The notes under the pieces were generated by a model, which saw only the letters and a list, made by a program, of their open reading frames with translations, had not been told where the DNA came from and searched no databases. From Thiomicrorhabdus sediminis (GTDB lineage Bacteria > Pseudomonadota > Gammaproteobacteria > Thiomicrospirales > Thiomicrospiraceae): a DNA stretch of 64,000 bases. Below are positions 1-64,000 of this stretch, piece by piece. The stretch is taken from the NCBI RefSeq assembly GCF_005885815.1, contig NZ_CP040602.1, positions 511,630 to 575,629 on the forward strand. The letters run 5' to 3'. Position 1 is the first letter of the stretch. Every line of letters starts with the position of its first letter. Both the position numbers and the translations under genes were made by a program.

Positions 1-791
1 ATATTGAACAGATTTTGCCTGAAACCTCTTTTCTGATATATGATTGCATGGATGATCATTTGAGTTTTCCTGATTGCTTAAGCAATGTGAGAAAAAAAGA
101 GTTTACTTACCTTTATGAGCAAAAGGTTGTTGATAGAGCCAATAAAATATTTGTAAGCTCAGGTTATTTAAAGAATGTTTTAATAGAGCGTTATGGGCAT
201 CATGATTATCATGTGTTGAATAATGGTGTTAAATCTGGTTTTAATAATGAAGTTGAAATAGATATCTATGATAAATATTCTATAAATAGGAATGCTAAAG
301 TTGTTACTTATGTGGGCACAATTTCTGAGTGGTTTGATTTTGATTTAATATTGAATTCACTAAAATGTGATTCGACTATCTGCTATTTACTCGTCGGGCC
401 ATCTGATGTGGATATTCCATCTCACCCAAATATTCTTCATGTTGGGCCAGTAAGTCATAATAAAGTTTTTCCAATAATGTCTGCTTCAGACGCTCTTATA
501 ATGCCATTTAAGCTTAATCAATTAATTAGGTCTGTTGATCCGGTTAAGGTTTATGAATATATCAAAGTTAATAAACCAACTGTGGTCATAGATTATGATG
601 AAGTAAAAAAATTTGATAAATTTATATATCTATATTCTTGCAAAGAAAAATTTTTTGATTATATGTCAAGCTTGGTTAATGGCGGTTTAGGGCCTAAAGC
701 ATCTCAAGAAGAGTCGGTTGAATATATTTCAAATAGTACCTGGGAAGTTAGAGCAAAAGAGATAAATTTAGTTTTAGATAATAAAATATGA
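1..791 (+). CDS. glycosyltransferase, GT-B fold (5' end outside window)
   Basis: This is the 3' part of a glycosyltransferase gene. The reading frame is open to the left edge, so the true start lies outside the window and the TTG at 15 is probably internal. The visible part has a GT-B type C-terminal half: a nucleotide-sugar-binding Rossmann region with VTYVGTISEWFDFDL and LLVGPSDVDIP, followed by the donor-site stretch VDPVKVYEYIKVNKPTVV near residue 175. Known relatives transfer a sugar from a nucleotide donor to a lipid-linked oligosaccharide on the cytoplasmic face of the inner membrane. The stop overlaps the next start as ATGA at 788-791, which indicates translational coupling with the following glycosyltransferase. 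Base composition is very AT-rich, as in the next three genes. Donor and acceptor cannot be predicted. Confidence 0.8.
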   Translation, partial: IEQILPETSFLIYDCMDDHLSFPDCLSNVRKKEFTYLYEQKVVDRANKIFVSSGYLKNVLIERYGHHDYHVLNNGVKSGFNNEVEIDIYDKYSINRNAKVVTYVGTISEWFDFDLILNSLKCDSTICYLLVGPSDVDIPSHPNILHVGPVSHNKVFPIMSASDALIMPFKLNQLIRSVDPVKVYEYIKVNKPTVVIDYDEVKKFDKFIYLYSCKEKFFDYMSSLVNGGLGPKASQEESVEYISNSTWEVRAKEINLVLDNKI

Positions 792-1723
792 AAAACTATG
801 ATGTAGATGTTGTTGTATTAAATTATAGAAATTATGAGGATACGATTGACTGTATTTCTTCGTTACTTAAGAGTAGTTGTTTAAGATTTAGGGTAATCGT
901 TATTGATAATAATTCGGGCAATGAGTCAATCGAAAAGATTAATAGTTTCTTGTTGGATTTTGGTGAGTATGCAGGAGTAGCTTCTTTAAAAGAATTTAAA
1001 CGGGATTCTGGGCTTGAAGCTAGGTTTTTTTTAGTTAAATCTGATGAAAATTTAGGCTATGGTGGTGGTAATAACTTGGGTATTGAGTTGTCGCTCCATT
1101 TGAATTCTAGTCGTTATATATGGGTTTTGAATAATGATACTGTTGTAGATTATTTGGCAATGGAGTCGTTGATAAAAAAAATGGACAAAGTTAATTCCTT
1201 GATATGTGGGTCGACAATTTATTATCAACATAGTAAAAGTATCCAATGCTACTCTGGGGCTATATTTAACGATTATTTAATGACTTCGAAATATATTAAT
1301 TTGGCTGGTCTGTCTGAAGGTGAAGTTGAAAAAAAACAAAGTTATATTTGTGGTGCATCAATGTTCTTCAGGAAAGAGTATTTTTTAAGATATGGAATGT
1401 TTGATACAAGATATTTTTTATATTTTGAAGAAATGGATTTAGCTAAAAGGCTACCCAAATACTCTTATTTACTCGCATACTCAGAAGATAGTATTGTCTA
1501 TCATAAGGAAGGGGCTGTTGCGGGATCATCAAATAATACTTGTTATAAAACTGAGTTGTCAGAGTACCATAGTTTTAGAAGTAGGATAAAGTTTACCAAA
1601 AAACATTTTCCTTTACGTTTGCCAATAATTTATTGTTTAAGTTCAGTCTATATTTTGCATAGGTTAGTTATTGGAAAATTTTCGAATGCAAAAGTCATAT
1701 TCAAGGCAACGCTTTTTTCATGA
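788..1723 (+). CDS. glycosyltransferase family 2 (rhamnosyltransferase-like)
   Basis: This is a GT-A fold family 2 glycosyltransferase of 311 residues. The N-terminal nucleotide-binding strand VVVLNYRNYEDTIDCISSL is followed by VIDNNSGNES, then the metal-binding NND in WVLNNDTVVD near residue 116. The acceptor-side motif YFEEMDLAKRL near residue 217 is typical of the rhamnosyltransferase-like GT2 subgroup. C-terminal hydrophobic and basic residues suggest membrane association. The start overlaps the upstream stop by ATGA, and its own stop overlaps the polymerase start at 1720. The rml genes downstream make dTDP-rhamnose a possible donor; this is inference only. Confidence 0.88.
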   Translation: MKNYDVDVVVLNYRNYEDTIDCISSLLKSSCLRFRVIVIDNNSGNESIEKINSFLLDFGEYAGVASLKEFKRDSGLEARFFLVKSDENLGYGGGNNLGIELSLHLNSSRYIWVLNNDTVVDYLAMESLIKKMDKVNSLICGSTIYYQHSKSIQCYSGAIFNDYLMTSKYINLAGLSEGEVEKKQSYICGASMFFRKEYFLRYGMFDTRYFLYFEEMDLAKRLPKYSYLLAYSEDSIVYHKEGAVAGSSNNTCYKTELSEYHSFRSRIKFTKKHFPLRLPIIYCLSSVYILHRLVIGKFSNAKVIFKATLFS

Positions 1724-2985
1724 TTGCTTTGTCGTTTTTTTTGTTTCTATTTGCTGTCTTTTATTTGTTGAGTAAGCTCGGATTTAAGTTTTCATTATTG
1801 CACTTCTTGTTGCTTGGATTTACTTTTAAGTTGACTGGGCTGTTTTTAATGGGAGTTGATGACGGAGAATACACTTCATTTGAATATTTTTTATATTTTT
1901 TAGTTTCGTTTTTATTAGGTATTGCTGTAGCTTCAGCATTAAATCAGAGGTCCATAAAAAAAATTGAGAGAAAAAAGGTAATTAGGATTGAAGGGTTTTC
2001 TTCTTTTAGGATTGACTTTTTTTTTCTTTCCATTGTGCTTATAGGTTTTTGCGTGTATCACTACTTCATTGTTGGTATCCCGCTTTTTAGTGAAGAGGTG
2101 GAAACTCTTCGGTTTCAGGCCTCTCATTCGGGTTTTTTTGGATTGCCTAGCAGGATTGTAAATTTTTCTATTTTGTTTTATCTAGTGCTCTTGCTAGTTT
2201 TGTATTATTTCAAATTCATTAATATTAAGGTATTGTTAGTATTTATAATTTTTCCGATATTAGTAATACTTTTTGCTGGTTTTAAGTCGTCAATTGTCGT
2301 AATTATACATTTACTAATATTAACGTACAGGTTAACTGATAACCGGATTAAATTTTTTTATATGGTTGTCGCGCTAGTGCCAGTTGTTATATACGTATTC
2401 TTTACTTTTTCTCAATATAAAACACTTCAAGACCAAGATTTATTTGTTTATATTCTTAACCGGTTAACTGTTATTAATGCTAATACTTTTGACTATATTA
2501 TTGATGTTTTTCATTCAGATTATTCTTTTGGATATGGTTATGGAGTATTGAATGATCTTGTCTATCCGTTTATGAGGTTGATTGGTAATAGTGATGTTTA
2601 CACTGTTAATACTGCGCTCTCAGCAAGTTTCTATGGAGTGGAACTTGGTGATTTTACTGTTCCGGTTACTCCAAGTATTTTTGGGTATTTCTATCTAGAG
2701 TTTGGTTTTATTGGTGCGGTTATTTTATCTTTTTTGTCCGGTTGGCTTTATGTCTACACATATGTCTGCGCAAACAAAAGTAGAACAATGCTTAAAGCAT
2801 CTCTATTCCTTTTTTCTGAGTATATGTTGTTTATTGCATATGGATCAGGTAATCCGGTTTATGTGTTGGTTAATTATTCTATTGGTATTGGAATCATTGT
2901 TCTAATTTATTTGATGATCAAATTTTTACGACAACTGTTATTTAGTTCACACAAAGCAAAAGTTGTATATAGTCGCGATATATAG
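1720..2985 (+). CDS. wzy: O-antigen/polysaccharide repeat-unit polymerase (Wzy-like)
   Basis: This 421-residue protein is almost entirely hydrophobic, with about 11-12 predicted membrane helices and a longer periplasmic loop around residues 250-320. That topology, the lack of any nucleotide-binding motif and the position between glycosyltransferase genes fit a Wzy-type oligosaccharide repeat-unit polymerase, which joins undecaprenyl-linked repeat units in the periplasm. Wzy proteins are poorly conserved in sequence, so the call rests on topology and context. The start is fixed by the ATGA overlap with the upstream gene. The flippase candidate is about 20 kb away at 23104. Confidence 0.75.
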   Translation: MIALSFFLFLFAVFYLLSKLGFKFSLLHFLLLGFTFKLTGLFLMGVDDGEYTSFEYFLYFLVSFLLGIAVASALNQRSIKKIERKKVIRIEGFSSFRIDFFFLSIVLIGFCVYHYFIVGIPLFSEEVETLRFQASHSGFFGLPSRIVNFSILFYLVLLLVLYYFKFINIKVLLVFIIFPILVILFAGFKSSIVVIIHLLILTYRLTDNRIKFFYMVVALVPVVIYVFFTFSQYKTLQDQDLFVYILNRLTVINANTFDYIIDVFHSDYSFGYGYGVLNDLVYPFMRLIGNSDVYTVNTALSASFYGVELGDFTVPVTPSIFGYFYLEFGFIGAVILSFLSGWLYVYTYVCANKSRTMLKASLFLFSEYMLFIAYGSGNPVYVLVNYSIGIGIIVLIYLMIKFLRQLLFSSHKAKVVYSRDI

Positions 2986-2995
2986 AAAGGAATTT

Positions 2996-4204
2996 ATGAA
3001 AATAGTTTTCTTAAGTGTTTTTAATTATGGTAGTAACATAGGTGGTATTGAAAACCACATTTATTTTATTTCGCAAGAGCTGCAAAAGCTTGGAAATGAC
3101 ATTACTATTGTTCAGCCTATCGATGATGATTTTATGCAAAAGGAATCGATTGTCGTTGATGGAGTAAGCGTTCAGTACGTACCTGTTAAGTCTCCGCGGA
3201 TTTTCAAATGGACAAATAAATTTAATGGTGCCAAGTTCGGTGGCTTCTTGTCAGCTTTTTTAAATAAAGCAAAATTTGTTATAGGGCGAAAAAAAATTGC
3301 AAAAGAGATTGCTTTATTGAAGCCTGACTTGGTGCATCAGCATGATTTTATAAGCAATATGTTTACTACAAAATATTTGAATAATGAAGGTGTGAAATGC
3401 ATATTAACTAACCATACCGGTGAGTACTTGTTTTTTAGAAAGTATTTTATTGGGCGGTGGTTGTTAAAATATTTGCTTTCCCATTTTAGGTTTATTATTG
3501 GGCCGAGTAAGGAGCTTACTCCAAATTTTCTTGTACCGTCAAAAACAATTCATAATGGAGCTGATTTAAATTTCTTTAAAAGTTTATCTTTAGAGGACAA
3601 AAATAAAATCAAAATCGCTATGGGGATTTCCGTTGATGATGTAGTTATTTCTTGTCCAAGGCGTTGGGCTCCTACTAAGGGGGTTGTCTATCTTGTTAAG
3701 TCAATAATTGATAATGAGTTAGAGTTTAAAAAGAGAAAGGCCGTTTTTTTATTTGCCGGTAGTGATTATGAAGGATATCCCAAATATCTTGAGGAGATTA
3801 AGTCGCATTTATCTAAGTTAAATGATGGTAGTCTTGTTAGGTTACTCGGGAATTTAAATATTGATGAAATGAAATGCTTGTATCAAGTTAGTGACATCGT
3901 TGTTATTCCCTCTTTAATGGAGGCAGTTTCTCTTGCTGCAGTCGAAGCAATGTCAACAGGAGTTCCCGTTGTGGCTACTGACGTAGGAGGAATGCCAGAG
4001 CTGATAAAAGATAGGGAGAACGGCCTGTTAGTAAAGCCCGAAAATAGCAATGAGTTGTACTTGGCGGTTGAAGAGTTATTAGATAATCGTAAATTATACG
4101 AGGCTATAAAAAAGAAGAGCTTAGCAACATCTAAAAAATATGATTGGGCTTATATAGCAAAAGAGACTGATAAAATTTATAAGATGATTTCTGAGCTGAA
4201 TTAA
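2996..4204 (+). CDS. glycosyltransferase family 4
   Basis: This GT-B glycosyltransferase belongs to the GT4 group. The N-terminal acceptor domain carries GGIENHIYFISQELQKLG, and the C-terminal donor domain carries the diagnostic EAVSLAAVEAMSTGVPVVA stretch, whose two glutamates are spaced as in the EX7E motif. I start it at ATG 2996, which follows a GAAAGG ribosome-binding site at 2986-2991. A longer in-frame extension to 2963 would begin inside the polymerase gene and has no such site. Length (402 residues) is normal for GT4. It is the last gene of the AT-rich first operon and converges with the WcaJ-type gene. Confidence 0.88.
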   Translation: MKIVFLSVFNYGSNIGGIENHIYFISQELQKLGNDITIVQPIDDDFMQKESIVVDGVSVQYVPVKSPRIFKWTNKFNGAKFGGFLSAFLNKAKFVIGRKKIAKEIALLKPDLVHQHDFISNMFTTKYLNNEGVKCILTNHTGEYLFFRKYFIGRWLLKYLLSHFRFIIGPSKELTPNFLVPSKTIHNGADLNFFKSLSLEDKNKIKIAMGISVDDVVISCPRRWAPTKGVVYLVKSIIDNELEFKKRKAVFLFAGSDYEGYPKYLEEIKSHLSKLNDGSLVRLLGNLNIDEMKCLYQVSDIVVIPSLMEAVSLAAVEAMSTGVPVVATDVGGMPELIKDRENGLLVKPENSNELYLAVEELLDNRKLYEAIKKKSLATSKKYDWAYIAKETDKIYKMISELN

Positions 4205-4247
4205 TTCAGACCAAATCTGACATATCTTATTGAAAAAGATAGTGTAA

Positions 4248-4279
4248 AATCAAAGCGCCCCATTTAATGCGTTTTGATT
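4248..4279. terminator. hairpin between convergent genes, possible bidirectional terminator
   Basis: AATCAAAGCG at 4248-4257 can pair with CGTTTTGATT at 4270-4279 over 10 positions, one of them a G-T wobble. It lies between the stop of the plus-strand GT4 gene and the stop of the minus-strand sugar transferase. There is no long T run, so intrinsic termination is uncertain. Confidence 0.35.
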
Positions 4280-5666
4280 AGTAAGCGTTTTTGTTTATGA
4301 ATCCCTTGAAAATAGTGAGTACTATAATCTTAATGTCTAGCCATAGAGACCAGTTATTGATGTAATGAAGGTCGTATTCGATTCTTTTTTCAAGGGAAGT
4401 GTCTCCTCTCCATCCATGAATCTGTGCCCATCCAGTAATCCCAGCCTTGACCATGTGCTTTTGCATGTAACGAGGAATTTCTTTTCTGAATTGTTCTACA
4501 AAAACATCTCTTTCTGGTCTTGGGCCAACAATCGACATATCACCATTAAGCACATTCAAAAATTGGGGTAATTCATCTAAACTGGTAGATCTAATAAAGC
4601 GTCCAAATTTTGTGTTTGTTTTGTCTTTTGCACAGCCCCAGTGCACATTATTTTTTTCTACGTCAACAGGCATGGAACGAAATTTAAGCATATTAAAATT
4701 TTCACCATTCCAGCCAATGCGGCTTTGACGGTAAAGTATGGGGCCGGGCGAAGAGAGTTTAACTCCTATGGCCAAGGTAAGCATGACTGGGCTTATTAGA
4801 AGTAAAATAATGCTTGATAGTGCAATATCTTCAATTCGTTTAATAAGGAGTGCTGTGGTACTGTTTAAAGGAGAGTCAAATACACTAATTACAGGTATGC
4901 CTTTTAAATTTATCCATTGGGCATGCATTAGGTCGAAGCTAAATAGATTAGGAATATATTTTACTACAACCGTGCTATTAGTAAGTTGATTGAGTAATGA
5001 TTTTATTTTTAGCTCAGTTCTTAAGGGTAAGCATATGTATAGTTCGTTGAATTGGTGGTTTTGGGCATCCTTGATTGCTTGATCGATCGTGCCTAATACT
5101 GGAATTTCATTAATATTGGTGTTTAGTATTTTAGGGTTGTCGTCATAAAAGCCAATGACACGATAGCCTAACCATGGTGTTTCTTTAATTGTTTGAGCAA
5201 GGTGTTGGCCTATTTTCCCTGCTCCTACAATAGCTATTGTTCTACAGTTTCTTCCTTGTAATCGGTAATAACCAAGGAGAATGCGAATCGCAAGTCTATA
5301 GCTGATAAGTATCGCAGGTGTTACCAATGCCCAGATTATAACAGTTAGACGAGAAAGGTTAGCCGTGTCTTTATATAAAAAGGAGATTAGAATCAAAATA
5401 AGCCATGTTAACGTCCAGGCTTTTAGTATGAGAATGACGCTATTAAAAAAAGGTCGTCCACGCCAGTTTCGGTACGTCCCCACCATCTGAGCCGCTGTGA
5501 CGAAAATAAAGCCGCCTAAAGTTCCCATGATTGTATAGCGATCATGCCAGTCTATATTTGCTATAGAGACTACCGTGAGATAGAGTAAAACAGGTGGCAG
5601 TATAATATCTATTATTCTATGTAGCCATACAAAGCCAGAGTTGTCAGGTTTGATATTGAATTGCAT
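4278..5666 (-). CDS. wcaJ: undecaprenyl-phosphate glucose phosphotransferase (WcaJ-type polyprenyl glycosylphosphotransferase)
   Basis: This enzyme initiates polysaccharide synthesis by moving a hexose-1-phosphate from a UDP-sugar to undecaprenyl phosphate in the inner membrane. The 462-residue protein has four N-terminal membrane helices, a CoA-binding-like Rossmann segment (AIVGAGKIGQHLAQ near residue 147), a fifth hydrophobic segment near 280, and the catalytic bacterial sugar transferase domain. That domain shows MLKFRSMPVD, RSTSLDELPQFLNVLNGDMS, VGPRPERD and KAGITGWAQIHGWRGDT, including the Asp-Glu pair of SLDELPQ. Length and order are normal for the family. The gene faces away from the export gene at 5809, so the 142-bp gap between them should hold both promoters. 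Confidence 0.93.
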   Translation of the reverse strand: MQFNIKPDNSGFVWLHRIIDIILPPVLLYLTVVSIANIDWHDRYTIMGTLGGFIFVTAAQMVGTYRNWRGRPFFNSVILILKAWTLTWLILILISFLYKDTANLSRLTVIIWALVTPAILISYRLAIRILLGYYRLQGRNCRTIAIVGAGKIGQHLAQTIKETPWLGYRVIGFYDDNPKILNTNINEIPVLGTIDQAIKDAQNHQFNELYICLPLRTELKIKSLLNQLTNSTVVVKYIPNLFSFDLMHAQWINLKGIPVISVFDSPLNSTTALLIKRIEDIALSSIILLLISPVMLTLAIGVKLSSPGPILYRQSRIGWNGENFNMLKFRSMPVDVEKNNVHWGCAKDKTNTKFGRFIRSTSLDELPQFLNVLNGDMSIVGPRPERDVFVEQFRKEIPRYMQKHMVKAGITGWAQIHGWRGDTSLEKRIEYDLHYINNWSLWLDIKIIVLTIFKGFINKNAY

Positions 5667-5709
5667 AAACTCTCTTCATAAATTTTATTGCTGGTCTTTG
5701 GTTTTCAAG

Positions 5710-5723
5710 ATTATACGTATAAT
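5710..5723. promoter_or_regulatory. palindromic double -10 in the wcaJ/wza divergent region
   Basis: ATTATACGTATAAT is a perfect 14-bp palindrome and contains a TATAAT-type -10 on each strand. It lies 44 bp upstream of the minus-strand wcaJ start. It could serve leftward transcription of wcaJ, rightward transcription of the export operon, or act as a regulator site. No strong -35 is apparent. Confidence 0.4.
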
Positions 5724-5751
5724 TAAGCGCTTCGGGTTAAGTATGTTGCCA

Positions 5752-5787
5752 TTAAATTGTAGCAATTTAAGTTAGGGTGTTTATAAT
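5752..5787 (+). promoter_or_regulatory. candidate promoter with operator-like inverted repeat for the export operon
   Basis: An 8-bp inverted repeat with a 3-bp spacer, TTAAATTG-TAG-CAATTTAA, occupies 5752-5770. It overlaps a weak -35 (TTGTAG, 5757-5762). A consensus -10, TATAAT, is at 5782-5787. The spacer is 19 bp, longer than ideal. The position just upstream of the GTG start of the SLBB gene fits a regulated promoter. Confidence 0.4.
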
Positions 5788-5808
5788 CGGTTTATCATTA
5801 AAATCTAA

Positions 5809-8403
5809 GTGGAAGTTAAGGGTGTGAGAATTTTACTGGTTGGTTTCTTAATTTTGGTTTCATCATGGCAGGTACAAGCTTTTACGCCGACGGAAGAACA
5901 AATTCAAATGTTTCAAAGTCTGTCAGATAAAGAAAAGCAGGTGTTAATTGAAAAATACCAGTCGGGTTCTGCAATTAGCACTAAACAAAAAGTAGAAAGA
6001 CCAGTAGATACTGTCATTCCGTTAAGTTTTGAGAGGGCGGGCGGGGATCATGTAAATGATGGCGCTCAATTGCAGATTAATTCTAAAGCTGATAAAGAAA
6101 TTCTAAAATCAGTTCTGAAAGATGAGCATCTTTCGGAATCTTTGTTTTCTGATTTTAATAACTTTGCGCAAACTAAGTTGCCTCCAAAAGAGAAGTTGCA
6201 TCCTTTTGGTTATAAATTATTTGCGGGTATGCCAACTACTTTTGCTCCTGTCAGCAGTATTCCTGTGCCAACTGACTACATTCTCGGTGTTGGCGATCAA
6301 ATTAAAATCAATCTTTTTGGTACTAAAAACGAGTCTTATGATTTGGTTGTTGATCGTAATGGTCAATTAAATATTCCTAGTTTGGGTCCTGTTTCTGTTG
6401 CGGGTCTATCTTTTAACGAAGCCAAAGTTTTTTTAACTGATAAGTTGCGCACATTAGGTGTCGGGGTGGAAACCTCTATAGCGATGGGTGAGTTGCGTTC
6501 ATTTAGGGTTTTTGTTTTAGGTGAATCGCGTACACCGGGATCTTATTTGGTGAGCGGTATGGCGACGATGACTCACGCGCTCTATGTCAGTGGTGGTCTA
6601 AGCGATATTGCTTCTTATCGAAATATTCAATTGAAGCGTCGTGGTAAATTGATTAAAACTTTAGATCTCTATGATTTGATGTTGCGAGGCGATACATCTG
6701 ATGATACGCGCTTACAGCCAGGCGATACGGTTTTTATTCCACGAGTGCAAAAACAAGTTTCAATTCAGGGCGAGGTGCTAAAGCCTGCGCTGTATGAGTT
6801 AAAGAATGAAAACTCACTGAGTTCCGTAATAGGTTTAGCGGGCGGATTGTCTAAAAACGGTTATTCAAAGTCTGTGACTGTTTCACGCATTACAGCACCG
6901 GAAGTCCGTCAAAGTTTTAGTCTTGATTTAAATGCTGATAAAGGTAAAAAGTTCCACGTGGAGAATGGTGACAGTATTACTGTAGCTAAAGTAGAAGGTG
7001 AGACGGATGATTTGGTTAAGCTTTCGGGTGAGGTCTCGCTTGAAGGTGTTTTTGCCGTAAATTCAGATACTAAGCTTTTAGACGTTTTGTCATCGCGCAA
7101 ACAATTTACCAATGATGCGGATTTAGAGGCGATTTTAATCAAGCGACAAACGGATATTGCGGGAAAATATTCTGTTCAAAGCGCTAGCTGGTTAAAAGCG
7201 GTGGCTAATCCCGATGCTAAAGATAATATTGGTTTAGCGCCTCGGGATGAGCTGATTGTTCTATCTAAAAAAGATGCAGAGCTGCGCAAAACACAAGTGC
7301 AAGTGGTTATCGATGCGCTTGATAAACAAGAGGTGTTGAAAGCACCAAATACTAAAGTACTCGTTAACGGTCCGGTAAAGTTTCCAGGTAGCTATCCTTT
7401 AACTGAAGGAATGCATGTTAGTGATTTGATCGCATTAGGTGGTGGTTTATTGCCATCGGCGATGTTGCAGGAGGTTGAGGTTGTACGTTACCAGGTGATT
7501 GATGGTGAGAAGCGTCAAATCAAAACTTTAACTTTAAACCTAGAGAAAGCTATAGCAGGTGATGAGAAAAACAATATTGCTTTACAGTCTTATGATGCTT
7601 TGAGTATTAAGCGTGTTACGGATTGGGAGGACGCATCAAGTGTTGTGGTTGTTAAAGGCGAGGTGGCTTATCCGGGTACCTATGTTATTAAGCCGGGTGA
7701 TACGTTGGAAAATTTATTGACTCGTGCCGGTGGTTTTACCGAATGGGCGGCCCCGCAAAATGTGGTGTTTACCCGAGAAAGCCTGAAAGATAAAGAACGT
7801 CAAGAAATGGATGCAATGGCTGACGAGTTGGAAAAAAATCTATTGTTTTCTATCAAGCAAAATAGTGGCACGGAAGGTACTAACGCCAACAGCGCTCAAG
7901 CACTTGTTGCTTTGGGGCAAAGCCTTGTACAAAAGGTAAAAGAAACGCCTGCTGTGGGACGTCTGGTTGTCGGTTTAAATCCTGAAGAGTTGGAACGTTA
8001 TCATGCAACCTTGCAGTTAGAGTTGCGTAATGGTGATGAGTTATATATCCCTAAGCGCGCCAATGAAATTGTAGTCATGGGAGAGGTTTCTCGTCCTGCA
8101 TCCTTGTTGTATCAAAAAAATCTTTCACTTCAAGATTATCTTAAGCAATCAGGGGGTATTACAAAGCGCGCCGATGACGAATCGATTTACGTTGTTCGCG
8201 GTGATGGTTCGATTGTACCCTATGAAGCTGGTGCCTTTAGTCTGATGTCGAACGATTTTGTCTTAAAGCCAGGGGACACCATTGTTGTGCCAATGGATGT
8301 TGAACGCATGAGTCCATTAGTGACCTGGACAGCGGTGACCAAAATTTTGTCTAACCTAGCAGTTACAGCGGCAACCTTGCAGACTTTGGGGGTGATTAAT
8401 TGA
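5809..8403 (+). CDS. wza: polysaccharide export protein with multiple SLBB domains (Wza family)
   Basis: This 864-residue exported protein has a signal peptide ending at QVQA-FTP and a Poly_export domain from about residue 150 (VPTDYILGVGDQIKINLFG). It continues with serial SLBB beta-grasp units: FRVFVLGESRTPGSYLVSG, VSIQGEVLKPALYELK, TKVLVNGPVKFPGSYPLTEG, VVVVKGEVAYPGTYVIKPGD and EIVVMGEVSRPASLLYQK. Family members form or line the outer-membrane exit channel for capsule or exopolysaccharide. It is more than twice the length of E. coli Wza because of the extra SLBB repeats. The start is not secure: GTG 5809 and GTG 5824 both lack a good ribosome-binding site. Its stop overlaps the next start (TGATG). 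Confidence 0.9.
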   Translation: MEVKGVRILLVGFLILVSSWQVQAFTPTEEQIQMFQSLSDKEKQVLIEKYQSGSAISTKQKVERPVDTVIPLSFERAGGDHVNDGAQLQINSKADKEILKSVLKDEHLSESLFSDFNNFAQTKLPPKEKLHPFGYKLFAGMPTTFAPVSSIPVPTDYILGVGDQIKINLFGTKNESYDLVVDRNGQLNIPSLGPVSVAGLSFNEAKVFLTDKLRTLGVGVETSIAMGELRSFRVFVLGESRTPGSYLVSGMATMTHALYVSGGLSDIASYRNIQLKRRGKLIKTLDLYDLMLRGDTSDDTRLQPGDTVFIPRVQKQVSIQGEVLKPALYELKNENSLSSVIGLAGGLSKNGYSKSVTVSRITAPEVRQSFSLDLNADKGKKFHVENGDSITVAKVEGETDDLVKLSGEVSLEGVFAVNSDTKLLDVLSSRKQFTNDADLEAILIKRQTDIAGKYSVQSASWLKAVANPDAKDNIGLAPRDELIVLSKKDAELRKTQVQVVIDALDKQEVLKAPNTKVLVNGPVKFPGSYPLTEGMHVSDLIALGGGLLPSAMLQEVEVVRYQVIDGEKRQIKTLTLNLEKAIAGDEKNNIALQSYDALSIKRVTDWEDASSVVVVKGEVAYPGTYVIKPGDTLENLLTRAGGFTEWAAPQNVVFTRESLKDKERQEMDAMADELEKNLLFSIKQNSGTEGTNANSAQALVALGQSLVQKVKETPAVGRLVVGLNPEELERYHATLQLELRNGDELYIPKRANEIVVMGEVSRPASLLYQKNLSLQDYLKQSGGITKRADDESIYVVRGDGSIVPYEAGAFSLMSNDFVLKPGDTIVVPMDVERMSPLVTWTAVTKILSNLAVTAATLQTLGVIN

Positions 8404-9446
8404 TGGCGGATAATCAACAGCTGCGAGCGAGTCCTTCAAACAATAAGATTGAACTGACTGCAGAAGAATTAAGAAAAATTTTGGATAAATCAACGTCTAA
8501 TTATGTCGATGACGAAATTGACCTTGCTGAATTGTGGTCAGCAATTTGGTCCCGAAAATGGCTTGTTTTATTGATTACTTTTATAACCACTGTATCGGCG
8601 ATTTTTATCAGTGTTCAGATGACACCAAAATATGAAGCCAGTGTTAAGTTAATGCCGGTGTCTTCTGATGGTGGTGCTTCTGGTTTAATGGCTAAATATG
8701 GTGGGCTTGCTAGTTTGGCTGGGATTTCATTGCCATCCGGCGGTGATGTTCCTGTAGCTGCTGAAGCTGTAGAAGTATTAAAATCGAAGCGCTTTATTGC
8801 TGAATTTATTGCAGAGAAAAACCTAAAGCCGGTTTTGTTTAATCAAAATTGGGATGCCGATAAGCAGCAATGGATTGATAAACCGTCAATAGTGTCATCT
8901 ATCAAGGCTTCTATCTTTGGTGATATCGATAAGCAAACAGGCGTCTATTCCTACCAAGGTAAAGAAAAGTTATTGCCTGGTGAGCCTTCGATTTATGAGG
9001 CGGTAGATTTGTTTCTAACCAATATTTTAACCGTAAGTGAAGATTCAAAATCTGGTGTGTACAGCTTAACTGTCAAATGGTCCAATCCTGTTGAAGCTCG
9101 CGATTGGGCAAATGAATTGGTTCAGCGTGTGGATGAAGAGTTGCGTCAAAAAGCCTTGCAGGAAGCGCAGGCCAATATAGATTTTATGAACTCAAAACTT
9201 ACTGATATTCAATTGCAGGATATTCGCAATATTGCCTTAAAAAGTATTGAAGAGAATCTAAAGAAGATCACTTTTGCACAAGTGCAAAAAAATTATGTAT
9301 TTAAAGTGATTGATCCTGCAATAGTAGCTGAACAACCGGTAAGTCCAAAAAAGACTTTAATGGTGGCAGTGGCTATGGTGTTAGGATTGATGCTAGGGGT
9401 TTTCTTGGCGTTGATTTTGAATTGGCGCGCAGGCTCAAAAGCTTAA
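8403..9446 (+). CDS. wzz: Wzz-type polysaccharide chain-length determinant
   Basis: This inner-membrane co-polymerase should set polysaccharide chain length and bridge the polymerase to the export channel. It has a Wzz domain flanked by two membrane helices, one near residues 50-72 (WLVLLITFITTVSAIFISV) and one at the C-terminus after the proline-rich signature PVSPKKTLMVAV. The periplasmic part has helical segments around 245-300. No C-terminal tyrosine-kinase domain is present, so it is a Wzz-like rather than Wzc-like protein. ATG 8403 overlaps the TGA of the preceding export gene, implying coupled translation. Confidence 0.9.
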   Translation: MADNQQLRASPSNNKIELTAEELRKILDKSTSNYVDDEIDLAELWSAIWSRKWLVLLITFITTVSAIFISVQMTPKYEASVKLMPVSSDGGASGLMAKYGGLASLAGISLPSGGDVPVAAEAVEVLKSKRFIAEFIAEKNLKPVLFNQNWDADKQQWIDKPSIVSSIKASIFGDIDKQTGVYSYQGKEKLLPGEPSIYEAVDLFLTNILTVSEDSKSGVYSLTVKWSNPVEARDWANELVQRVDEELRQKALQEAQANIDFMNSKLTDIQLQDIRNIALKSIEENLKKITFAQVQKNYVFKVIDPAIVAEQPVSPKKTLMVAVAMVLGLMLGVFLALILNWRAGSKA

Positions 9447-9461
9447 TCCTTCTTAAGGATT
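9445..9461 (+). terminator. weak hairpin after wzz
   Basis: AATCCTT (9445-9451) and AAGGATT (9455-9461) form a 7-bp stem with a 3-nt loop directly at the wzz stop codon. There is no T run after it, so it may attenuate or protect a 3' end rather than terminate. Confidence 0.3.
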
Positions 9462-9627
9462 GGGTTCAATGATATTTAGCGGTTGTTCCATCGATTTATA
9501 TGGAACTATCAATTAATGGCTTTGATTGTGAGCAAGTAAACATCTTCTTTATAGGCTTTCCGAATCTAAATAGCCTTCATGGCAGAGTGAAATAATGAAA
9601 ATACTGCATTAAATTTTGATTAAATTG

Positions 9628-9656
9628 TTTACATTGTTGAATTTTTTATAAATAAT
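9628..9656 (+). promoter_or_regulatory. candidate sigma-70 promoter for the yjbE-like gene
   Basis: TTTACA at 9628-9633 is followed after 17 bp by AATAAT at 9651-9656, about 45 bp before the start of the yjbE-like gene. The 255-bp gap after wzz makes a separate promoter likely. The -10 matches the consensus only partly. Confidence 0.35.
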
Positions 9657-9701
9657 GGCAGCAGTGATGTTTTTTTTTGGTTTAAGTCGAGGGGAATGGC
9701 G

Positions 9702-10010
9702 ATGAAATCACTTTCTAAATTATTTGCGGTAGCTTTGGTTGCTATGATGTTTTCTGGTGTAGTTAATGCAGGTCCGGCTGCAGGTGTTGTTTCGGGAAGT
9801 GCCGGAGGCACTGGTGGAGCTGGTGCGGCTGGAGCTGGTGCGGCTGGAGCTGGAGCTGGTGCGGCTGGTTCGGTAGCTGCGGCAACTGGTGCAGCTGTTG
9901 GTGGTATTTCTGCTACGGTTGCTGCGGCAACGGCAGCGATTGTTGCGGCAACAGCGGTTGCAGTTTCTGCAAGCAATGACACAACAACGACAGTAACATC
10001 AGCACCATAA
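9702..10010 (+). CDS. yjbE: small Ala/Gly-rich secreted protein, YjbE/GfcA-like
   Basis: This encodes a 102-residue protein with a signal peptide ending near VVNA-GPAAG. A low-complexity Gly/Ala region follows, then an Ala/Val hydrophobic segment and a Thr-rich tail (SNDTTTTVTSAP). Size, composition, Thr-rich end and position just before YjbF-, YjbG- and YjbH-like genes match YjbE/GfcA. I choose ATG 9702 because GAGGGGA at 9689-9695 is correctly spaced for it and too close for ATG 9696. The Gly/Ala part is encoded by near-perfect 15-bp repeats. Exact function is not established in the family; the operon is linked to exopolysaccharide or group 4 capsule secretion. Confidence 0.8.
   Translation: MKSLSKLFAVALVAMMFSGVVNAGPAAGVVSGSAGGTGGAGAAGAGAAGAGAGAAGSVAAATGAAVGGISATVAAATAAIVAATAVAVSASNDTTTTVTSAP
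9816..9866 (+). repeat. 15-bp tandem repeat inside the yjbE-like gene
   Basis: The unit GGAGCTGGTGCGGCT occurs at 9816-9830, 9831-9845 and 9852-9866. A 6-bp partial unit, GGAGCT, lies between the second and third copies. All units keep the frame and encode GAGAA-type repeats. Confidence 0.85.
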
Positions 10011-10037
10011 CTTAGGGTTATTGTTGGGTTTAATGAT

Positions 10038-10064
10038 AAGCCGCCTTGATTGGCGGCTTTTTTA
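10038..10064 (+). terminator. Rho-independent terminator after the yjbE-like gene
   Basis: AAGCCGCC (10038-10045) pairs with GGCGGCTT (10052-10059) around a 6-nt loop, and T residues follow to 10063. The T run abuts the yjbF-like start region, so readthrough would be needed to express yjbFGH from the same promoter. Confidence 0.8.
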
Positions 10065-10072
10065 TGGCGGCT

Positions 10073-10759
10073 ATGAAACATACTCTATTATTTCTTTTGC
10101 TATTATTGGCAGCTGGTTGTTCTACCAATCAATCTGAAAAAAGCTATTTTGATAATTTTTATGAGACTTATTTGGCGATTAAAGAGCAGCAGAATCCACT
10201 GACTTGGCAACAAGGGCAGTCTTTGCCCTATGCTAGTATTCGAACCATGGTTAATGATGGTACGCCTGTATTGATGGTGTTGGGGTATCTCGTTGATAAT
10301 CAACAGAAGTGGTATAGCAAGAATCGTTTTAGTTTCACCTCTGAAAATGGCCGCGTTGTGCAAGTATATAATGTGAGTTCGGAGATATCTTCTATTCGTC
10401 CATCACCGATCTGGCAAAATTTACAGCTTGCTTCAGTGAAGTTGAATCAAGTCATTACTATTCCTATGTTTATAGATTTCTTGTCATCTAAGCGCATTGA
10501 TGTGAAAGCCAGTGTTCGCATTCAGGGTGATGGCTACGAAGAGCGTCAACTGTTTGGCAAATCTGTTAGATTGTTTAGGGTTTCGGAACAATTGACGATC
10601 CCGTCAATGAATTTCAGTTATACCAATTATTATTGGAAGGATGTTTCTACAGGTTTTATCTGGGAGTCCATTCAAAAATGGGGGCCCGATGTGCCAAAAA
10701 TTCATTATCAAGTGATTAAACCATGGATCAATACCATACCAGAATTTATCGCGCCTTGA
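10073..10759 (+). CDS. yjbF: YjbF/GfcB-family outer-membrane lipoprotein
   Basis: This is a 228-residue lipoprotein: hydrophobic signal LLFLLLLLAAGC with a lipobox (LAAGC) and mature N-terminus Cys-Ser-Thr. The body matches the YjbF/GfcB arrangement, with a beta-rich periplasmic domain and aromatic residues near the end (YTNYYWKDVSTGFIWESIQKW). In E. coli the equivalent is part of a four-gene set needed for group 4 capsule or extracellular polysaccharide secretion. ATG 10073 or ATG 10064 are both possible starts; neither has a clear ribosome-binding site, and the region overlaps the terminator hairpin of the preceding gene. It overlaps the next gene by 37 bp. Confidence 0.85.
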   Translation: MKHTLLFLLLLLAAGCSTNQSEKSYFDNFYETYLAIKEQQNPLTWQQGQSLPYASIRTMVNDGTPVLMVLGYLVDNQQKWYSKNRFSFTSENGRVVQVYNVSSEISSIRPSPIWQNLQLASVKLNQVITIPMFIDFLSSKRIDVKASVRIQGDGYEERQLFGKSVRLFRVSEQLTIPSMNFSYTNYYWKDVSTGFIWESIQKWGPDVPKIHYQVIKPWINTIPEFIAP

Positions 10760-11481
10760 AGCTGTTATTCTTCGTTTCTATTTGTGCTGGTATTCCCTCG
10801 ATCAGTAGTGCTTTTACTGTTCAAGTCGATGGGTGCGTTGCCGAGCCAAAAATATTTCAAGTGGATGCCAAAATTTCATTATTAGATGTTCTCAAAAATA
10901 CAGAGCTGACATCTTGTGCCTATGTGCTTGGTACTAGTTGGAGTATGGCTTCCTTAGAGCAGCAGCAAGCACAGCAGAAACGGGCGTTATTGTCACAAAT
11001 AGAGCATGAGATGTCAGAGGCAGATTCGGCCGCAACTATTGAATATTTACAAGCATTATTCGAGTTAATCGTCAAACAACCCGTTACAGGTAGGGTTCTT
11101 CCTTCTGATTTTGACTCATTTCATGTTGAGGCGATGCCGCAAAAAAACCGTGTCCTGACTCAAGAATCTACCATTTATTTTCCAAGCCAGCCTAAAAAAA
11201 TCAACTTAGTTGGTTTTTCGCAGTCGCAAAGGACTTATGACTCTGATTTGAGTACTACCGATATTTATAATGAAATGGATATTTGTTCTGATTGTACGCA
11301 TGGTTGGTTATGGTCGGTACAACCCGATGGGGAGGTAAAAAAACATAAAGTTGGCGTCTGGACGACAGGAAAAAATTATGTTGCACCGGGTGGCTGGTTG
11401 ATATCCCCTTTATCAGGGGTTGATGATTCTTTTTATCAGCAGTTGACTTTATGGTTGGCTACTCAGGAAGTTTTACAATGA
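10723..11481 (+). CDS. yjbG: YjbG/GfcC-family periplasmic polysaccharide protein
   Basis: The 252-residue product has a signal peptide ending around SISSA-FTV and a capsule-biosynthesis GfcC-type body. GfcC/YjbG proteins are periplasmic, carry beta-grasp (SLBB-like) domains and an amphipathic C-terminal helix, and act with the YjbH barrel. The visible end, GGWLISPLSGVDDSFYQQL, resembles the conserved C-terminal part of the family. It starts inside the 3' end of the lipoprotein gene, and its stop overlaps the yjbH-like ATG (ATGA at 11478-11481). Confidence 0.83.
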   Translation: MDQYHTRIYRALKLLFFVSICAGIPSISSAFTVQVDGCVAEPKIFQVDAKISLLDVLKNTELTSCAYVLGTSWSMASLEQQQAQQKRALLSQIEHEMSEADSAATIEYLQALFELIVKQPVTGRVLPSDFDSFHVEAMPQKNRVLTQESTIYFPSQPKKINLVGFSQSQRTYDSDLSTTDIYNEMDICSDCTHGWLWSVQPDGEVKKHKVGVWTTGKNYVAPGGWLISPLSGVDDSFYQQLTLWLATQEVLQ

Positions 11482-13613
11482 ATTGGTTTCCCCTAAAAGG
11501 TAGCGTTAGCAATTTTTCACTTTCTGTAATGCTTTTGGGTGGAATACTGCTAAGCGATTTTTCAAACGCAAAATCTTTGAGAGTTACGCAAAATGCTAAT
11601 GGGCCAACGGGCTTGGTTATGATGCCAACTGCTCGAATGTTTGATGAAGGTGAGTGGAGTATTCAATTTTCTGGTGACCATCCCTATACGCGTTATGTAG
11701 TTACCGCTCAGCCATTGCCATGGCTACAGGCGTTGTTTAAATATACCGATATCGCCACCAAACCTTATGGCCCAGCAAGTTTTTCCGGAAGTCAGACGTA
11801 TAAAGATAAATCGACGGATATTAAAGTCCGTCTGGTAAAAGAAACCTATTTTTTGCCAGAGGTATCCTTAGGAATTAATGATATTGGTGGAACAGGTCTG
11901 TTTTCCGGTGAATACTTAACTGCCAGTAAACAAATTAAAAATATGGATTTCACCCTGGGAATGGGGTGGGGTTATCTGGGTAAGCGTGAGCACTTAAAAA
12001 ATCCATTCACCTATCTATCAAGTTTTTTTGATTCCCGAGCATCGCTAACAGGAAATGCCGGTAACTTGACTAAGTTTAAACCGTTTTCAGGAAAAGGTGT
12101 TTCACTATTTGGTGGCGCGGAATACCATTTCGACAGTTTGCCGTTGGTCGCCAAGGTTGAGTACGATGCCAATAATTACCGAAATGAACCTGCAGGTGGA
12201 GACCTGAAACAGGACATTCCAATCAATTTTGATGTTGTTTATTCCCCAAGCAAACATGTTGATTTACATGCCGGAGTTGTTCGCGGCAATACTTTGATGC
12301 TGGGTCTTAGTTTACGCACTAATTTAACTTCAAAAGGCCCTGAAAAGTATTTTGATCCAAAGCCGGTTGAGGTTAATGATTCTACTGTCTATAAATCCAC
12401 AAGAGATTGGAAGGATGTCGCTAATGAGATTTCACTATCATCCGGTTATGCTGTTGAGTCGATTGAGAAGGGAGACGGTTCAGTAATTGTGTCTGGGCAG
12501 CCTAAAGCATTTCAGGATAGTGCTATGGGAATTGGGCGTGTAGCCCGAGTGTTGGTCAATCAAGAAGAGCTTGAAGATGTTAATAGTATAGTTGTTAGTG
12601 ATACAGCATTTGGGCAAGAAGTTGTGGCAGTCAAGCTCGATAAGGCAACTTTTGAAAAAGCTGCCAATCTTGAGATTGATCAGAGCGAAATCCTTGAAAA
12701 AACGGAGTTTTTACCGGGTAGTGAAAAGCAAAATTCAGACAGTGTGAAATCTATGTTGTTTGATTCTAAACAACATCGCTTTAACTACCAAATACTCCCT
12801 TTTTTCGCAGCAAGTTATGGTGGTCCAGATTCTTTTGTTTTGTATCAGTTGGGTCTCAGTCTCGATACGAATTATTTTTTGAACAAGAATCGCTGGGCCA
12901 GTGGCTCTGTTCAGCTTGGGTTAGCTGACAATTATAATCTCTACAAAGTTGATGGCTATTCAAAATTGCCGCCTGTTAGAACATATATTAAAGACTATCT
13001 AAAAACTTCCAAGTTGCGGATTCAGAATCTTCAATTTAATGATTTTGAGAAGTTGGGTGATAACTGGTTTGCAATTGGTTATGCCGGTTATTTGGAATCG
13101 ATGTATGCAGGGGTTGGTGCCGAGGTGATGTATCGTCCGTTAGGTAATTGGGCGGTTGGGTTAGATTTAAACCATGTCAAACAGCGAGATTTCGATCAGC
13201 GATTCGGTTTGCGGGATTATTCAGTGACTACAGGGCACCTTACAGGTTATTACGAGAACAAGGACGATATCTTGTTTAAAGTCTCTGCAGGGCGCTATTT
13301 GGCTAAAGATGTCGGTGTTACGATTGATTTTAGTAGAAAGTTTAGAAGCGGCGCTCGCTTAGGTTTCTGGGCAACAAAAACAAATGTATCGGCTGAAGAT
13401 TTTGGTGAAGGTAGTTTTGATAAAGGTTTTTATATGACCTTTCCAATGAATTTATTTACTTTCAAATCAACGCGAGATACCGCTAATTTTAGATGGCAGT
13501 TCTTAACTCGTGATGGTGGTCAGAAGTTAGTCAAAAAATATGAGTTATATGATATGACTGATACAAGAAGTCTTAAGTTTATGAAAAACTCATTTGATCA
13601 TGTTCTTCGTTAA
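11478..13613 (+). CDS. yjbH: YjbH/GfcD-family outer-membrane beta-barrel protein
   Basis: This 711-residue exported protein has a signal peptide ending near FSNA-KSL, then the YjbH signature GPTGLVMMPTARMFDEGEW and long alternating hydrophobic patterns typical of beta strands. A linker region lies around residues 290-400. YjbH/GfcD is thought to provide an outer-membrane route for polysaccharide. I start at ATG 11478, preceded by AGGAAG at 11465-11470 and overlapping the upstream stop, rather than at the in-frame codon at 11451. It ends the yjbEFGH-like set; no clear terminator follows. Confidence 0.9.
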   Translation: MNWFPLKGSVSNFSLSVMLLGGILLSDFSNAKSLRVTQNANGPTGLVMMPTARMFDEGEWSIQFSGDHPYTRYVVTAQPLPWLQALFKYTDIATKPYGPASFSGSQTYKDKSTDIKVRLVKETYFLPEVSLGINDIGGTGLFSGEYLTASKQIKNMDFTLGMGWGYLGKREHLKNPFTYLSSFFDSRASLTGNAGNLTKFKPFSGKGVSLFGGAEYHFDSLPLVAKVEYDANNYRNEPAGGDLKQDIPINFDVVYSPSKHVDLHAGVVRGNTLMLGLSLRTNLTSKGPEKYFDPKPVEVNDSTVYKSTRDWKDVANEISLSSGYAVESIEKGDGSVIVSGQPKAFQDSAMGIGRVARVLVNQEELEDVNSIVVSDTAFGQEVVAVKLDKATFEKAANLEIDQSEILEKTEFLPGSEKQNSDSVKSMLFDSKQHRFNYQILPFFAASYGGPDSFVLYQLGLSLDTNYFLNKNRWASGSVQLGLADNYNLYKVDGYSKLPPVRTYIKDYLKTSKLRIQNLQFNDFEKLGDNWFAIGYAGYLESMYAGVGAEVMYRPLGNWAVGLDLNHVKQRDFDQRFGLRDYSVTTGHLTGYYENKDDILFKVSAGRYLAKDVGVTIDFSRKFRSGARLGFWATKTNVSAEDFGEGSFDKGFYMTFPMNLFTFKSTRDTANFRWQFLTRDGGQKLVKKYELYDMTDTRSLKFMKNSFDHVLR

Positions 13614-13714
13614 TGGCTTAGAATACAAGCTTATGTTTAAACTAAATATAGTTGTTTCCTCGTTATAGTTTGGTTTTTTAAATCAATTAAAGAGTACATG
13701 AGGGGTGAAAAAAT

Positions 13715-13810
13715 ATGAAGAAAGTGTTGATAGCTGGTGTAATAGAGCAAGTGGCGACAAGCAGTAACGAATTGAACACAAATGAAGTAGAAAAAAATAC
13801 TAGTGACTAA
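13715..13810 (+). CDS. short ORF (31 residues) overlapping the galE start
   Basis: ATG 13715 is preceded by AGGGGTG (13701-13707) at good spacing and opens a 31-codon frame. It ends at TAA 13808-13810, eight bases into galE (GTG 13803). galE has no ribosome-binding site of its own, so this frame may couple its translation. The first residues, MKKVLIAG, look like the start of a Rossmann-fold epimerase, so it could instead be the broken 5' end of a lost gene. No homologue is recognised. Confidence 0.35.
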   Translation: MKKVLIAGVIEQVATSSNELNTNEVEKNTSD

Positions 13811-14798
13811 TCTTAATATCCTTATTGTTGGCGGAGCAGGCTATGTTGGCTCACACATGGTGAAAATGCTTTGTAAAGCCGGGCATACAGTTACTGTGTT
13901 GGATAACCTTTCTACGGGGTTTCGTCAAACCGTTAAATATGGCAAGTTAATTGTTGGCGATCTTGCAGATATTCATTTGTTAGAAAATTTATTCGCTGAA
14001 AACAAGTTTGATGGCGTAATGCACTTTGCGGCGAATAGCTTAGTTGGCGAGTCTATGGTTAATCCTTCCAAATATTACCGCAACAATGTCAGTAATACGC
14101 TAAATCTACTGGATGTGATGGTTCGTCACAGTGTAAAACACTTTATCTTTTCATCAACAGCGGCTATTTTTGGTGAGCCTGATTATGTGCCAATAGATGA
14201 AACTCATCCAAAAAAACCAATTAATCCTTATGGTTTCAGTAAATTAATGATTGAGCGTATTTTAGAGGATTATGCTGATGCTTATGGTTTGAATTCGGTC
14301 AGTTTGCGTTACTTTAATGCATGTGGAGCGGATCCAGAAGGAGAGATTGGCGAGTGTCATGATCCTGAAACTCATTTGATTCCATTAACCTTGCAGGTAG
14401 CTTCAGGAAAAAGAGATTCGATTACAGTTTTTGGGCTTGATTACTCTACAGATGACGGAACATGTGTTCGTGATTATATTCACGTTAATGATTTGTGCTC
14501 AGCCCACGCTTTGGCGTTAGATTATATTTTATCGTGCAAAGCACAAGGTGCTTTAGCATTTAATTTGGGAAATGGGGCAGGATTTTCCGTGCAACAAGTT
14601 ATAGAAGTTGTTAAAGCAGTTGTAGCACAGGATGGTTGCACCTTAACCATAAAAAATGGAGAGCGTAGGCTCGGTGATCCAGCAGTACTAGTCGCAGATT
14701 CAACTCAAGCTATGACGCAAATGGGATGGAAGCCTGAATATGTCGATTTAGAAACTATTGTTCGTCATGCATGGGCATGGGAAAAGAAACAAATCTAA
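13803..14798 (+). CDS. galE: UDP-glucose 4-epimerase
   Basis: GalE interconverts UDP-glucose and UDP-galactose (or the N-acetyl forms) through a 4-keto intermediate with tightly bound NAD. The 331-residue extended short-chain dehydrogenase has the NAD motif GGAGYVGSHM near residue 10 and LDNLSTG near residue 36. The catalytic Ser region is FIFSSTAAIFG, and the YxxxK pair lies in NPYGFSKLMIE near residue 145. Further family signatures are SLRYFNACGAD and RDYIHVNDL. It starts with GTG; no in-frame ATG is available upstream before a stop at 13788. It lies between the yjb set and the rml cluster and probably supplies galactose units. Confidence 0.93.
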   Translation: MTNLNILIVGGAGYVGSHMVKMLCKAGHTVTVLDNLSTGFRQTVKYGKLIVGDLADIHLLENLFAENKFDGVMHFAANSLVGESMVNPSKYYRNNVSNTLNLLDVMVRHSVKHFIFSSTAAIFGEPDYVPIDETHPKKPINPYGFSKLMIERILEDYADAYGLNSVSLRYFNACGADPEGEIGECHDPETHLIPLTLQVASGKRDSITVFGLDYSTDDGTCVRDYIHVNDLCSAHALALDYILSCKAQGALAFNLGNGAGFSVQQVIEVVKAVVAQDGCTLTIKNGERRLGDPAVLVADSTQAMTQMGWKPEYVDLETIVRHAWAWEKKQI

Positions 14799-15435
14799 AA
14801 GGGTAAAATGCTTTTGCAAATGTAGAGGGGGTGGCTTTTCTGTTGCAGTCGTTGTGCTATCACACCGCCTTGATTAAATGCACCGATGGAGATTAGTCGA
14901 GAAAGTTTGCTAAATTGATTACGCCAGAATGATGGCTTGTGGATTTCAAAAGGAAGATGTTGTGTTATTGTTTTCAATTCTTGTTCCTTAATCTATAAAA
15001 ATGATTTTTCGTAATCTCAAAACAAAAAAATATCCGTTGGTTAGAGTTGTCGGTTTGTAACTGCTGGGCCGGATTGAACCTATGTGTTTCAATGGGGTGC
15101 TCTTTTAACATTTAAGCAGTTTCTAATTTGCAATTGGAATGCAGTGATCGATTGGCTCTGCATGATGGGATGATGTCGCTTTGATACGGTATCGACAGAT
15201 TATGAATACAATTCTGTTATAACTTAGGGCTTTAAGGGCTGCATAAAGCGCTTTGTGTTGATAAAGAAAAAATGGTATCAAAGGAAGTCGAAAGTTGGTT
15301 TGCCACTGATAACGGGACTAGATTGGCGTTAAAAGGTGTGTTAAAAAAATCTGGCAACTAAGAAGATGCCTAAGAGAAGTCTGGGTATTATTTTTTATAT
15401 TGTTATTTGGTGTGTTTTGAAAAAAGGGTTTCAAA
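14799..15435. other. 637-bp gap without an intact gene, apparently decayed
   Basis: Both strands contain only short interrupted frames between galE and the rmlA remnant. The longest reads on the minus strand (14977-14795, 60 codons) and matches no family I recognise. On the plus strand there is a short frame near 15270-15361. The gap borders a clear pseudogene, so I read it as an old deletion or insertion scar. No terminal inverted repeats or transposase remains are obvious. Confidence 0.5.
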
Positions 15436-15624
15436 TTGAAAGGAATTATTCAAACTGGTGTTTCCAGAACTCGATTCTATCCGTTCACTCGCGGCCTATC
15501 GAAACAATTTGTTCCAAGTTGCGATAAACCGATGATCTATTATCCGCAAGCTGTTTTGATGTTGTCAGGTATTAAGGAAGTTTCGATTATCACCACTTCA
15601 GAAGAGAAGGCGCGCGCATTATGA
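15436..15624 (+). pseudogene. rmlA remnant (N-terminal third only)
   Basis: The 62-codon frame aligns without gaps with the first 60 residues of the intact RmlA encoded at 18182. Examples are DKPMIYYP and the [10 protein letters not shown] / [10 protein letters not shown] pair. The nucleotide-binding signature GGSGTRLYP is changed to GVSRTRFYP, the start codon is TTG instead of ATG, and the frame stops at the rmlC start. The catalytic and sugar-binding parts are missing, so it cannot work as a thymidylyltransferase. It probably marks an earlier rmlA-rmlC arrangement whose rmlA was deleted. Confidence 0.88.
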
Positions 15625-16184
15625 ATTTCATTCCTCAATCTATTCCTGACGTGATCTTAGTGCAACCCAAAGTTTGGGGCGATGATCGAGGCTATTTTGT
15701 TGAAACGTTTCGTCAGGATAAGTTTGAAGAAGCGATTGGCTATAAAGTGGACTTTTGTCAAGACAACGAATCCAAATCAATTAAAGGGGTGCTACGCGGA
15801 TTGCATTATCAATTACCACCTTTTGCACAAAGCAAACTTGTACGGGTTATTGACGGCAGAGTGCTAGATGTGGCTGTTGATATCAGAATGGGTAGTCCGA
15901 CATTCGGGCAACATGTCGCCGTAGAGCTTAGTGCGGAAAATAAACAACAGTTGTTTATTCCTCAAGGTTTTGCCCATGGTTTTGTGGTGCTGAGTGATTC
16001 CGCTATTTTTGCCTATAAAGTTGATAGCTACTACTCACCTGAGTGCGATCGAGGTTTAGCGTTCAATGACCCCACATTACAAATTGATTGGCAATTATCA
16101 GCAGACGAATTGAAGCTTTCTGAAAAAGACAAAAAACAACCGAATCTGTCCAATTTAGATGGCGGCTTTGAATATGGCAAATAA
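15621..16184 (+). CDS. rmlC: dTDP-4-dehydrorhamnose 3,5-epimerase
   Basis: RmlC catalyses the third step of dTDP-L-rhamnose synthesis in the cytoplasm. The 187-residue cupin has the family's [15 protein letters not shown], the core [21 protein letters not shown] with the catalytic His, and the second motif [15 protein letters not shown]. The last part, [13 protein letters not shown], is also typical. Length is standard. The ATG overlaps the stop of the rmlA remnant (ATGA), and the 3' end overlaps rmlD. Confidence 0.95.
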
Positions 16185-17061
16185 GGTTAAACTGGTTCTA
16201 GTCACGGGAAAAAATGGACAGTTAGGCAAATCCCTTCATGCTATTGCTACAAACAATCAAAAAGACTATTCCGAATACGCTTTTACTTATGTTGGGCGTG
16301 ATGAGATGGATTTAAGTGATTCACAATCCATTGACGCTTTTTTCCAAAATCAAAGGTTTGATATAATCATCAATTGTGCTGCCTATACAGCGGTGGACAA
16401 AGCGGAGTCAGAGGTTGAGCTTGCCGATAAAATTAACCATCTTGCAGTGAAGCAACTTGCTGAAATAGCCAAGCAAAAAAACAGTTTTCTTATGCATATT
16501 AGTACCGACTATGTATTTGATGGAAAAAGTTGCCATCCATATGGCGAATCCGACCCAGTCGCCCCACAAGGTATTTATGGGGTCACCAAGTTAAATGGTG
16601 AACAGGCTATTCAAACGGTCAACCCCAAAGGGGCTATTCTTCGCACCAGTTGGGTTTACTCTGAGTTCGGAAGTAACTTTGTTAAAACCATGCTTCGCTT
16701 GGGAGCTGAACGTGACAGCCTTAATGTTATCTTTGATCAAGTTGGAAGTCCGACTTATGCGAGGGATTTAGCGAAGACGATTTTGCAAATGGTCAAGAAA
16801 GCGGAAATACTCGAACATAACTCGATCTATCATTATTCTAATGAAGGTGTCTGTAGCTGGTATGATTTCGCGAAAGCCATTTTTGAAATAAGTAAAGCCG
16901 ATTGTCTAGTGACACCCATTGAAACTAAAGATTATCATACGCCTGCAAAACGCCCACATTATAGTCTAATGAATAAAGCCAAAATCAAAGCAGACTTTGG
17001 GATGGCAATCCCGTATTGGCGCGATTCGCTGATGCACTGCTTAACAGAATTAAAAAAGTAA
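16174..17061 (+). CDS. rmlD: dTDP-4-dehydrorhamnose reductase
   Basis: RmlD reduces the 4-keto sugar to dTDP-L-rhamnose with NAD(P)H. It has the Rossmann motif [12 protein letters not shown] near the N-terminus, [12 protein letters not shown], the serine/threonine region [11 protein letters not shown], the YxxxK pair in [11 protein letters not shown], and [19 protein letters not shown]. Length is about 295 residues. ATG 16174 gives the usual short N-terminus; ATG 16159 is an alternative. Both lie inside the end of rmlC. Confidence 0.94.
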
Positions 17062-17068
17062 GAAAAAA

Positions 17069-18166
17069 ATGTCATCAACTACTTCTAAAACCATTCTTGT
17101 CACTGGTGGAGCCGGTTTTATTGGCTCTGCTGTGGTACGTCACCTGATCAATGACACATCACATTCCGTGGTAAATGTCGATAAACTTACCTATGCCGGT
17201 AATCTCGAATCGCTTAAATCAGTCAACGACAGTGTTCGCTATACTTTTGAACAAGTGGATATCTGTGATGCTTCCGAACTAAAACGTGTATTCAATGAAC
17301 ATCAACCGGATATTGTGATGCACCTGGCCGCCGAATCTCATGTTGACCGTTCGATTGACGGGCCGGGGGAATTCATTCAAACCAATATTGTTGGTACCTA
17401 TACTTTGCTTGAACAGGCACGTGCCTATTGGTGTCAGCTTGCCGATGATAAAAAAACTGACTTTCGTTTCCATCATATCTCAACGGATGAAGTCTATGGT
17501 GATCTGCAGCATCCGGATGAAATCGAAGATGAATCATCAGAATTGCCTCTGTTTACTGAAACTACGGCATACGCTCCTAGCTCACCTTATTCCGCTTCAA
17601 AAGCATCATCAGATCACTTGGTAAGAGCTTGGTATAAGACATATGCATTGCCTGTGATAGTAACTAATTGTTCAAATAATTACGGGCCTTACCACTTTCC
17701 GGAAAAGTTAATCCCTTTAATTATCCTAAATGCACTTGATGGAAAAGAATTGCCCGTCTATGGTGTGGGTAATCAAATTCGTGATTGGTTATATGTTGAG
17801 GATCATGCAAGAGCGTTAGTATTGGTGGCTACAGAGGGAAAAATCGGCGAAACATACAATATTGGCGGTCATAACGAGAAAAGGAATATTGATGTGGTAA
17901 AAGCAATTTGCCATATTTTGGATGAATTGAGACCGAAGTCTAGTTCTTATGAAGCTCAGATTAAATTTGTTTCTGATCGTCCCGGGCATGATATGCGATA
18001 TGCAATTGATGCCACGAAGATAAAACAAGAATTAGGCTGGACTCCTGAAGAGACTTTTGAGTCTGGTATCCGAAAAACCGTCAATTGGTATTTAGATAAC
18101 ATCGATTGGTGTCAGCGCGTACAGGATGGTTCATATCATCGTCAGCGTCTAGGCACAGTCCAATAA
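17069..18166 (+). CDS. rmlB: dTDP-glucose 4,6-dehydratase
   Basis: RmlB makes dTDP-4-keto-6-deoxyglucose, the branch point for rhamnose and for the 3-amino sugar made by the genes at 19051-23107. The 365-residue NAD-dependent enzyme has [12 protein letters not shown] near residue 12 and [15 protein letters not shown]. The active-site stretch [11 protein letters not shown] carries Asp-Glu, and the YxxxK pair lies in [30 protein letters not shown] is also diagnostic. It lies 7 bp after rmlD in the same operon. Confidence 0.96.
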
Positions 18167-18181
18167 GAAAAAAGAAAAATT

Positions 18182-19054
18182 ATGAAAGGTATTATTTTAG
18201 CTGGAGGCTCTGGCACACGACTTTATCCTATTACAAAAGGTGTGTCCAAACAGCTTTTGCCAATTTACGACAAACCGATGATTTATTATCCACTTTCGGT
18301 GCTGATGTTGGCTGGAATTCAAGATGTTTTGGTTATAACAACTCCCGACGACCAGGCTAGTTTTAAGAGAATGTTGGGCGATGGGGCTGAGTTTGGTATT
18401 AATTTGTCATACGCAGTTCAGCCTTCGCCAGATGGTTTAGCTCAAGCATTTATTATTGGTGAAGAGTTTATTGGAAAAGATAGTGTCTGTCTTGTGTTAG
18501 GGGATAATATTTTTTGGGGTCAGGGCTTTACTCCTATTGTGAAACGTGCAGCAGAAAGGCAATCTGGCGCTACCGTATTTGGTTATCAGGTGAAAGATCC
18601 TGAACGATTCGGTGTTGTTGAATTTGATTCAAATTATAAAGCTGTTTCGATTGAAGAAAAGCCTGTCAAACCAAAATCAAATTATGCTGTAACGGGGTTA
18701 TATTTCTACGACAATGATGTCGTAGAAATGGCTAAGCAAGTCAAACCATCAGATCGCGGAGAGCTTGAAATTACCACTATCAACCAAATGTATTTGGATA
18801 GTGGGAAACTGAATGTAGAGCTTTTAGGCAGAGGCTTTGCGTGGTTAGATACTGGAACTCATGAAAGTTTGCTTGAGGCCGCCCTGTTTGTTGAAACTAT
18901 AGAAAAGCGTCAAGGCTATAAAATTGCATGTTTAGAAGAGATTGCGTTGCGTAATGGGTGGCTCACAAAGGATGAGGTTGCAAGAACTGCTTCAGAGCTG
19001 TCTAAAAATAGCTATGGACAGTATTTATCAGACTTGTTGGTAAGCAAAGAATGA
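18182..19054 (+). CDS. rmlA: glucose-1-phosphate thymidylyltransferase
   Basis: RmlA condenses glucose-1-phosphate and dTTP to dTDP-glucose, the first step of the dTDP-sugar pathways here. The 290-residue protein has intact [11 protein letters not shown], the substrate loop [29 protein letters not shown] and [20 protein letters not shown]. This is the functional copy; the truncated copy is at 15436. Its stop overlaps the next start by ATGA, tying it to the FdtA-like gene. Confidence 0.96.
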
Positions 19055-19458
19055 GTTTGATTAAGCTAATTGATTTACCTGCTTTCTGTGATGAGAGGGG
19101 AGGGCTAGTTGTTCTCGAAGAAGAAAATACTGTTCCGTTTGAAATTAAGCGAATTTATTATTTGTTTGATACAAAAAAGAATGTCTCTCGTGGTTTTCAT
19201 GCACATAAAAACTTAAAACAATTAGTTGTATGTGTAAAAGGAAGCTGCCAATTTATTCTGGATGACGGTTTTTGTAGAGATTCAATTGTACTTAATAGCC
19301 CTAAGAACGGCTTGGTTGTAGAAGGATTGGTTTGGCGTGAAATGCATGATTTTAGTGATGATTGTGTGTTGTTAGTCTTGGCCAGTGAGAAGTATGACGA
19401 ATCTGACTATATAAGAAATTATCAAGAGTTTCTGGAGTTGGTATATGAACAAGAGTAA
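19051..19458 (+). CDS. fdtA: FdtA/QdtA-type dTDP-4-keto-6-deoxyhexose 3,4-ketoisomerase
   Basis: This 135-residue cupin belongs to the WxcM-like/FdtA group that moves the keto group of dTDP-4-keto-6-deoxyglucose from C4 to C3. It carries [20 protein letters not shown] with the catalytic His pair region HAHKNLKQ, and later [16 protein letters not shown] with the conserved Trp/His pattern. Together with the aminotransferase at 21995 it should give dTDP-3-amino-3,6-dideoxy-galactose or -glucose. Which epimer it yields (FdtA versus QdtA) cannot be read from the sequence by eye. Confidence 0.85.
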
Positions 19459-20125
19459 AGAGTTGATTATTATTGGTGCAGGTGAAACGGCGATGCTTGC
19501 CTATGAGTATTTTACTCATGATAGTGATTACAATGTGATTGGCTTTGCTGTTGAAAGTGCATTTATCCAAGAAGATACACTTTATCAACTCCCTGTCTTC
19601 TCACTTGAAAAGTTGGAGGAAAATTTCAAACCAGAGTCTTGTGAATTGTTTGTTGCGATCAGCTCAGGCAAGTTAAATCGTATTCGAGCGGATATGTACC
19701 TAAGATATAAAGCCATGGGTTACAAGTTTGCAAGCTATATAAGTAGTAAAGCGTTTGTTTGGCATAATGTTGAAATTGGCGAAAATTGTTTTATTTTAGA
19801 AGATAACACTCTGCAGCCGTTTGTGCGTATTGGTCATAATGTAACTTTGTGGAGTGGTAACCACATTGGACATAGAACAGTCATTCACGATCATTGTTTT
19901 ATCTCATCTCATTGTGTTATTTCAGGATTTTGTGAGATTGGTGAAAATAGCTTTTTAGGTGTGAACTGCACACTTGAAGACAATGTATCAATAGAATCGG
20001 ATAACTTTATTGGAGCTGCGGCATTGATACAAAAAAATACAATTGCCAAAAGCTTCTATCAGGAACAACAAACCGAGTTGTCTAAAGTTAATACACATAG
20101 ATTATTCAGGATTAAAGAGTCATGA
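19445..20125 (+). CDS. PglD/NeuD-like sugar acyltransferase (left-handed beta-helix)
   Basis: The protein has an N-terminal Rossmann-like PglD_N domain (ELIIIGAGETAMLAYEYF). Hexapeptide repeats follow from about residue 110 (IGENCFILEDN, IGHNVTLWSGNHIGHRT, IGENSFLGVNCTLEDNVSIES) and form the left-handed beta-helix of acetyltransferases. The family N-acylates amino sugars on nucleotide carriers; from its position the substrate is probably the 3-amino sugar made by the FdtA- and FdtB-like enzymes. It overlaps its upstream neighbour by 14 bp and its downstream neighbour by ATGA. Confidence 0.8.
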   Translation: MNKSKELIIIGAGETAMLAYEYFTHDSDYNVIGFAVESAFIQEDTLYQLPVFSLEKLEENFKPESCELFVAISSGKLNRIRADMYLRYKAMGYKFASYISSKAFVWHNVEIGENCFILEDNTLQPFVRIGHNVTLWSGNHIGHRTVIHDHCFISSHCVISGFCEIGENSFLGVNCTLEDNVSIESDNFIGAAALIQKNTIAKSFYQEQQTELSKVNTHRLFRIKES

Positions 20126-21054
20126 AGTGGGAAAAAAAAGGGCTTATCTATAGCCCCAGAAAAAACCATGACTGGAATCAGAAGTATGCGATATTGCCCA
20201 CGCCAGTTTATATAGAGAGTTCTAATGTCATAAGAATTTTCTTTGGCACAACGGATAATCAGAACTATGGGCGTATCTCCTATTTAGATGTTTGTGCAGA
20301 TAATCCGTCTGAAGTTTTATATGAACACGACAGTTATATACTAGACTTGGGTGAACCTGGAACTTTTGACGATTGCGGTGTGGTTCCGTCCTGCATTATC
20401 AAAGAGGGTCAAGACAACTGTTTTAATTTATATACTGTAGGTTTTCAGCGAACAGTAAAAACTCCATATATGTTGTTTGCCGGATTGGCTCAGTCACAGG
20501 ATTTGAGCAATTTTCAACGATACTGCCAAGCTCCAATATTGCCAAGGAGCTGCTCCCGTCATATTTCACAAGGTGCTCCATGCGTAATCTATGAAGATGG
20601 AATATACAAAATGTGGCATTGGTTTGCTACCAAGTGGATTGAGGTTGATGGTAAGCCTTTTATGGATTATCACATAGGGTATGCTGAATCATTAGATGCA
20701 AAATCATGGGAAATGAGAGACACGGCTTGTTTGAGCCCTATGGCTGAAAGGGGAGAGTTTGCGGTGGCTAGACCCTGGGTTTTCAAAATGAACAATAAAT
20801 ATCACATGTACTATTCGACACGATATAAAGAAAAACTCTACCGGATTGATTATGCAGTATCTGAAGATGGTATTGAATGGGAGAGAGTCGATACCCCTCC
20901 GTTTGATGTCTCTGAACATGGGTGGGATTCCGAAATGATTTGTTACCCAAGTATTATTGAAGCAAATGGTAAAACGTTTATGTTTTACAACGGCAATAAT
21001 AATGGAGAAACGGGGTTTGGCTATGCTGAATTATTTGAAGAAGTTTCCAAATGA
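20122..21054 (+). CDS. glycosyl hydrolase GH43/GH130-like five-bladed beta-propeller protein
   Basis: The 310-residue protein has no signal peptide and shows repeated blade-like strands with conserved aromatic and acidic residues: IRIFFGTTDNQNYGRISYLDV, GTFDDCGVVPSCI, KMWHWFATKW, HMYYSTRYKEKLYRIDYAVS and GWDSEMICYPSII. This resembles glycoside hydrolase-like propellers of the GH43/GH68/GH130 superfamily. In sugar clusters such cytoplasmic forms may be phosphorylases, transferases or unusual modifying enzymes; no activity is assigned. It is embedded between the acyltransferase and a FemAB-like gene with ATGA overlaps on both sides, so it very likely acts in the same sugar pathway. Confidence 0.65.
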   Translation: MKWEKKGLIYSPRKNHDWNQKYAILPTPVYIESSNVIRIFFGTTDNQNYGRISYLDVCADNPSEVLYEHDSYILDLGEPGTFDDCGVVPSCIIKEGQDNCFNLYTVGFQRTVKTPYMLFAGLAQSQDLSNFQRYCQAPILPRSCSRHISQGAPCVIYEDGIYKMWHWFATKWIEVDGKPFMDYHIGYAESLDAKSWEMRDTACLSPMAERGEFAVARPWVFKMNNKYHMYYSTRYKEKLYRIDYAVSEDGIEWERVDTPPFDVSEHGWDSEMICYPSIIEANGKTFMFYNGNNNGETGFGYAELFEEVSK

Positions 21055-21998
21055 AGATAACGGTTGAGCAATATTGTTCTGAAAAGAAAAGTCTTTGGGA
21101 TGATTTAATTCAATCTTCCAAGAATGGACATTTCATGTTTTATCGTGACTATATGGAGTATCATGCAGATCGCTTTGACGATTACTCTTTAATGTTTTTC
21201 GATGAAAAGAAAAGATTAATTGCCGTTATGCCTGCTAATATTAAAGGCGAAATTGTATATTCGCATCAGGGGCTAAGTTTTGGTGGTTTGATCTTATCTT
21301 TCAAAGCAACCGCTGAAATAGTCCATGACATATTTTTAGCGTTGATTGAGTTTTTGAAGTCTTCTAGTACAGCTGTTTCCTTAATCTATAAAAGAACTCC
21401 AGATTTTTATCACTTATATTCTGCCCAAGAGGATTTGTATTCATTATTTTTGTTTAATGCTGAGCTCATTAGACGAGATTTAAGTGTGTGTATTGATCTG
21501 CTTAACCCTATACCTTTTCAAGACATGAGAAAGAGAAAAGTTAAAAAGGCGAAGAAAAACAATATAGAAGTGCAATTAGATACAGATTTTGCCAGTTTCT
21601 GGAATGTTCTAAATGAGGTTTTAAAAAAACAGCATGGTGTTCAGCCAGTTCATAGTCTTGAAGAGATCAATCATCTTAAGTCTATATTCCCAGATAATAT
21701 TAAGTGTTTTTCGGCGAGGCTAAATGGTGAGATTTTAGCTGGAACTGTTATTTATGAAACTCAGACAGTCGCGCACGCACAATACTTGGCCAGCAACGAC
21801 AAAGGTAGGGAACTTGGCGCTTTGGATTTGGTAATTGATTTCTTAATCAAAGATGTCTACAAAGATAAGAAATATTTTGATTTTGGTATTTCAACAGAAA
21901 GTGATGGGCGATTCTTGAATAAAGGTCTCATTTCACAGAAAGAAGGGTTTGGGGCTCGAGGTCAAGTTCATGACTTTTATGAGATTAAGTTAGTATGA
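21051..21998 (+). CDS. GNAT/FemAB-like acyltransferase
   Basis: This 315-residue protein fits the FemAB-like GNAT superfamily. It has an N-terminal substrate half ([23 protein letters not shown]), a basic stretch [13 protein letters not shown] near residue 160, and a second GNAT half with [18 protein letters not shown] and [18 protein letters not shown]. Relatives in polysaccharide clusters add an acyl or aminoacyl group to a sugar or peptide. It overlaps both neighbours by ATGA and so belongs to the 3-amino sugar cassette. The substrate is unknown. Confidence 0.7.
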
Positions 21999-23107
21999 TT
22001 CCATTTTTAGATTTACAAGGCGTTAATGCGCAATATAGAGAAGAACTCATTCAAGTCGCTACAAATGTAATTGACTCTGGTTGGTATGTGCAAGGTTCAC
22101 AGGTAACCGCTTTTGAAAGCGAGTTTGCTGATTATTGTGGCACTAAACATTGTATTGGTGTTGCGAATGGTTTAGATGCATTGGTTTTGATTTTGAGAGC
22201 CTATAAAGAGCTTGGAAAGCTCAGAGATGGCGACGAGATCATTGTTCCTGCAAATACATATATTGCGAGCATTTTAGCCATCACCGAAAATAATCTGAAG
22301 CCAATTCTTGTTGAGCCCAATGTAGACACATTCAATCTTGATCCTGACTTGATTGAACAAGCGATTACCAAAGATACCAAGGTTATTTTAGCAGTTCATC
22401 TTTATGGGCAGCTTGCTGACATGGCTGCAATTAATGCAATTGCGGAAAAGTACAATTTATTGGTAATAGAGGATTCTGCGCAGGCACACGGCGCTGAACT
22501 TAATGGCCAAAAATCTGGAAATCTTGGCGATGCCTCTGGTTTTAGTTTTTATCCGGGAAAAAATTTAGGAGCCTTGGGGGACGCGGGGGCTGTAACAACA
22601 AATGATGATGAGTTAGCTGATGTTATTCGTACGTTAGGTAACTATGGCAGTCATAAAAAGTATGAAAATCTATATCAAGGGGTAAACAGCAGGTTAGATG
22701 AAATTCAGGCTGGATTCTTAAGAGTTAAGTTGAGACACCTAGATAATGAGATTGAGCAAAGACGTAAAGTTGCTGTTCAATATACCTCTAGTATTAAGAA
22801 TCCATTAATTAAGCTGCCTATAAAAGCATTAGATGTGAAGGATTTGTCTAACCATGTTTTTCATTTATTTGTGATTCAAACCGATCGACGAGATGAGTTA
22901 CAGCAGTTTTTGAGCGAGAATGGGGTTCAAACGTTGATTCATTATCCTATTCCGGCGCATCAGCAAAAAGCATATTTTGATCTATTTGACGTTGATCTTA
23001 TTTCGACAGAAGAGTTAAGTCAGAAAATTCTGAGTTTACCAATTAGCCCGGTTATGACGAATGAACAAATAAACTCGGTTATTCGGGTAATAAATGACTT
23101 CAAATGA
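21995..23107 (+). CDS. fdtB: FdtB/QdtB-type sugar aminotransferase (DegT/DnrJ/EryC1 family)
   Basis: This PLP enzyme should transfer an amino group from glutamate to the 3-keto sugar made by the FdtA-like enzyme. The 370-residue protein starts with the family's [17 protein letters not shown] and has [18 protein letters not shown]. The PLP-binding Lys lies in [18 protein letters not shown] near residue 187, and [23 protein letters not shown] is also present. It is of normal length. Start and stop overlap the neighbours (ATGA), including the flippase that follows. Confidence 0.9.
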
Positions 23108-24366
23108 CTCTTATTAAAACATCTGTACTAAGCTTTGCGGTAACACTATCAAAATTAGTTACGGCTTTGGTTATTAATAAGTTAGTAGCTGTTTATGCAG
23201 GGCCTTCAGGGTTAGCCGTTTTGGCACAGTTCCAAAATATTATTCAGGTTCTTAGTGTTCTTTCTCAATCGGCTTTAAATAATGGCGTAACAAAATTTAC
23301 TGCTGAATATAAGGAGTCTCCTAAGTATTTAGGAAGATTTTTTGGTGTTTCCGCAACACTTAGCTTGATTAGCACCGTGCTTGTTAGTTTTTGCTGTTTT
23401 ATATTTTCTGACTGGTTAGCTTCGTATTTACTGAAAGCAGTTGAGTTGTCCTATCTTTTCAAGATTTTATCTTTTAGCCTTATATTGATTGTTTCAAATA
23501 ATTTAATTTTGTCTATTCTTAATGGATTAAATCAAATTAAACAGTGGGCTTTAATTCAAGTTAGTCAAAGTATTTTTTCATTATTGTTTGTTAGTGTTTT
23601 ATCATTTGCTTTAGGGTTGGAAGGGATTTTAATCGCTCTGGTGACTTTTCAAGCGCTTGTTTTTATTGTGCTTGTGTTTTTTATGGTACGTAGCAAAGCT
23701 TTATTTCCCCAAACGGAAATGGTGTTTTGGGATATAAATATCTCAAAAAAGCTACTTGCATTTGCTTTGATTGCCGGTGTAAGCGCTGTAACAGCCCCCC
23801 TCATTCAGGTTTTAATTCGAGAGTATGTTTCATCTCATTCTGGTCTTGACGTTGCAGGGTATTGGCAAGCAGTTTGGTATCTTTCGAGTACATTTCTACT
23901 GGTTGTTACAACAACATTGAGTACTTATTTTTTGCCAAAGTTTTCTGCTTGTAAGGAAACTAATGCTCTACAAAAAGAATTGTATTCTGGTTTAGCATTA
24001 TTTTTGCCTCTTTCAATTTTGGCAGCCGTGTCTGTTTACTTTTTAAGGGACTGGATTATTTGGATTTTATTTAGTGATGATTTTTTAGTCATTGGCGATT
24101 TTTTATTTTGGCAGCTAACGGGAGATGTTATTAGGGTTTCAGCCTGGTTTTTTGCATTTTTGATGTTGGCAAAGGCAAAAACTAAAGCATTGATTACAAG
24201 TGAAATAGTATTTAGTTGTTCACTGGTGTTACTTAGTATTCTGGGTTTTGATCTGGCTGGAATATACGGTTTAACTGTCGCTTTTGCTATCAATTATTTC
24301 TTGTATCTTGTATATGTTAGTTTTTATGTTCACAAGTATATTTTGAATGGAAGATCTCATGCCTAG
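23104..24366 (+). CDS. wzx: O-antigen flippase (Wzx, polysaccharide transporter family)
   Basis: This 420-residue integral membrane protein has about 12 predicted helices and is of the polysaccharide transporter/MOP superfamily, closest in style to WzxE. Support comes from the N-terminal [36 protein letters not shown] region and repeated helix pairs. Wzx moves undecaprenyl-linked repeat units across the inner membrane for polymerisation by Wzy. It begins within the aminotransferase stop and ends inside the next glycosyltransferase start region. Confidence 0.87.
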
Positions 24367-25258
24367 TTCACCTTTAGTAAGCGTATTAATTCCGTCATAT
24401 AATCATGGGGGCTTCATAAAAGAGGCTATCGTGAGTGTAATTAATCAAAGTTATAAAAACATAGAACTCATTATTATTGATGATGGTTCTTTAGATAACT
24501 CTGTAGATGTTATTAATGAAATGCTTGAGCAATGTGAGTCTAGGTTTGTAAATTTTCAACTAATCGCAAGAGCAAATAAGGGCCTTAGTGCGACTCTTAA
24601 CGAAGGGCTAAATAGATCTAAAGGTAAGTATTTTACAAGCTTGGCATCTGATGATGTTTTTTTACCGAATAAAGTAGAGCAACAAGTAAATGTCATGGAG
24701 GCTAATCCCTATATTGATATGCTTTTTGGTGGAATGCAGGTTATAGATGATTCATCGTTAGTATTAAAAACCTATAATGTTCCTGAAAGGGTGTATGAGT
24801 TTAACGATTTTATATTGCAGGACTATTTTCTTCCTTCAGTCACTTTGATGTATAGACTGGATAGGGTTTTGTCCATAGGTGGCTATGAAGATAATATTGC
24901 TGTTGATGATTGGTATATGTGGTTAAAAGCTTCTAGTGCCGGACTCAAATTAAAGTCAGTTCCTCAAGTTTTTAGCCAGTACCGTAGACATGAAAATAAC
25001 TTTTCTAAACAAGCTGAAGCGATGTGGCGCTCAAAGTTGTTAATATTAGCAAGTTATAAACAGCATCCTCTTTATGAGTTAGCAGTCTCTATTAGTAAGA
25101 TAATTTACGCTGGAGAATTAATTAAGTTAAGTCGTCGCAAAGCACTTAAGGTTTTTTGGAATGCATTAAAAAAACATCCATCCCTTATCCGTCATCGACG
25201 TTTTTATGTTTTTTGGATTAAGTTCTTTCTACCTAAATCAAAATTAAGAGCATTGTAA
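24359..25258 (+). CDS. glycosyltransferase family 2
   Basis: This GT-A enzyme of 299 residues has the nucleotide-binding start VSVLIPSYNHGGFIKEAI and IIIDDGSLDNS. The metal-binding SDD is in YFTSLASDDVFLPNK near residue 98, and a probable catalytic Asp lies in NIAVDDWYMWLKASSAG. I choose ATG 24359 because GGAAG (24349-24353) lies five bases before it; ATG 24347 has no such site. It overlaps the flippase by 8 bp. The C-terminus is basic and probably membrane-peripheral. Confidence 0.87.
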   Translation: MPSSPLVSVLIPSYNHGGFIKEAIVSVINQSYKNIELIIIDDGSLDNSVDVINEMLEQCESRFVNFQLIARANKGLSATLNEGLNRSKGKYFTSLASDDVFLPNKVEQQVNVMEANPYIDMLFGGMQVIDDSSLVLKTYNVPERVYEFNDFILQDYFLPSVTLMYRLDRVLSIGGYEDNIAVDDWYMWLKASSAGLKLKSVPQVFSQYRRHENNFSKQAEAMWRSKLLILASYKQHPLYELAVSISKIIYAGELIKLSRRKALKVFWNALKKHPSLIRHRRFYVFWIKFFLPKSKLRAL

Positions 25259-25262
25259 TTTT

Positions 25263-26243
25263 ATGACGGTTGATAACTCTTTAAAGCACAATCATTCAAA
25301 AGTCTTGGTTTTGGGGGGCAACGGGTTCCTAGGAAAAAGTGTTGTTCATGCACTAAATCTGTCAGACACTGACTACCAAATTACTGTTGTCACTAGAAAC
25401 AAGCAAAAGAATCTATCTGTCAACTACTTAGAATGTGATTTACTTGATGCAACAGTGGATTTTGTTGATTTGTTGTCAGGTTATGATGTTGTCATTAATT
25501 GCGTTGGTGAGTTGAAAGATGAAAGCTTAATGGAGGCTAAAAATTTTGGGTTGGTCGAAAAAGTTGTTGTTGCCCTTATTAAGCTTGATCGTCCTGCTCA
25601 CTTAATTCACATAAGCAGCGTTGGGTGTTATGGCGCGGTAGAAAACTCAAATGGAAAAGTTTTGACTATCAAAGAAGATGCCATTGAAGAGCCTTCTAAT
25701 CTTTATGAAAAAACCAAAAAGAAAGCAGATGATTATATTCGCGCGTTAGATATAGAAAATGGCTCTGTGAGTTACACTATACTGCGTCCAACTATCATTT
25801 ATGGCCCGGGAATGCCCAATGAATCCTTGAGGAATTTAGGTAACTTTGTTCGTAGCAAAAAATTCTTTTTTATTGGAGACAAAAAAGCTATAGCTAATTA
25901 CATTCATGTAGATGATGTTGCATTAGCGGTTAGTTTAGCAATAGAACATCCAATCGCTAAAGGTAGAGTCTACATTGTGTCTGATGATACAACGCAGTTA
26001 GAGTTGATTTGCTCTTTTGCAAATTATTTTGGTGTAAAGGTCCCGAGATTGGTTATTCCTAAATCAGTAGTAATATTTTGCTTAAGTGTGATTAATACAT
26101 TGGGTGTACCGTTCCCTTTAAATAACTCACGAGTGGATTATTTGACATCTAAGGTATTTTTTTCTCACGAAAAAATATCAAAAGAACTAGGCTTTAAAGC
26201 TCAAAAAACAATTAAGAATGATTTAGGAAAAATATATAGTTAG
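25263..26243 (+). CDS. NAD(P)-dependent epimerase/dehydratase, probable nucleotide-sugar 4-keto reductase or epimerase
   Basis: This extended short-chain dehydrogenase of 326 residues has LVLGGNGFLGKSVVHAL near residue 16 and DVVINCVGELKDES. The active-site serine region is HLIHISSVGCYGA, a YxxxK pair lies in NLYEKTKKKADDYI near residue 152, and LRPTIIYGPGMPN follows. Similar genes next to PglC-type transferases encode WbpV- or WbiG-like epimerases/reductases that complete a 6-deoxyamino sugar. The exact substrate is uncertain. It starts four bases after the glycosyltransferase stop, without a clear ribosome-binding site. Confidence 0.78.
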   Translation: MTVDNSLKHNHSKVLVLGGNGFLGKSVVHALNLSDTDYQITVVTRNKQKNLSVNYLECDLLDATVDFVDLLSGYDVVINCVGELKDESLMEAKNFGLVEKVVVALIKLDRPAHLIHISSVGCYGAVENSNGKVLTIKEDAIEEPSNLYEKTKKKADDYIRALDIENGSVSYTILRPTIIYGPGMPNESLRNLGNFVRSKKFFFIGDKKAIANYIHVDDVALAVSLAIEHPIAKGRVYIVSDDTTQLELICSFANYFGVKVPRLVIPKSVVIFCLSVINTLGVPFPLNNSRVDYLTSKVFFSHEKISKELGFKAQKTIKNDLGKIYS

Positions 26244-26285
26244 CTTATTAAGCTTAAAGTTTTGCTTTCTTAGGAATTAGATTTT

Positions 26286-27419
26286 ATGGCCTCTATTTGC
26301 ATTGTTGTAGCAGTACCTTCAACTATCAATGCTTTCTTGATAAATCATATCCTTTATTTATCGAAAAATTTTGATGTAACGATAGTTGGAAATTCGATAG
26401 AAGAACAATTAGTCGGTATTCCAGATAATGTTAAGCTTCAATCAATTGCGATACAAAGAGATATAGCGATATTATCTGATTTAAAAGCATTATTTGCGTT
26501 ATTTAAATTTTTGAGGAAGAAAAGGTTTGATTTAGTTTTGTCTGTGACTCCAAAGGCTGGACTGTTGGGTTCCTTGGCATCTTGTTTTTGCCGAGTTCCG
26601 ATTCGTCTGCATTGGTTTACTGGGCAGGTATGGGTTACTCAAAAAGGTTTTAAGAGAACATTGTTAAAAACTCTTGATAAGTTGATTGCCGCTTGTACGA
26701 CTCATCAATTAGTTGATAGCCAATCCCAGTTGAATTTTCTCGAAAGCGAATGTGTGGTTAAGCCAGGAAAAGCGATTACTCTTGGAGACGGATCTATCAG
26801 TGGGGTGAATATTTCTAGATTTGTATTCAATACTGAGCAACGTAAAGCTCTAAGAGAAAAGTTAAGTATTGGGCCGAAAGATAAAGTAATTCTTTTCTTG
26901 GGACGTTTGAATAGAGATAAAGGTGTTTATGATTTGATTTCCGCATTCAAGTCTCTTGATAAGCTTGTGAATATCCATTTGGTTTTAGTTGGGCCAGACG
27001 AGGGGAATATCGAATCTTCTGTGGATTTTTCGAGAAATAAAAACTTAAAAGTTCATTTTGTAGGTCATACTTCAACGCCGGAAAGTTGGTTGAGTGTCGC
27101 AGATGTTTTCTGTTTACCGAGTTATAGAGAAGGATTTGGTAGCAGTGTGATTGAAGCGGCCAGCGTTGGTTTGCCTAGTGTAGTTTCCAGGATTTACGGA
27201 TTAACGGACGCTGTGGAGGAAAATGTGACAGGTTTGATGCATGAGGCTGGAGATGTTGACGATTTGCGGACTAAGCTTGAAGTATTGCTGCTAAATGATG
27301 ATTTAAGAATTGAACTTGGAAGAAATGCATTACTCAGAGTTCAAAATAACTTTTCTCAAGACAGAATTTCGGGGCTTTTTTTGGATTATGTAAACTCATT
27401 ATTTTTGGCTTATAAATGA
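26286..27419 (+). CDS. glycosyltransferase family 4
   Basis: This GT-B enzyme of 377 residues has an N-terminal acceptor domain with the signature VLSVTPKAGLLGSLASCF and RLHWFTGQVW. The donor domain carries ILFLGRLNRDKGVYDLI and the EX7E-type stretch YREGFGSSVIEAASVGLPSVV. Enzymes of this type next to PglC-like genes often add the second sugar to the lipid-linked first sugar. AGGAA near 26270 serves as ribosome-binding site. Its stop overlaps the pglC-like start (ATGA). Confidence 0.87.
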   Translation: MASICIVVAVPSTINAFLINHILYLSKNFDVTIVGNSIEEQLVGIPDNVKLQSIAIQRDIAILSDLKALFALFKFLRKKRFDLVLSVTPKAGLLGSLASCFCRVPIRLHWFTGQVWVTQKGFKRTLLKTLDKLIAACTTHQLVDSQSQLNFLESECVVKPGKAITLGDGSISGVNISRFVFNTEQRKALREKLSIGPKDKVILFLGRLNRDKGVYDLISAFKSLDKLVNIHLVLVGPDEGNIESSVDFSRNKNLKVHFVGHTSTPESWLSVADVFCLPSYREGFGSSVIEAASVGLPSVVSRIYGLTDAVEENVTGLMHEAGDVDDLRTKLEVLLLNDDLRIELGRNALLRVQNNFSQDRISGLFLDYVNSLFLAYK

Positions 27420-28015
27420 ATACTAAAAGAATTTTTGATTTGTGTCTGGTGTTGATAAGTTTGCCTGTAGTTTTGCCAGTGTTTGTTGGAATTGCTTTAT
27501 TAATTAGAGTTAAGATCGGCTCACCTGTGTTTTTTATTCAAACCCGACCTGGTTTGAATGCTAAGCCATTTAAAATGATTAAGTTTAGAAGTATGAGTGA
27601 TACCCGCGATGAGGCAGGGCAATTACTTCCTGATGATCAGCGATTGGGTAAATTTGGCCGTTTCTTGCGTTCTACTAGCCTCGATGAACTTCCAGAATTA
27701 ATAAATGTATTGAAAGGCGAAATGAGCTTGGTAGGCCCTAGGCCTCTACTTATGGAATACATTGATTTATATACCGAAGAGCAGGCAAGGCGGCATGATG
27801 CATTGCCAGGAATAACTGGTTGGGCTCAAGTAAATGGTAGAAATACTATTTCCTGGGAGGATAAATTTAAATTGGATGTTTGGTATGTAGATAATAGAAA
27901 CTTCTGGCTGGATTTGAAGATTCTTTTGATTACGATTAAGAAGGTTTTTGTTAGAGAAGGTGTATCTGCGCAGGGTGACGCGACTATGCCAAAATTCAAG
28001 GGTAGTAAGAAGTGA
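27416..28015 (+). CDS. pglC: PglC-like initiating phosphoglycosyltransferase
   Basis: This 199-residue monotopic enzyme has one re-entrant N-terminal membrane segment (RIFDLCLVLISLPVVLPVF). The catalytic bacterial sugar transferase domain shows PFKMIKFRSMSDT, LRSTSLDELPELINVLKGEMS, VGPRPLLMEY and LPGITGWAQVNGRNTISW. The Asp-Glu pair of SLDELPE is the catalytic dyad. PglC moves phospho-diNAcBac from UDP to undecaprenyl phosphate. Neighbours pglD, pglE and pglF support the same donor here. The window thus has two initiating enzymes, this one and the WcaJ type at 4278. Confidence 0.9.
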   Translation: MNTKRIFDLCLVLISLPVVLPVFVGIALLIRVKIGSPVFFIQTRPGLNAKPFKMIKFRSMSDTRDEAGQLLPDDQRLGKFGRFLRSTSLDELPELINVLKGEMSLVGPRPLLMEYIDLYTEEQARRHDALPGITGWAQVNGRNTISWEDKFKLDVWYVDNRNFWLDLKILLITIKKVFVREGVSAQGDATMPKFKGSKK

Positions 28016-28635
28016 AAAGCTTAGCTGTTTTGGGTGCGGGTGGTCATGGCGGCGTTGTAGCAGAAATTGCGGAACTTAATGGTTGGCAAGTCGTTTTTTT
28101 TGATGATTGCTATCCCTCACAAAGATCAGTGCATGAACAATGGCCTGTATTAGGAGATTATAAAGCGCTCTGTGCTGACATAGATAAATATTCAGGTTGC
28201 TTTGTTGCGATTGGTAATAACAAAGTTCGTCTTGAAAAACTCAATGGGTTAAGTGTGCTTGGAGCAAGGATCCCTGTACTTGTTCACCCGAATTCGGTGA
28301 TTAGCAAATATTCTTCTATTGAAGACGGTTCAGTTGTTATGGCAAACGCAGTAGTTAACCCTTTTGTACAAATAGGTAAGGGTTGCATTGTTAATACTGC
28401 CGCTACGATTGACCATGATTGTGTTATTTCTGATGGTGTTCATCTGAGTCCAGGGGTTCATCTTGCTGGTGCTGCACAAGTTGGCATGCATTCTTGGATT
28501 GGTATTGGAGCATCGGTTAGACATGATGTGCGGCTAGGTGATAGTGTAATTGTTGGGGCTGGTGCTGCAGTTGTTAAAGATATTCAGGATGAACAAACCG
28601 TTGTAGGCGTTCCTGCAAAGAATATTGAAAATTAA
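28012..28635 (+). CDS. pglD: PglD-like UDP-amino-sugar N-acetyltransferase
   Basis: The 207-residue protein has an N-terminal Rossmann-like domain (LAVLGAGGHGGVVAEIAEL) and a left-handed beta-helix C-terminus. Hexapeptide repeats include MANAVVNPFVQIGKG, NTAATIDHDCVISDGVHLSPG and IGIGASVRHDVRLGDSV. The His of NTAATIDHDC matches the catalytic His of PglD. It should N-acetylate the 4-amino group of the UDP-sugar made by the PglE-like enzyme. It starts with GTG overlapping the pglC-like stop (GTGA at 28012-28015). Confidence 0.9.
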   Translation: MKSLAVLGAGGHGGVVAEIAELNGWQVVFFDDCYPSQRSVHEQWPVLGDYKALCADIDKYSGCFVAIGNNKVRLEKLNGLSVLGARIPVLVHPNSVISKYSSIEDGSVVMANAVVNPFVQIGKGCIVNTAATIDHDCVISDGVHLSPGVHLAGAAQVGMHSWIGIGASVRHDVRLGDSVIVGAGAAVVKDIQDEQTVVGVPAKNIEN

Positions 28636-28647
28636 TTTTTGGTTTAA

Positions 28648-29829
28648 ATGATGTTAAATACGCAATTCTCTCCTTGGCCCTCTTATACTCAGGAAGAGGC
28701 TGATGCTGTCCAGAAGGTTTTATTATCAAATAAAGTTAACTATTGGACTGGAAATGAGTGCCGTGAGTTTGAAAAAGAATTTGCCGGTTGGTGTGGTACA
28801 GAATATGCCGTAGCTGTTGCTAATGGAACCGTTGCTTTAGACTTGGCGTTGATTGCTTTGAAGGTAGGTGTAGGTGATGAGGTCATCGTGACTTCACGTA
28901 CTTTTTTGGCATCGGTATCATCGATAGTTAATTCTGGAGCGACCCCCATTTTTGCTGATGTGTCTGCCGATTCTCAAAATATTACTCCTGATTCAGTTCG
29001 AAAAGTTATTTCATCTAAAACCAAGGCTATTATTTGTGTTCATTTAGCAGGTTGGCCATGTGACATGGATGGTATGCTTGAGATTGCTAATGAGTTTGGT
29101 TTATATGTCATTGAAGATTGTGCTCAAGCTCATGGTGCAAAATATAAGGGAAGGTCTGTTGGTTCGATAGGGCATATTGGTGCTTGGAGTTTTTGCCAGG
29201 ATAAAATCATGACCACTGGTGGAGAAGGTGGAATGGTCACGACAAATGATGAATCTTTATGGAAAAAAATGTGGGCTTACAAAGACCATGGGAAATCTTG
29301 GGAAGCGATTTATGAGCGTAAGCATCCTCCAGGTTTTCGATGGATACACGAGTCATTCGGAACAAATTGGCGAATGACTGAAATGCAGGCCGTATTGGGG
29401 CGTATCCAGCTTAAGAGAATGCCTGATTGGAATCAAAGGCGTCTTAGTTATGCAAACCAGATATGGCACACATCAAGTAAATTAAAAGGTCTACGCGTTC
29501 CTATTGTTCCACATGAGATCGAACATGCCGCTTATAAATGTTATGTTTTCGTTGACCCAGTGAATCTCAATGAAGGCTGGAATCGCGATAGAATAATGAA
29601 CGAGATTGCACAACACGGTGTTCCTTGTTATTCAGGTTCGTGTTCTGAGGTTTACCTAGAAGCAGCATTTGATGAAACCGGTCTTAGACCTGAAAAACCG
29701 TTACCAAACGCAAAAGAGCTTGGCGAAACTTCTTTAATGTTTCTAGTACACCCAACTTTAACAAATCAAGAAATTGATAAAACCTGTGAGACTCTGACTA
29801 TGGTTATGCAGAAAGCGCAAAAATCGTGA
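28648..29829 (+). CDS. pglE: PglE-like UDP-4-keto sugar aminotransferase (DegT family)
   Basis: This PLP-dependent aminotransferase of 393 residues should add the 4-amino group to UDP-4-keto-6-deoxy-GlcNAc. It shows YWTGNECREFEKEFAGWCG, AVAVANGTVALDLALIAL and EDCAQAHGAKYKGRSVGSIG. The PLP Lys lies in WSFCQDKIMTTGGEGGMV near residue 190, and a Gly-rich end of the active site follows. It is followed by a 50-bp gap before the pglF-like gene. Confidence 0.9.
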   Translation: MMLNTQFSPWPSYTQEEADAVQKVLLSNKVNYWTGNECREFEKEFAGWCGTEYAVAVANGTVALDLALIALKVGVGDEVIVTSRTFLASVSSIVNSGATPIFADVSADSQNITPDSVRKVISSKTKAIICVHLAGWPCDMDGMLEIANEFGLYVIEDCAQAHGAKYKGRSVGSIGHIGAWSFCQDKIMTTGGEGGMVTTNDESLWKKMWAYKDHGKSWEAIYERKHPPGFRWIHESFGTNWRMTEMQAVLGRIQLKRMPDWNQRRLSYANQIWHTSSKLKGLRVPIVPHEIEHAAYKCYVFVDPVNLNEGWNRDRIMNEIAQHGVPCYSGSCSEVYLEAAFDETGLRPEKPLPNAKELGETSLMFLVHPTLTNQEIDKTCETLTMVMQKAQKS

Positions 29830-29850
29830 TTTAATGGAGGTAAACTTTTT

Positions 29851-29883
29851 ATGTTTTATTTATATACTGGTAATTTAATTTGA
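29851..29883 (+). CDS. 10-codon leader ORF upstream of the pglF-like gene
   Basis: A consensus GGAGG (29836-29840) precedes ATG 29851, which opens a 10-codon frame ending at TGA 29881-29883. That stop overlaps the TTG start of the pglF-like gene at 29880. The pglF frame has no ribosome-binding site or ATG of its own near the start, so ribosomes finishing this leader may re-initiate there. It could also be chance. Confidence 0.4.
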   Translation: MFYLYTGNLI

Positions 29884-31760
29884 TCTCTTGGTTACTCTCA
29901 GCCGCGCGCTGGCAAAAAAGACTGATTTCAGTAACAGTTGATGTTTTGGCATTATCGTTAATAAGCTTGATTGCGATTTGGCTTCGTTTGGGAAGTTTTG
30001 AGGTTGACTATGCTTACTATGCGTCAGCTGTTGTTTTATTGCCAGTAATCTTTATTCCAGTTTTTATTAAATTTGAACTCTATCGAGCCGTAGTAAGATA
30101 TATAAGCTACCGTTTTATTATGACGGTCTTCCTTGCGGTATCTGTTGCATTTGTTCTTTGGTCAACACTGATTTTTTTATTGGATATGCCTTATCCGCGG
30201 TCGGCATTAATTATTGCTTGGTTTGTAGTTCTTGTATATACCAGCGGTTCGCGTTTAATTGCACGTTGGTTATTGCTCAATATTGCCGGAGTGAATGTTG
30301 AATCAGAGCCTGTTATTATTTTTGGTGCTGGCCAGTCTGGTCGCCAGTTAATGCAAGCATTATCAGGTGTAACCAATAAACGAGTCGTTGCTTTTATAGA
30401 TGATAATTCACATCTGCATAATCAGAAAATTGGTTCACTAAAAGTATATAGCCGTGATGATTTAGTTCAATTAATTGAAAAATTTCAAGTCAAAGAGCTT
30501 TTACTGGCGATACCGAGTTTGAAAACAAGGCAGCGTAAAGAGTTATTGAATTGGTTGACGAGCTTTTCAGTTAAGATCTCCACCGTCCCGAGTTTTGATG
30601 AAATTATGAGTGGGAAGTTGTCATCCTCCGATGTGAGAGATGTCAATATAGATGATTTATTAGGACGAGAACCCGTATTGCCAAATGATACTCTTCTTCA
30701 TCAATGCATTGAGAGTAAAAATATTTTGATTACTGGAGGTGGTGGATCCATCGGCTCAGAGTTGTGTCGTCAAATTATTGGTTTAAATCCCCGAAAAGTA
30801 GTAGTGTTCGAATTGAATGAGTTTTCTCTATATGCCATAGAACAAGAACTTAACGCATTGAAATTCGAGTTAAACCTAAGTGTGGAGCTTTTTTTTGTAT
30901 TGGGGGATATTAAGCAGTCGGCCAAAATTAAAAAGGTTATAGAGTTTTATTCTATAGACACAATTTATCATGCCGCCGCCTACAAACATGTGCCTATTGT
31001 TGAGCATAATATTGCAGAAGGTATTGAAAATAATGCATTCGGGACATTTATTGTTGCAAAGGCTGCGGCTGAGCTGGGCGTTAAAAATTTTGTACTGATT
31101 TCTACCGATAAGGCTGTTAGGCCCACCAATTTTATGGGGGCTAGTAAAAGAATGGCCGAATTGGCATTACAAGCACTCCAGCAAGAGTATAGTGATGTTC
31201 GCTTTGTAATGGTTCGCTTTGGAAACGTTCTGGGTTCATCGGGTTCTGTTATCCCGCTTTTTAAGAAACAGATAGCTGAAGGTGGGCCAGTTACTGTTAC
31301 CCATCCTGAGATTACACGTTTTTTTATGACAATTCCTGAAGCTGCTTCTTTAGTCATACAGGCTGGTTCCATGGGCAGTGGTGGAGATGTATTTGTTTTA
31401 GATATGGGGGAGCCTGTAAAAATTGCAGATTTAGCTAAAAAACTTATCAAACTTTCTGGATTCCAATCTTATGAAGACGATGGGATCGGTGAAATAGAGA
31501 TTGTTTATACTGGATTGCGTCCAGGTGAGAAACTTTATGAGGAATTGCTAATTGGGGATAATGTGAGCGGAACTCAACATCCTAGAATTATGAGAGCCAA
31601 TGAATATTCAATGAGTTTAAATGAGTTTGAATCAAAGTTAAATAATATTAGGCAGCTTCTACAGGAAGGTGGGTATGAAGGTTTGAGGGAAGCCGTTCAA
31701 TCCATGGTAGAAGGTTTTAATCATTATTCTGAAATTGTAGATTATTTAAAGAAGGCTTAG
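29880..31760 (+). CDS. pglF: PglF/WbpM-like UDP-GlcNAc C4/C6 dehydratase, membrane-bound
   Basis: This 626-residue enzyme makes UDP-4-keto-6-deoxy-sugars from UDP-GlcNAc. The N-terminal part has four membrane helices, followed by a Rossmann-like domain (VIIFGAGQSGRQLMQAL near residue 142). The catalytic SDR domain starts at ILITGGGGSIGSELCRQI near residue 282 and contains TIYHAAAYKHVPIVE, LISTDKAVRPTNFMGASKR and VRFGNVLGSSGSVIPLF. TTG 29880 gives the N-terminus expected for the family. Working with PglE, PglD and PglC it should provide a diNAcBac-type initiating sugar. It is the last gene before the terminator at 31883. Confidence 0.9.
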   Translation: MISWLLSAARWQKRLISVTVDVLALSLISLIAIWLRLGSFEVDYAYYASAVVLLPVIFIPVFIKFELYRAVVRYISYRFIMTVFLAVSVAFVLWSTLIFLLDMPYPRSALIIAWFVVLVYTSGSRLIARWLLLNIAGVNVESEPVIIFGAGQSGRQLMQALSGVTNKRVVAFIDDNSHLHNQKIGSLKVYSRDDLVQLIEKFQVKELLLAIPSLKTRQRKELLNWLTSFSVKISTVPSFDEIMSGKLSSSDVRDVNIDDLLGREPVLPNDTLLHQCIESKNILITGGGGSIGSELCRQIIGLNPRKVVVFELNEFSLYAIEQELNALKFELNLSVELFFVLGDIKQSAKIKKVIEFYSIDTIYHAAAYKHVPIVEHNIAEGIENNAFGTFIVAKAAAELGVKNFVLISTDKAVRPTNFMGASKRMAELALQALQQEYSDVRFVMVRFGNVLGSSGSVIPLFKKQIAEGGPVTVTHPEITRFFMTIPEAASLVIQAGSMGSGGDVFVLDMGEPVKIADLAKKLIKLSGFQSYEDDGIGEIEIVYTGLRPGEKLYEELLIGDNVSGTQHPRIMRANEYSMSLNEFESKLNNIRQLLQEGGYEGLREAVQSMVEGFNHYSEIVDYLKKA

Positions 31761-31882
31761 CTACTTCAATATTGTCTTTTTCAATTTCGAATATATAAGT
31801 AATTAATAAAATTAAAATTATTGTTGATCAATGTTAAATAATTTTGATTATTAATTATACGTACTTGAGTGTTATCCTTTTG

Positions 31883-31920
31883 AAAGCCTTATGATTTTTC
31901 ATAAGGCTTTTTGTTTTTTT
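31883..31920 (+). terminator. strong Rho-independent terminator closing the polysaccharide locus
   Basis: AAAGCCTTATGA (31883-31894) and TCATAAGGCTTT (31899-31910) form a perfect 12-bp stem with a TTTT loop, followed by TTGTTTTTTT. It separates the pglF-like gene from the comEA-like gene. Confidence 0.92.
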
Positions 31921-31938
31921 ACTTATGGAGAGATAACA

Positions 31939-32199
31939 ATGAAAAGTATCAGATCGTTATTAACTGCTTTAGCGTTGAGTATATTAAGTTTTCAAGCCGC
32001 TGCTTCACCGGTGAATGTCAATACTGCCAGTGTGGAGGAGATTTCTTCGGCATTAAAAGGTATTGGTCCGGCCAAAGCTCAGGCGATTAGTGATTTTTGC
32101 CAGCAGAAAAAATGCACTACAGCCGAAGACTTGTTGCAAGTTAAAGGAATTGGTGAGAAAACCCTTGCCAAAATTTCTGCCGATTTACAGTTTGAATAA
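31939..32199 (+). CDS. comEA: ComEA-like helix-hairpin-helix DNA-binding protein, exported
   Basis: The 86-residue protein has a signal peptide ending near AAA-SPV, then a tandem helix-hairpin-helix domain with VNVNTASVEEI, KGIGPAKAQAI and KGIGEKTLAKI. Gram-negative ComEA proteins are small periplasmic DNA-binding proteins that pull transforming DNA across the outer membrane. I start at ATG 31939, which follows GGAGAG near 31926. The frame extending to 31891 runs through the terminator. It is followed 15 bp later by a periplasmic DNA ligase gene. Confidence 0.88.
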   Translation: MKSIRSLLTALALSILSFQAAASPVNVNTASVEEISSALKGIGPAKAQAISDFCQQKKCTTAEDLLQVKGIGEKTLAKISADLQFE

Positions 32200-32214
32200 A
32201 TATGTGATATTGAT

Positions 32215-33093
32215 ATGAAACGCATAATGATAAGCCTAGTCTTCGTACTAGGCTTTTTTGTTTCTGGCATAGCGAATTCCGCGCCTCAGCTGTTGTTATT
32301 GCAACAGTGGGAGGGTTTCAATCGCAGCCAGGATATCAAAGGTTGGCTGGTCAGTGAAAAGCTTGATGGTGTCAGAGCTTATTGGGATGGCAAAAACTTG
32401 CTTTCCAGGCAAGGTCATAAAATCAATGCTCCAGAATGGTTTATAGAAGGGCTGCCCGCTTTTGAATTGGATGGTGAGCTTTGGATTGGGCGTAACATGT
32501 TTGCAGAAACCTTTTCGATTGTCAGTCAATATGTGCCTGATAAGCGATGGCAGAAGGTTGGTTATTATATTTTTGAAGTACCAAATCAAGCAGGCTGCTT
32601 ATTAGAGCGACTTCAAGTGCTTAGGGATTATTTACATGAACGCCCGCTTCATCATGTTCATCTTATCGAGCAAAAACCTGTTGCAAATAGAGAAGAACTG
32701 GAAGGTTTATTGGCCAGCATGAGTTCTCAAGGTGCGGAAGGCTTGGTGATCAGAAAAGCCGACGAACCTTATCAAACAGGACGCTCAAACACGGCGTTGA
32801 AATTAAAGCTTAAACAGGACGCAGAGTGTGAAGTGGTTGGTTATACCTCGGGCAAAGGTAAGTATATCAATCAGGTTGGGGCTTTAAAGTGTCGCTTACT
32901 GGCAGAACAAATCCAACGGTTATTTCCAGATTTAACGATCGATACCGTGATTAAAATCGGCAGTGGGCTAACGGATTGTTTGCGGGCGCAGCCGCCCGTA
33001 ATTGGCAGTAGAATTCAATTTGAATATTCGGGCCTGACTAAAAACGGTTTGCCGCGCTTTCCGGTATTTAAGGGTGTGGATAAACGTTTATAG
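32215..33093 (+). CDS. periplasmic ATP-dependent DNA ligase (LigE-type)
   Basis: The 292-residue protein has a signal peptide ending at NSA-PQL and a minimal ATP-dependent ligase core. Nucleotidyl-transfer motif I is EKLDGVRAYW with Lys49 as the probable adenylated residue. Motif III is LDGELWIG, motif IV is AEGLVIRK and motif V is ALKLKL. An OB-fold domain follows, and no extra DNA-binding domain is present. Such exported ligases are common in proteobacteria and are thought to seal nicks in DNA outside the cytoplasm. Adjacency to comEA suggests repair of DNA during uptake. Confidence 0.9.
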   Translation: MKRIMISLVFVLGFFVSGIANSAPQLLLLQQWEGFNRSQDIKGWLVSEKLDGVRAYWDGKNLLSRQGHKINAPEWFIEGLPAFELDGELWIGRNMFAETFSIVSQYVPDKRWQKVGYYIFEVPNQAGCLLERLQVLRDYLHERPLHHVHLIEQKPVANREELEGLLASMSSQGAEGLVIRKADEPYQTGRSNTALKLKLKQDAECEVVGYTSGKGKYINQVGALKCRLLAEQIQRLFPDLTIDTVIKIGSGLTDCLRAQPPVIGSRIQFEYSGLTKNGLPRFPVFKGVDKRL

Positions 33094-33108
33094 GCGAAAG
33101 CTAGATAT

Positions 33109-33132
33109 AAAAAAGCCTGCAATTGCAGGCTT
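33109..33132 (-). terminator. terminator for the aspartate aminotransferase gene
   Basis: AAGCCTGCAATTGCAGGCTT (33113-33132) is a perfect palindrome. Read on the minus strand it is followed by a T run (TTTTTTATAT), placing it just after the aminotransferase stop at 33157. It also lies after the plus-strand ligase. Confidence 0.85.
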
Positions 33133-33156
33133 GGCATAAAGGCTCTTTACAGAGGA

Positions 33157-34338
33157 TTAAGCTTTCATAAAGGCTTCAAAACGATCCAGTGCCTTAACCA
33201 GGTTTTCCATGCTGGTGGCAAAAGAAATACGCATATAACCATCGGCACCAAACGCCGAACCCGGTACCGCTGCGACCAGTTGCTCTTCTAATAACGCAGC
33301 AACAAAATCGGTATCGGTGTTGTAACCTTTGATTGTCATCGCTTCACGGATATCCATAAATGAATAGAAAGCACCGCTTGCCTTGATGCATTTGAAGCCC
33401 GGCAGATTGTTGATTCTTTCCACCACATATTCGTGGCGTTTTTTGAATTCAACCAGCATTACTTGAATGCAGTCTTGAGAACCGTTTAAGGCTTCGACCG
33501 ATGCCGCCTGTGAAACTGAGCAAGGGTTTGAAGTACTTTGTGACTGAACCTTACGCATACCGGCGATTAGCTCGGCAGGGCCACCAGCATAACCGATACG
33601 CCAGCCTGTCATCGAATAGGCTTTAGATACGCCGTTCATCACCACTGTACGGTCATAGAGTTCTGGGGATACTTCTAAAATATTGGTGAAGCCGGTGTCA
33701 TCCAGCATGATGTGTTCATACATATCATCAGAGGCGATCACAATATTTGGATACTTCGCTAACATGTCACCAATCGCTTTGAGCTCATCGGCGGTATAAA
33801 CCGCACCGGTAGGATTGGACGGGCTGTTTAGCACCAGTAAACGGGTCTTGTCGCTAATGGCTGCTTCAATCTGTTCTGCCGTGACTTTAAAGCCTTGTTC
33901 GATACCGGCCTCGATAACTATCGGTTCGCCACCTGCCAATAACACCATATCCGGATAAGAGACCCAGTAGGGTGCTGGAATAATGACCTCGTCACCATCG
34001 TTTAGAAACGCCTGGCAAAGGTTGTAAAAACTCTGTTTACCTCCGGATGAAACCAGAATCTGGTTCATTTCATAATCGATGCCGTTATCACGTTTGAATT
34101 TGGCCTGAATTGCTTCTTTTAAATCTGCGGTACCGTCAACGGCCGTATAACGTGTTTCGCCGTTTTTAATGGCTTCAATGGCCGCGTTTTTAATATGGTC
34201 CGGAGTGTCAAAGTCTGGTTCACCGGCACCGAGGCTGATAATGTCTTTGCCTGCGCGCTTCAGTTCTTGAGCTTTTGCGGTGATTACGAGAGTAAGAGAA
34301 GGTTTAACACGATTGACACGGTCAGATAGGTTGGCCAT
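33157..34338 (-). CDS. aspC: aspartate aminotransferase (class I, PLP-dependent)
   Basis: This cytoplasmic enzyme of 393 residues exchanges amino groups between aspartate and 2-oxoglutarate. Signatures are SLGAGEPDFDTPDHI, the aromatic stacking site in PAPYWVSYPDMV, NSPSNPTGAVY and the Schiff-base Lys239 in NGVSKAYSMTGWRIGYAGG. It falls in the type I-gamma group found in many proteobacteria. A GGAGAA site lies before the ATG. It diverges from uvrB with a 190-bp gap. Confidence 0.92.
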   Translation of the reverse strand: MANLSDRVNRVKPSLTLVITAKAQELKRAGKDIISLGAGEPDFDTPDHIKNAAIEAIKNGETRYTAVDGTADLKEAIQAKFKRDNGIDYEMNQILVSSGGKQSFYNLCQAFLNDGDEVIIPAPYWVSYPDMVLLAGGEPIVIEAGIEQGFKVTAEQIEAAISDKTRLLVLNSPSNPTGAVYTADELKAIGDMLAKYPNIVIASDDMYEHIMLDDTGFTNILEVSPELYDRTVVMNGVSKAYSMTGWRIGYAGGPAELIAGMRKVQSQSTSNPCSVSQAASVEALNGSQDCIQVMLVEFKKRHEYVVERINNLPGFKCIKASGAFYSFMDIREAMTIKGYNTDTDFVAALLEEQLVAAVPGSAFGADGYMRISFATSMENLVKALDRFEAFMKA

Positions 34339-34528
34339 TGAATGATTTTCTCCACGATGCTTGAACAGGTATAATAATAGGCTGCCTAATCAGTTTTTTA
34401 TAGGTTTGCCGATAAAGGATGGCATTGGCATATCCCTAGTCCATCAATTAAAGCAAGTTTCGCTTCATTCTACTGGATTTTAAGGTTTTTTAGAATCAAA
34501 AAGTACAACAAAACGCTAAGGAAAAATC

Positions 34529-36559
34529 GTGTCGAAAGCATTTGAACTCGTTTCGCAATATCAGCCTAATGGAGACCAGCCGACCGCAATTGCCAAATTG
34601 GTGGAAGGAATTGAAAACGGGGAAGCTTATCAAACGCTTTTAGGGGTCACCGGTTCTGGTAAAACCTTCACGGTGGCGAATGTGGTCAAAACGATTCAGC
34701 GGCCTACCATTATCCTCGCCCACAATAAAACCTTGGCGGCTCAGCTTTATGGCGAGATGAAAGGCTTTTTTCCTAATAATGCAGTGGAATATTTTGTCTC
34801 CTATTACGATTACTATCAACCAGAAGCCTATGTACCGGCTTCGGATACCTATATCGCCAAGGATTCATCGGTCAATGAACAGATCGAGCAGCTGCGATTG
34901 TCCGCCACCAAAGCATTGCTGGAGCGTGAGGATGTGATTCTGATCGCCACGGTATCGGCGATTTACGGTTTGGGTGATCCGGAAATGTATTTGAAGATGA
35001 TCCTTCAGGTGCGCTTGGGCGATACCATCAGTCAGCGAGATATTTTGGCTCGTTTGACTTCGATGCAATACACCCGCAATGATGTCGAACTGTGGCGCGG
35101 TACTTTTCGAGTGCGCGGTGATGTGATTGATATTTTCCCGGCGGAAGCCGAAGAGTATGCGGTACGTATCGAATTATTCGATGACGAGGTCGAAAATATC
35201 GGCTGGTTTGATCCTTTAACCGGCGAGATCATTGCCAAGGTGACTCGTGTCACGGTCTATCCTAAATCGCATTATGTAACACCTAGGGAACGCACCTTGC
35301 AGGTGGTCGAACAGGTTAAGGTGGATTTGAAAGAGCGTTTGGAACAGTTACGTTCGATGAATAAGCTGGTTGAGGCGCAGCGCCTTGAAGAGCGCACCAA
35401 GCTTGATATCGAAATGATGGTTGAGCTCGGATACTGCACCGGCATCGAGAACTATTCACGCTATCTCTCCGGGCGCAATGCCGGGGAAGCGCCACCGACC
35501 TTAATGGACTATTTGCCAAAAAATGCGTTGATGGTGATTGATGAAAGCCATGTCACCATTCCGCAAATCGGCGGCATGTACAAAGGCGACCGCTCGCGTA
35601 AAGAGAATCTGGTGACTTACGGTTTCCGCCTGCCATCGGCGTTGGATAACCGTCCGATGAAGTTCGAAGAGTTCGAGCGCGCTATGCCGCAGACGATTTT
35701 TGTGTCGGCAACCCCCGGTAATTATGAAGCCGAGCATTGCCCGGAGATGATCGAGCAGGTGGTGCGTCCGACCGGCTTGTTGGATCCCGAATTGGAAGTC
35801 CGTCCGGCAACCACCCAGGTCGATGACCTGCTTGGTGAAATTCGTTTACGCGCCGAAAAGAATGAGCGCATTCTGGTTACTACCTTGACCAAACGTATGG
35901 CGGAGAATTTGACCGAGTATCTGGAGGATCATCAAGTGCGTGTGCGCTATATGCACTCGGATATCGATACAGTGGAGCGCATTGAGATTATCCGTGATTT
36001 GCGTTTAGGCGAGTTCGATGTGCTGGTGGGGATTAACCTGTTGCGAGAAGGGTTGGATATTCCAGAAGTGTCCCTGGTGGCGATTTTGGATGCGGATAAG
36101 GAAGGTTTTTTACGTTCCGAGCGTTCATTGATTCAGACCATTGGCCGTGCGGCGCGAAATGTTGAAGGTAAAGCGATTCTTTATGCCGACAAAATCACCA
36201 AGTCGATGAAAAAGGCCATTGATGAAACCGAGCGCCGTCGTGCCAAACAGATGCAGTACAATTTGGATCACGGCATTACCCCGCAAGGTTTGAACAAAAA
36301 GGTCAGCGATATTCTTGAAGGTTCTCCTTATAGCAGCAAATCATCACGTAAACAGTCTGCGACAAAAGCCGCTGAGAAAACACAGCAATATACGTCAACA
36401 CCGGAGATGACCCCGGCTCAGTTGGCAAGTCATATCAAGAAGTTGGAAAAACAGATGTATAAAGCGGCCAAGGATCTCGATTTTGAAGCCGCCGCGCAGC
36501 TTCGCGACGAGGTGAAAACCTTGAAAACTAATATGGTTGGCATTGGTGATTTAAGGTAG
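34529..36559 (+). CDS. uvrB: excinuclease ABC subunit B
   Basis: UvrB is the damage-verifying helicase-like subunit of nucleotide excision repair. The 676-residue protein has Walker A GVTGSGKT at residues 39-46. The beta-hairpin region [20 protein letters not shown] is intact. Further motifs are MVIDESHVT, the SATPGNYE motif, [26 protein letters not shown] across motif V and [10 protein letters not shown] for motif VI. The C-terminal UVR domain for UvrC/UvrA contact is at about 637-668. It starts with GTG after AAGGA. Codon use is clearly more GC-rich than in the polysaccharide locus. No obvious LexA box was seen. Confidence 0.97.
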
Positions 36560-36758
36560 AATAGCTGCCTGCGTGTTTTACGGATTAAACAAAATAAAAT
36601 ACGTATTTTTTATAGGTTGCTATGACAGGGTCATATTTTGTTAAGTCATTGAACTTAAATAAAATTGTTAGCAGTTGACAATTAACTCTAAATTCAGAGA
36701 TCGTACACTAAAAAAATCATTTAACTTTATGCTTTCATCCCCATCCCGTGTTTCCAGT

Positions 36759-37634
36759 ATGCTTCGAGTTTCTCAAAAACCATTACATCTAAAGTTGATT
36801 ATCGCGTTATTTGCGTTGTTGTTCAGTGCGCCGAATTACGCCCAGCAAAATTTAGCTAACGATAAGTCACCGGTGCAGGAATTGAAGCGACAGGCCGATA
36901 TTTTTCAACTCGGCTTGCAGGCAATGGAACGGAATAACCGAGATGAAGCGCTAGCGTTATGGAGCCAATTGGCAGAGTCCGGTGAATTGATTCCCGAGTT
37001 AGCTCGCGCGGTGGAAAATAATATTGCCGTTGTGTTGATTCAGCAAAAGCGTTATGACGAAGCTAAGAAACGTTTGGATCGAGCATTAGAGTCGAATCCT
37101 CAAGTTGCGACAACCTTGGCTAACCTTAATCAAATCTACGCTTATGAAGCACAAAAGGCTTATAAACAAGTCTTTAAAGACAGCAAGGTAATCGAGCCAA
37201 CAGCACAGCTGCTTTATTTTGATATTAAGAGCGCACAGTTACCTAATCAGCAAGTGGTGATCAAAGCGGAAAATGCAGATGGTATGCGTGTGGTGAAAAA
37301 GCAGGTGGAGCTGTGGCGTCAGGCTTGGGCCAGTCAGAATGTCGAGCGTTATTTGAGTTTCTATGATGATAAAGCCTTTATCCCCAAAAACGGTTGGTCG
37401 CTGGATTATTGGATCAAAAACCGTCATATTAGTCTAAAGCGTCCTGATTATATTAAGGTCTATGTCGATGAATTGACCTTGACTCCGATCAGTGATGATT
37501 TTATCCGCGCGCGTTTTTATCAGCGTTATGACTCGGATCGTTTTAAAGACGATGTCTACAAGGTCTTGTTATGGCAAAAACATAATAACCAGTGGAAAAT
37601 CGTCCAAGAGGTAGTGATGTATGACGGCAAATAG
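36759..37634 (+). CDS. exported TPR/NTF2-like protein, partner of the L,D-transpeptidase
   Basis: The protein has a signal-like segment LKLIIALFALLFSAPNYAQ. A short TPR-like region follows (LGLQAMERNNRDEALALWSQL and RYDEAKKRLDRALE). A C-terminal NTF2-like (Cds6-type) domain runs from about VKKQVELWRQAWASQNVERYLSFY to WKIVQEVVMYDGK. This domain is often fused or adjacent to YkuD-type transpeptidases, where it may hold substrate. Its end overlaps the transpeptidase gene by 14 bp. Starts at 36675 (TTG), 36729 and 36759 are all possible; 36759 gives the most normal signal peptide, and none has a good ribosome-binding site. Confidence 0.75.
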   Translation: MLRVSQKPLHLKLIIALFALLFSAPNYAQQNLANDKSPVQELKRQADIFQLGLQAMERNNRDEALALWSQLAESGELIPELARAVENNIAVVLIQQKRYDEAKKRLDRALESNPQVATTLANLNQIYAYEAQKAYKQVFKDSKVIEPTAQLLYFDIKSAQLPNQQVVIKAENADGMRVVKKQVELWRQAWASQNVERYLSFYDDKAFIPKNGWSLDYWIKNRHISLKRPDYIKVYVDELTLTPISDDFIRARFYQRYDSDRFKDDVYKVLLWQKHNNQWKIVQEVVMYDGK

Positions 37635-38700
37635 TCGTTGTCATAATTGGTTATTAAAAGCCGCTTTAGCTGCATGCTTGGCGGTCAATGCGGTGCATGC
37701 AGACGAAGTGCTGCAAACCGAGCAGAAACTGATTAACGGTTTGCAATCGGTACAGCAACTGCAGCTGCAACAGGCCTTGACGACTTTTGAAGAGCTGGGC
37801 GAGCGCTTTCCCAAATATAAATTGGCACACCTGTTAAAAGCCGATTTACTGGCTGCAAAAGCCGGCAATTTGCAACTGATTGAACAGGTACGTCAGCAGA
37901 ACCCGAAAAGTGTTGCCAGGCTCATCGACGAAGCCGAGGTGCGTTGGCAGTTTTCCAACAATAATCTCAAGCATACCGATGAGTTTAACGATTTTGTCTT
38001 AAAAAGCGCCGAGCAAAAACATATTATCCTGGTCAGTCTGCAAGAAAGTCGTTTGTATGTATACAAACGCGATGCCGGAAAAGGCATGCAGCGTATTGCC
38101 GATTATTACGTCACTATGGGGCGAAAAGGCAGCGGTAAAGAGCGCGAAGGCGATTTACGTACACCGATTGGTGTCTATCATATTGTCGATTTATTGCCAG
38201 GGTCTGACTTACCGGATTTATACGGAGTAGGTGCCTTGCCGCTGAATTACCCGAATATCTGGGATAAATCTAACGGTAAAACCGGTTCGGGGATCTGGTT
38301 GCATGGCGTGCCGAGTGATACCTATATTCGAGCACCTAGGGCGAGTCGCGGTTGTGTGGTATTGAATAACAAAGCGATGGAACGTCTATTGTCGGAATAC
38401 GACATCCCTTTTGCCACACCGGTTGTTATTGTTGACCAGCCGGTCGATAAAACCTTGATGGCCTCGTCGCAATATCTGCTTACGCAAATCCAAGCTTGGT
38501 TGGCGGATAACCAACCGCAAGTGAATTGGCAGCAGGTCAGCGTGTTCCGCTACCCGAACGAAAAAGATCTGTTTTATGTGACGTTCCCCGATCCTGACAG
38601 TCAGCGTTTACATCATCAATTTTGGAAGCGCGATGGCGATGGGGACTGGATAGTTAAGGTGGAATCGGCTGATGAAATTAATAAGTTAGCGCAAAAATAG
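37621..38700 (+). CDS. L,D-transpeptidase (YkuD domain)
   Basis: This periplasmic enzyme cross-links or modifies peptidoglycan through meso-diaminopimelate, or attaches proteins. It has a signal peptide ending around NAVHA-DEV, an N-terminal helical region, and the YkuD domain from about residue 138 (HIILVSLQESRLYVYKRD). The active site IWLHGVPSDTYIRAP...SRGCVVL has His and Cys245. A C-terminal NTF2-like tail follows (NEKDLFYVTFPDPD...). Length is 359 residues. The preceding gene carries a related C-terminal domain, and the two overlap. Confidence 0.9.
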   Translation: MTANSRCHNWLLKAALAACLAVNAVHADEVLQTEQKLINGLQSVQQLQLQQALTTFEELGERFPKYKLAHLLKADLLAAKAGNLQLIEQVRQQNPKSVARLIDEAEVRWQFSNNNLKHTDEFNDFVLKSAEQKHIILVSLQESRLYVYKRDAGKGMQRIADYYVTMGRKGSGKEREGDLRTPIGVYHIVDLLPGSDLPDLYGVGALPLNYPNIWDKSNGKTGSGIWLHGVPSDTYIRAPRASRGCVVLNNKAMERLLSEYDIPFATPVVIVDQPVDKTLMASSQYLLTQIQAWLADNQPQVNWQQVSVFRYPNEKDLFYVTFPDPDSQRLHHQFWKRDGDGDWIVKVESADEINKLAQK

Positions 38701-38730
38701 CCTAATTAACAGCCTCAATTTATGTACAAA

Positions 38731-38756
38731 AAAGCCGTCTAAAAACGGCTTTTTTA
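38731..38756. terminator. bidirectional terminator between the L,D-transpeptidase and carboxypeptidase genes
   Basis: AAAGCCGT (38731-38738) and ACGGCTTT (38745-38752) form a stem around CTAAAA, with an A run before and a T run after. It can therefore act in both directions between the convergent genes. Confidence 0.88.
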
Positions 38757-38785
38757 GTTTTAAGAACAATGTAAAAGAAGAGAGC

Positions 38786-39781
38786 TTAGTTCAGCTTCAT
38801 ACTCTCCACTGGCGCTGTAGCGGCCTGATTTGGCTTCTCATGATGTTGATGTGGGTGTTGCTCGGAGTGCTTGAGCGACTGTTCGATAATTCGCATTTTG
38901 CTTTTGTAGCTGTCGGCAATCTTTTTTCCCTGGATTTTCTGTTCTGTCCACAGCTCGACATCGCGCCACATTTTAAAAATCTCTTGTTGGCTCGGCATGG
39001 AACCCGCGGAACGCAGTTCCAAGGTGAGCACCGGGATATTCAGGTATTCTCCGGCATAACGCCCTAGTGAACCGGGGTAGGTACCCAGTTCACGATGGTG
39101 TAAAGCACCGATTTTATTGGGTATGGCATGATCAGGGCCGTCATAGTCAAGTAAGCCATAGGGAGCGTGAATGGAAATAATCGCATCCGGTTTAAACTCT
39201 TTGATGGTATTGACCAATAGCTGAGTTTCGGGCTCTGAGTTAGCGCTTTCACCTGGATAACGGCGCTTGTTTTTATAACGCTGCCAGCTCTTCAGTGCCA
39301 ATTCATCCCAGTCGGGAGAGGGGAAGTTGCGGTTAATGTCGACGCCATTGGCGTTAACACGAGTCGCAGGCCCCTGAAAAAGTCCATCGGGATTGGCCAA
39401 TGGAAAAAACATCCAGTTCTGGCGTGTTTCGTTCTGGTTTGCCTGCATATTCATCATCCATAAATAGGTCAGGCTAATCGCGGTATATTCATCGCCATGG
39501 ATACCGCTGATAAACAGAATATTTCCGGTCGGCTTGTTGCTGTGTTGCTCTGCGGGAGTAAAGCGCTTGATTGGAATAGCGCGCTTTTCAATGCTTGCGA
39601 TAGGACCGGCTTGCATATTCAACTCAAGGCAACCATCGTATTTAACGGTTCTTAAGGTGTGTGACCACTCTTTGCAAAATGATTCGATATTCTGTGAATT
39701 GGTGTCTGATGGAGTGCTGGCGAAACTGCTGGCGCTGAAAATCAAGCCAGCAACAAGAATCCACGATTTTTGGTTTAGCAT
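38786..39781 (-). CDS. exported M14-family zinc carboxypeptidase (MpaA-like)
   Basis: The 331-residue protein has a signal peptide ending near SSFA-STP and a zinc carboxypeptidase fold. The zinc ligands are seen in SGIHGDEYTAIS (His and Glu) and ISIHAPYG (His). NPDGLFQGPATRVNANGVDINRNFP supplies the substrate-binding Arg and Asn-Arg pair, and the catalytic Glu is in VLTLELRSAG. Relatives such as MpaA cut the gamma-D-glutamyl-diaminopimelate bond in murein peptides, but this one is exported, so it may trim cell-wall peptides in the periplasm. The His-rich C-terminal tail (HPHQHHEKP) is unusual and may hold metal. Confidence 0.85.
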   Translation of the reverse strand: MLNQKSWILVAGLIFSASSFASTPSDTNSQNIESFCKEWSHTLRTVKYDGCLELNMQAGPIASIEKRAIPIKRFTPAEQHSNKPTGNILFISGIHGDEYTAISLTYLWMMNMQANQNETRQNWMFFPLANPDGLFQGPATRVNANGVDINRNFPSPDWDELALKSWQRYKNKRRYPGESANSEPETQLLVNTIKEFKPDAIISIHAPYGLLDYDGPDHAIPNKIGALHHRELGTYPGSLGRYAGEYLNIPVLTLELRSAGSMPSQQEIFKMWRDVELWTEQKIQGKKIADSYKSKMRIIEQSLKHSEQHPHQHHEKPNQAATAPVESMKLN

Positions 39782-39830
39782 TCTGTACGTTAATTTCTGT
39801 TAAATGGTTATTCGTATTTATTCAAAGGAA

Positions 39831-40982
39831 TTATTCCTCTGCATCGCCTCTCAGGCTTAAAGCAGAGGCTTCATCCATCCCAATGCCCTCTGGCGGTGGT
39901 AGTTTACTATTAAGCTTGATATTAAGGCGTAAATCATTCGCAGAATCTGCATAGCGTAACGCATCCTGATAGGTGATCTGCTGACTTTCATAGAGGTCAA
40001 ATAGAGCCTGGTCAAAGGTTTGCATGCCGATGGCGGAGGATTTCTGCATAATCTCTTTCAGTGCTCCGACATTTCCTTGCATAATCAGTTCAGAGACGCG
40101 TGGAGTGTTGATCAACACTTCGACCGCAGCAATACGTCCACCGCCGATCTTCGGAATCAAGCGTTGCGAAACAATGGCTTTCAGGTTCAATGACAAATCC
40201 ATCAGGATATGGTTTTTCTGGATAGCCGGGAAAAAATTGACGATACGATCCAGTGTCTGGTTGGTATTGTTGGCGTGCAGTGTCGATACGCAAAGGTGGC
40301 CAGTCTCGGCGAAGGCAATCGCGTGTTCCATGGTTTCGTGTGAGCGAATCTCACCAATCAAAATAACATTAGGCGCCTGTCGTAAGGTGTTTTTCAAGGC
40401 GGCTTCATAGCTTTCGGTGTCCACACCGACTTCTCGCTGGGTGATAATGCTTTTCTTATGGCTATGGACGAATTCGATCGGGTCTTCAATCGTGATGATA
40501 TGACCGTCCATGGTCTGGTTACGTACACCAATCAAACTGGCCAAGGTCGTCGACTTACCGGAGCCGGTTCCACCTACCATTAGCAGCAAGCCGTTTTTTT
40601 CTTTAATGAACTCTTTCATTACCGGCGGCAGGTTCAGCGTTTCGAACTCTGGAATATCGGTATGAACTGAGCGGATAACCATACCCGGTGTGCCGCGTTG
40701 CATAAAGATATTGACACGGTAACGCGCCGTGCCGGGGATATGATAGGCAAAGTTACATTCCTGAGTCTCGTGGAAAATGGCTCTTTGATCATCGTTCATC
40801 ATCAGCTCAGTAAGCAACGTTGCCATTTCGGGATCGATGACGTCCTCAGTAATTGTCTCAAGGTGACCATCTTTCTTCATGGTAATCGGGCGACCGGCAG
40901 TGACGAATAAATCCGAGCCGCCACTTTGTGTGAAATGGAGAAGAATCTTATCGAATTCACTTAGGTTTTCAGGTTCTGCCAT
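39831..40982 (-). CDS. pilU: twitching motility ATPase PilU
   Basis: PilU is the accessory retraction ATPase of type IV pili, acting with PilT at the inner-membrane base. The hexameric secretion ATPase has LLMVGGTGSGKSTTLASLIG (Walker A), HIITIEDPIEFVHSHKKSII, the Asp box ILIGEIRSHETMEHAIAFAETGHL, and His box residues. It is preceded by pilT in the same orientation. I start at ATG 40982, which has AAAGGAG at proper spacing; the extension to 41000 would use a TTG lying over this site. Confidence 0.93.
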   Translation of the reverse strand: MAEPENLSEFDKILLHFTQSGGSDLFVTAGRPITMKKDGHLETITEDVIDPEMATLLTELMMNDDQRAIFHETQECNFAYHIPGTARYRVNIFMQRGTPGMVIRSVHTDIPEFETLNLPPVMKEFIKEKNGLLLMVGGTGSGKSTTLASLIGVRNQTMDGHIITIEDPIEFVHSHKKSIITQREVGVDTESYEAALKNTLRQAPNVILIGEIRSHETMEHAIAFAETGHLCVSTLHANNTNQTLDRIVNFFPAIQKNHILMDLSLNLKAIVSQRLIPKIGGGRIAAVEVLINTPRVSELIMQGNVGALKEIMQKSSAIGMQTFDQALFDLYESQQITYQDALRYADSANDLRLNIKLNSKLPPPEGIGMDEASALSLRGDAEE

Positions 40983-41049
40983 ATCGAGCTCCTTTGACAA
41001 TATCGCTACTGGTTAGGTGAATAGGTAAATCGATGAGTTGCTAGTTAAA

Positions 41050-42087
41050 CTAAGCGAACAAACTCTTATTGACCGCCTTACTTCTGGCATCGTCTTTATA
41101 AATCACATTTTTGTCGACCAAGGCTTTGAGGTTCTGATCCATGGTCTGCATGCCCAATTGGTTGGAAGTTTGGATTACCGAATACATCTGAGGAATCTTC
41201 GCTTCACGAATCAGGTTTCGAATCGCCGAATTGACCAGCATGATTTCATGGGCGGCGACACGTCCACCGGTCGTTTTTTTCAATAAGGTTTGTGAAATAA
41301 CGGCTTGCAGAGATTCCGACAACATAGAACGCACCATCTCTTTTTCCTCTGCAGGGAATACGTCAATGATTCGGTCGATGGTCTTTGCCGCCGAACTGGT
41401 ATGCAAGGTTCCAAATACCAAGTGACCGGTTTCCGCGGCGGTCATCGCCAAACGTATGGTTTCCAAGTCTCGCATCTCACCAACGAGGATGACATCGGGG
41501 TCTTCACGAAGAGCGGAGCGTAAAGCGTTGTTGAAGCTTTTGGTGTCTCGGTGAACTTCACGCTGGTTAATCAGCGCGCGGTGGGATTTATGCACGAATT
41601 CGATAGGGTCTTCAACGGTAAGAATATGAGCCGGATCGCGTTTGTTGATATAGTCGACCATGGCGGCAAGCGTTGTCGATTTACCAGAACCGGTCGGGCC
41701 GGTTACCAATACCAGTCCACGAGGGAATTCGGCAATGTTCTTGAATACCGGGGGGGTATTGAGGTCTTCCAATGTGAGAATCTTGCTTGGAATGGTACGA
41801 AATACGGCGGCAATGCCTCGGTTTTGAAAAAAGACATTGGCACGAAAACGAGCGATTTTAGGCAGTTCAAAAGAAAAATCGGCTTCCAGGGTTTCTTCAA
41901 AGCCGCGACGTTGTTCGTCGCTCATAATGTCGTATACCATCTTTTGCAGCTGTTCGGCTTCAAAATCTGGCGCTTCGATACGTTGTACATCACCGTCGAT
42001 TCGGATAATCGGAGGCTGACCGGTAGAGAGGTGCAAGTCAGAAGCACCTTGTTCAACACCAAATTCAAGTAGTTGGGTAATATCCAT
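41050..42087 (-). CDS. pilT: type IV pilus retraction ATPase PilT
   Basis: PilT powers pilus retraction for twitching and DNA uptake. The 345-residue protein starts MDITQLLEFGVEQGASDLHLS, has Walker A GPTGSGKST at about 130-138, ILTVEDPIEFVHKSHRALI, Asp box ILVGEMRDLETIRLAMTAAETGHL, His box TLHTSSAAKTIDRI, and the PilT-specific AIRNLIRE motif near the C-terminus. PilU follows 67 bp downstream. With the comEA-like gene in the same window it supports natural transformation capacity. Confidence 0.96.
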   Translation of the reverse strand: MDITQLLEFGVEQGASDLHLSTGQPPIIRIDGDVQRIEAPDFEAEQLQKMVYDIMSDEQRRGFEETLEADFSFELPKIARFRANVFFQNRGIAAVFRTIPSKILTLEDLNTPPVFKNIAEFPRGLVLVTGPTGSGKSTTLAAMVDYINKRDPAHILTVEDPIEFVHKSHRALINQREVHRDTKSFNNALRSALREDPDVILVGEMRDLETIRLAMTAAETGHLVFGTLHTSSAAKTIDRIIDVFPAEEKEMVRSMLSESLQAVISQTLLKKTTGGRVAAHEIMLVNSAIRNLIREAKIPQMYSVIQTSNQLGMQTMDQNLKALVDKNVIYKDDARSKAVNKSLFA

Positions 42088-42265
42088 AATTCAGACCTTC
42101 AACAGCAAGATTAACGGGTAAGTGTTGAAATTCATTATAGAGAAGCTAGAGGCTAATGAGAATAAAAAACTCCTATGAGTTTGATAAAGCTTTTTGGTGA
42201 GAGGCTGAATACAGCTAAAAACGCTTGTGGTTAAGATGTGATTTAACGCTATGGTTAGGCACGGT

Positions 42266-42730
42266 TCAAAAACCGATTTTATGCACCAACGGTTCCAAGT
42301 TGGCTTTTTTGTAGGCTTTCCAGCGTTCGCGCCCCATTTCAATAAGGTATTCGGACTGATCGAGGATCTCGATGGTGCGTTGGTATTGTGGATAAAAATC
42401 CGCAAAATTTGGATGCATATTGATAAGCACATCTTCGCATTTTTTATCAATCTGTTCGCCGAACAGTTGAATAGGCGCTTTCATCTCTTGCGCAAAAGCA
42501 TGGTGAATAAAGCTTTGCGGCGATTGGTTCCACAGGGTTAGGTCAAAGCGTTGCGCTTCTTGAATATCGGCAAAACGCACATCGGCACGACGTTGCTGTT
42601 TCCAGATGGTTTTTAACAGCTTAGCCAGAAACTGTTCGCGCTCTTTCGGCTCGCTACTATTAAGCACATAAAACACCACGTCTTGTGATGCTGTTGCGCT
42701 GGAGTGGGGCTGCGTCGTTTCGATGCTCAT
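42266..42730 (-). CDS. holC: DNA polymerase III chi subunit
   Basis: HolC links the clamp-loader complex to single-strand binding protein. The 154-residue protein has the family's VVFYVLNSSEPKEREQFLAKLL start, then a compact alpha/beta domain ending RERWKAYKKANLEPLVHKIGF. I start at ATG 42730; the longer frame to 42748 would use TTG. It is placed 23 bp after pepA on the same strand, an order conserved in many gammaproteobacteria. Confidence 0.87.
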   Translation of the reverse strand: MSIETTQPHSSATASQDVVFYVLNSSEPKEREQFLAKLLKTIWKQQRRADVRFADIQEAQRFDLTLWNQSPQSFIHHAFAQEMKAPIQLFGEQIDKKCEDVLINMHPNFADFYPQYQRTIEILDQSEYLIEMGRERWKAYKKANLEPLVHKIGF

Positions 42731-42753
42731 GGTTTTGCCTATTTTCAATCTAT

Positions 42754-44238
42754 TTAAGCGTTAGCGCTATTGACCAAGAACTGAACCAGGGTCGGTACCG
42801 GGCGCCCGCTAGCGCCTTTATTGGCACCACTTGTCCAAGCCGTACCGGCGATATCCAAATGAGCCCAATCGACTTCTTTAGTGTAGCGTGCTAAAAATTG
42901 TGCTGCGGTAATGGTGCCGCCTTCGCGTCCACCGATATTGGCCATATCGGCAAAGTTGGATTTTAACTGTTCATCCCACTCTTCACCTAAAGGTAGCTGC
43001 CATAAACGATCATAGGTATATTGACCTGATGCAATCAACTCATCAACCAGCTCTTGATTATTACCCAATACTGCCGAAACATGGTTGCCCAGTGCGATAA
43101 TACAAGCGCCGGTCAACGTCGCCATATCAATGACTTTTGCCGGTTTATAGGCTTGTTGCACATAAGTTAAGGCGTCACACAGAATCAAACGGCCTTCCGC
43201 ATCGGTATTAAGGATCTCAATGGTCTGACCGGAAAGGGAGGTTACCACATCCCCCGGTTTGATCGCATTGCCGGCCGGCATGTTTTCTGTGGAGGGTATC
43301 ACAGCAACGACATTGATTGCAGGTTTGAGCTCACCCAGTGCTTTAAAGACCCCCAGCACTGTTGCCGCACCGCCCATGTCATATTTCATCTCGTCCATTG
43401 AGGCGCCAGGTTTCAGGGAAATACCTCCGGTATCGAAAGTGACCCCTTTACCAACTAGAGCAATCGGTGCTTGCTCGGCATCCGCCCCCTGATATGACAA
43501 GCAGATCATTTTCGGTGGCGTTGGGGTGCCTTGCGCTACAGCCATAAATGACCCCATCCCCATCTCGATCATTTGTTCACGTTCGAGGATATTGACATCA
43601 AAACCGTAGTCTTTAGCCAATTGTTCGGCGGTTTCGGCCAGGTAAGCCGGGGTACAAAAGTTGCTTGGCATATTGGCAAGATCTTTCGTCAATGTCATGC
43701 CTTTTGCGGTAGCCTGCGCTTGTAGTGCCGCGTTGGCTTCATCACAACCGACAAAATTGACTTGCTGAAGTCTGCTTTCCAGCGGTTCAAATTTGCCACG
43801 GCTGGCGTGGCTATATTGATAAAGGCTTTGTTGAATAATCAAAGTGTTTTGTAAGGTACTCCAGCTCTTGTCGAAACCCTCTGGATGGATTTGTGCCATA
43901 AAATTGTCGATCTGCTCGGAGCCGTTTTGTTTAACGGCTTCGGCAGCGGCCTTGATTGCGGTTAGATAGCCTTTTACCGTCAGTTTATCGAGTTCACCTA
44001 AACCTACCAGAATCAGGCGAGACACCTTAATGCCCTGTGGTTTGATTAGAGTAAGTGTTTTTCCTAGGGCTCCTTTCAAATCGCCGCTATCCGTAAGTTC
44101 TTGCATTAGATTGGCTAGATCCGCTTGGTTTGATAGGCCTGTTGTATCGGCGGCAATATTGCCCTGTTTATCTACCGGTACGATCCAAGTATCGTCAGTT
44201 TGGCTTGCAGAAGAGAAAGAGAAACTTAGGTTTTTCAT
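42754..44238 (-). CDS. pepA: leucyl aminopeptidase (cytosol aminopeptidase, M17)
   Basis: PepA removes N-terminal residues from peptides and in some species also binds DNA. The 494-residue protein has the M17 catalytic part: VGKGVTFDTGGISLKPGASMDEMKYDMGGAA with metal-binding Asp and Lys, and the signature ILNTDAEGRLILCDAL. The N-terminal macro-like domain is present. Length is typical. It diverges from lptF, and holC follows it. This pepA-lptF arrangement is common in gammaproteobacteria. Confidence 0.96.
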   Translation of the reverse strand: MKNLSFSFSSASQTDDTWIVPVDKQGNIAADTTGLSNQADLANLMQELTDSGDLKGALGKTLTLIKPQGIKVSRLILVGLGELDKLTVKGYLTAIKAAAEAVKQNGSEQIDNFMAQIHPEGFDKSWSTLQNTLIIQQSLYQYSHASRGKFEPLESRLQQVNFVGCDEANAALQAQATAKGMTLTKDLANMPSNFCTPAYLAETAEQLAKDYGFDVNILEREQMIEMGMGSFMAVAQGTPTPPKMICLSYQGADAEQAPIALVGKGVTFDTGGISLKPGASMDEMKYDMGGAATVLGVFKALGELKPAINVVAVIPSTENMPAGNAIKPGDVVTSLSGQTIEILNTDAEGRLILCDALTYVQQAYKPAKVIDMATLTGACIIALGNHVSAVLGNNQELVDELIASGQYTYDRLWQLPLGEEWDEQLKSNFADMANIGGREGGTITAAQFLARYTKEVDWAHLDIAGTAWTSGANKGASGRPVPTLVQFLVNSANA

Positions 44239-44429
44239 TGGGATGGAGTCCTTGCATTGATTGTTTTTTTTACCAAAGGTATGCGGCCAAAAGCACAGTT
44301 TTTATCAGCCAGGCCGTCTTTATATCCGGCTTGTGTTTCGCCTGAGAGATTCGCTGGGTATAATGGCAGCGGTCAACTTACAATTTGGCTTAATTTAATT
44401 CATCCTATTCTAATTGAGAGAGCCGGTTT

Positions 44430-45557
44430 TTGCGAATTCTCGATAAATATATTTACAAAGAACTTGGGCAGACATTTGCAGCGGTGTTGATTGTGCTATT
44501 GCTGATTACATTCGGCAGTGAAGCCACTCAATTGCTGACCCATGCCATTGAAGGCAAAATACCTTCTTCAGTGGTTTTTCAGGTGTTGCTGCTGAAAATC
44601 CCTCCGGCTTTGGAAATTATTCTGCCTTTGGTCGCTTTGCTTGCGGTCATGCTCGCTATCGGCCGATTGTATCAAGATCAGGAAATGGTGGTTTTGCAAA
44701 GCTGCGCCATTACCCCAAAGTATTTTCAACAACGCATCAGTCATTTTCTTATTCCGGTGGCGCTGTTCACGGCGTTGATTAGTCTTTATGTCACGCCTTG
44801 GGCTTATCAGCAGGAACGTGTGATCATCGCCGAGGCACAGACGGTTTCTCCGATGGCCGGTTTGGTGGCCGGTAAGTTCAACCCTTTACCCAATAATCAA
44901 GGCGTGCTCTATGCTAAAACCATTGAGGATGGACAAATGCGCAATGTTTGGCTGCAGCTGAGAAGTCCGCAGGTGGATATGGTGTTAAGTGCGCCTGTAG
45001 GGCGTTTTGAATGGCGTGATAACCGGGTTGTCCTGGTTTTAGAGAATGGCCAAAGTTACCGTGGTCTGCATGGTATTAATCTGACGGGCGCTTTTAATTC
45101 AGAGATGAATGTGCCGTCGGCCGAGGTGAGTATTCAGAAGTTTGCTCGTTACGAAGGCGTATTGCCGGCGTTGACGCCGATTGCATCAAGACCTGAATTA
45201 TTGGAATCCTCTACAATCGCCTTATGGCATGCGTCAACCAATGAAGCGCAGGCATTGCTGCAATGGCGTTTGGTAACGCCGATAGGTGTTTTGATTTTAG
45301 GTTTAATCGGCTTGAAGCTGAGTAAAACCGGGCCACGAGAAGGGCGTTTTGCCAAGATATTTATCGCTTTGCTGGTTTACATTCTTTATAACCAGTTTTT
45401 GGTGATGGGGCGTGATGCCATTGGCAATGGTGGTTGGCCTGCCTGGCTGGGTTTGTGGCCGGTTGTGCTGGTTTTTGCCATGTTGGCATTAACCGATCAC
45501 AGTGGTGAACATGCGTGGTGGCGTTTACGCCGTTTAAGACCGGGAAGCAGGCTCTGA
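44430..45557 (+). CDS. lptF: LPS export ABC transporter permease LptF
   Basis: LptF is an inner-membrane subunit of the LptB2FGC machine that extracts lipopolysaccharide. The 375-residue YjgP/YjgQ family protein has six membrane helices, three at each end, around a periplasmic jellyroll (about 125-255). The start LRILDKYIYKELGQTFAAV and the end with repeated helices fit LptF. The start codon is TTG 44430. lptG follows within 45 bp. Confidence 0.93.
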   Translation: MRILDKYIYKELGQTFAAVLIVLLLITFGSEATQLLTHAIEGKIPSSVVFQVLLLKIPPALEIILPLVALLAVMLAIGRLYQDQEMVVLQSCAITPKYFQQRISHFLIPVALFTALISLYVTPWAYQQERVIIAEAQTVSPMAGLVAGKFNPLPNNQGVLYAKTIEDGQMRNVWLQLRSPQVDMVLSAPVGRFEWRDNRVVLVLENGQSYRGLHGINLTGAFNSEMNVPSAEVSIQKFARYEGVLPALTPIASRPELLESSTIALWHASTNEAQALLQWRLVTPIGVLILGLIGLKLSKTGPREGRFAKIFIALLVYILYNQFLVMGRDAIGNGGWPAWLGLWPVVLVFAMLALTDHSGEHAWWRLRRLRPGSRL

Positions 45558-45600
45558 TGGTTTGCCTAGCGAAACTCAACGCACTAGCGGGTGGTTGTAT

Positions 45601-46725
45601 ATGAACCGAATTGAGCGTTATTTAGGAACGGCTGTCATCAGTTATACCTTATTGGTCATGCTGGTGATTCTGCTGATTTTCTCGTTCTTTGAATTTATGA
45701 ATCAGCTCGGTAAGTTAACCGAAACCTACACCTTGGCAATGGGAGGGCTTTACACTTTGCTCAAGGTTCCGGTCTATGCTTATCAGATTTTTCCTATCGC
45801 GATTTTGATTGGCGCTTTAATGGGATTGGGGGCGCTGGCGAATCAGTCTGAGCTGACGATTTTACGCGTTACCGGCTGGTCGATTAAACGGATTTTATGG
45901 GCGGTGTTAAAAACAGCGCTGCTGTTATGGCTGGTAATTGCCTTGATTGGTGAGTTGGTTGCGCCATCGAGTGAAGCCTTGGCAAAAAAACTCCGTGCCG
46001 AGGCTTTAAACCAAAGTTTTTCGATTGGCTCGGCAAGCGGTCTCTGGATTAAGGACGAACAGCAATACATCCATGTCGGCCGTATTGTTTCCAGTGAGCA
46101 ATTGAGCAATATCAGCATTTATCAATTAAGCGCCAACGCCGTTAGCGACAAGCCGTTGCCTGGCGAGATTGAGCAGGTGATGCGTGCTAAAAAGGCTGAT
46201 TATATCGATGATGGCCAATGGCGTTTTACTCAGGTGCAGTTAATGCATTTTGATCAGCAAAGCAGTGATTTGCTGGATGCTAGTACACCGCTTTACAGTT
46301 TCCAGCAAGAGCTGTTGCCGCAATTGGCTAAGTCGTTTCCGTTGCAGCCCGAAGACTTGACCAACCTTGATATGGAAACCCGTTATCTAAGTAGTTTTGA
46401 TCTGTTTTACTATATCCGTTTTCTGGAAGAAAATGGTTTGGAAGCAAGCGCCTATCGTTTGTCGTTCTGGCAGAAGCTGGCAATGCCTTTGGTGGTGCTG
46501 GCGATGATTGCGATAGTATTGCCGTTGATTTTCGGCTCTATGCGTCAGGTGAGTGTCGGTAAGCGCATTTTCCTTGGTGTATTAATCGGAATGGGCTTCC
46601 ACCTGCTTAATCAGATGGTGGGCAATATCGCCGTGGTCTACCAGATGCCGATTGCCTTGGCGGCTTTTTTACCGGCGCTTTTGCTTTTGCTTGCGGCGCT
46701 TTGGTGGATGCGCCGTATTGATTAG
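45601..46725 (+). CDS. lptG: LPS export ABC transporter permease LptG
   Basis: LptG is the second permease of the LPS export ABC transporter. The 374-residue protein starts MNRIERYLGTAVISYTLLVM. It has three N-terminal helices, a periplasmic beta domain (about 125-265), and three C-terminal helices ending with a Trp/Arg-rich tail. ATG 45601 is preceded by GGGTGG and gives the usual family N-terminus; a start at 45562 would use TTG. The two permease genes together need LptB and LptC from elsewhere. Confidence 0.93.
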   Translation: MNRIERYLGTAVISYTLLVMLVILLIFSFFEFMNQLGKLTETYTLAMGGLYTLLKVPVYAYQIFPIAILIGALMGLGALANQSELTILRVTGWSIKRILWAVLKTALLLWLVIALIGELVAPSSEALAKKLRAEALNQSFSIGSASGLWIKDEQQYIHVGRIVSSEQLSNISIYQLSANAVSDKPLPGEIEQVMRAKKADYIDDGQWRFTQVQLMHFDQQSSDLLDASTPLYSFQQELLPQLAKSFPLQPEDLTNLDMETRYLSSFDLFYYIRFLEENGLEASAYRLSFWQKLAMPLVVLAMIAIVLPLIFGSMRQVSVGKRIFLGVLIGMGFHLLNQMVGNIAVVYQMPIALAAFLPALLLLLAALWWMRRID

Positions 46726-46776
46726 TTCTTTGTCGTTGGTTAGAGCTGGCGGTTATTGCATCAGTCGCCACTCAGC

Positions 46777-48135
46777 TTATTGAGCTTTATGGATAATCGT
46801 TTCAATTTCAGCCACTTTTTCAGCCACCAGCTGAGGATTGCCTTTAGCCTCGATATTTAAACGCAAAAGGGGCTCTGTATTTGAGAGGCGGATATTCATG
46901 CGCCAATCGCTAAATTCCAAACTTAACCCGTCGGTCATATCCATTTGTGGATTTTGTGCGGCATAAAGCGCTTTCACTTCTTCTAAAATAGCCGGCGCAT
47001 CCTTGACCTTGTAGTTCAGCTCGCCACTGCAAGGGTAAGCTTTCATACGTTCTTTGACCAGTTCATCAAGCGATTTATTGCTAAGGCTCATCAGTTCACT
47101 GACCAATAACCAAGGAATCATGCCGCTATCGCAATAGAAGAAATCTTTAAAATAGTGGTGTGCAGACATCTCGCCACCGTAGATCGCATCTTCTTTACGC
47201 ATGCGCTCTTTAATAAAGGCGTGACCGGTTTTCGATTGAACCGCAATACCGCCGGAACGTTTGACTTGATCGATGGTGTTCCAGGTCAAGCGAGGATCGT
47301 GCACGATTTTGCTGCCAGGGTGTTTTTTTAGCAGCATCTCGGCAAGTAGGCCGACCAGATAATAGCCTTCGATAAACTCGCCCTGACTGTCGAATAGAAA
47401 ACAGCGGTCAAAATCACCATCCCAGGCGACGCCGAAATCGGCGTGATTTTCCAGAATGGCTTGTTTGGTCGCCCCACGGTTTTCGATAATCATTGGATTG
47501 GGAACGCCGTTAGGGAAATCGCCGTCCGCCTGGTGGTGCAAGCGAATCACATCAAACGGAAGGTGCTTGGCCAGTTCGTCAAAAGTCGGTCCAGCAGAGC
47601 CGTTACCGGCGTTGACGACGATTTTAAACGGCTTGAGTTTACTGGTATCGATATAACCGAGTAGGTGTTCAACATAGGCGCTTTTGTCGGGTTTAGCGAT
47701 TAAATTCCCTGGATTTGTCGCTTTGGTATCGAAATCCTGATTGATGACGCGCTGCTCAATTGCTTTTAAACCGGAATCGCCGCTTATCGGTTTAGAGCCT
47801 TTTGCCACCAGTTTCATGCCGTTATAACCTTTTGGGTTATGGCTGGCTGTGATCATAATGCCGCCGTCGGCTTGGTAGTGGCTGGTGGCAAAATAGACTT
47901 CTTCGGTGCCGCAAAGGCCTAGGTGCAGAATATCGACACCACTATCAATCAATCCTTGGCATAAAGCATCACTCAATTCAGGGCTTTCAAGTCGAATATC
48001 ATGGCCGATGACAACGTTCGCCGGTTTAAATTCGGCAGCAAATGCACGTCCAATATCATAGGCCCGTTGGGCGTTTAGGTCTTGCGGCACTATGCCGCGA
48101 ATATCGTAGGCTTTAAAGGCATTTAGGGTTGTCAT
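46777..48135 (-). CDS. manB: phosphomannomutase (ManB/CpsG-type, also phosphoglucomutase-like)
   Basis: This enzyme interconverts hexose-6-phosphate and hexose-1-phosphate and so feeds GDP-mannose and possibly UDP-glucose synthesis. The 452-residue protein has the phosphoserine loop GGIMITASHNPKGYNGMKL (Ser98), the metal-binding DGDFDRCFLFD, substrate loop GHAFIKERMRKEDAIYGGEMSAHHYF, and the phosphate-binding LSNTEPLLRLN. These stretches match CpsG/ManB more closely than GlmM or Pgm. It ends a minus-strand block galU-pgi-ugd-manB. Confidence 0.92.
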   Translation of the reverse strand: MTTLNAFKAYDIRGIVPQDLNAQRAYDIGRAFAAEFKPANVVIGHDIRLESPELSDALCQGLIDSGVDILHLGLCGTEEVYFATSHYQADGGIMITASHNPKGYNGMKLVAKGSKPISGDSGLKAIEQRVINQDFDTKATNPGNLIAKPDKSAYVEHLLGYIDTSKLKPFKIVVNAGNGSAGPTFDELAKHLPFDVIRLHHQADGDFPNGVPNPMIIENRGATKQAILENHADFGVAWDGDFDRCFLFDSQGEFIEGYYLVGLLAEMLLKKHPGSKIVHDPRLTWNTIDQVKRSGGIAVQSKTGHAFIKERMRKEDAIYGGEMSAHHYFKDFFYCDSGMIPWLLVSELMSLSNKSLDELVKERMKAYPCSGELNYKVKDAPAILEEVKALYAAQNPQMDMTDGLSLEFSDWRMNIRLSNTEPLLRLNIEAKGNPQLVAEKVAEIETIIHKAQ

Positions 48136-48179
48136 GGTGTTTTGTATCTACTTTTGGCTTGATGAGCTGGTAACCAATC

Positions 48180-49430
48180 TTAACGACCGACACCGTAATA
48201 GCAGAAATGATTGTCTTCTATCCAGTAGCGGTTGTAGAGGTTGCGACCATCTAAAATAATCTTGCTGCGCATTGTATCATTTAACAGTGATAAATCCGGT
48301 GACCAGAAAGCTTTATATTCGGTTAGAACACATAGTGCATCACTGTTTTGAGTGGCCTGATACATTTCGTCACACAATTCTATGCGGGAGGTTTGTTCCT
48401 TATCAAGGTTTTCCTCAAGCCAGTGTTGCATTGAGTTTTTGGCAAAGGGGTCATAGAGCTTTAGGCGGCAGCCTTGGTTGATAAAAGCGCTAATCAGTTT
48501 GATGCTGGCAGCACTGGTGACTGAGGTGGTGTTGGGTTTATAGCCAAGTCCCCATAGGGTGATGGTTTTATCGGCCAGTTGACAGTCAAAATGGTGCCAA
48601 AGTTTGCGGAAAAGCAGCTCTTTTTGGTTTTCGTTGATATCGATCACCGATTGCAACAAGCTGTGCCCGCCATTCTGGTGTTCTTCTGGCAGCAAGCTTT
48701 TAATGCGTTGCAGGTCGCGCGTGAAGTTGTCGCCGCCAAAACCGATGCCGGGGTAAAGGTAAGAACGACCGATTCGTGTATCAGCCCCCAAGCCTAAACG
48801 CACCTCCTCAATATCCGCGCCAATTTTTTCCGCAATGGAAGAAAGTTCATTCATTAAAGAAATTCGCGTTGCCAATAAGGCGTTGGTGGCATATTTGGTT
48901 AATTCAGCAGATGCCGGAGACATGCTGATAATCACGTCTTTATTGCGATTGAAGGGGGCGAACAGTAAGGCGATTTGTTGTTTAACGTGATTGCTGTGTG
49001 AGCCGATAATGATTCTGTCAGGGCGAACAAAGGCCTGAATGGCGTGACCGTCCGCGGCGAAATCCGGGTTGATGGCATACTCCAAACAACAGATTTCGGC
49101 CAACTCTTTGGCTAGGCCGATAGTGAAGTTACTGCGGATGATCAAAGAGCTGTTTGCCAAGCAATTATCCTGTAATAGGCTGGCAATGCGGCGTGCATTT
49201 TGACAGTCATCCGGATGTAACGCCAAAATATGACATTCCGCTTGGGTGTCATGGCTGTCGCCAAAAACCAGGCGCTTGGCTTCGGTTTGCTGTTCCAGAA
49301 GTTTATTCAGGCCGGGTTCGGCATAGTCTTTTTTGCGTGCGCCAATCAAGGTGACTTTATTACCGGTCTCTGCTAGACAGCCTGCGGCGACCATTGCGCT
49401 AATGGTGTCTCCAAATACATTAATTCTCAT
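48180..49430 (-). CDS. ugd: UDP-glucose/GDP-mannose dehydrogenase family protein (Ugd-like)
   Basis: This NAD-dependent four-electron dehydrogenase oxidises UDP-glucose to UDP-glucuronate or a related substrate. It has an N-terminal Rossmann start INVFGDTISAMVAAGCLAETG with a variant glycine motif, and the central ELTKYATNALLATRISLMNELS. GIGFGGDNFTRDLQ occupies the place where the catalytic Cys is normally found (GxGxGGxCxxKD) and here reads GGDNF. GLGYKPNTTSVTSAASIKLI is in the C-terminal domain. The missing Cys makes classical activity doubtful. The start at 49430 overlaps pgi by 11 bp; the longer frame to 49475 is less likely. Confidence 0.75.
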   Translation of the reverse strand: MRINVFGDTISAMVAAGCLAETGNKVTLIGARKKDYAEPGLNKLLEQQTEAKRLVFGDSHDTQAECHILALHPDDCQNARRIASLLQDNCLANSSLIIRSNFTIGLAKELAEICCLEYAINPDFAADGHAIQAFVRPDRIIIGSHSNHVKQQIALLFAPFNRNKDVIISMSPASAELTKYATNALLATRISLMNELSSIAEKIGADIEEVRLGLGADTRIGRSYLYPGIGFGGDNFTRDLQRIKSLLPEEHQNGGHSLLQSVIDINENQKELLFRKLWHHFDCQLADKTITLWGLGYKPNTTSVTSAASIKLISAFINQGCRLKLYDPFAKNSMQHWLEENLDKEQTSRIELCDEMYQATQNSDALCVLTEYKAFWSPDLSLLNDTMRSKIILDGRNLYNRYWIEDNHFCYYGVGR

Positions 49431-50985
49431 TTTGCGTCTTCCATAGATTGGTGAGAATGCCTTGGGTAGAGGCATCCAAATCGGTTAAATCACGGTTTTC
49501 AATCTGTTGCAGAATTTGCAGTGCAATTTTTTTACCGAGTTCCACGCCCCATTGGTCGAACGGATTGATGTTCCAAATCACCGATTGGACAAAGACCTTG
49601 TGTTCATAAAGTGCTATCAGCATGCCTAGGTGTCTGGCATCCAAAGTATCCAATAAAATGGTGCTGGAGACTTGACCGCCCGGATAGTCTTTATGAGGGT
49701 TTTCGCCTTTTTGACCGATCATCAGCGCTCGGCTTTGAGCCAGACAGTTGGCGATATTGAGGTTGTGGTGGTAAACGGTACGTGGTTTTTGATCGGTAGG
49801 TTTGGCAAAGAGAATAAAATCCGCCATGACGCGCTCGGTTCCCTGGTGCATCAACTGATAAAAGGCATGTTGCGCATTGGGCCCGACTTCACCCCATAGA
49901 ATCGGGCAGGTGCGGTAATTGACCTTTTCGCCGTCACGGGTGACATGTTTACCGTTACTTTCCATTTCCAGCTGCTCAAGATAGCTGGCCAAATACTTCA
50001 TTCGTGAATCATAAGGCAGAATTGCTTGTCCCATCAGGCCTAATAAATTGATGTTCCAAATGCCGATCAAGCCCATTAAAACCGCAACGTTTTTTTCAAA
50101 AGGGGTGGTGCGAAAATGCTCATCCATTTCATGAGCGCCCTGCAAAAATGCGTAAAAACCGGACATGCCTTGCTGTAAGGCAATGGTAAGGCCGATAGTC
50201 GACCACATGGAAAAGCGACCACCGACCCAATCCCAGAACAATAGCTGGTGATCGGGCAAGAGCCCCCATTCATCCATTTTGGCTTGATTGGTAGAGAGGC
50301 CGATAAAGTGTTGTTTAATGCCTTGTTCGGATTGACTGAAGCTGGAAATCCATTCATGGGCTGTTCTGGCCAGGGATAATGTATCAATAGTGGTGAAGGA
50401 TTTTGAGGCGATGACAAATAAAGTGGTTTCCGCATTCAGCGTTTTAAGCAAGCTTTGCAGTTGTTTACCATCCAAAGTGGAGACAAAATGAATATCAGGT
50501 GCATCAGCTAGCTTACTGTCATCAAGTGCATGGGTAATCATCAAGGGCCCTAAATCACTGCCACCGACACCAATATTGACCACATCGGTAAAGGGTTTGC
50601 CTGAGAAGCCGCGTAGCTGGTGAGAGTGGATACGTTTCACCAGGGTTTCCATTTTTTGCCATTCGGCTTTGACTTCGGCTTTTGGGTTGGTTAAATCACG
50701 CAAGAATACATGTCCGGCGGCACGGTCTTCGGTGATATTGATTTTCTCACCGGCAAATAACTTATCAATCCACTGTTTGAGATTTGCCTGTTCGGCAAGT
50801 TCAAGTAACGAATTGCGTTCCTCGGCGCTGATATTCTGTTTCGAGTAATCAAACAGCATCCCTGGTAATTTGGCATGAAATTGTTCAAAGCGCTGTGGGT
50901 TTTCAGTAAATAAACTCGCCAGATGGCGTTGTTTAGCTTCATTGCCGTATTCTGCAAGCGCTTGGTAAGCCGGCCACTGTTTCAT
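49420..50985 (-). CDS. pgi: glucose-6-phosphate isomerase
   Basis: Pgi interconverts glucose-6-phosphate and fructose-6-phosphate. The 521-residue protein has NIGVGGSDLGPLM near residue 150, the signature ASKSFTTIDTLSLA, VGGRFSMWSTIGLTIALQ, and the C-terminal FDQWGVELGKKIA. It lies between galU and the ugd-like gene on the same strand, so here it links central sugar phosphates with nucleotide-sugar supply. Confidence 0.96.
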   Translation of the reverse strand: MKQWPAYQALAEYGNEAKQRHLASLFTENPQRFEQFHAKLPGMLFDYSKQNISAEERNSLLELAEQANLKQWIDKLFAGEKINITEDRAAGHVFLRDLTNPKAEVKAEWQKMETLVKRIHSHQLRGFSGKPFTDVVNIGVGGSDLGPLMITHALDDSKLADAPDIHFVSTLDGKQLQSLLKTLNAETTLFVIASKSFTTIDTLSLARTAHEWISSFSQSEQGIKQHFIGLSTNQAKMDEWGLLPDHQLLFWDWVGGRFSMWSTIGLTIALQQGMSGFYAFLQGAHEMDEHFRTTPFEKNVAVLMGLIGIWNINLLGLMGQAILPYDSRMKYLASYLEQLEMESNGKHVTRDGEKVNYRTCPILWGEVGPNAQHAFYQLMHQGTERVMADFILFAKPTDQKPRTVYHHNLNIANCLAQSRALMIGQKGENPHKDYPGGQVSSTILLDTLDARHLGMLIALYEHKVFVQSVIWNINPFDQWGVELGKKIALQILQQIENRDLTDLDASTQGILTNLWKTQNEN

Positions 50986-51036
50986 TGAATTACCTCTTCT
51001 GTCTTTATCCGCTAGTCTCTTAGTCGCAATGCGTGC

Positions 51037-51924
51037 TTAGGGCGTGGTCTTGAATTCATCCAGCCAGGTTTTGAATTCAGCACCCAGCTCAGGATGCTGA
51101 AGAGCAAATTCTACGGTCGCTTTAAGGTAGCCGAGTTTGTCGCCGCAGTCATAGCTTTTGCTTTCTAGGCAGTAGGCATCGACATTGGAGATTTCCATTA
51201 ATTGGGCAATGGCATCAGTCAGCTGAATCTCATTGCCGGCCCCTTTCGGCGTGACTTTAAGTAGGTTAAGGATTTGATTGTCGAGTACATAGCGACCGGT
51301 GACCGAAAGGTTGGAGGGCGCTTCTTCAATTGATGGTTTTTCGACAATAGCCGACATTTCACAGGAGTTTCCAGGTTCTAGATCGGTCCCCATGCAATCG
51401 GCGATACCATATTTGTAAACTTCCGATTTTGGCACAGGCTCCACCATAATTTGGCTGTGACCGGTTTTTTGATAGGCCTTGACCATGTTTTTCAGGTCAT
51501 TGGTGCGATCACTCAAAATGACATCGGGTAATAACACAGCAAAAGGATCGTTACCGATAATGGGTGCCGCGCAAAGCACGGCATGGCCAAGCCCTAAAGC
51601 CTGTGGTTGACGAACCGAGATGATATTGGCTTCGGCAGGGAGGATATTGGCCACTTTCGCCAACAGGTCCTTTTTGTTTTTGAAGGCGAGTGTTTTTTCC
51701 AATTCAAAATTATGGTCAAAGTGATTTTCAATCGCACCTTTGGAGGAGTGGGTGACAAGAATGATGTCGGTAAAGCCCGCATTGACCGCTTCACGAACCA
51801 CATATTGGATTAAAGGTTCATCGACCAGAGTGATCATCTCTTTGGGAATCGCTTTGGTGGCGGGTAAAAAACGCGTTCCCAGTCCGGCAACGGGAATCAC
51901 CACTTTCTTTACGTTGGCTGACAT
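51037..51924 (-). CDS. galU: UTP-glucose-1-phosphate uridylyltransferase
   Basis: GalU makes UDP-glucose, the donor for galE, the ugd-like enzyme and the WcaJ-type transferase. The 295-residue protein shows VIPVAGLGTRFLPATKAIPKEMITLVDEPLIQYVV, FAVLLPDVILSD, IVEKPSIEEAPSNLSVTGRYVLD and the C-terminal YDCGDKLGYLKATVEFAL. AAGGAG precedes the start. It is the first gene of the minus-strand precursor block. Confidence 0.96.
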   Translation of the reverse strand: MSANVKKVVIPVAGLGTRFLPATKAIPKEMITLVDEPLIQYVVREAVNAGFTDIILVTHSSKGAIENHFDHNFELEKTLAFKNKKDLLAKVANILPAEANIISVRQPQALGLGHAVLCAAPIIGNDPFAVLLPDVILSDRTNDLKNMVKAYQKTGHSQIMVEPVPKSEVYKYGIADCMGTDLEPGNSCEMSAIVEKPSIEEAPSNLSVTGRYVLDNQILNLLKVTPKGAGNEIQLTDAIAQLMEISNVDAYCLESKSYDCGDKLGYLKATVEFALQHPELGAEFKTWLDEFKTTP

Positions 51925-52506
51925 CTTTGTGCTCCTTAAAATTTGTATTTATGGCAGATAATGACTGCGGCATTAGTATTGGTCAAGCTTTTCCTTGAAA
52001 AGTTCAGTTAAGTCTTTGTTGTCACTGTTTATGGCTTCGTTTTATTCTGCTTTTTAGGTTAATCTGTATCCAAAAGAGGCTCTTATGCATACGGGGTTTA
52101 TGTCTTTGAATACAGAATGCTTTAAACCGGTTTATATTAAACGGGTGCAATTAAGCTTTAGTTATTAGCTAACAGCAATGCTTAGACCAATTAAGGGTTT
52201 TTTGTATTTAAGTGATTGAAAAACAATAGGTTAATAAGGTTGTTGATTGTTATTTTTGTCTGTGGGTTTTTAAAGTCCCAGCCTAAAAAAATATCTTATT
52301 GAACCAATATATTTGTGATTGTTTGAGTTTGGTGCAGTTGGGTGTGATTATTCGGCTTGTTATGGAAAAGCGCAATAAAGATAAAGCCTGCTAATTTTAA
52401 ATATAAAAATCTGTTCAGTTTCAGAGTGTTATTTGTTGGAAAGGGATGGTTAAGGTCTTTAAAGTGTGTTAATTTCCAAAGAGTAGCGATATAAAGAGGA
52501 CTTGTA
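51925..52506. other. 582-bp intergenic region between galU and the Cache-PAS gene
   Basis: This is the gap between divergent genes and must hold the promoters for both. An AGAGGA site near 52495 serves the gene at 52507. A 27-codon frame at 52084-52167 has AGAGG upstream of its ATG but no recognisable product. I see no RNA gene or terminator. The region is AT-rich. Confidence 0.5.
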
Positions 52507-53943
52507 ATGATAGGTTGGTCTTTCTTAAAAAACTCTAAATTCTGGGTGTCTTTTTCGATTAACCTCTTTATTAGCTTGCTGATTGTCAGTGTCCTTCTTT
52601 TTATTTTGCAAATCTACAATAGTAATCAAGCCAATCAATCCGCACAGTTTAAAAATCATTTAATCGCTGAAAAAACCGTTCAAGAAATTGCTAGCAGCAT
52701 GGATGCATTTTCCTATGATGTGCTTTTTTTGGCATCTTTGGCCGAAAATCATTTTATGCCGATTGAACAAAAGTTCGACCTTCCTTTTATTACCGATATT
52801 ATGGCCAATTATCTGGTTTCCAGTCCTTTGGTCGACCAGGTGCGATTATTGTCATCTAATGGCATGGAATTAATACGAATCAATGAAAGCAAAGGTCAGG
52901 CTGAAATCGTGGCTCAGACAAGGCTGCAAGATAAAGCCAATCGTTATTATTTTACCGACGTCAAAGGTTTAACCAGTGGCAGTATTTCGGTTTCATATTT
53001 GGACTTAAATGTTGAAAACGGTCAGGTTGAGGTTCCTGTCAAGCCGATGATTCGATTGGCATCACCATTGCATGACTCTAGTGGTAACTTCATTGGTGCG
53101 GTGATTATTAATTTTAAGGCGAAAACGATGATCAGCCGTTTGGCTGCTTTTGGTGATGAGACTCATGATGTTTGGTTGGTTGATGATAAAGGGGATTGGT
53201 TGCTCGCACCTAAGGATCAGATGCCATGGGCCGGTCAGCTTGAACTGGGCGGTAATAATTTAAAAACCTATTTGCCCAAGCTTTATGCATTGTTATCTGA
53301 CACCAGGATGGGTTCAAAACAGGCCAAGCAGCCAACTGGTTTTTACCGTTTGCAGAAGATTGCCATCAAACCCAATGCAATGATTGATCAACCGGTTATT
53401 TCTCGAGCGGACAATATCTTTTTAATTGTTCATACCCGTTTAAAATACGCTGGGTTGGCTGCGGTAGCGCATCGCGTCTTTTCTAACCCTTACAGTTTTG
53501 TGGTCTATTTTATTGGTCTATGGGCTGCCTTTATCTATAGCTACCAGAGCTTTCGTCGGCAAAGACTGAAAAGACGTAACCGTTTTCAAAAAAATATCAT
53601 CACCGCGTTTTTTGACTCGGCGCCTGAGGCGATGTTGGTATTCAATGCTCAGGGGCAGGTTGTTTACGAAAATTTTAAGTTGACTGAATTGCTCTCAGAG
53701 CTTTCCGGTTCGTCAGAAAGTGGCTTGCAGCTTGAATCCGCCCAGTTACGGAAGGCGCTTTGGCATGATTATAGAAGTAATGCTTTGCCCAAAGAGTTTA
53801 TTGAGGTTGTTTGTAAGGATAAGCGGCGCTATTTCAGACGCAAGGCGTCTTGGATTGGTGAAGATGATGAGGAGTTGTTAATTGGTGTTGTGGTTTCCGA
53901 GTTAACCGATATGAAGCAGGGTGGCATAGATATTCATCCATAA
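52507..53943 (+). CDS. membrane sensor protein with Cache and PAS domains, no output domain
   Basis: The 478-residue protein has an N-terminal membrane helix (INLFISLLIVSVLLFILQI). A periplasmic double-Cache-like region of about 270 residues contains VRLLSSNGMELIRINE and ANRYYFTDVKGLTSGSISVSYLDL. A second helix lies near 330 (YSFVVYFIGLWAAFIYSY), and a cytoplasmic PAS-like domain begins at about 370 (FFDSAPEAMLVFNAQGQVVYEN). No histidine kinase, GGDEF, EAL or methyl-accepting part follows before the stop, so the output is missing or acts in trans. Confidence 0.75.
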   Translation: MIGWSFLKNSKFWVSFSINLFISLLIVSVLLFILQIYNSNQANQSAQFKNHLIAEKTVQEIASSMDAFSYDVLFLASLAENHFMPIEQKFDLPFITDIMANYLVSSPLVDQVRLLSSNGMELIRINESKGQAEIVAQTRLQDKANRYYFTDVKGLTSGSISVSYLDLNVENGQVEVPVKPMIRLASPLHDSSGNFIGAVIINFKAKTMISRLAAFGDETHDVWLVDDKGDWLLAPKDQMPWAGQLELGGNNLKTYLPKLYALLSDTRMGSKQAKQPTGFYRLQKIAIKPNAMIDQPVISRADNIFLIVHTRLKYAGLAAVAHRVFSNPYSFVVYFIGLWAAFIYSYQSFRRQRLKRRNRFQKNIITAFFDSAPEAMLVFNAQGQVVYENFKLTELLSELSGSSESGLQLESAQLRKALWHDYRSNALPKEFIEVVCKDKRRYFRRKASWIGEDDEELLIGVVVSELTDMKQGGIDIHP

Positions 53944-54036
53944 CATGGATCTCGGCTTGGGTAAGCCTTTATATTGGAACAGGCTAAACGCCAGTTATGG
54001 GAGGCTCTCTATTTCCATCGAACTAGATTCGCGATT

Positions 54037-54960
54037 TCAATGATTATGGATCAGGTCTTTATTATCATCTCTGGCGTATTCGGCCTGTAAGGTGCAATGG
54101 CTGATGCCGCAATGTGTTTTTAAGTGCTTTTCCAGCGTTTCGAGCTGTCGAGTTACTTCACTTAACGGCAGGTCTTCACTGAAGTCGATATGAGCTTGCA
54201 GATAAATACTCGAGTCATCAAGCTGCCATAGGTGCAAATGATGCATATTCTCTATATTGTCGAACTGCTCAATTTGAGCCGCAATGCTTTCGCTTGACAG
54301 ATGTGTCGGGCTAAAGAGCATCAATTTTTCAATCGTCGACTTAAGTAATGACCAAGAAGCTTTGATCAAATAAATCGATATCAGCATGGAGATTAAGGCA
54401 TCCAGCCAATAAACCTGCCACCATAGCATGGCAAGTCCGCCGACCAACACGGCAAATGAGGTCATGATATCTGTCGCCAAGTGCAAATAGGCGGCTTTGA
54501 TATTGCTGTTATGTTCGGAATCTTTAAATAACAGGCGGACGCTGATCCAGTTCAAGACGATACTTAAAGCGGCCAGACCTATTACCCAGTCACTGGCGAT
54601 AGGTTCGGGATTGATTAATTTGTCGATGCCTTCAATAAATATCATCACTGCAATGGCCACTAATAAGGCGCCATTAAATAAAGCCGCCATCAGTTCAGCG
54701 CGTTTAAAGCCGAAGGTTCTTTTGCTGGTAGCGGGGCGTTTGGCAAGGCGGTTGGCCACATAGGCCAGTGCCAGAACAGCGACGTCACTGAGATTGTGCA
54801 AGGCGTCAGACAGAAGGGCTAAGCTGCCGGAAATAATGCCGCCGATAATCTGTGAAATAGCAATGAATAGGTTGATAAGAATTGTCAGAGCCAGACGGCT
54901 ACCGGTCAATTGATGCTCATGATGGCTATGATGATGGTGCGTTTGCTGATGATGACTCAT
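54037..54960 (-). CDS. cation diffusion facilitator family transporter (CzcD/ZitB-like)
   Basis: This inner-membrane antiporter probably exports Zn, Co or Cd. The 307-residue protein has a His-rich N-terminus (HHQQTHHHHSHHEHQ), six membrane helices, and the metal-site motifs LLSDALHNLSDV in helix 2 and HLATDIMTSFAVL in helix 5. A ferredoxin-like C-terminal domain follows (IENMHHLHLWQLDDSSIYLQAHI). Length is typical. It converges with the Cache-PAS gene. Confidence 0.92.
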   Translation of the reverse strand: MSHHQQTHHHHSHHEHQLTGSRLALTILINLFIAISQIIGGIISGSLALLSDALHNLSDVAVLALAYVANRLAKRPATSKRTFGFKRAELMAALFNGALLVAIAVMIFIEGIDKLINPEPIASDWVIGLAALSIVLNWISVRLLFKDSEHNSNIKAAYLHLATDIMTSFAVLVGGLAMLWWQVYWLDALISMLISIYLIKASWSLLKSTIEKLMLFSPTHLSSESIAAQIEQFDNIENMHHLHLWQLDDSSIYLQAHIDFSEDLPLSEVTRQLETLEKHLKTHCGISHCTLQAEYARDDNKDLIHNH

Positions 54961-55124
54961 TAACGATTCCCAATAAACAGAGTAGCGTGCTTAAGGTTAA
55001 GCCAGTAACACGCCTTTTAAATCTATTGTGGGCTAAAAATGTACATCTTTACAAGTAACTTGTTGATGTAGTGAATAAACTATTTTCAATGACAAAAAAG
55101 TCGCAATTTTTTTGTAAAAAACGC

Positions 55125-55152
55125 TTGCACCGTTAAAATTATTCCCTATAAT
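55125..55152 (+). promoter_or_regulatory. promoter of tRNA-Asn
   Basis: TTGCAC (55125-55130) and a consensus TATAAT (55147-55152) are 16 bp apart. A GC-rich discriminator (ACGCACCC), typical of growth-rate-controlled stable RNA promoters, follows just upstream of the tRNA. Confidence 0.8.
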
Positions 55153-55189
55153 ACGCACCCATAGAGAGCAACACGCCCTTTATGACTAT

Positions 55190-55265
55190 TCCCCAATAGT
55201 TCAGTTGGTAGAACACCGGACTGTTAATCCGTATGTCCCTGGTTCGAGTCCAGGTTGGGGAGCCA
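55190..55265 (+). tRNA. tRNA-Asn (GTT)
   Basis: A full 76-nt cloverleaf: acceptor TCCCCAA pairs with TTGGGGA, the anticodon loop CTGTTAA carries GTT, the T arm contains GGTTCGAGTCC, and CCA is encoded. Its 3' 47 bp are duplicated at 58341-58387 and form the attachment site of the inserted element. Confidence 0.97.
55219..55265 (+). repeat. attL: 47-bp direct repeat in tRNA-Asn
   Basis: The stretch from the anticodon stem to CCA of tRNA-Asn is identical over 47 bp to 58341-58387. This is the classic attachment-site duplication left by a tyrosine integrase acting at a tRNA 3' half. Confidence 0.95.
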
Positions 55266-55271
55266 CATTCT

Positions 55272-55320
55272 AAAGCCTGATTTTTCAACCACTTACGTGA
55301 GTTTGAAGTCAGGCTTTTTT
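55272..55320 (+). terminator. terminator brought by the element, now serving tRNA-Asn
   Basis: AAAGCCTGA (55272-55280) pairs with TCAGGCTTT (55309-55317), with an inner TTCAA/TTGAA stem and a T run to 55320. It starts six bases after the tRNA and ends at the integrase stop codon. Confidence 0.8.
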
Positions 55321-56353
55321 ATTTTCTAAAGTCGCTTAAAGTAGTGACTGTAGATAATTTTGTAGTTAGGGCGCTCTGGGAGCGGTCTACATACTGTTTT
55401 AGGTGGTCATGCGAGAAGTGAGCGTAACGCTTCACCATCTTGTAGTCTGACCATCCGCCAAGTTCCTGAAGTATCTCTATCGGTGTTCCGCGTTGCACGT
55501 GCCAAGTTGCCCAAGTGTGCCGTAAATCGTGGAAGCGAAAATTATCCAATCCTGCGGCTTTTACAGCATTTTTAAAGGCATAGGTGTTTGCTCTACGGAT
55601 ACCTTTACCTTGATAGGTAAAAACGCGTTCTCGATGCTTTCCTATTTGACGTCGGATAATGCTGACGGCCATTTCAGAAAGTGGGACAACAAACGCCTTT
55701 TCACTTTTCAGAATGTCATCGCCTTCAATGAAAATAACTTTTTGAGATAAATCCACCTGATCCCAACGGAGCAGGGTGATATTGGATTCTCTCAATCCTG
55801 TTTCCAATGCAAAGGCGACCATGTCTGCCAAGTGAGAGGGTAGCAAGCGTAGTAGCTTGTTGGCTTCGGTTTCTGTTATCCAGCGAACACGCTTTTTAGG
55901 TTCCTTCAAGAGTTTGATATAAGGGGGCGAGCATTTCACCTCCCATTCTTTGTGTGCTTTGTTGAGTACGGCTCTCAGTTTTTGCAGATAGCGATTGACG
56001 GTTGCATTGGCGACACCATCCTTGAGTTTGTCTTGGATGATTTCATCAACGTGCATGCGTCTAATCTCGTCCACATACTTATCCCGAAAATACTTGTCAA
56101 AATATCGAAACATTCTGACTTCACTATCTCGGTCTTTGTTCTGTGTTTCCCGCATAAAGCGCACAACGGCTTCCTGCCATAGCATACGTGGCTTTTCACC
56201 TAAGAATTGAACGCGCCATAAGTCGGCTTTTAACAAGTCCATATATTCCTGTGCCTGTCTGCGGTTATCTGTTTTAGTTGAGCGCTGTACGACTGTGCCA
56301 TCGGGTGAGATGAATCGAGTCCACCACACATTATTGCGAAGGTATAGTGACAT
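55319..56353 (-). CDS. int: tyrosine-type site-specific integrase
   Basis: This recombinase of 344 residues should integrate and excise the element at tRNA-Asn. It has an N-terminal arm-type domain (MSLYLRNNVWWTRFISPDG), a core-binding SAM-like domain (about 60-155), and a catalytic domain with Arg in ALETGLRESNITLLRWDQV. It continues with HxLRH in FRFHDLRHTWATWH, the second His/Trp region LGGWSDYKMV, and the nucleophilic Tyr in VKRYAHFSHDHL. All catalytic residues are present, so it looks functional. GAGGA precedes the ATG. It reads toward the tRNA. Confidence 0.95.
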   Translation of the reverse strand: MSLYLRNNVWWTRFISPDGTVVQRSTKTDNRRQAQEYMDLLKADLWRVQFLGEKPRMLWQEAVVRFMRETQNKDRDSEVRMFRYFDKYFRDKYVDEIRRMHVDEIIQDKLKDGVANATVNRYLQKLRAVLNKAHKEWEVKCSPPYIKLLKEPKKRVRWITETEANKLLRLLPSHLADMVAFALETGLRESNITLLRWDQVDLSQKVIFIEGDDILKSEKAFVVPLSEMAVSIIRRQIGKHRERVFTYQGKGIRRANTYAFKNAVKAAGLDNFRFHDLRHTWATWHVQRGTPIEILQELGGWSDYKMVKRYAHFSHDHLKQYVDRSQSALTTKLSTVTTLSDFRK

Positions 56354-56698
56354 AAATGAATCCTCATTAGTGTCAACAACTTACACACACTTCACTCAGG
56401 TATTAAGGATAGGTTTTTATGAGGGTATTGGCAAGAAATAGTGTAGAGAAGCATTAACAGTCTTTTGCCCTTTTTATGGGGTTATTTCAGGTTGTTTTAT
56501 ATCTCGAATGTATTTTGCAGGTGCTGTGTTACTAAGTGACGCACCCAAAAGATTGCACTTTCGCGAGGTGCGTTTGAGCTTGCCGCTCCCGCGGCAATGC
56601 TTCAAACCCACACGCTCATGCGCTTATTTTATTGGCAATGTTGTTAATTTAGTATCATAGTGATAATGACGTATATTTTTTGATTTAAGGGTAGATGA
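56354..56698. other. 345-bp non-coding region of the element with strong secondary structure
   Basis: The gap between the divergent integrase and cargo genes has no reading frame of note. It should hold both promoters, and the cargo ribosome-binding site TAAGGG is at 56686-56691. At 56539-56606 two adjacent inverted repeats can fold into stable hairpins (separate entry). The hairpin region is more GC-rich than the flanks. Confidence 0.7.
56539..56606. ncRNA. possible structured RNA or recombinase-binding hairpins
   Basis: ACGCACC (56539-56545) pairs with GGTGCGT (56567-56573). Directly after it, TTTGAGC-TTGCCGC (56573-56586) pairs with GCGGCAA-TGCT-TCAAA (56591-56606) around a TCCC loop, with only single-base bulges. 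No T run follows, so it is not a simple terminator. It may be an RNA, an integrase arm or excisionase site, or a regulatory operator. Confidence 0.35.
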
Positions 56699-58270
56699 AT
56701 GAGAAATGTAGGTGAGTTAGGCGAGAACTTGTTTAGAGCGTGGTGTTCTCAGTCAGGTTTAAGTCCTACGCGGCCGGATGTGGATAAGTATGGTTGGGAT
56801 TTTATTGTTGAGTTTCCATTTCTATCTCCCTCATTTGAGATTGATGAGTCTGCCCCAGAATGTCGTGTGCAGATAAAATCAACAGATAGCCAAAAAAGGA
56901 GCTTGCCAGTCAAATTGTCGGTCTTGAAAAGAATGGCTACTCAGCTTATGCCATCCTTTTTTGTGTTTATTGAATTTGATAAAAGAAATGATGCTCAGCG
57001 AGTCTTTGTTGTGCATCTTGGTAAAGAGCAAATTTATGATACGTTGAAAAGAATTCATCTGCTTCAAGCAGAAGATCCTGATGTTAATCTGTCAAAAAAA
57101 ACAAAAGTCATACATTATGACGAATCCCATCTGCTTGAGTATATAGATGGACAATGTTTAAAGGATGCGTTTCTTAGGGAAATTGGTGGTGATTATGGCA
57201 AATATGTTTCTGAGAAAAGTGCGTATCTTAAGGAGGTAGGTTTTGAAGAGGGTGGGGAGCAATTTAGTTTTTCGTTGCCCGCGGCACAGAGCTATTCTCT
57301 TTTTGAAATGTCGCTAGGCGTTACTAATAAAATTGAAGTGAAAAATGTAAAGCATTTTAAAACAAGGTTTGGAATAAAAACTGCCGTGCCAGAATTATGT
57401 TCAGATTTTGCTCACATCGAAATATTGGAAGTTAAACCTACTGGTGTAGGAGTGGTTAAATTTCGTGAAAAGAATTCGCTGACTCCGTTGGTGTTTAAAG
57501 CTGAGCTTTATACATCGGCGTTAATTGATACAGTATCGGATGATAAAAAAAAGGCTCGTATTGTGTGTGCTCTTTTTGAACTGGAGATATTTATATTCAC
57601 TGGTTCGATGCAGTTTCATCCTAAGTTTCATGATTCACAAAGATTTCCCTTGGTAGAGTTCATAAAACTTTTTAAGTTGATGAAAATATTCAATGGCAAT
57701 CAGGATTTTACAACGGAGTTGAGCTTTAAAAATGTTTTGGATATTAAGGGGGAGTCTTTTCTCGATAAGGTTTTTGATGAGCGGCTTGATGGGCTTGAAG
57801 CTTCTTTTTATTTAAAACGGATTCAGGATAAAGTTGAATCTGCTGACGAAGTGCAAATATCTTTTGCTGAATTGATTGCTATTGCAGGTCTAATTAAACA
57901 GATTCATGCACTAGTGTATAAAAAAGGTGCTGATTTACAGGTAAAGTTTCATATTGTGGGAGAGCTGGATAAAGATAAGAAGCATGTGATTTTCAAGTTG
58001 TTCAAATTTTCCATTGGAGATTGTTACTACGGAATGATGTTGGCTTTATTTGGTGAGATTAAAGAGATTTCTGATGAAAATAATGTGTCCAAAGTTGGAA
58101 ATAAGCTATTGATGGATGTGAGTCGTTACAATGTAATTAATCAAGTCTTTTTAAGACAGGATGATTTTTCTAATGATGAAGAGTGGGCTTTGATTTTAAA
58201 AAAACAGGTTGAACATTACGATGATAAGTTTAATGTAATTCATCCACCATATGATGATTTATGGTCTTAA
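56699..58270 (+). CDS. DUF4365-type protein with PD-(D/E)XK-like nuclease N-terminus (element cargo)
   Basis: The 523-residue protein begins with a domain resembling DUF4365: GELGENLFRAWC with Glu9, GWDFIVEF with Asp34, and CRVQIKST with Gln58-X-Lys60. This E-D-QXK arrangement fits a PD-(D/E)XK-type nuclease core over about residues 1-170. The C-terminal two thirds (about 200-523) are beta-rich with a helical middle and match no family I recognise. There are no membrane segments or signal peptide. It is the only cargo of a tRNA-Asn element, where anti-phage genes are often found. A defence role is inference; a role in element maintenance is also possible. TAAGGG precedes ATG 56699. Confidence 0.75.
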   Translation: MRNVGELGENLFRAWCSQSGLSPTRPDVDKYGWDFIVEFPFLSPSFEIDESAPECRVQIKSTDSQKRSLPVKLSVLKRMATQLMPSFFVFIEFDKRNDAQRVFVVHLGKEQIYDTLKRIHLLQAEDPDVNLSKKTKVIHYDESHLLEYIDGQCLKDAFLREIGGDYGKYVSEKSAYLKEVGFEEGGEQFSFSLPAAQSYSLFEMSLGVTNKIEVKNVKHFKTRFGIKTAVPELCSDFAHIEILEVKPTGVGVVKFREKNSLTPLVFKAELYTSALIDTVSDDKKKARIVCALFELEIFIFTGSMQFHPKFHDSQRFPLVEFIKLFKLMKIFNGNQDFTTELSFKNVLDIKGESFLDKVFDERLDGLEASFYLKRIQDKVESADEVQISFAELIAIAGLIKQIHALVYKKGADLQVKFHIVGELDKDKKHVIFKLFKFSIGDCYYGMMLALFGEIKEISDENNVSKVGNKLLMDVSRYNVINQVFLRQDDFSNDEEWALILKKQVEHYDDKFNVIHPPYDDLWS

Positions 58271-58340
58271 TGCCGAGTAGGGATGAGTTGATTAAGTTTG
58301 AGTGGAGTGTTGTAATTTGCTGATAAGTAAGTAAAATTGC

Positions 58341-58387
58341 GACTGTTAATCCGTATGTCCCTGGTTCGAGTCCAGGTTGGGGAGCCA
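58341..58387 (+). repeat. attR: 47-bp copy of the tRNA-Asn 3' half
   Basis: Identical to 55219-55265. It contains only the 3' half of tRNA-Asn and lacks the acceptor 5' strand and the D arm, so it is an attachment-site scar, not a tRNA gene. Confidence 0.95.
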
Positions 58388-58396
58388 AATTCTTAA

Positions 58397-58429
58397 AAAG
58401 CCCTAGTCGAAAGACTGGGGCTTTTTTTT
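58397..58429 (+). terminator. original tRNA-Asn terminator, now beyond attR
   Basis: GCCCTAGTC (58400-58408) and GACTGGGGC (58413-58421) form a 9-bp stem (one T-G pair) with a GAAA tetraloop and an eight-T run. It sits ten bases after the tRNA copy, as expected for the terminator before insertion. It also lies at the end of the minus-strand histidine kinase gene. Confidence 0.88.
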
Positions 58430-58439
58430 GCTTGAATTT

Positions 58440-59789
58440 TTAAGCTGATAGGGGAAGTTCGAACCAGAATGTTGATCCTTCTCCTTGGCGGCTTTGAAAG
58501 CCTACCTTTCCCCCCATTAATTCAACTAATTCTTTTGTCGTCGATAGTCCCAGCCCTGTTCCCTCAATGGAGCTTGTTTCGAAGTGCAGGCGATTAAAAG
58601 GAGTGAATACTTGGCTTTGCAGTTCTTTAGGAATGCCAAATCCAGTGTCGGTGATTGAAAACTGTATGGTCTTTTTATTAACCAGTTTGTAGTTCAGGGT
58701 CACTGTGCCGTTAGGTCTGTTGTATTTAATGGCGTTGGAGATGAAGTTAATAATTATCTGTTTAAAACGGGTTTTATCCGTGGTCATGTTTGCAACAGGG
58801 AGTTTTTTAAGATTGTCGATAATTGTGATATTTTTTTGAGAAGCGGCATTTTTTTGTATTGATAGACAAGTCTTTAATGCTGCTTCAATATTAATTTTTT
58901 CGGGCATTATGCAGATTTGTGGGTTTTCAGTTCGACAAAAATCAAGGGTTTTATCGATTAGGTTTTTCAAATGTCTTCCGCTTGTATCGATATCATCTAA
59001 ATATTGTATTTGTTCTTTTGCGGAGCTGTTTTCCAGTTCGATCTTCAGTAGTTGGTTAAAACCGAGTATGGAGTTCAGCGGTGACTTTAAGTCATGAGCC
59101 ATTGAGGAGATGAATTTGGATTTACTTGAATCTGAAAGCTTATAGCATTTTTTATCGAGATTGATTTTTTTGATTTGGTCGTTTTGTATTTGATTAAGTT
59201 TGATTGAACCCTTCGTTACTGATGCGATAAGGCCTAAAAGTGCTAATAATGTCAGGTTGTTGATAATCAGGGCTGAGTATATTTCAGAGCTGCTAGCGGA
59301 ACGCATGTTGTTTGCCAGTTCGGCGATGGTGGTTGTTTGACAAAAAAAGATGACAACAGCGATGGTCAATATGAAAAGGCTGCTTACCGAATGTTTTAGA
59401 ATCGAATTGACAATGCATCTATCTCTGAGGCAAAGAGGTTGGTCAATATAAGGCAGTTTTCGCCCCTGTTTATTAAGAGTAAGAATTACGCTAGCGGTTA
59501 TGGAGATGAACGCTAAACCATAGTTAATGATTAGCTCATTGTTGTTCATTGCACTGGAGTAGTAAGTATATCCTGTGCAGAGTAAAGCAATGGTTGTAAG
59601 GTATAAAAAAACGGTTTTATGTGTGTTTAAAAACCAATATCCGATAAGAAAGGCTCCGGTGTTTACGATTGCTAGAGAGCCATTTAATTGGAATGAAATG
59701 TCCAGAATAAAGATTGTCGATACCAAAGCCAAGGTTACCAAAAAAAGGTAGTCTGATGCCTGTGTATTGAATGCGCTCTTAAGTGTCAT
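58440..59789 (-). CDS. membrane-bound sensor histidine kinase (orphan)
   Basis: The 449-residue protein has about six membrane helices over the first 190 residues. A HisKA domain follows with SKFISSMAHDLKSPLNSILGF (phospho-acceptor His232), and an HATPase domain shows the N box KQIIINFISNAIKYNRPNG, G1 FSITDTGFGIP, F box and G2 IEGTGLGLSTTKELVELMGG. No response regulator gene is adjacent, and no separate sensor domain other than the membrane part is seen. The ligand is unknown. Confidence 0.9.
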   Translation of the reverse strand: MTLKSAFNTQASDYLFLVTLALVSTIFILDISFQLNGSLAIVNTGAFLIGYWFLNTHKTVFLYLTTIALLCTGYTYYSSAMNNNELIINYGLAFISITASVILTLNKQGRKLPYIDQPLCLRDRCIVNSILKHSVSSLFILTIAVVIFFCQTTTIAELANNMRSASSSEIYSALIINNLTLLALLGLIASVTKGSIKLNQIQNDQIKKINLDKKCYKLSDSSKSKFISSMAHDLKSPLNSILGFNQLLKIELENSSAKEQIQYLDDIDTSGRHLKNLIDKTLDFCRTENPQICIMPEKINIEAALKTCLSIQKNAASQKNITIIDNLKKLPVANMTTDKTRFKQIIINFISNAIKYNRPNGTVTLNYKLVNKKTIQFSITDTGFGIPKELQSQVFTPFNRLHFETSSIEGTGLGLSTTKELVELMGGKVGFQSRQGEGSTFWFELPLSA

Positions 59790-60160
59790 TATTCATTACC
59801 GAAAATATGTGTATAAGATATCCTACTAATTTCCTTATTAATTACAAGGTTTATTTCGCAGGGCTGTGATTAAGTTAAATCATTTCAAAGCGAGTCTAAA
59901 ATAACCTAAGGGTGTCCAAAATATGGTGGTTGCCATAATCAAAAATACAGGGTAAGAGCAGCTGTTTTTTAGCCTGTATTCCGCTTCATCTTATCCTGTG
60001 ACTTGGTAAATCTTTGATTTTCTTCGCGGAGACTTAAGCTTTATCGGTGTTCTTTTTATGCAAAACAGGAATTGTTTCGACTTTCTTGTTGTCTCTAATC
60101 GGAGTAATATCTATTTAAATCAACCTTTTAATTAAATCTATTCTAGTTTTGGAGGTGGTT
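59790..60160. other. 371-bp divergent intergenic region
   Basis: This lies between the histidine kinase and the small membrane protein and must carry both promoters. A GGAGG ribosome-binding site at 60151-60155 serves the downstream gene. I see no RNA gene, repeat or clear terminator. Confidence 0.5.
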
Positions 60161-60535
60161 ATGTCGATGGATCGGAAGTTTGTCATGACTGCATTGCTTT
60201 ATGCGGTAGTGGGCTTGGCGTTGGGTATTTATATGGCGGCGTCTAAAGATAAAGGTCAGCTGGTTACTCATGCTCATATCATGTTGATCGGTTTTGTGGT
60301 GACTCTGAGTTATGCGTTGTTACATAAGTTATGGCTGACAAACTGTTATACCACTTTGGCTAAAGCACAGTTTTATGTGCATCAAATAGGCACAATTGTA
60401 TTGTTAATTGGTTTGTTTCTATTTTTTGGTCAGATAGTACCATTGGAACAGGTTGATCCGATATTAGCGATAGCATCGATAACGGTATTTATCGGTATGG
60501 TCTTGATGTTGATTTTATTTATCAAGTCGAGCTAA
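60161..60535 (+). CDS. small four-helix membrane protein of unknown function
   Basis: The 124-residue protein has four hydrophobic helices: KFVMTALLYAVVGLALGIYM, a second with HAHIMLIGFVVTLSYALLHKLW, IGTIVLLIGLFLFF, and a C-terminal ITVFIGMVLMLILFI. The HAHxxxxGF and YALLHKLW elements resemble haem-binding helices of heme-copper oxidase subunit I or NnrS-type proteins, which suggests a haem- or metal-related membrane role, but this is weak. ATG 60161 follows GGAGG directly and is preferred to the codon at 60149. Confidence 0.6.
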   Translation: MSMDRKFVMTALLYAVVGLALGIYMAASKDKGQLVTHAHIMLIGFVVTLSYALLHKLWLTNCYTTLAKAQFYVHQIGTIVLLIGLFLFFGQIVPLEQVDPILAIASITVFIGMVLMLILFIKSS

Positions 60536-60572
60536 TCGGCACTAAATGGCGGTTTAAGTTGGTTGCTGACTA

Positions 60573-60606
60573 TTGCAAATTATTAGGCTTTGCAAATAAA
60601 GTTCTT
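60573..60606. terminator. weak hairpin between convergent genes
   Basis: TTGCAAA (60573-60579) and TTTGCAA (60589-60595) form a 7-bp stem. A T-rich stretch (TTCTTTTTT) starts a few bases later at about 60602. This may end transcription of the small membrane protein gene. Confidence 0.35.
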
Positions 60607-60639
60607 TTTTATGACTCGTTATCGGGTCTAGATGGTTTT

Positions 60640-61548
60640 TTAACGCAATAGGTTTGCAGGGGAGTACTGGTCTGTTAATGGGCGAACAGAGGTATCCCAG
60701 TCTTGTTTGGTAGACATTAGCTTGGGGAAGTTGTCTACCTGAATATCATAGCGAGTAAGTGACGCCATCAATTGTTTCGCTGTTTCTTCCAGCTCTTGTT
60801 TAGAGGGTAGGGAGTTTTTGCTGGCAATGATGATTCGGTTTCCTTCGCCGCCTTCTTCAGGTGGGATTTTGAAGTTATAGAATTTACCGAATTCTTTGTG
60901 ATATGTTACCGATTCGTAATCATAAAGCTTGCTTGTTTCCCATGTGTTGGCGATTAGGATGCCATCATTACTCATTAGCTGTTTCACTTCTTGTAAGAAC
61001 TCACGTGTCATCAAGTGTTCAGGAATATACTCGCCGGTAAAGGCGTCTAAAATGATTACGTCGTATTGTTTCTTTTGAAGGATAGAGCGTTTAACAAAAA
61101 CACGACCGTCTCCTGCAACAGCATTCATGTTTGGCGTTTCTTGAAATTGAAAGTAATCTTTAGCTATCTCGATTACTGCTGGGTCAAGTTCAACTATATC
61201 AATTTTGGTATCGGGATAAAGTTCACTCAGTACATTTGGAATTGTCGCTCCTCCTAAACCCAAGATCAGTATTTTTTGAGGAGTTGGGTTGAGAAGAAAT
61301 CCCCCGATGACCATTTTGCTATATGAGTAGACTAAGCGAGGGTCGTTTGGGTTTAGGGGTTGGCAAGATTGAATACTATCCCCTTTTATAAGGGCGAAAA
61401 TCAAACAGCGTAGACCGTTACTTTCGGTGACGCTAATGTCTCCATAAAGGGATTTCTTTGTGTAAATAACGTCACTTTGTTGTGAACCATGTGCGAAAGA
61501 GCTCAAAAGCAATGAAATTATGCTTGTTATTAAAAGAAATTTAGACAT
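60640..61548 (-). CDS. spermidine synthase-like methyltransferase-fold protein with N-terminal signal or anchor
   Basis: The protein of about 302 residues begins with a hydrophobic segment (KFLLITSIISLLLSSFAHG). It continues as a spermidine synthase-like Rossmann domain: ILILGLGGATIPNVLSELYP (motif I), DIVELDPAVIEIAKDYF, GDGRVFVKRS and YDVIILDAFTGEYIPEHLMT with the Asp at the putrescine site. Relatives are usually fused to an N-terminal membrane domain; here that domain is encoded by the separate upstream gene. The ATG at 61548 lies four bases beyond the upstream stop, with GGAGC before it. Whether it makes polyamine is uncertain. Confidence 0.8.
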   Translation of the reverse strand: MSKFLLITSIISLLLSSFAHGSQQSDVIYTKKSLYGDISVTESNGLRCLIFALIKGDSIQSCQPLNPNDPRLVYSYSKMVIGGFLLNPTPQKILILGLGGATIPNVLSELYPDTKIDIVELDPAVIEIAKDYFQFQETPNMNAVAGDGRVFVKRSILQKKQYDVIILDAFTGEYIPEHLMTREFLQEVKQLMSNDGILIANTWETSKLYDYESVTYHKEFGKFYNFKIPPEEGGEGNRIIIASKNSLPSKQELEETAKQLMASLTRYDIQVDNFPKLMSTKQDWDTSVRPLTDQYSPANLLR

Positions 61549-61552
61549 GGAA

Positions 61553-62179
61553 TTAATGCTCCGTCTCGACCTTTGGAATATGTAGATAAAATGCAACTAG
61601 TCCGCTGACACACAATATCGTAATAAGGCTAAAGATAATGGTGTCAATTTCAAACCATAAAACAAGATAAAAAGAAGTTAGTAGGGTTCCTAGAGCACTA
61701 CCAAGTGTTGAAACAAAGTAAAGTTTTCCTGCAACCTGCCCGCTGCTATGAGTATGCGTTACCAGTAAACGAATGGAGTAAGGCGATATCATTCCTAAAA
61801 TTACAGTTGGGATAAAAAATAGAAATAATGCTGTAGCAAGAGAGCCATAACGTGGATCGGTGATTTGTATAAAAACAAGCTCCATAATGATGTCACCGGC
61901 AAAAACTATCGGTAGCAGTGTCAGGGCGCCAAATAAGTAAAGTAGACTGAATTTTCGTAATGATGGCGAGTGAGTTGACCATTGTCCACCAAGTAAGTAG
62001 CCTGCTGAAAGAGCGACCATGAAGATAGTAATGATGCTACCCCAGACATAAATACTGCTTCCAAAATATGGAGCTAGAATTCTTCCGCCTAAAAGTTCGA
62101 CAGACATAATGCAAAAGCCGCTAAGGAAGGTAAGGAAAAAAATAAATCTATTAATGAGGGTTTCTGATTTAAGAGTCAT
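61553..62179 (-). CDS. membrane domain of a fused MFS/spermidine synthase-like protein
   Basis: The 208-residue protein has about six membrane helices. It shows the conserved start LTFLSGFCIMSVELLGGRILAPYFGSSIYVWGSIITIFM and later IPTVILGMISPYSIRLL and GKLYFVSTLGSALGTLLTSF, all typical of the N-terminal half of fused spermidine synthase-like membrane proteins. The synthase-like half is the next gene, in a different frame. The two therefore probably act as one complex. Confidence 0.85.
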   Translation of the reverse strand: MTLKSETLINRFIFFLTFLSGFCIMSVELLGGRILAPYFGSSIYVWGSIITIFMVALSAGYLLGGQWSTHSPSLRKFSLLYLFGALTLLPIVFAGDIIMELVFIQITDPRYGSLATALFLFFIPTVILGMISPYSIRLLVTHTHSSGQVAGKLYFVSTLGSALGTLLTSFYLVLWFEIDTIIFSLITILCVSGLVAFYLHIPKVETEH

Positions 62180-62282
62180 AAAATCTCAGTTAATGTCGCA
62201 GCGAAAGTACTTTTGAAGTGAGTCTATCATATTTTAATTGAATTTAATTTGGTTTAGAACCATCGCATTAAATCAATAATTT

Positions 62283-62301
62283 ACGTTAATGTTATTAACG
62301 T
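62283..62301. promoter_or_regulatory. operator-like palindrome upstream of the split spermidine synthase pair
   Basis: ACGTTAAT-GTT-ATTAACGT is a perfect 8-bp inverted repeat with a 3-bp spacer, about 104 bp upstream of the minus-strand start at 62179. Its form is that of a dimeric regulator site; a small TGCCT/AGGCA hairpin follows at 62306-62318. Confidence 0.4.
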
Positions 62302-62422
62302 TTTATGCCTGCTAGGCAAGGGTCTTTTAACAAGAGAGATTAAATCTTGAGTGAGTAGCTATCACCTTGATGCTGTGATGGCTTTGATTAGGAGTGTTTT
62401 ATAGTTATTTACTTAAAGTAAA

Positions 62423-62499
62423 TGGTACGACCGAGTGGACTCGAACCACCGACCCCCACCATGTCAAGGTGGTGCTCTAACCAACTGAGCTACGGTCGT
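62423..62499 (-). tRNA. tRNA-Val (GAC)
   Basis: The minus strand folds as a 77-nt tRNA: acceptor ACGACCG with CGGTCGT, discriminator A and encoded CCA. The anticodon loop TTGACAT carries GAC, and the T arm contains GGTTCGAGTCC. Confidence 0.95.
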
Positions 62500-62503
62500 A
62501 TAA

Positions 62504-62590
62504 TGGTACCAGAGGCCGGACTCGAACCGGCACGCTATTACTAGCAAGGGATTTTGAATCCCTCATGTCTACCAATTTCATCACTCTGGC
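62504..62590 (-). tRNA. tRNA-Leu (CAA)
   Basis: The minus strand gives an 87-nt class II tRNA: acceptor GCCAGAG with CTCTGGT (first pair G-T). The anticodon loop TTCAAAA carries CAA, a long variable arm follows (TTGCTAGTAATAGCG), the T arm contains GGTTCGAGTCC, and CCA is encoded. It lies just upstream of tRNA-Val and is probably cotranscribed. Confidence 0.95.
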
Positions 62591-62865
62591 ACGATTTTAG
62601 AATAGCAAGCATCTCTGCTTGATGGCGCGAATTATAGAGTCTAAGCCACATCATGTCAAATAGAAAACCGCGCTTAATCCAGGAAAAGTTTCGACTTTGT
62701 CGATGGCCGCTTTCCGTGCGCGAATCATGCTGATAAATATTATTGATTGCAGAGCAAGTGAAAGTTGTTAACCATTTGATTTGTTAAGAAATATTAGCTT
62801 GTAATTATATTAGAAATAACTTATAGTTCGCGCTTTGAAGTATTTAGGCAAAGACGCCAATAGCT

Positions 62866-64000
62866 ATGGGTAACTCTTTTAAAGCAACCAAGCGTGAAAA
62901 ATCTTATGTAGTTAACGTGTTGTTAATTATGTCGGTGGCGGCTGCTTTGTTGGCTGTGGAAATTTTGTATGTGCGCCCTAGCATTAATCAAGCAAGTGGT
63001 GTGCTTGAGTGGTTGCTTCCGGTTGTATTGTCTTTGTCATTAATTATTTTCGCTCGCGTTTATCATCATCACGTTTCTTCTCAGCGAGAGCTAACCAAAT
63101 TATTTAAAGCGGTAATTGATTCTTCCCTTGAGTTTACCTATGTCCGAGATGAGTCAGGCCGCTATAGCTATGTGTCACCGGCTGTAGAGCGTATTACCGG
63201 TTATTCACCGGATGAATTCTGTGAAAAGATTGATTTCATGTCGGATATCGTCCATTGGGAAGATGTGCTCAAATGGCAAAATTACCTTAAACAACAAGAT
63301 GGCAAGTTTGATACCCGTGGTATTGAATTTCGCATTATCAGTAAATCCGGCCAGATTCGTTGGCTGGAACATTTCCGTGGCCCGATCAATAGCGATGATG
63401 GCAAGTACCTCGGTATGCGCGCCATTAATATCGATATTACCGAGCGTAAAACGGCAGAAATCGAAACCAGAAAAAAAGGCTTTTATGACGCCTTAACCGG
63501 ACTGCCGAACCGTAAATATTTGACTCAGTATATTAATCGCAGTATCGAGCGCACCGAATTGAAGAATGCGGAATCCGAATTTGCGGTTATTTTTATCGAT
63601 CTTAACCGTTTTCAGTTTGTGAATGATGCGCACGGCCATTCAATCGGAGATGCCTTGTTGGAAGCGGTGGCTAAGCGCTTTAAGACAAACTGTTTAGATA
63701 AAAACAAAGCGATGATCACCCGTTTTGGCGGTGATGAATTTGTGGTCGTCAGTCGTCGTAATACTTCGGATGAATCGATTAAAACCTGTGTGTCTTATAT
63801 GAATGAGTTATTAGAGACGCCTTTTGAAATTGAAGGGCTGCATTTGAGCATTGCCGCCAGCGCCGGTGTGGCGGTTTACCCACGTGATGGAGTAAGTGCT
63901 GAAACCTTGATTAAAAATGCCGATGCAGCCATGTACAAGGCGAAAAAACAGGGCATCAATATGGCGCTGTTCTCCCACGAGATGACGCAGCATGCCACCG
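62866..64000 (+). CDS. PAS-GGDEF diguanylate cyclase (3' end outside window)
   Basis: The frame opens at ATG 62866 and is still open at the right edge (378 codons). Two membrane helices lie near residues 15-36 and 47-65. A PAS-PAC domain follows (KAVIDSSLEFTYVRDESGRY, YSYVSPAVERITGYSP, and IRWLEHFRGP...INIDITERKTAE). A GGDEF domain starts at YDALTGLPNRKYL with the signature RFGGDEFVVVS intact, and ends around AAMYKAKKQGINMALFS. After it the sequence continues (HEMTQHAT), as in many GGDEF-EAL proteins, so an EAL domain may follow outside the window. It should make or control c-di-GMP, a usual regulator of exopolysaccharide and pili. Confidence 0.92.
   Translation, partial: MGNSFKATKREKSYVVNVLLIMSVAAALLAVEILYVRPSINQASGVLEWLLPVVLSLSLIIFARVYHHHVSSQRELTKLFKAVIDSSLEFTYVRDESGRYSYVSPAVERITGYSPDEFCEKIDFMSDIVHWEDVLKWQNYLKQQDGKFDTRGIEFRIISKSGQIRWLEHFRGPINSDDGKYLGMRAINIDITERKTAEIETRKKGFYDALTGLPNRKYLTQYINRSIERTELKNAESEFAVIFIDLNRFQFVNDAHGHSIGDALLEAVAKRFKTNCLDKNKAMITRFGGDEFVVVSRRNTSDESIKTCVSYMNELLETPFEIEGLHLSIAASAGVAVYPRDGVSAETLIKNADAAMYKAKKQGINMALFSHEMTQHAT

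Follow-up and report, generated by a model that had tools for sequence, protein, structure and literature searches.

What kind of element brings an integrase and a single further gene into a tRNA gene, and what does that one cargo gene do? A locus in Thiomicrorhabdus sediminis raises this question; it lies in a window of 64,000 nucleotides (NZ_CP040602.1, positions 511,630 to 575,629), the whole stretch of DNA that we analysed. Elements in tRNA genes with defence cargo are already known, as are DREN nucleases. New here are the two-domain family of the cargo as a stand-alone defence candidate and a minimal, Rep-less carrier.

A 3.1-kb integrative element in tRNA-Asn

A sequence-only reading of the locus had proposed that exact 47-bp repeats bound a 3,122-bp insertion at tRNA-Asn with an intact tyrosine integrase and a single 523-residue cargo protein. 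The coordinates of the repeats (55219-55265 and 58341-58387) and their spacing of 3122 bp were confirmed, and open reading frames, Pfam and recombinase motifs bore out the two genes, which are the only ones between attL and attR.

55190-55265, plus strand: intact tRNA-Asn(GTT), from ARAGORN; its last 47 bp (55219-55265) are attL
55271-55322: second terminator-like hairpin, just inside attL
55319-56353, minus strand: tyrosine integrase, 344 aa (Pfam PF00589, Phage_integrase, E 4.8e-33)
56699-58270, plus strand: cargo ORF, 523 aa, from the ORF list
58341-58387, plus strand: attR, 47 bp identical to the tRNA-Asn end that forms attL
58395-58426, plus strand: terminator outside attR, found directly 3' of tRNA-Asn in five congeners

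The integrase has the motifs typical of a tyrosine recombinase (GLR 186-188, HDLRH 275-279, GGW 299-301 and Y310), and its combination with exact repeats of the tRNA 3' end identifies a tRNA-integrated element with a tyrosine integrase. The locus is an integrative element of 3.1 kb whose own integrase presumably inserted it into the 3' part of tRNA-Asn. A chance origin is excluded, because the 47-bp repeat is exact with one copy inside the tRNA gene and because the cargo is absent in congeners, where it was found in none of the 31 further genomes searched within the genus. Nor is the insertion fixed among relatives: in five congeners the outer terminator comes straight after tRNA-Asn, the arrangement that an empty site would have. 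Comparison with congeners strongly supports the predicted mobility of the element.

The hairpin just inside attL was considered as a marker of the element and rejected, as hairpins of the same type lie 3' of tRNA-Asn in congeners without a related integrase. A promoter scan gave no more matches than chance would. One of the five congeners with the outer terminator (G021) has a different small insertion at tRNA-Asn (L077:4164-6975), comprising a 147-bp direct repeat and a 390-aa ORF; no related integrase was found there.

Sibling elements and a remnant of rep

The window element is a member of a family of elements in the genus, of roughly 5-13 kb. Their genes are those for an integrase and for a Rep_trans-type initiator or a MobV-like relaxase, beside a cargo that varies and can include defence genes. 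Siblings with 70-76% identical integrases occupy tRNA-Asn in two genomes (G015, G005) and tRNA-Met in four others (G019, G012, G008, G018) and in T. sediminis itself. Some encode a 416-417-aa protein homologous (39%, E 9e-54) to a protein with a weak Rep_trans match, and others a MobV-like relaxase. The sibling in the same genome (G000:C1:776.2-789.2 kb; L070, L132) shares with the window element a related integrase (72%), a tRNA 3'-end repeat and a defence cargo, but is about 13 kb long, sits at tRNA-Met and carries other genes, namely Gabija GajA and GajB; its attR matches at 45/47 positions and differs at 2/47. In G019 (L073), two related elements stand in tandem at tRNA-Met, with a common 47-bp att repeat and a 58-bp rep-leader repeat.

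Comparison with these siblings gives meaning to the stretch between the integrase and cargo genes:

56355-56436, no strand assigned: region upstream of int, conserved in siblings (local alignments to L070 and L072 beat 30/30 shuffles)
56501-56641, minus strand: what is left of rep, 47 codons of its leader with one stop, 55% identical to the sibling Rep; the remainder of rep is missing
56508-56538, plus strand: 31-bp block, a candidate origin (of replication or transfer), identical in the rep leader of two siblings
56568-56611, plus strand: imperfect hairpin, a candidate origin hairpin (DNA folding z -3.6)

The pattern of the 31-bp block occurs in 4 of 32 genomes and its reversed-pattern control in 0, and the hairpin is kept in siblings with a different stem sequence (z -1.6 to -4.3). 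Because the rep leader block and the hairpin are retained while the rep reading frame is reduced to 47 codons and contains a stop, we read the window element as a Rep-less derivative, in which rep would have been deleted down to its leader and the space taken by one gene. If this reading is right, an integrating carrier can be reduced to an integrase, a single cargo gene and the relic of an origin. The earlier option of a self-maintaining mini-element is not supported, since the siblings carry rep whereas the window element keeps only its leader.

No other Rep of the sibling Rep family was found in the T. sediminis genome. The hairpin may be an origin of replication or transfer, and the element would use a Rep or relaxase supplied by another element. 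Rep_trans proteins are able to act as the relaxase of an integrative mobilizable element (PMC7563843). A known class, the iOriT hitchers, consists of integrated elements that have an oriT alone (PMC11389934). Like them, the window element has an integrase and att sites and keeps an origin-like hairpin but no initiator of its own; the class requires a functional oriT used by a relaxase in trans, whereas the conserved hairpin here is a candidate origin and the helper is putative.

Fold and family of the cargo protein

The cargo protein divides into two domains:

56699-57193, plus strand: PD-(D/E)XK nuclease domain, DREN/DUF4365-like, cargo residues 1-165 (AlphaFold model; E9, D34 and Q58-x-K60)
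57194-58270, plus strand: beta-rich C-terminal domain, residues 166-523, without a recognised fold (separate model; R223 and F224 invariant)

Glu9, Asp34, Gln58 and Lys60, which the sequence-only reading had taken for the pattern of a PD-(D/E)XK nuclease, are present where claimed, and the full-length AlphaFold model (pLDDT 86) has the corresponding fold at its N-terminus. Across the family, D34, Q58 and K60 are invariant (48/48 sequences), as are Y169, K173, G181, R223 and F224, and E9 is conserved in 46/48. The best solved relatives of the nuclease domain are SPARDA DREN domains (Z 11.6 over 131 residues, 3.2 Å, 18% identity), followed by the Hjc resolvases and the homing endonuclease I-Ssp6803I (Z 9-10); RecU resolvases also match, as do the restriction enzymes DpnI, NhoI, PvuII and HincII (Z 6-8). 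In motif, D34, Q58 and K60 correspond to the catalytic residues D41, Q60 and K62 of the NbaSPARDA DREN (PMC12205087), and Q62A/K64A is the inactive mutant made of the homologous TmuRE (PMC10810196). It is well supported that the cargo N-terminus has a PD-(D/E)XK nuclease fold with a predicted active site. The DUF4365 label attached to it earlier reflects a real match, but one below the Pfam cut-off (PF14280, 16.8 versus 24.3 bits).

The remainder of the protein had been described as an unrecognised fold, and this description held: folded alone, the C-terminal 358 residues gave a confident model (pLDDT 86.7, pTM 0.76) for which nothing in the PDB matched at E<=0.001 (best Z 4.6), and a profile of the cargo family had no match among PDB sequences. 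A two-domain match to SPARDA from a full-length Foldseek search was rejected, as its VIA-align rows cover mainly residues 1-183. The idea of an APAZ domain was dropped, not disproved, because that alignment is mainly N-terminal and the C-terminal domain alone has no match.

Homologues were collected from plasmids, sampled genomes and 41 named loci. They are nearly all single ORFs of about 500-545 aa, from Proteobacteria, Desulfobacterota, Myxococcota and Cyanobacteria, and the closest is 33% identical to the cargo. The family is rare in the sampled genomes (2/369 and 5/398, with T. sediminis included), and its tree mixes host phyla, with, for example, a Desulfobulbaceae copy 79% identical to a Shewanella copy; end branches are long, including that of the window cargo, whose exact place is unsure. 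Searches of deposited phage records did not recover the cargo, and viral contigs yielded 0 homologues in a single-protein scan and 7 in an alignment-based scan. Against PADLOC (2023), the cargo had no whole-protein match to any model and only a partial match to PDC-M02A (62 residues, E 5e-4). In the literature and that 2023 database we found no test of the cargo family for defence; later tests, or mentions in supplementary tables, are possible.

Genomic setting of homologues and the role of the cargo

The homologue found in IMG/VR contigs and in E. coli occupies the psu-int interval of P4-like satellites, and a further one from a viral contig is placed in a P2-like prophage, flanked by gpA and portal. 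The E. coli satellite protein (WP_001157928.1) is 31% identical to the cargo over 315 residues. A homologue occurs in 9/5426 complete E. coli genomes, the P4 context being drawn from four regions; tRNA-Thr adjoins the gene in 3/4 of these, and in one of the four the homologue is split into two ORFs, with IS5 between psu and the gene. Rousset et al. (PMC9122126) showed the P4 psu-int and P2 gpA-portal slots to be anti-phage hotspots, which also contain some non-defence genes; DUF4365 is not mentioned in the main text, and the passages drawn on here do not name the cargo family. Homologues of the cargo fill both slots as a single gene. The window element itself differs in that it has neither P4 genes (psu, delta, primase) nor P2 genes, and its length is roughly one quarter that of P4.

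Elsewhere, a homologue abuts an integrase at tRNA-Phe (L127), and in Halomonas beimenensis one lies inside a 56-bp tRNA-Leu repeat, at which no integrase was detected; further homologues have plasmid or phage integrases nearby. Defence genes adjoining homologues include Gabija, TmtA with a short pAgo, PDC-S46, type III R-M and SIR2. Many close homologues are alone, without an integrase or clear defence neighbours. The three findings by which the sequence-only reading could have been refuted did not turn up: homologues mostly in core chromosomal loci, a predicted structure lacking a nuclease fold, and an insertion shared by all relatives.

The placement of homologues in established defence hotspots strongly suggests that the cargo functions in anti-phage defence. 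The single-protein defence system put forward as one option by the sequence-only reading is well supported by the fold, the invariant catalytic residues and the homologues in P4/P2 hotspots and beside tRNA genes and integrases. We consider it probable that the locus as a whole is a Rep-less mini-element carrying a single-protein, nuclease-based anti-phage system. In such a system, the DREN-like PD-(D/E)XK domain would cut nucleic acid by means of D34, Q58 and K60; the C-terminal domain would hold the nuclease off until it meets a putative infection signal; and the nuclease, once activated, would destroy the invading DNA or the cell's own nucleic acids. A sensory or regulatory role of the C-terminal domain is presumed from domain logic, and sensing by it is a guess because this domain matches nothing. 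More tentatively, the family may represent a form of one-protein immunity in which a DREN-type nuclease is controlled in cis by a new C-terminal sensor rather than by a guided Argonaute, with carriers as small as an integrase and one gene; we regard this as a serious possibility rather than an expectation. If the anti-phage reading is true, an uncharacterised family joins the anti-phage arsenal, combining a nuclease known from SPARDA with a new control domain, and its presence in E. coli P4-like satellites makes it directly testable in a laboratory strain.

Other accounts would give the same two domains different work. Were the cargo a stand-alone restriction enzyme, type IV-like or sequence-specific, its C-terminal domain would read a DNA mark and its N-terminal domain would cut directly, with no infection switch. 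The structural matches to restriction enzymes fit this account, as does an element without a methyltransferase, which is expected for type IV; those matches nevertheless score below SPARDA DREN, no known reader of DNA marks was recognised in the C-terminal domain, and we judge the account unlikely. SPARDA DREN being the closest fold, the cargo might instead work as an effector only together with a partner encoded elsewhere, such as a short Argonaute, and so represent a SPARDA-type DREN protein that has been split off; one homologue does lie 6.7 kb from a short pAgo. Over its residues 1-175 the cargo has the PD-(D/E)XK fold of NbaSPARDA and XauSPARDA, as well as their catalytic D and Q-x-K, but differs in its low identity to these DREN domains, in the lack of an APAZ match for its C-terminal part (weak evidence in itself) and in the lack of an Argonaute partner. 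The Pfam Piwi model misses short pAgos, so the pAgo_I model was added; neither had a match in the T. sediminis genome and no pAgo lies within the element. With no Argonaute found in its own genome, the cargo is not SPARDA, and, as many homologues stand alone, we think dependence on a partner the most remote of these accounts.

If the nuclease worked for its own element, for example in replication, resolution, homing or maintenance (addiction), and not in defence, its position as sole cargo and its resemblance to Hjc, RecU and I-Ssp6803I would be accounted for. Homologues are found, by contrast, in unrelated carriers with replication genes of their own (P4-like, P2-like and plasmids) and also alone in chromosomes without an integrase, which makes such a service very unlikely. 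A dead remnant, with rep lost, the integrase immobile and the cargo drifting, would explain the truncated rep with its stop and the failure to find a sibling-type Rep elsewhere in the genome; against it stand two intact genes that retain their catalytic residues, identical att repeats and a preserved candidate origin hairpin, so that we hold decay of the whole locus to be improbable. The anti-phage mini-element remains our preferred reading.

Some neighbourhoods of homologues deserve separate mention. At L094:2497-4662, a gene for the phage defence candidate PDC-S46 (944 bits) converges on the homologue, and in Agrobacterium cavarae (L113:1851-9958) short pAgo, TmtA and NERD-UvrD genes lie directly upstream of the homologue. 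In five alphaproteobacterial loci (L107, L109, L115, L117 and L118), the homologue stands beside an imuA-imuB-dnaE2-like cassette, so named from sequence resemblance, together with changing defence-type genes, and this site may be an unrecognised defence hotspot.
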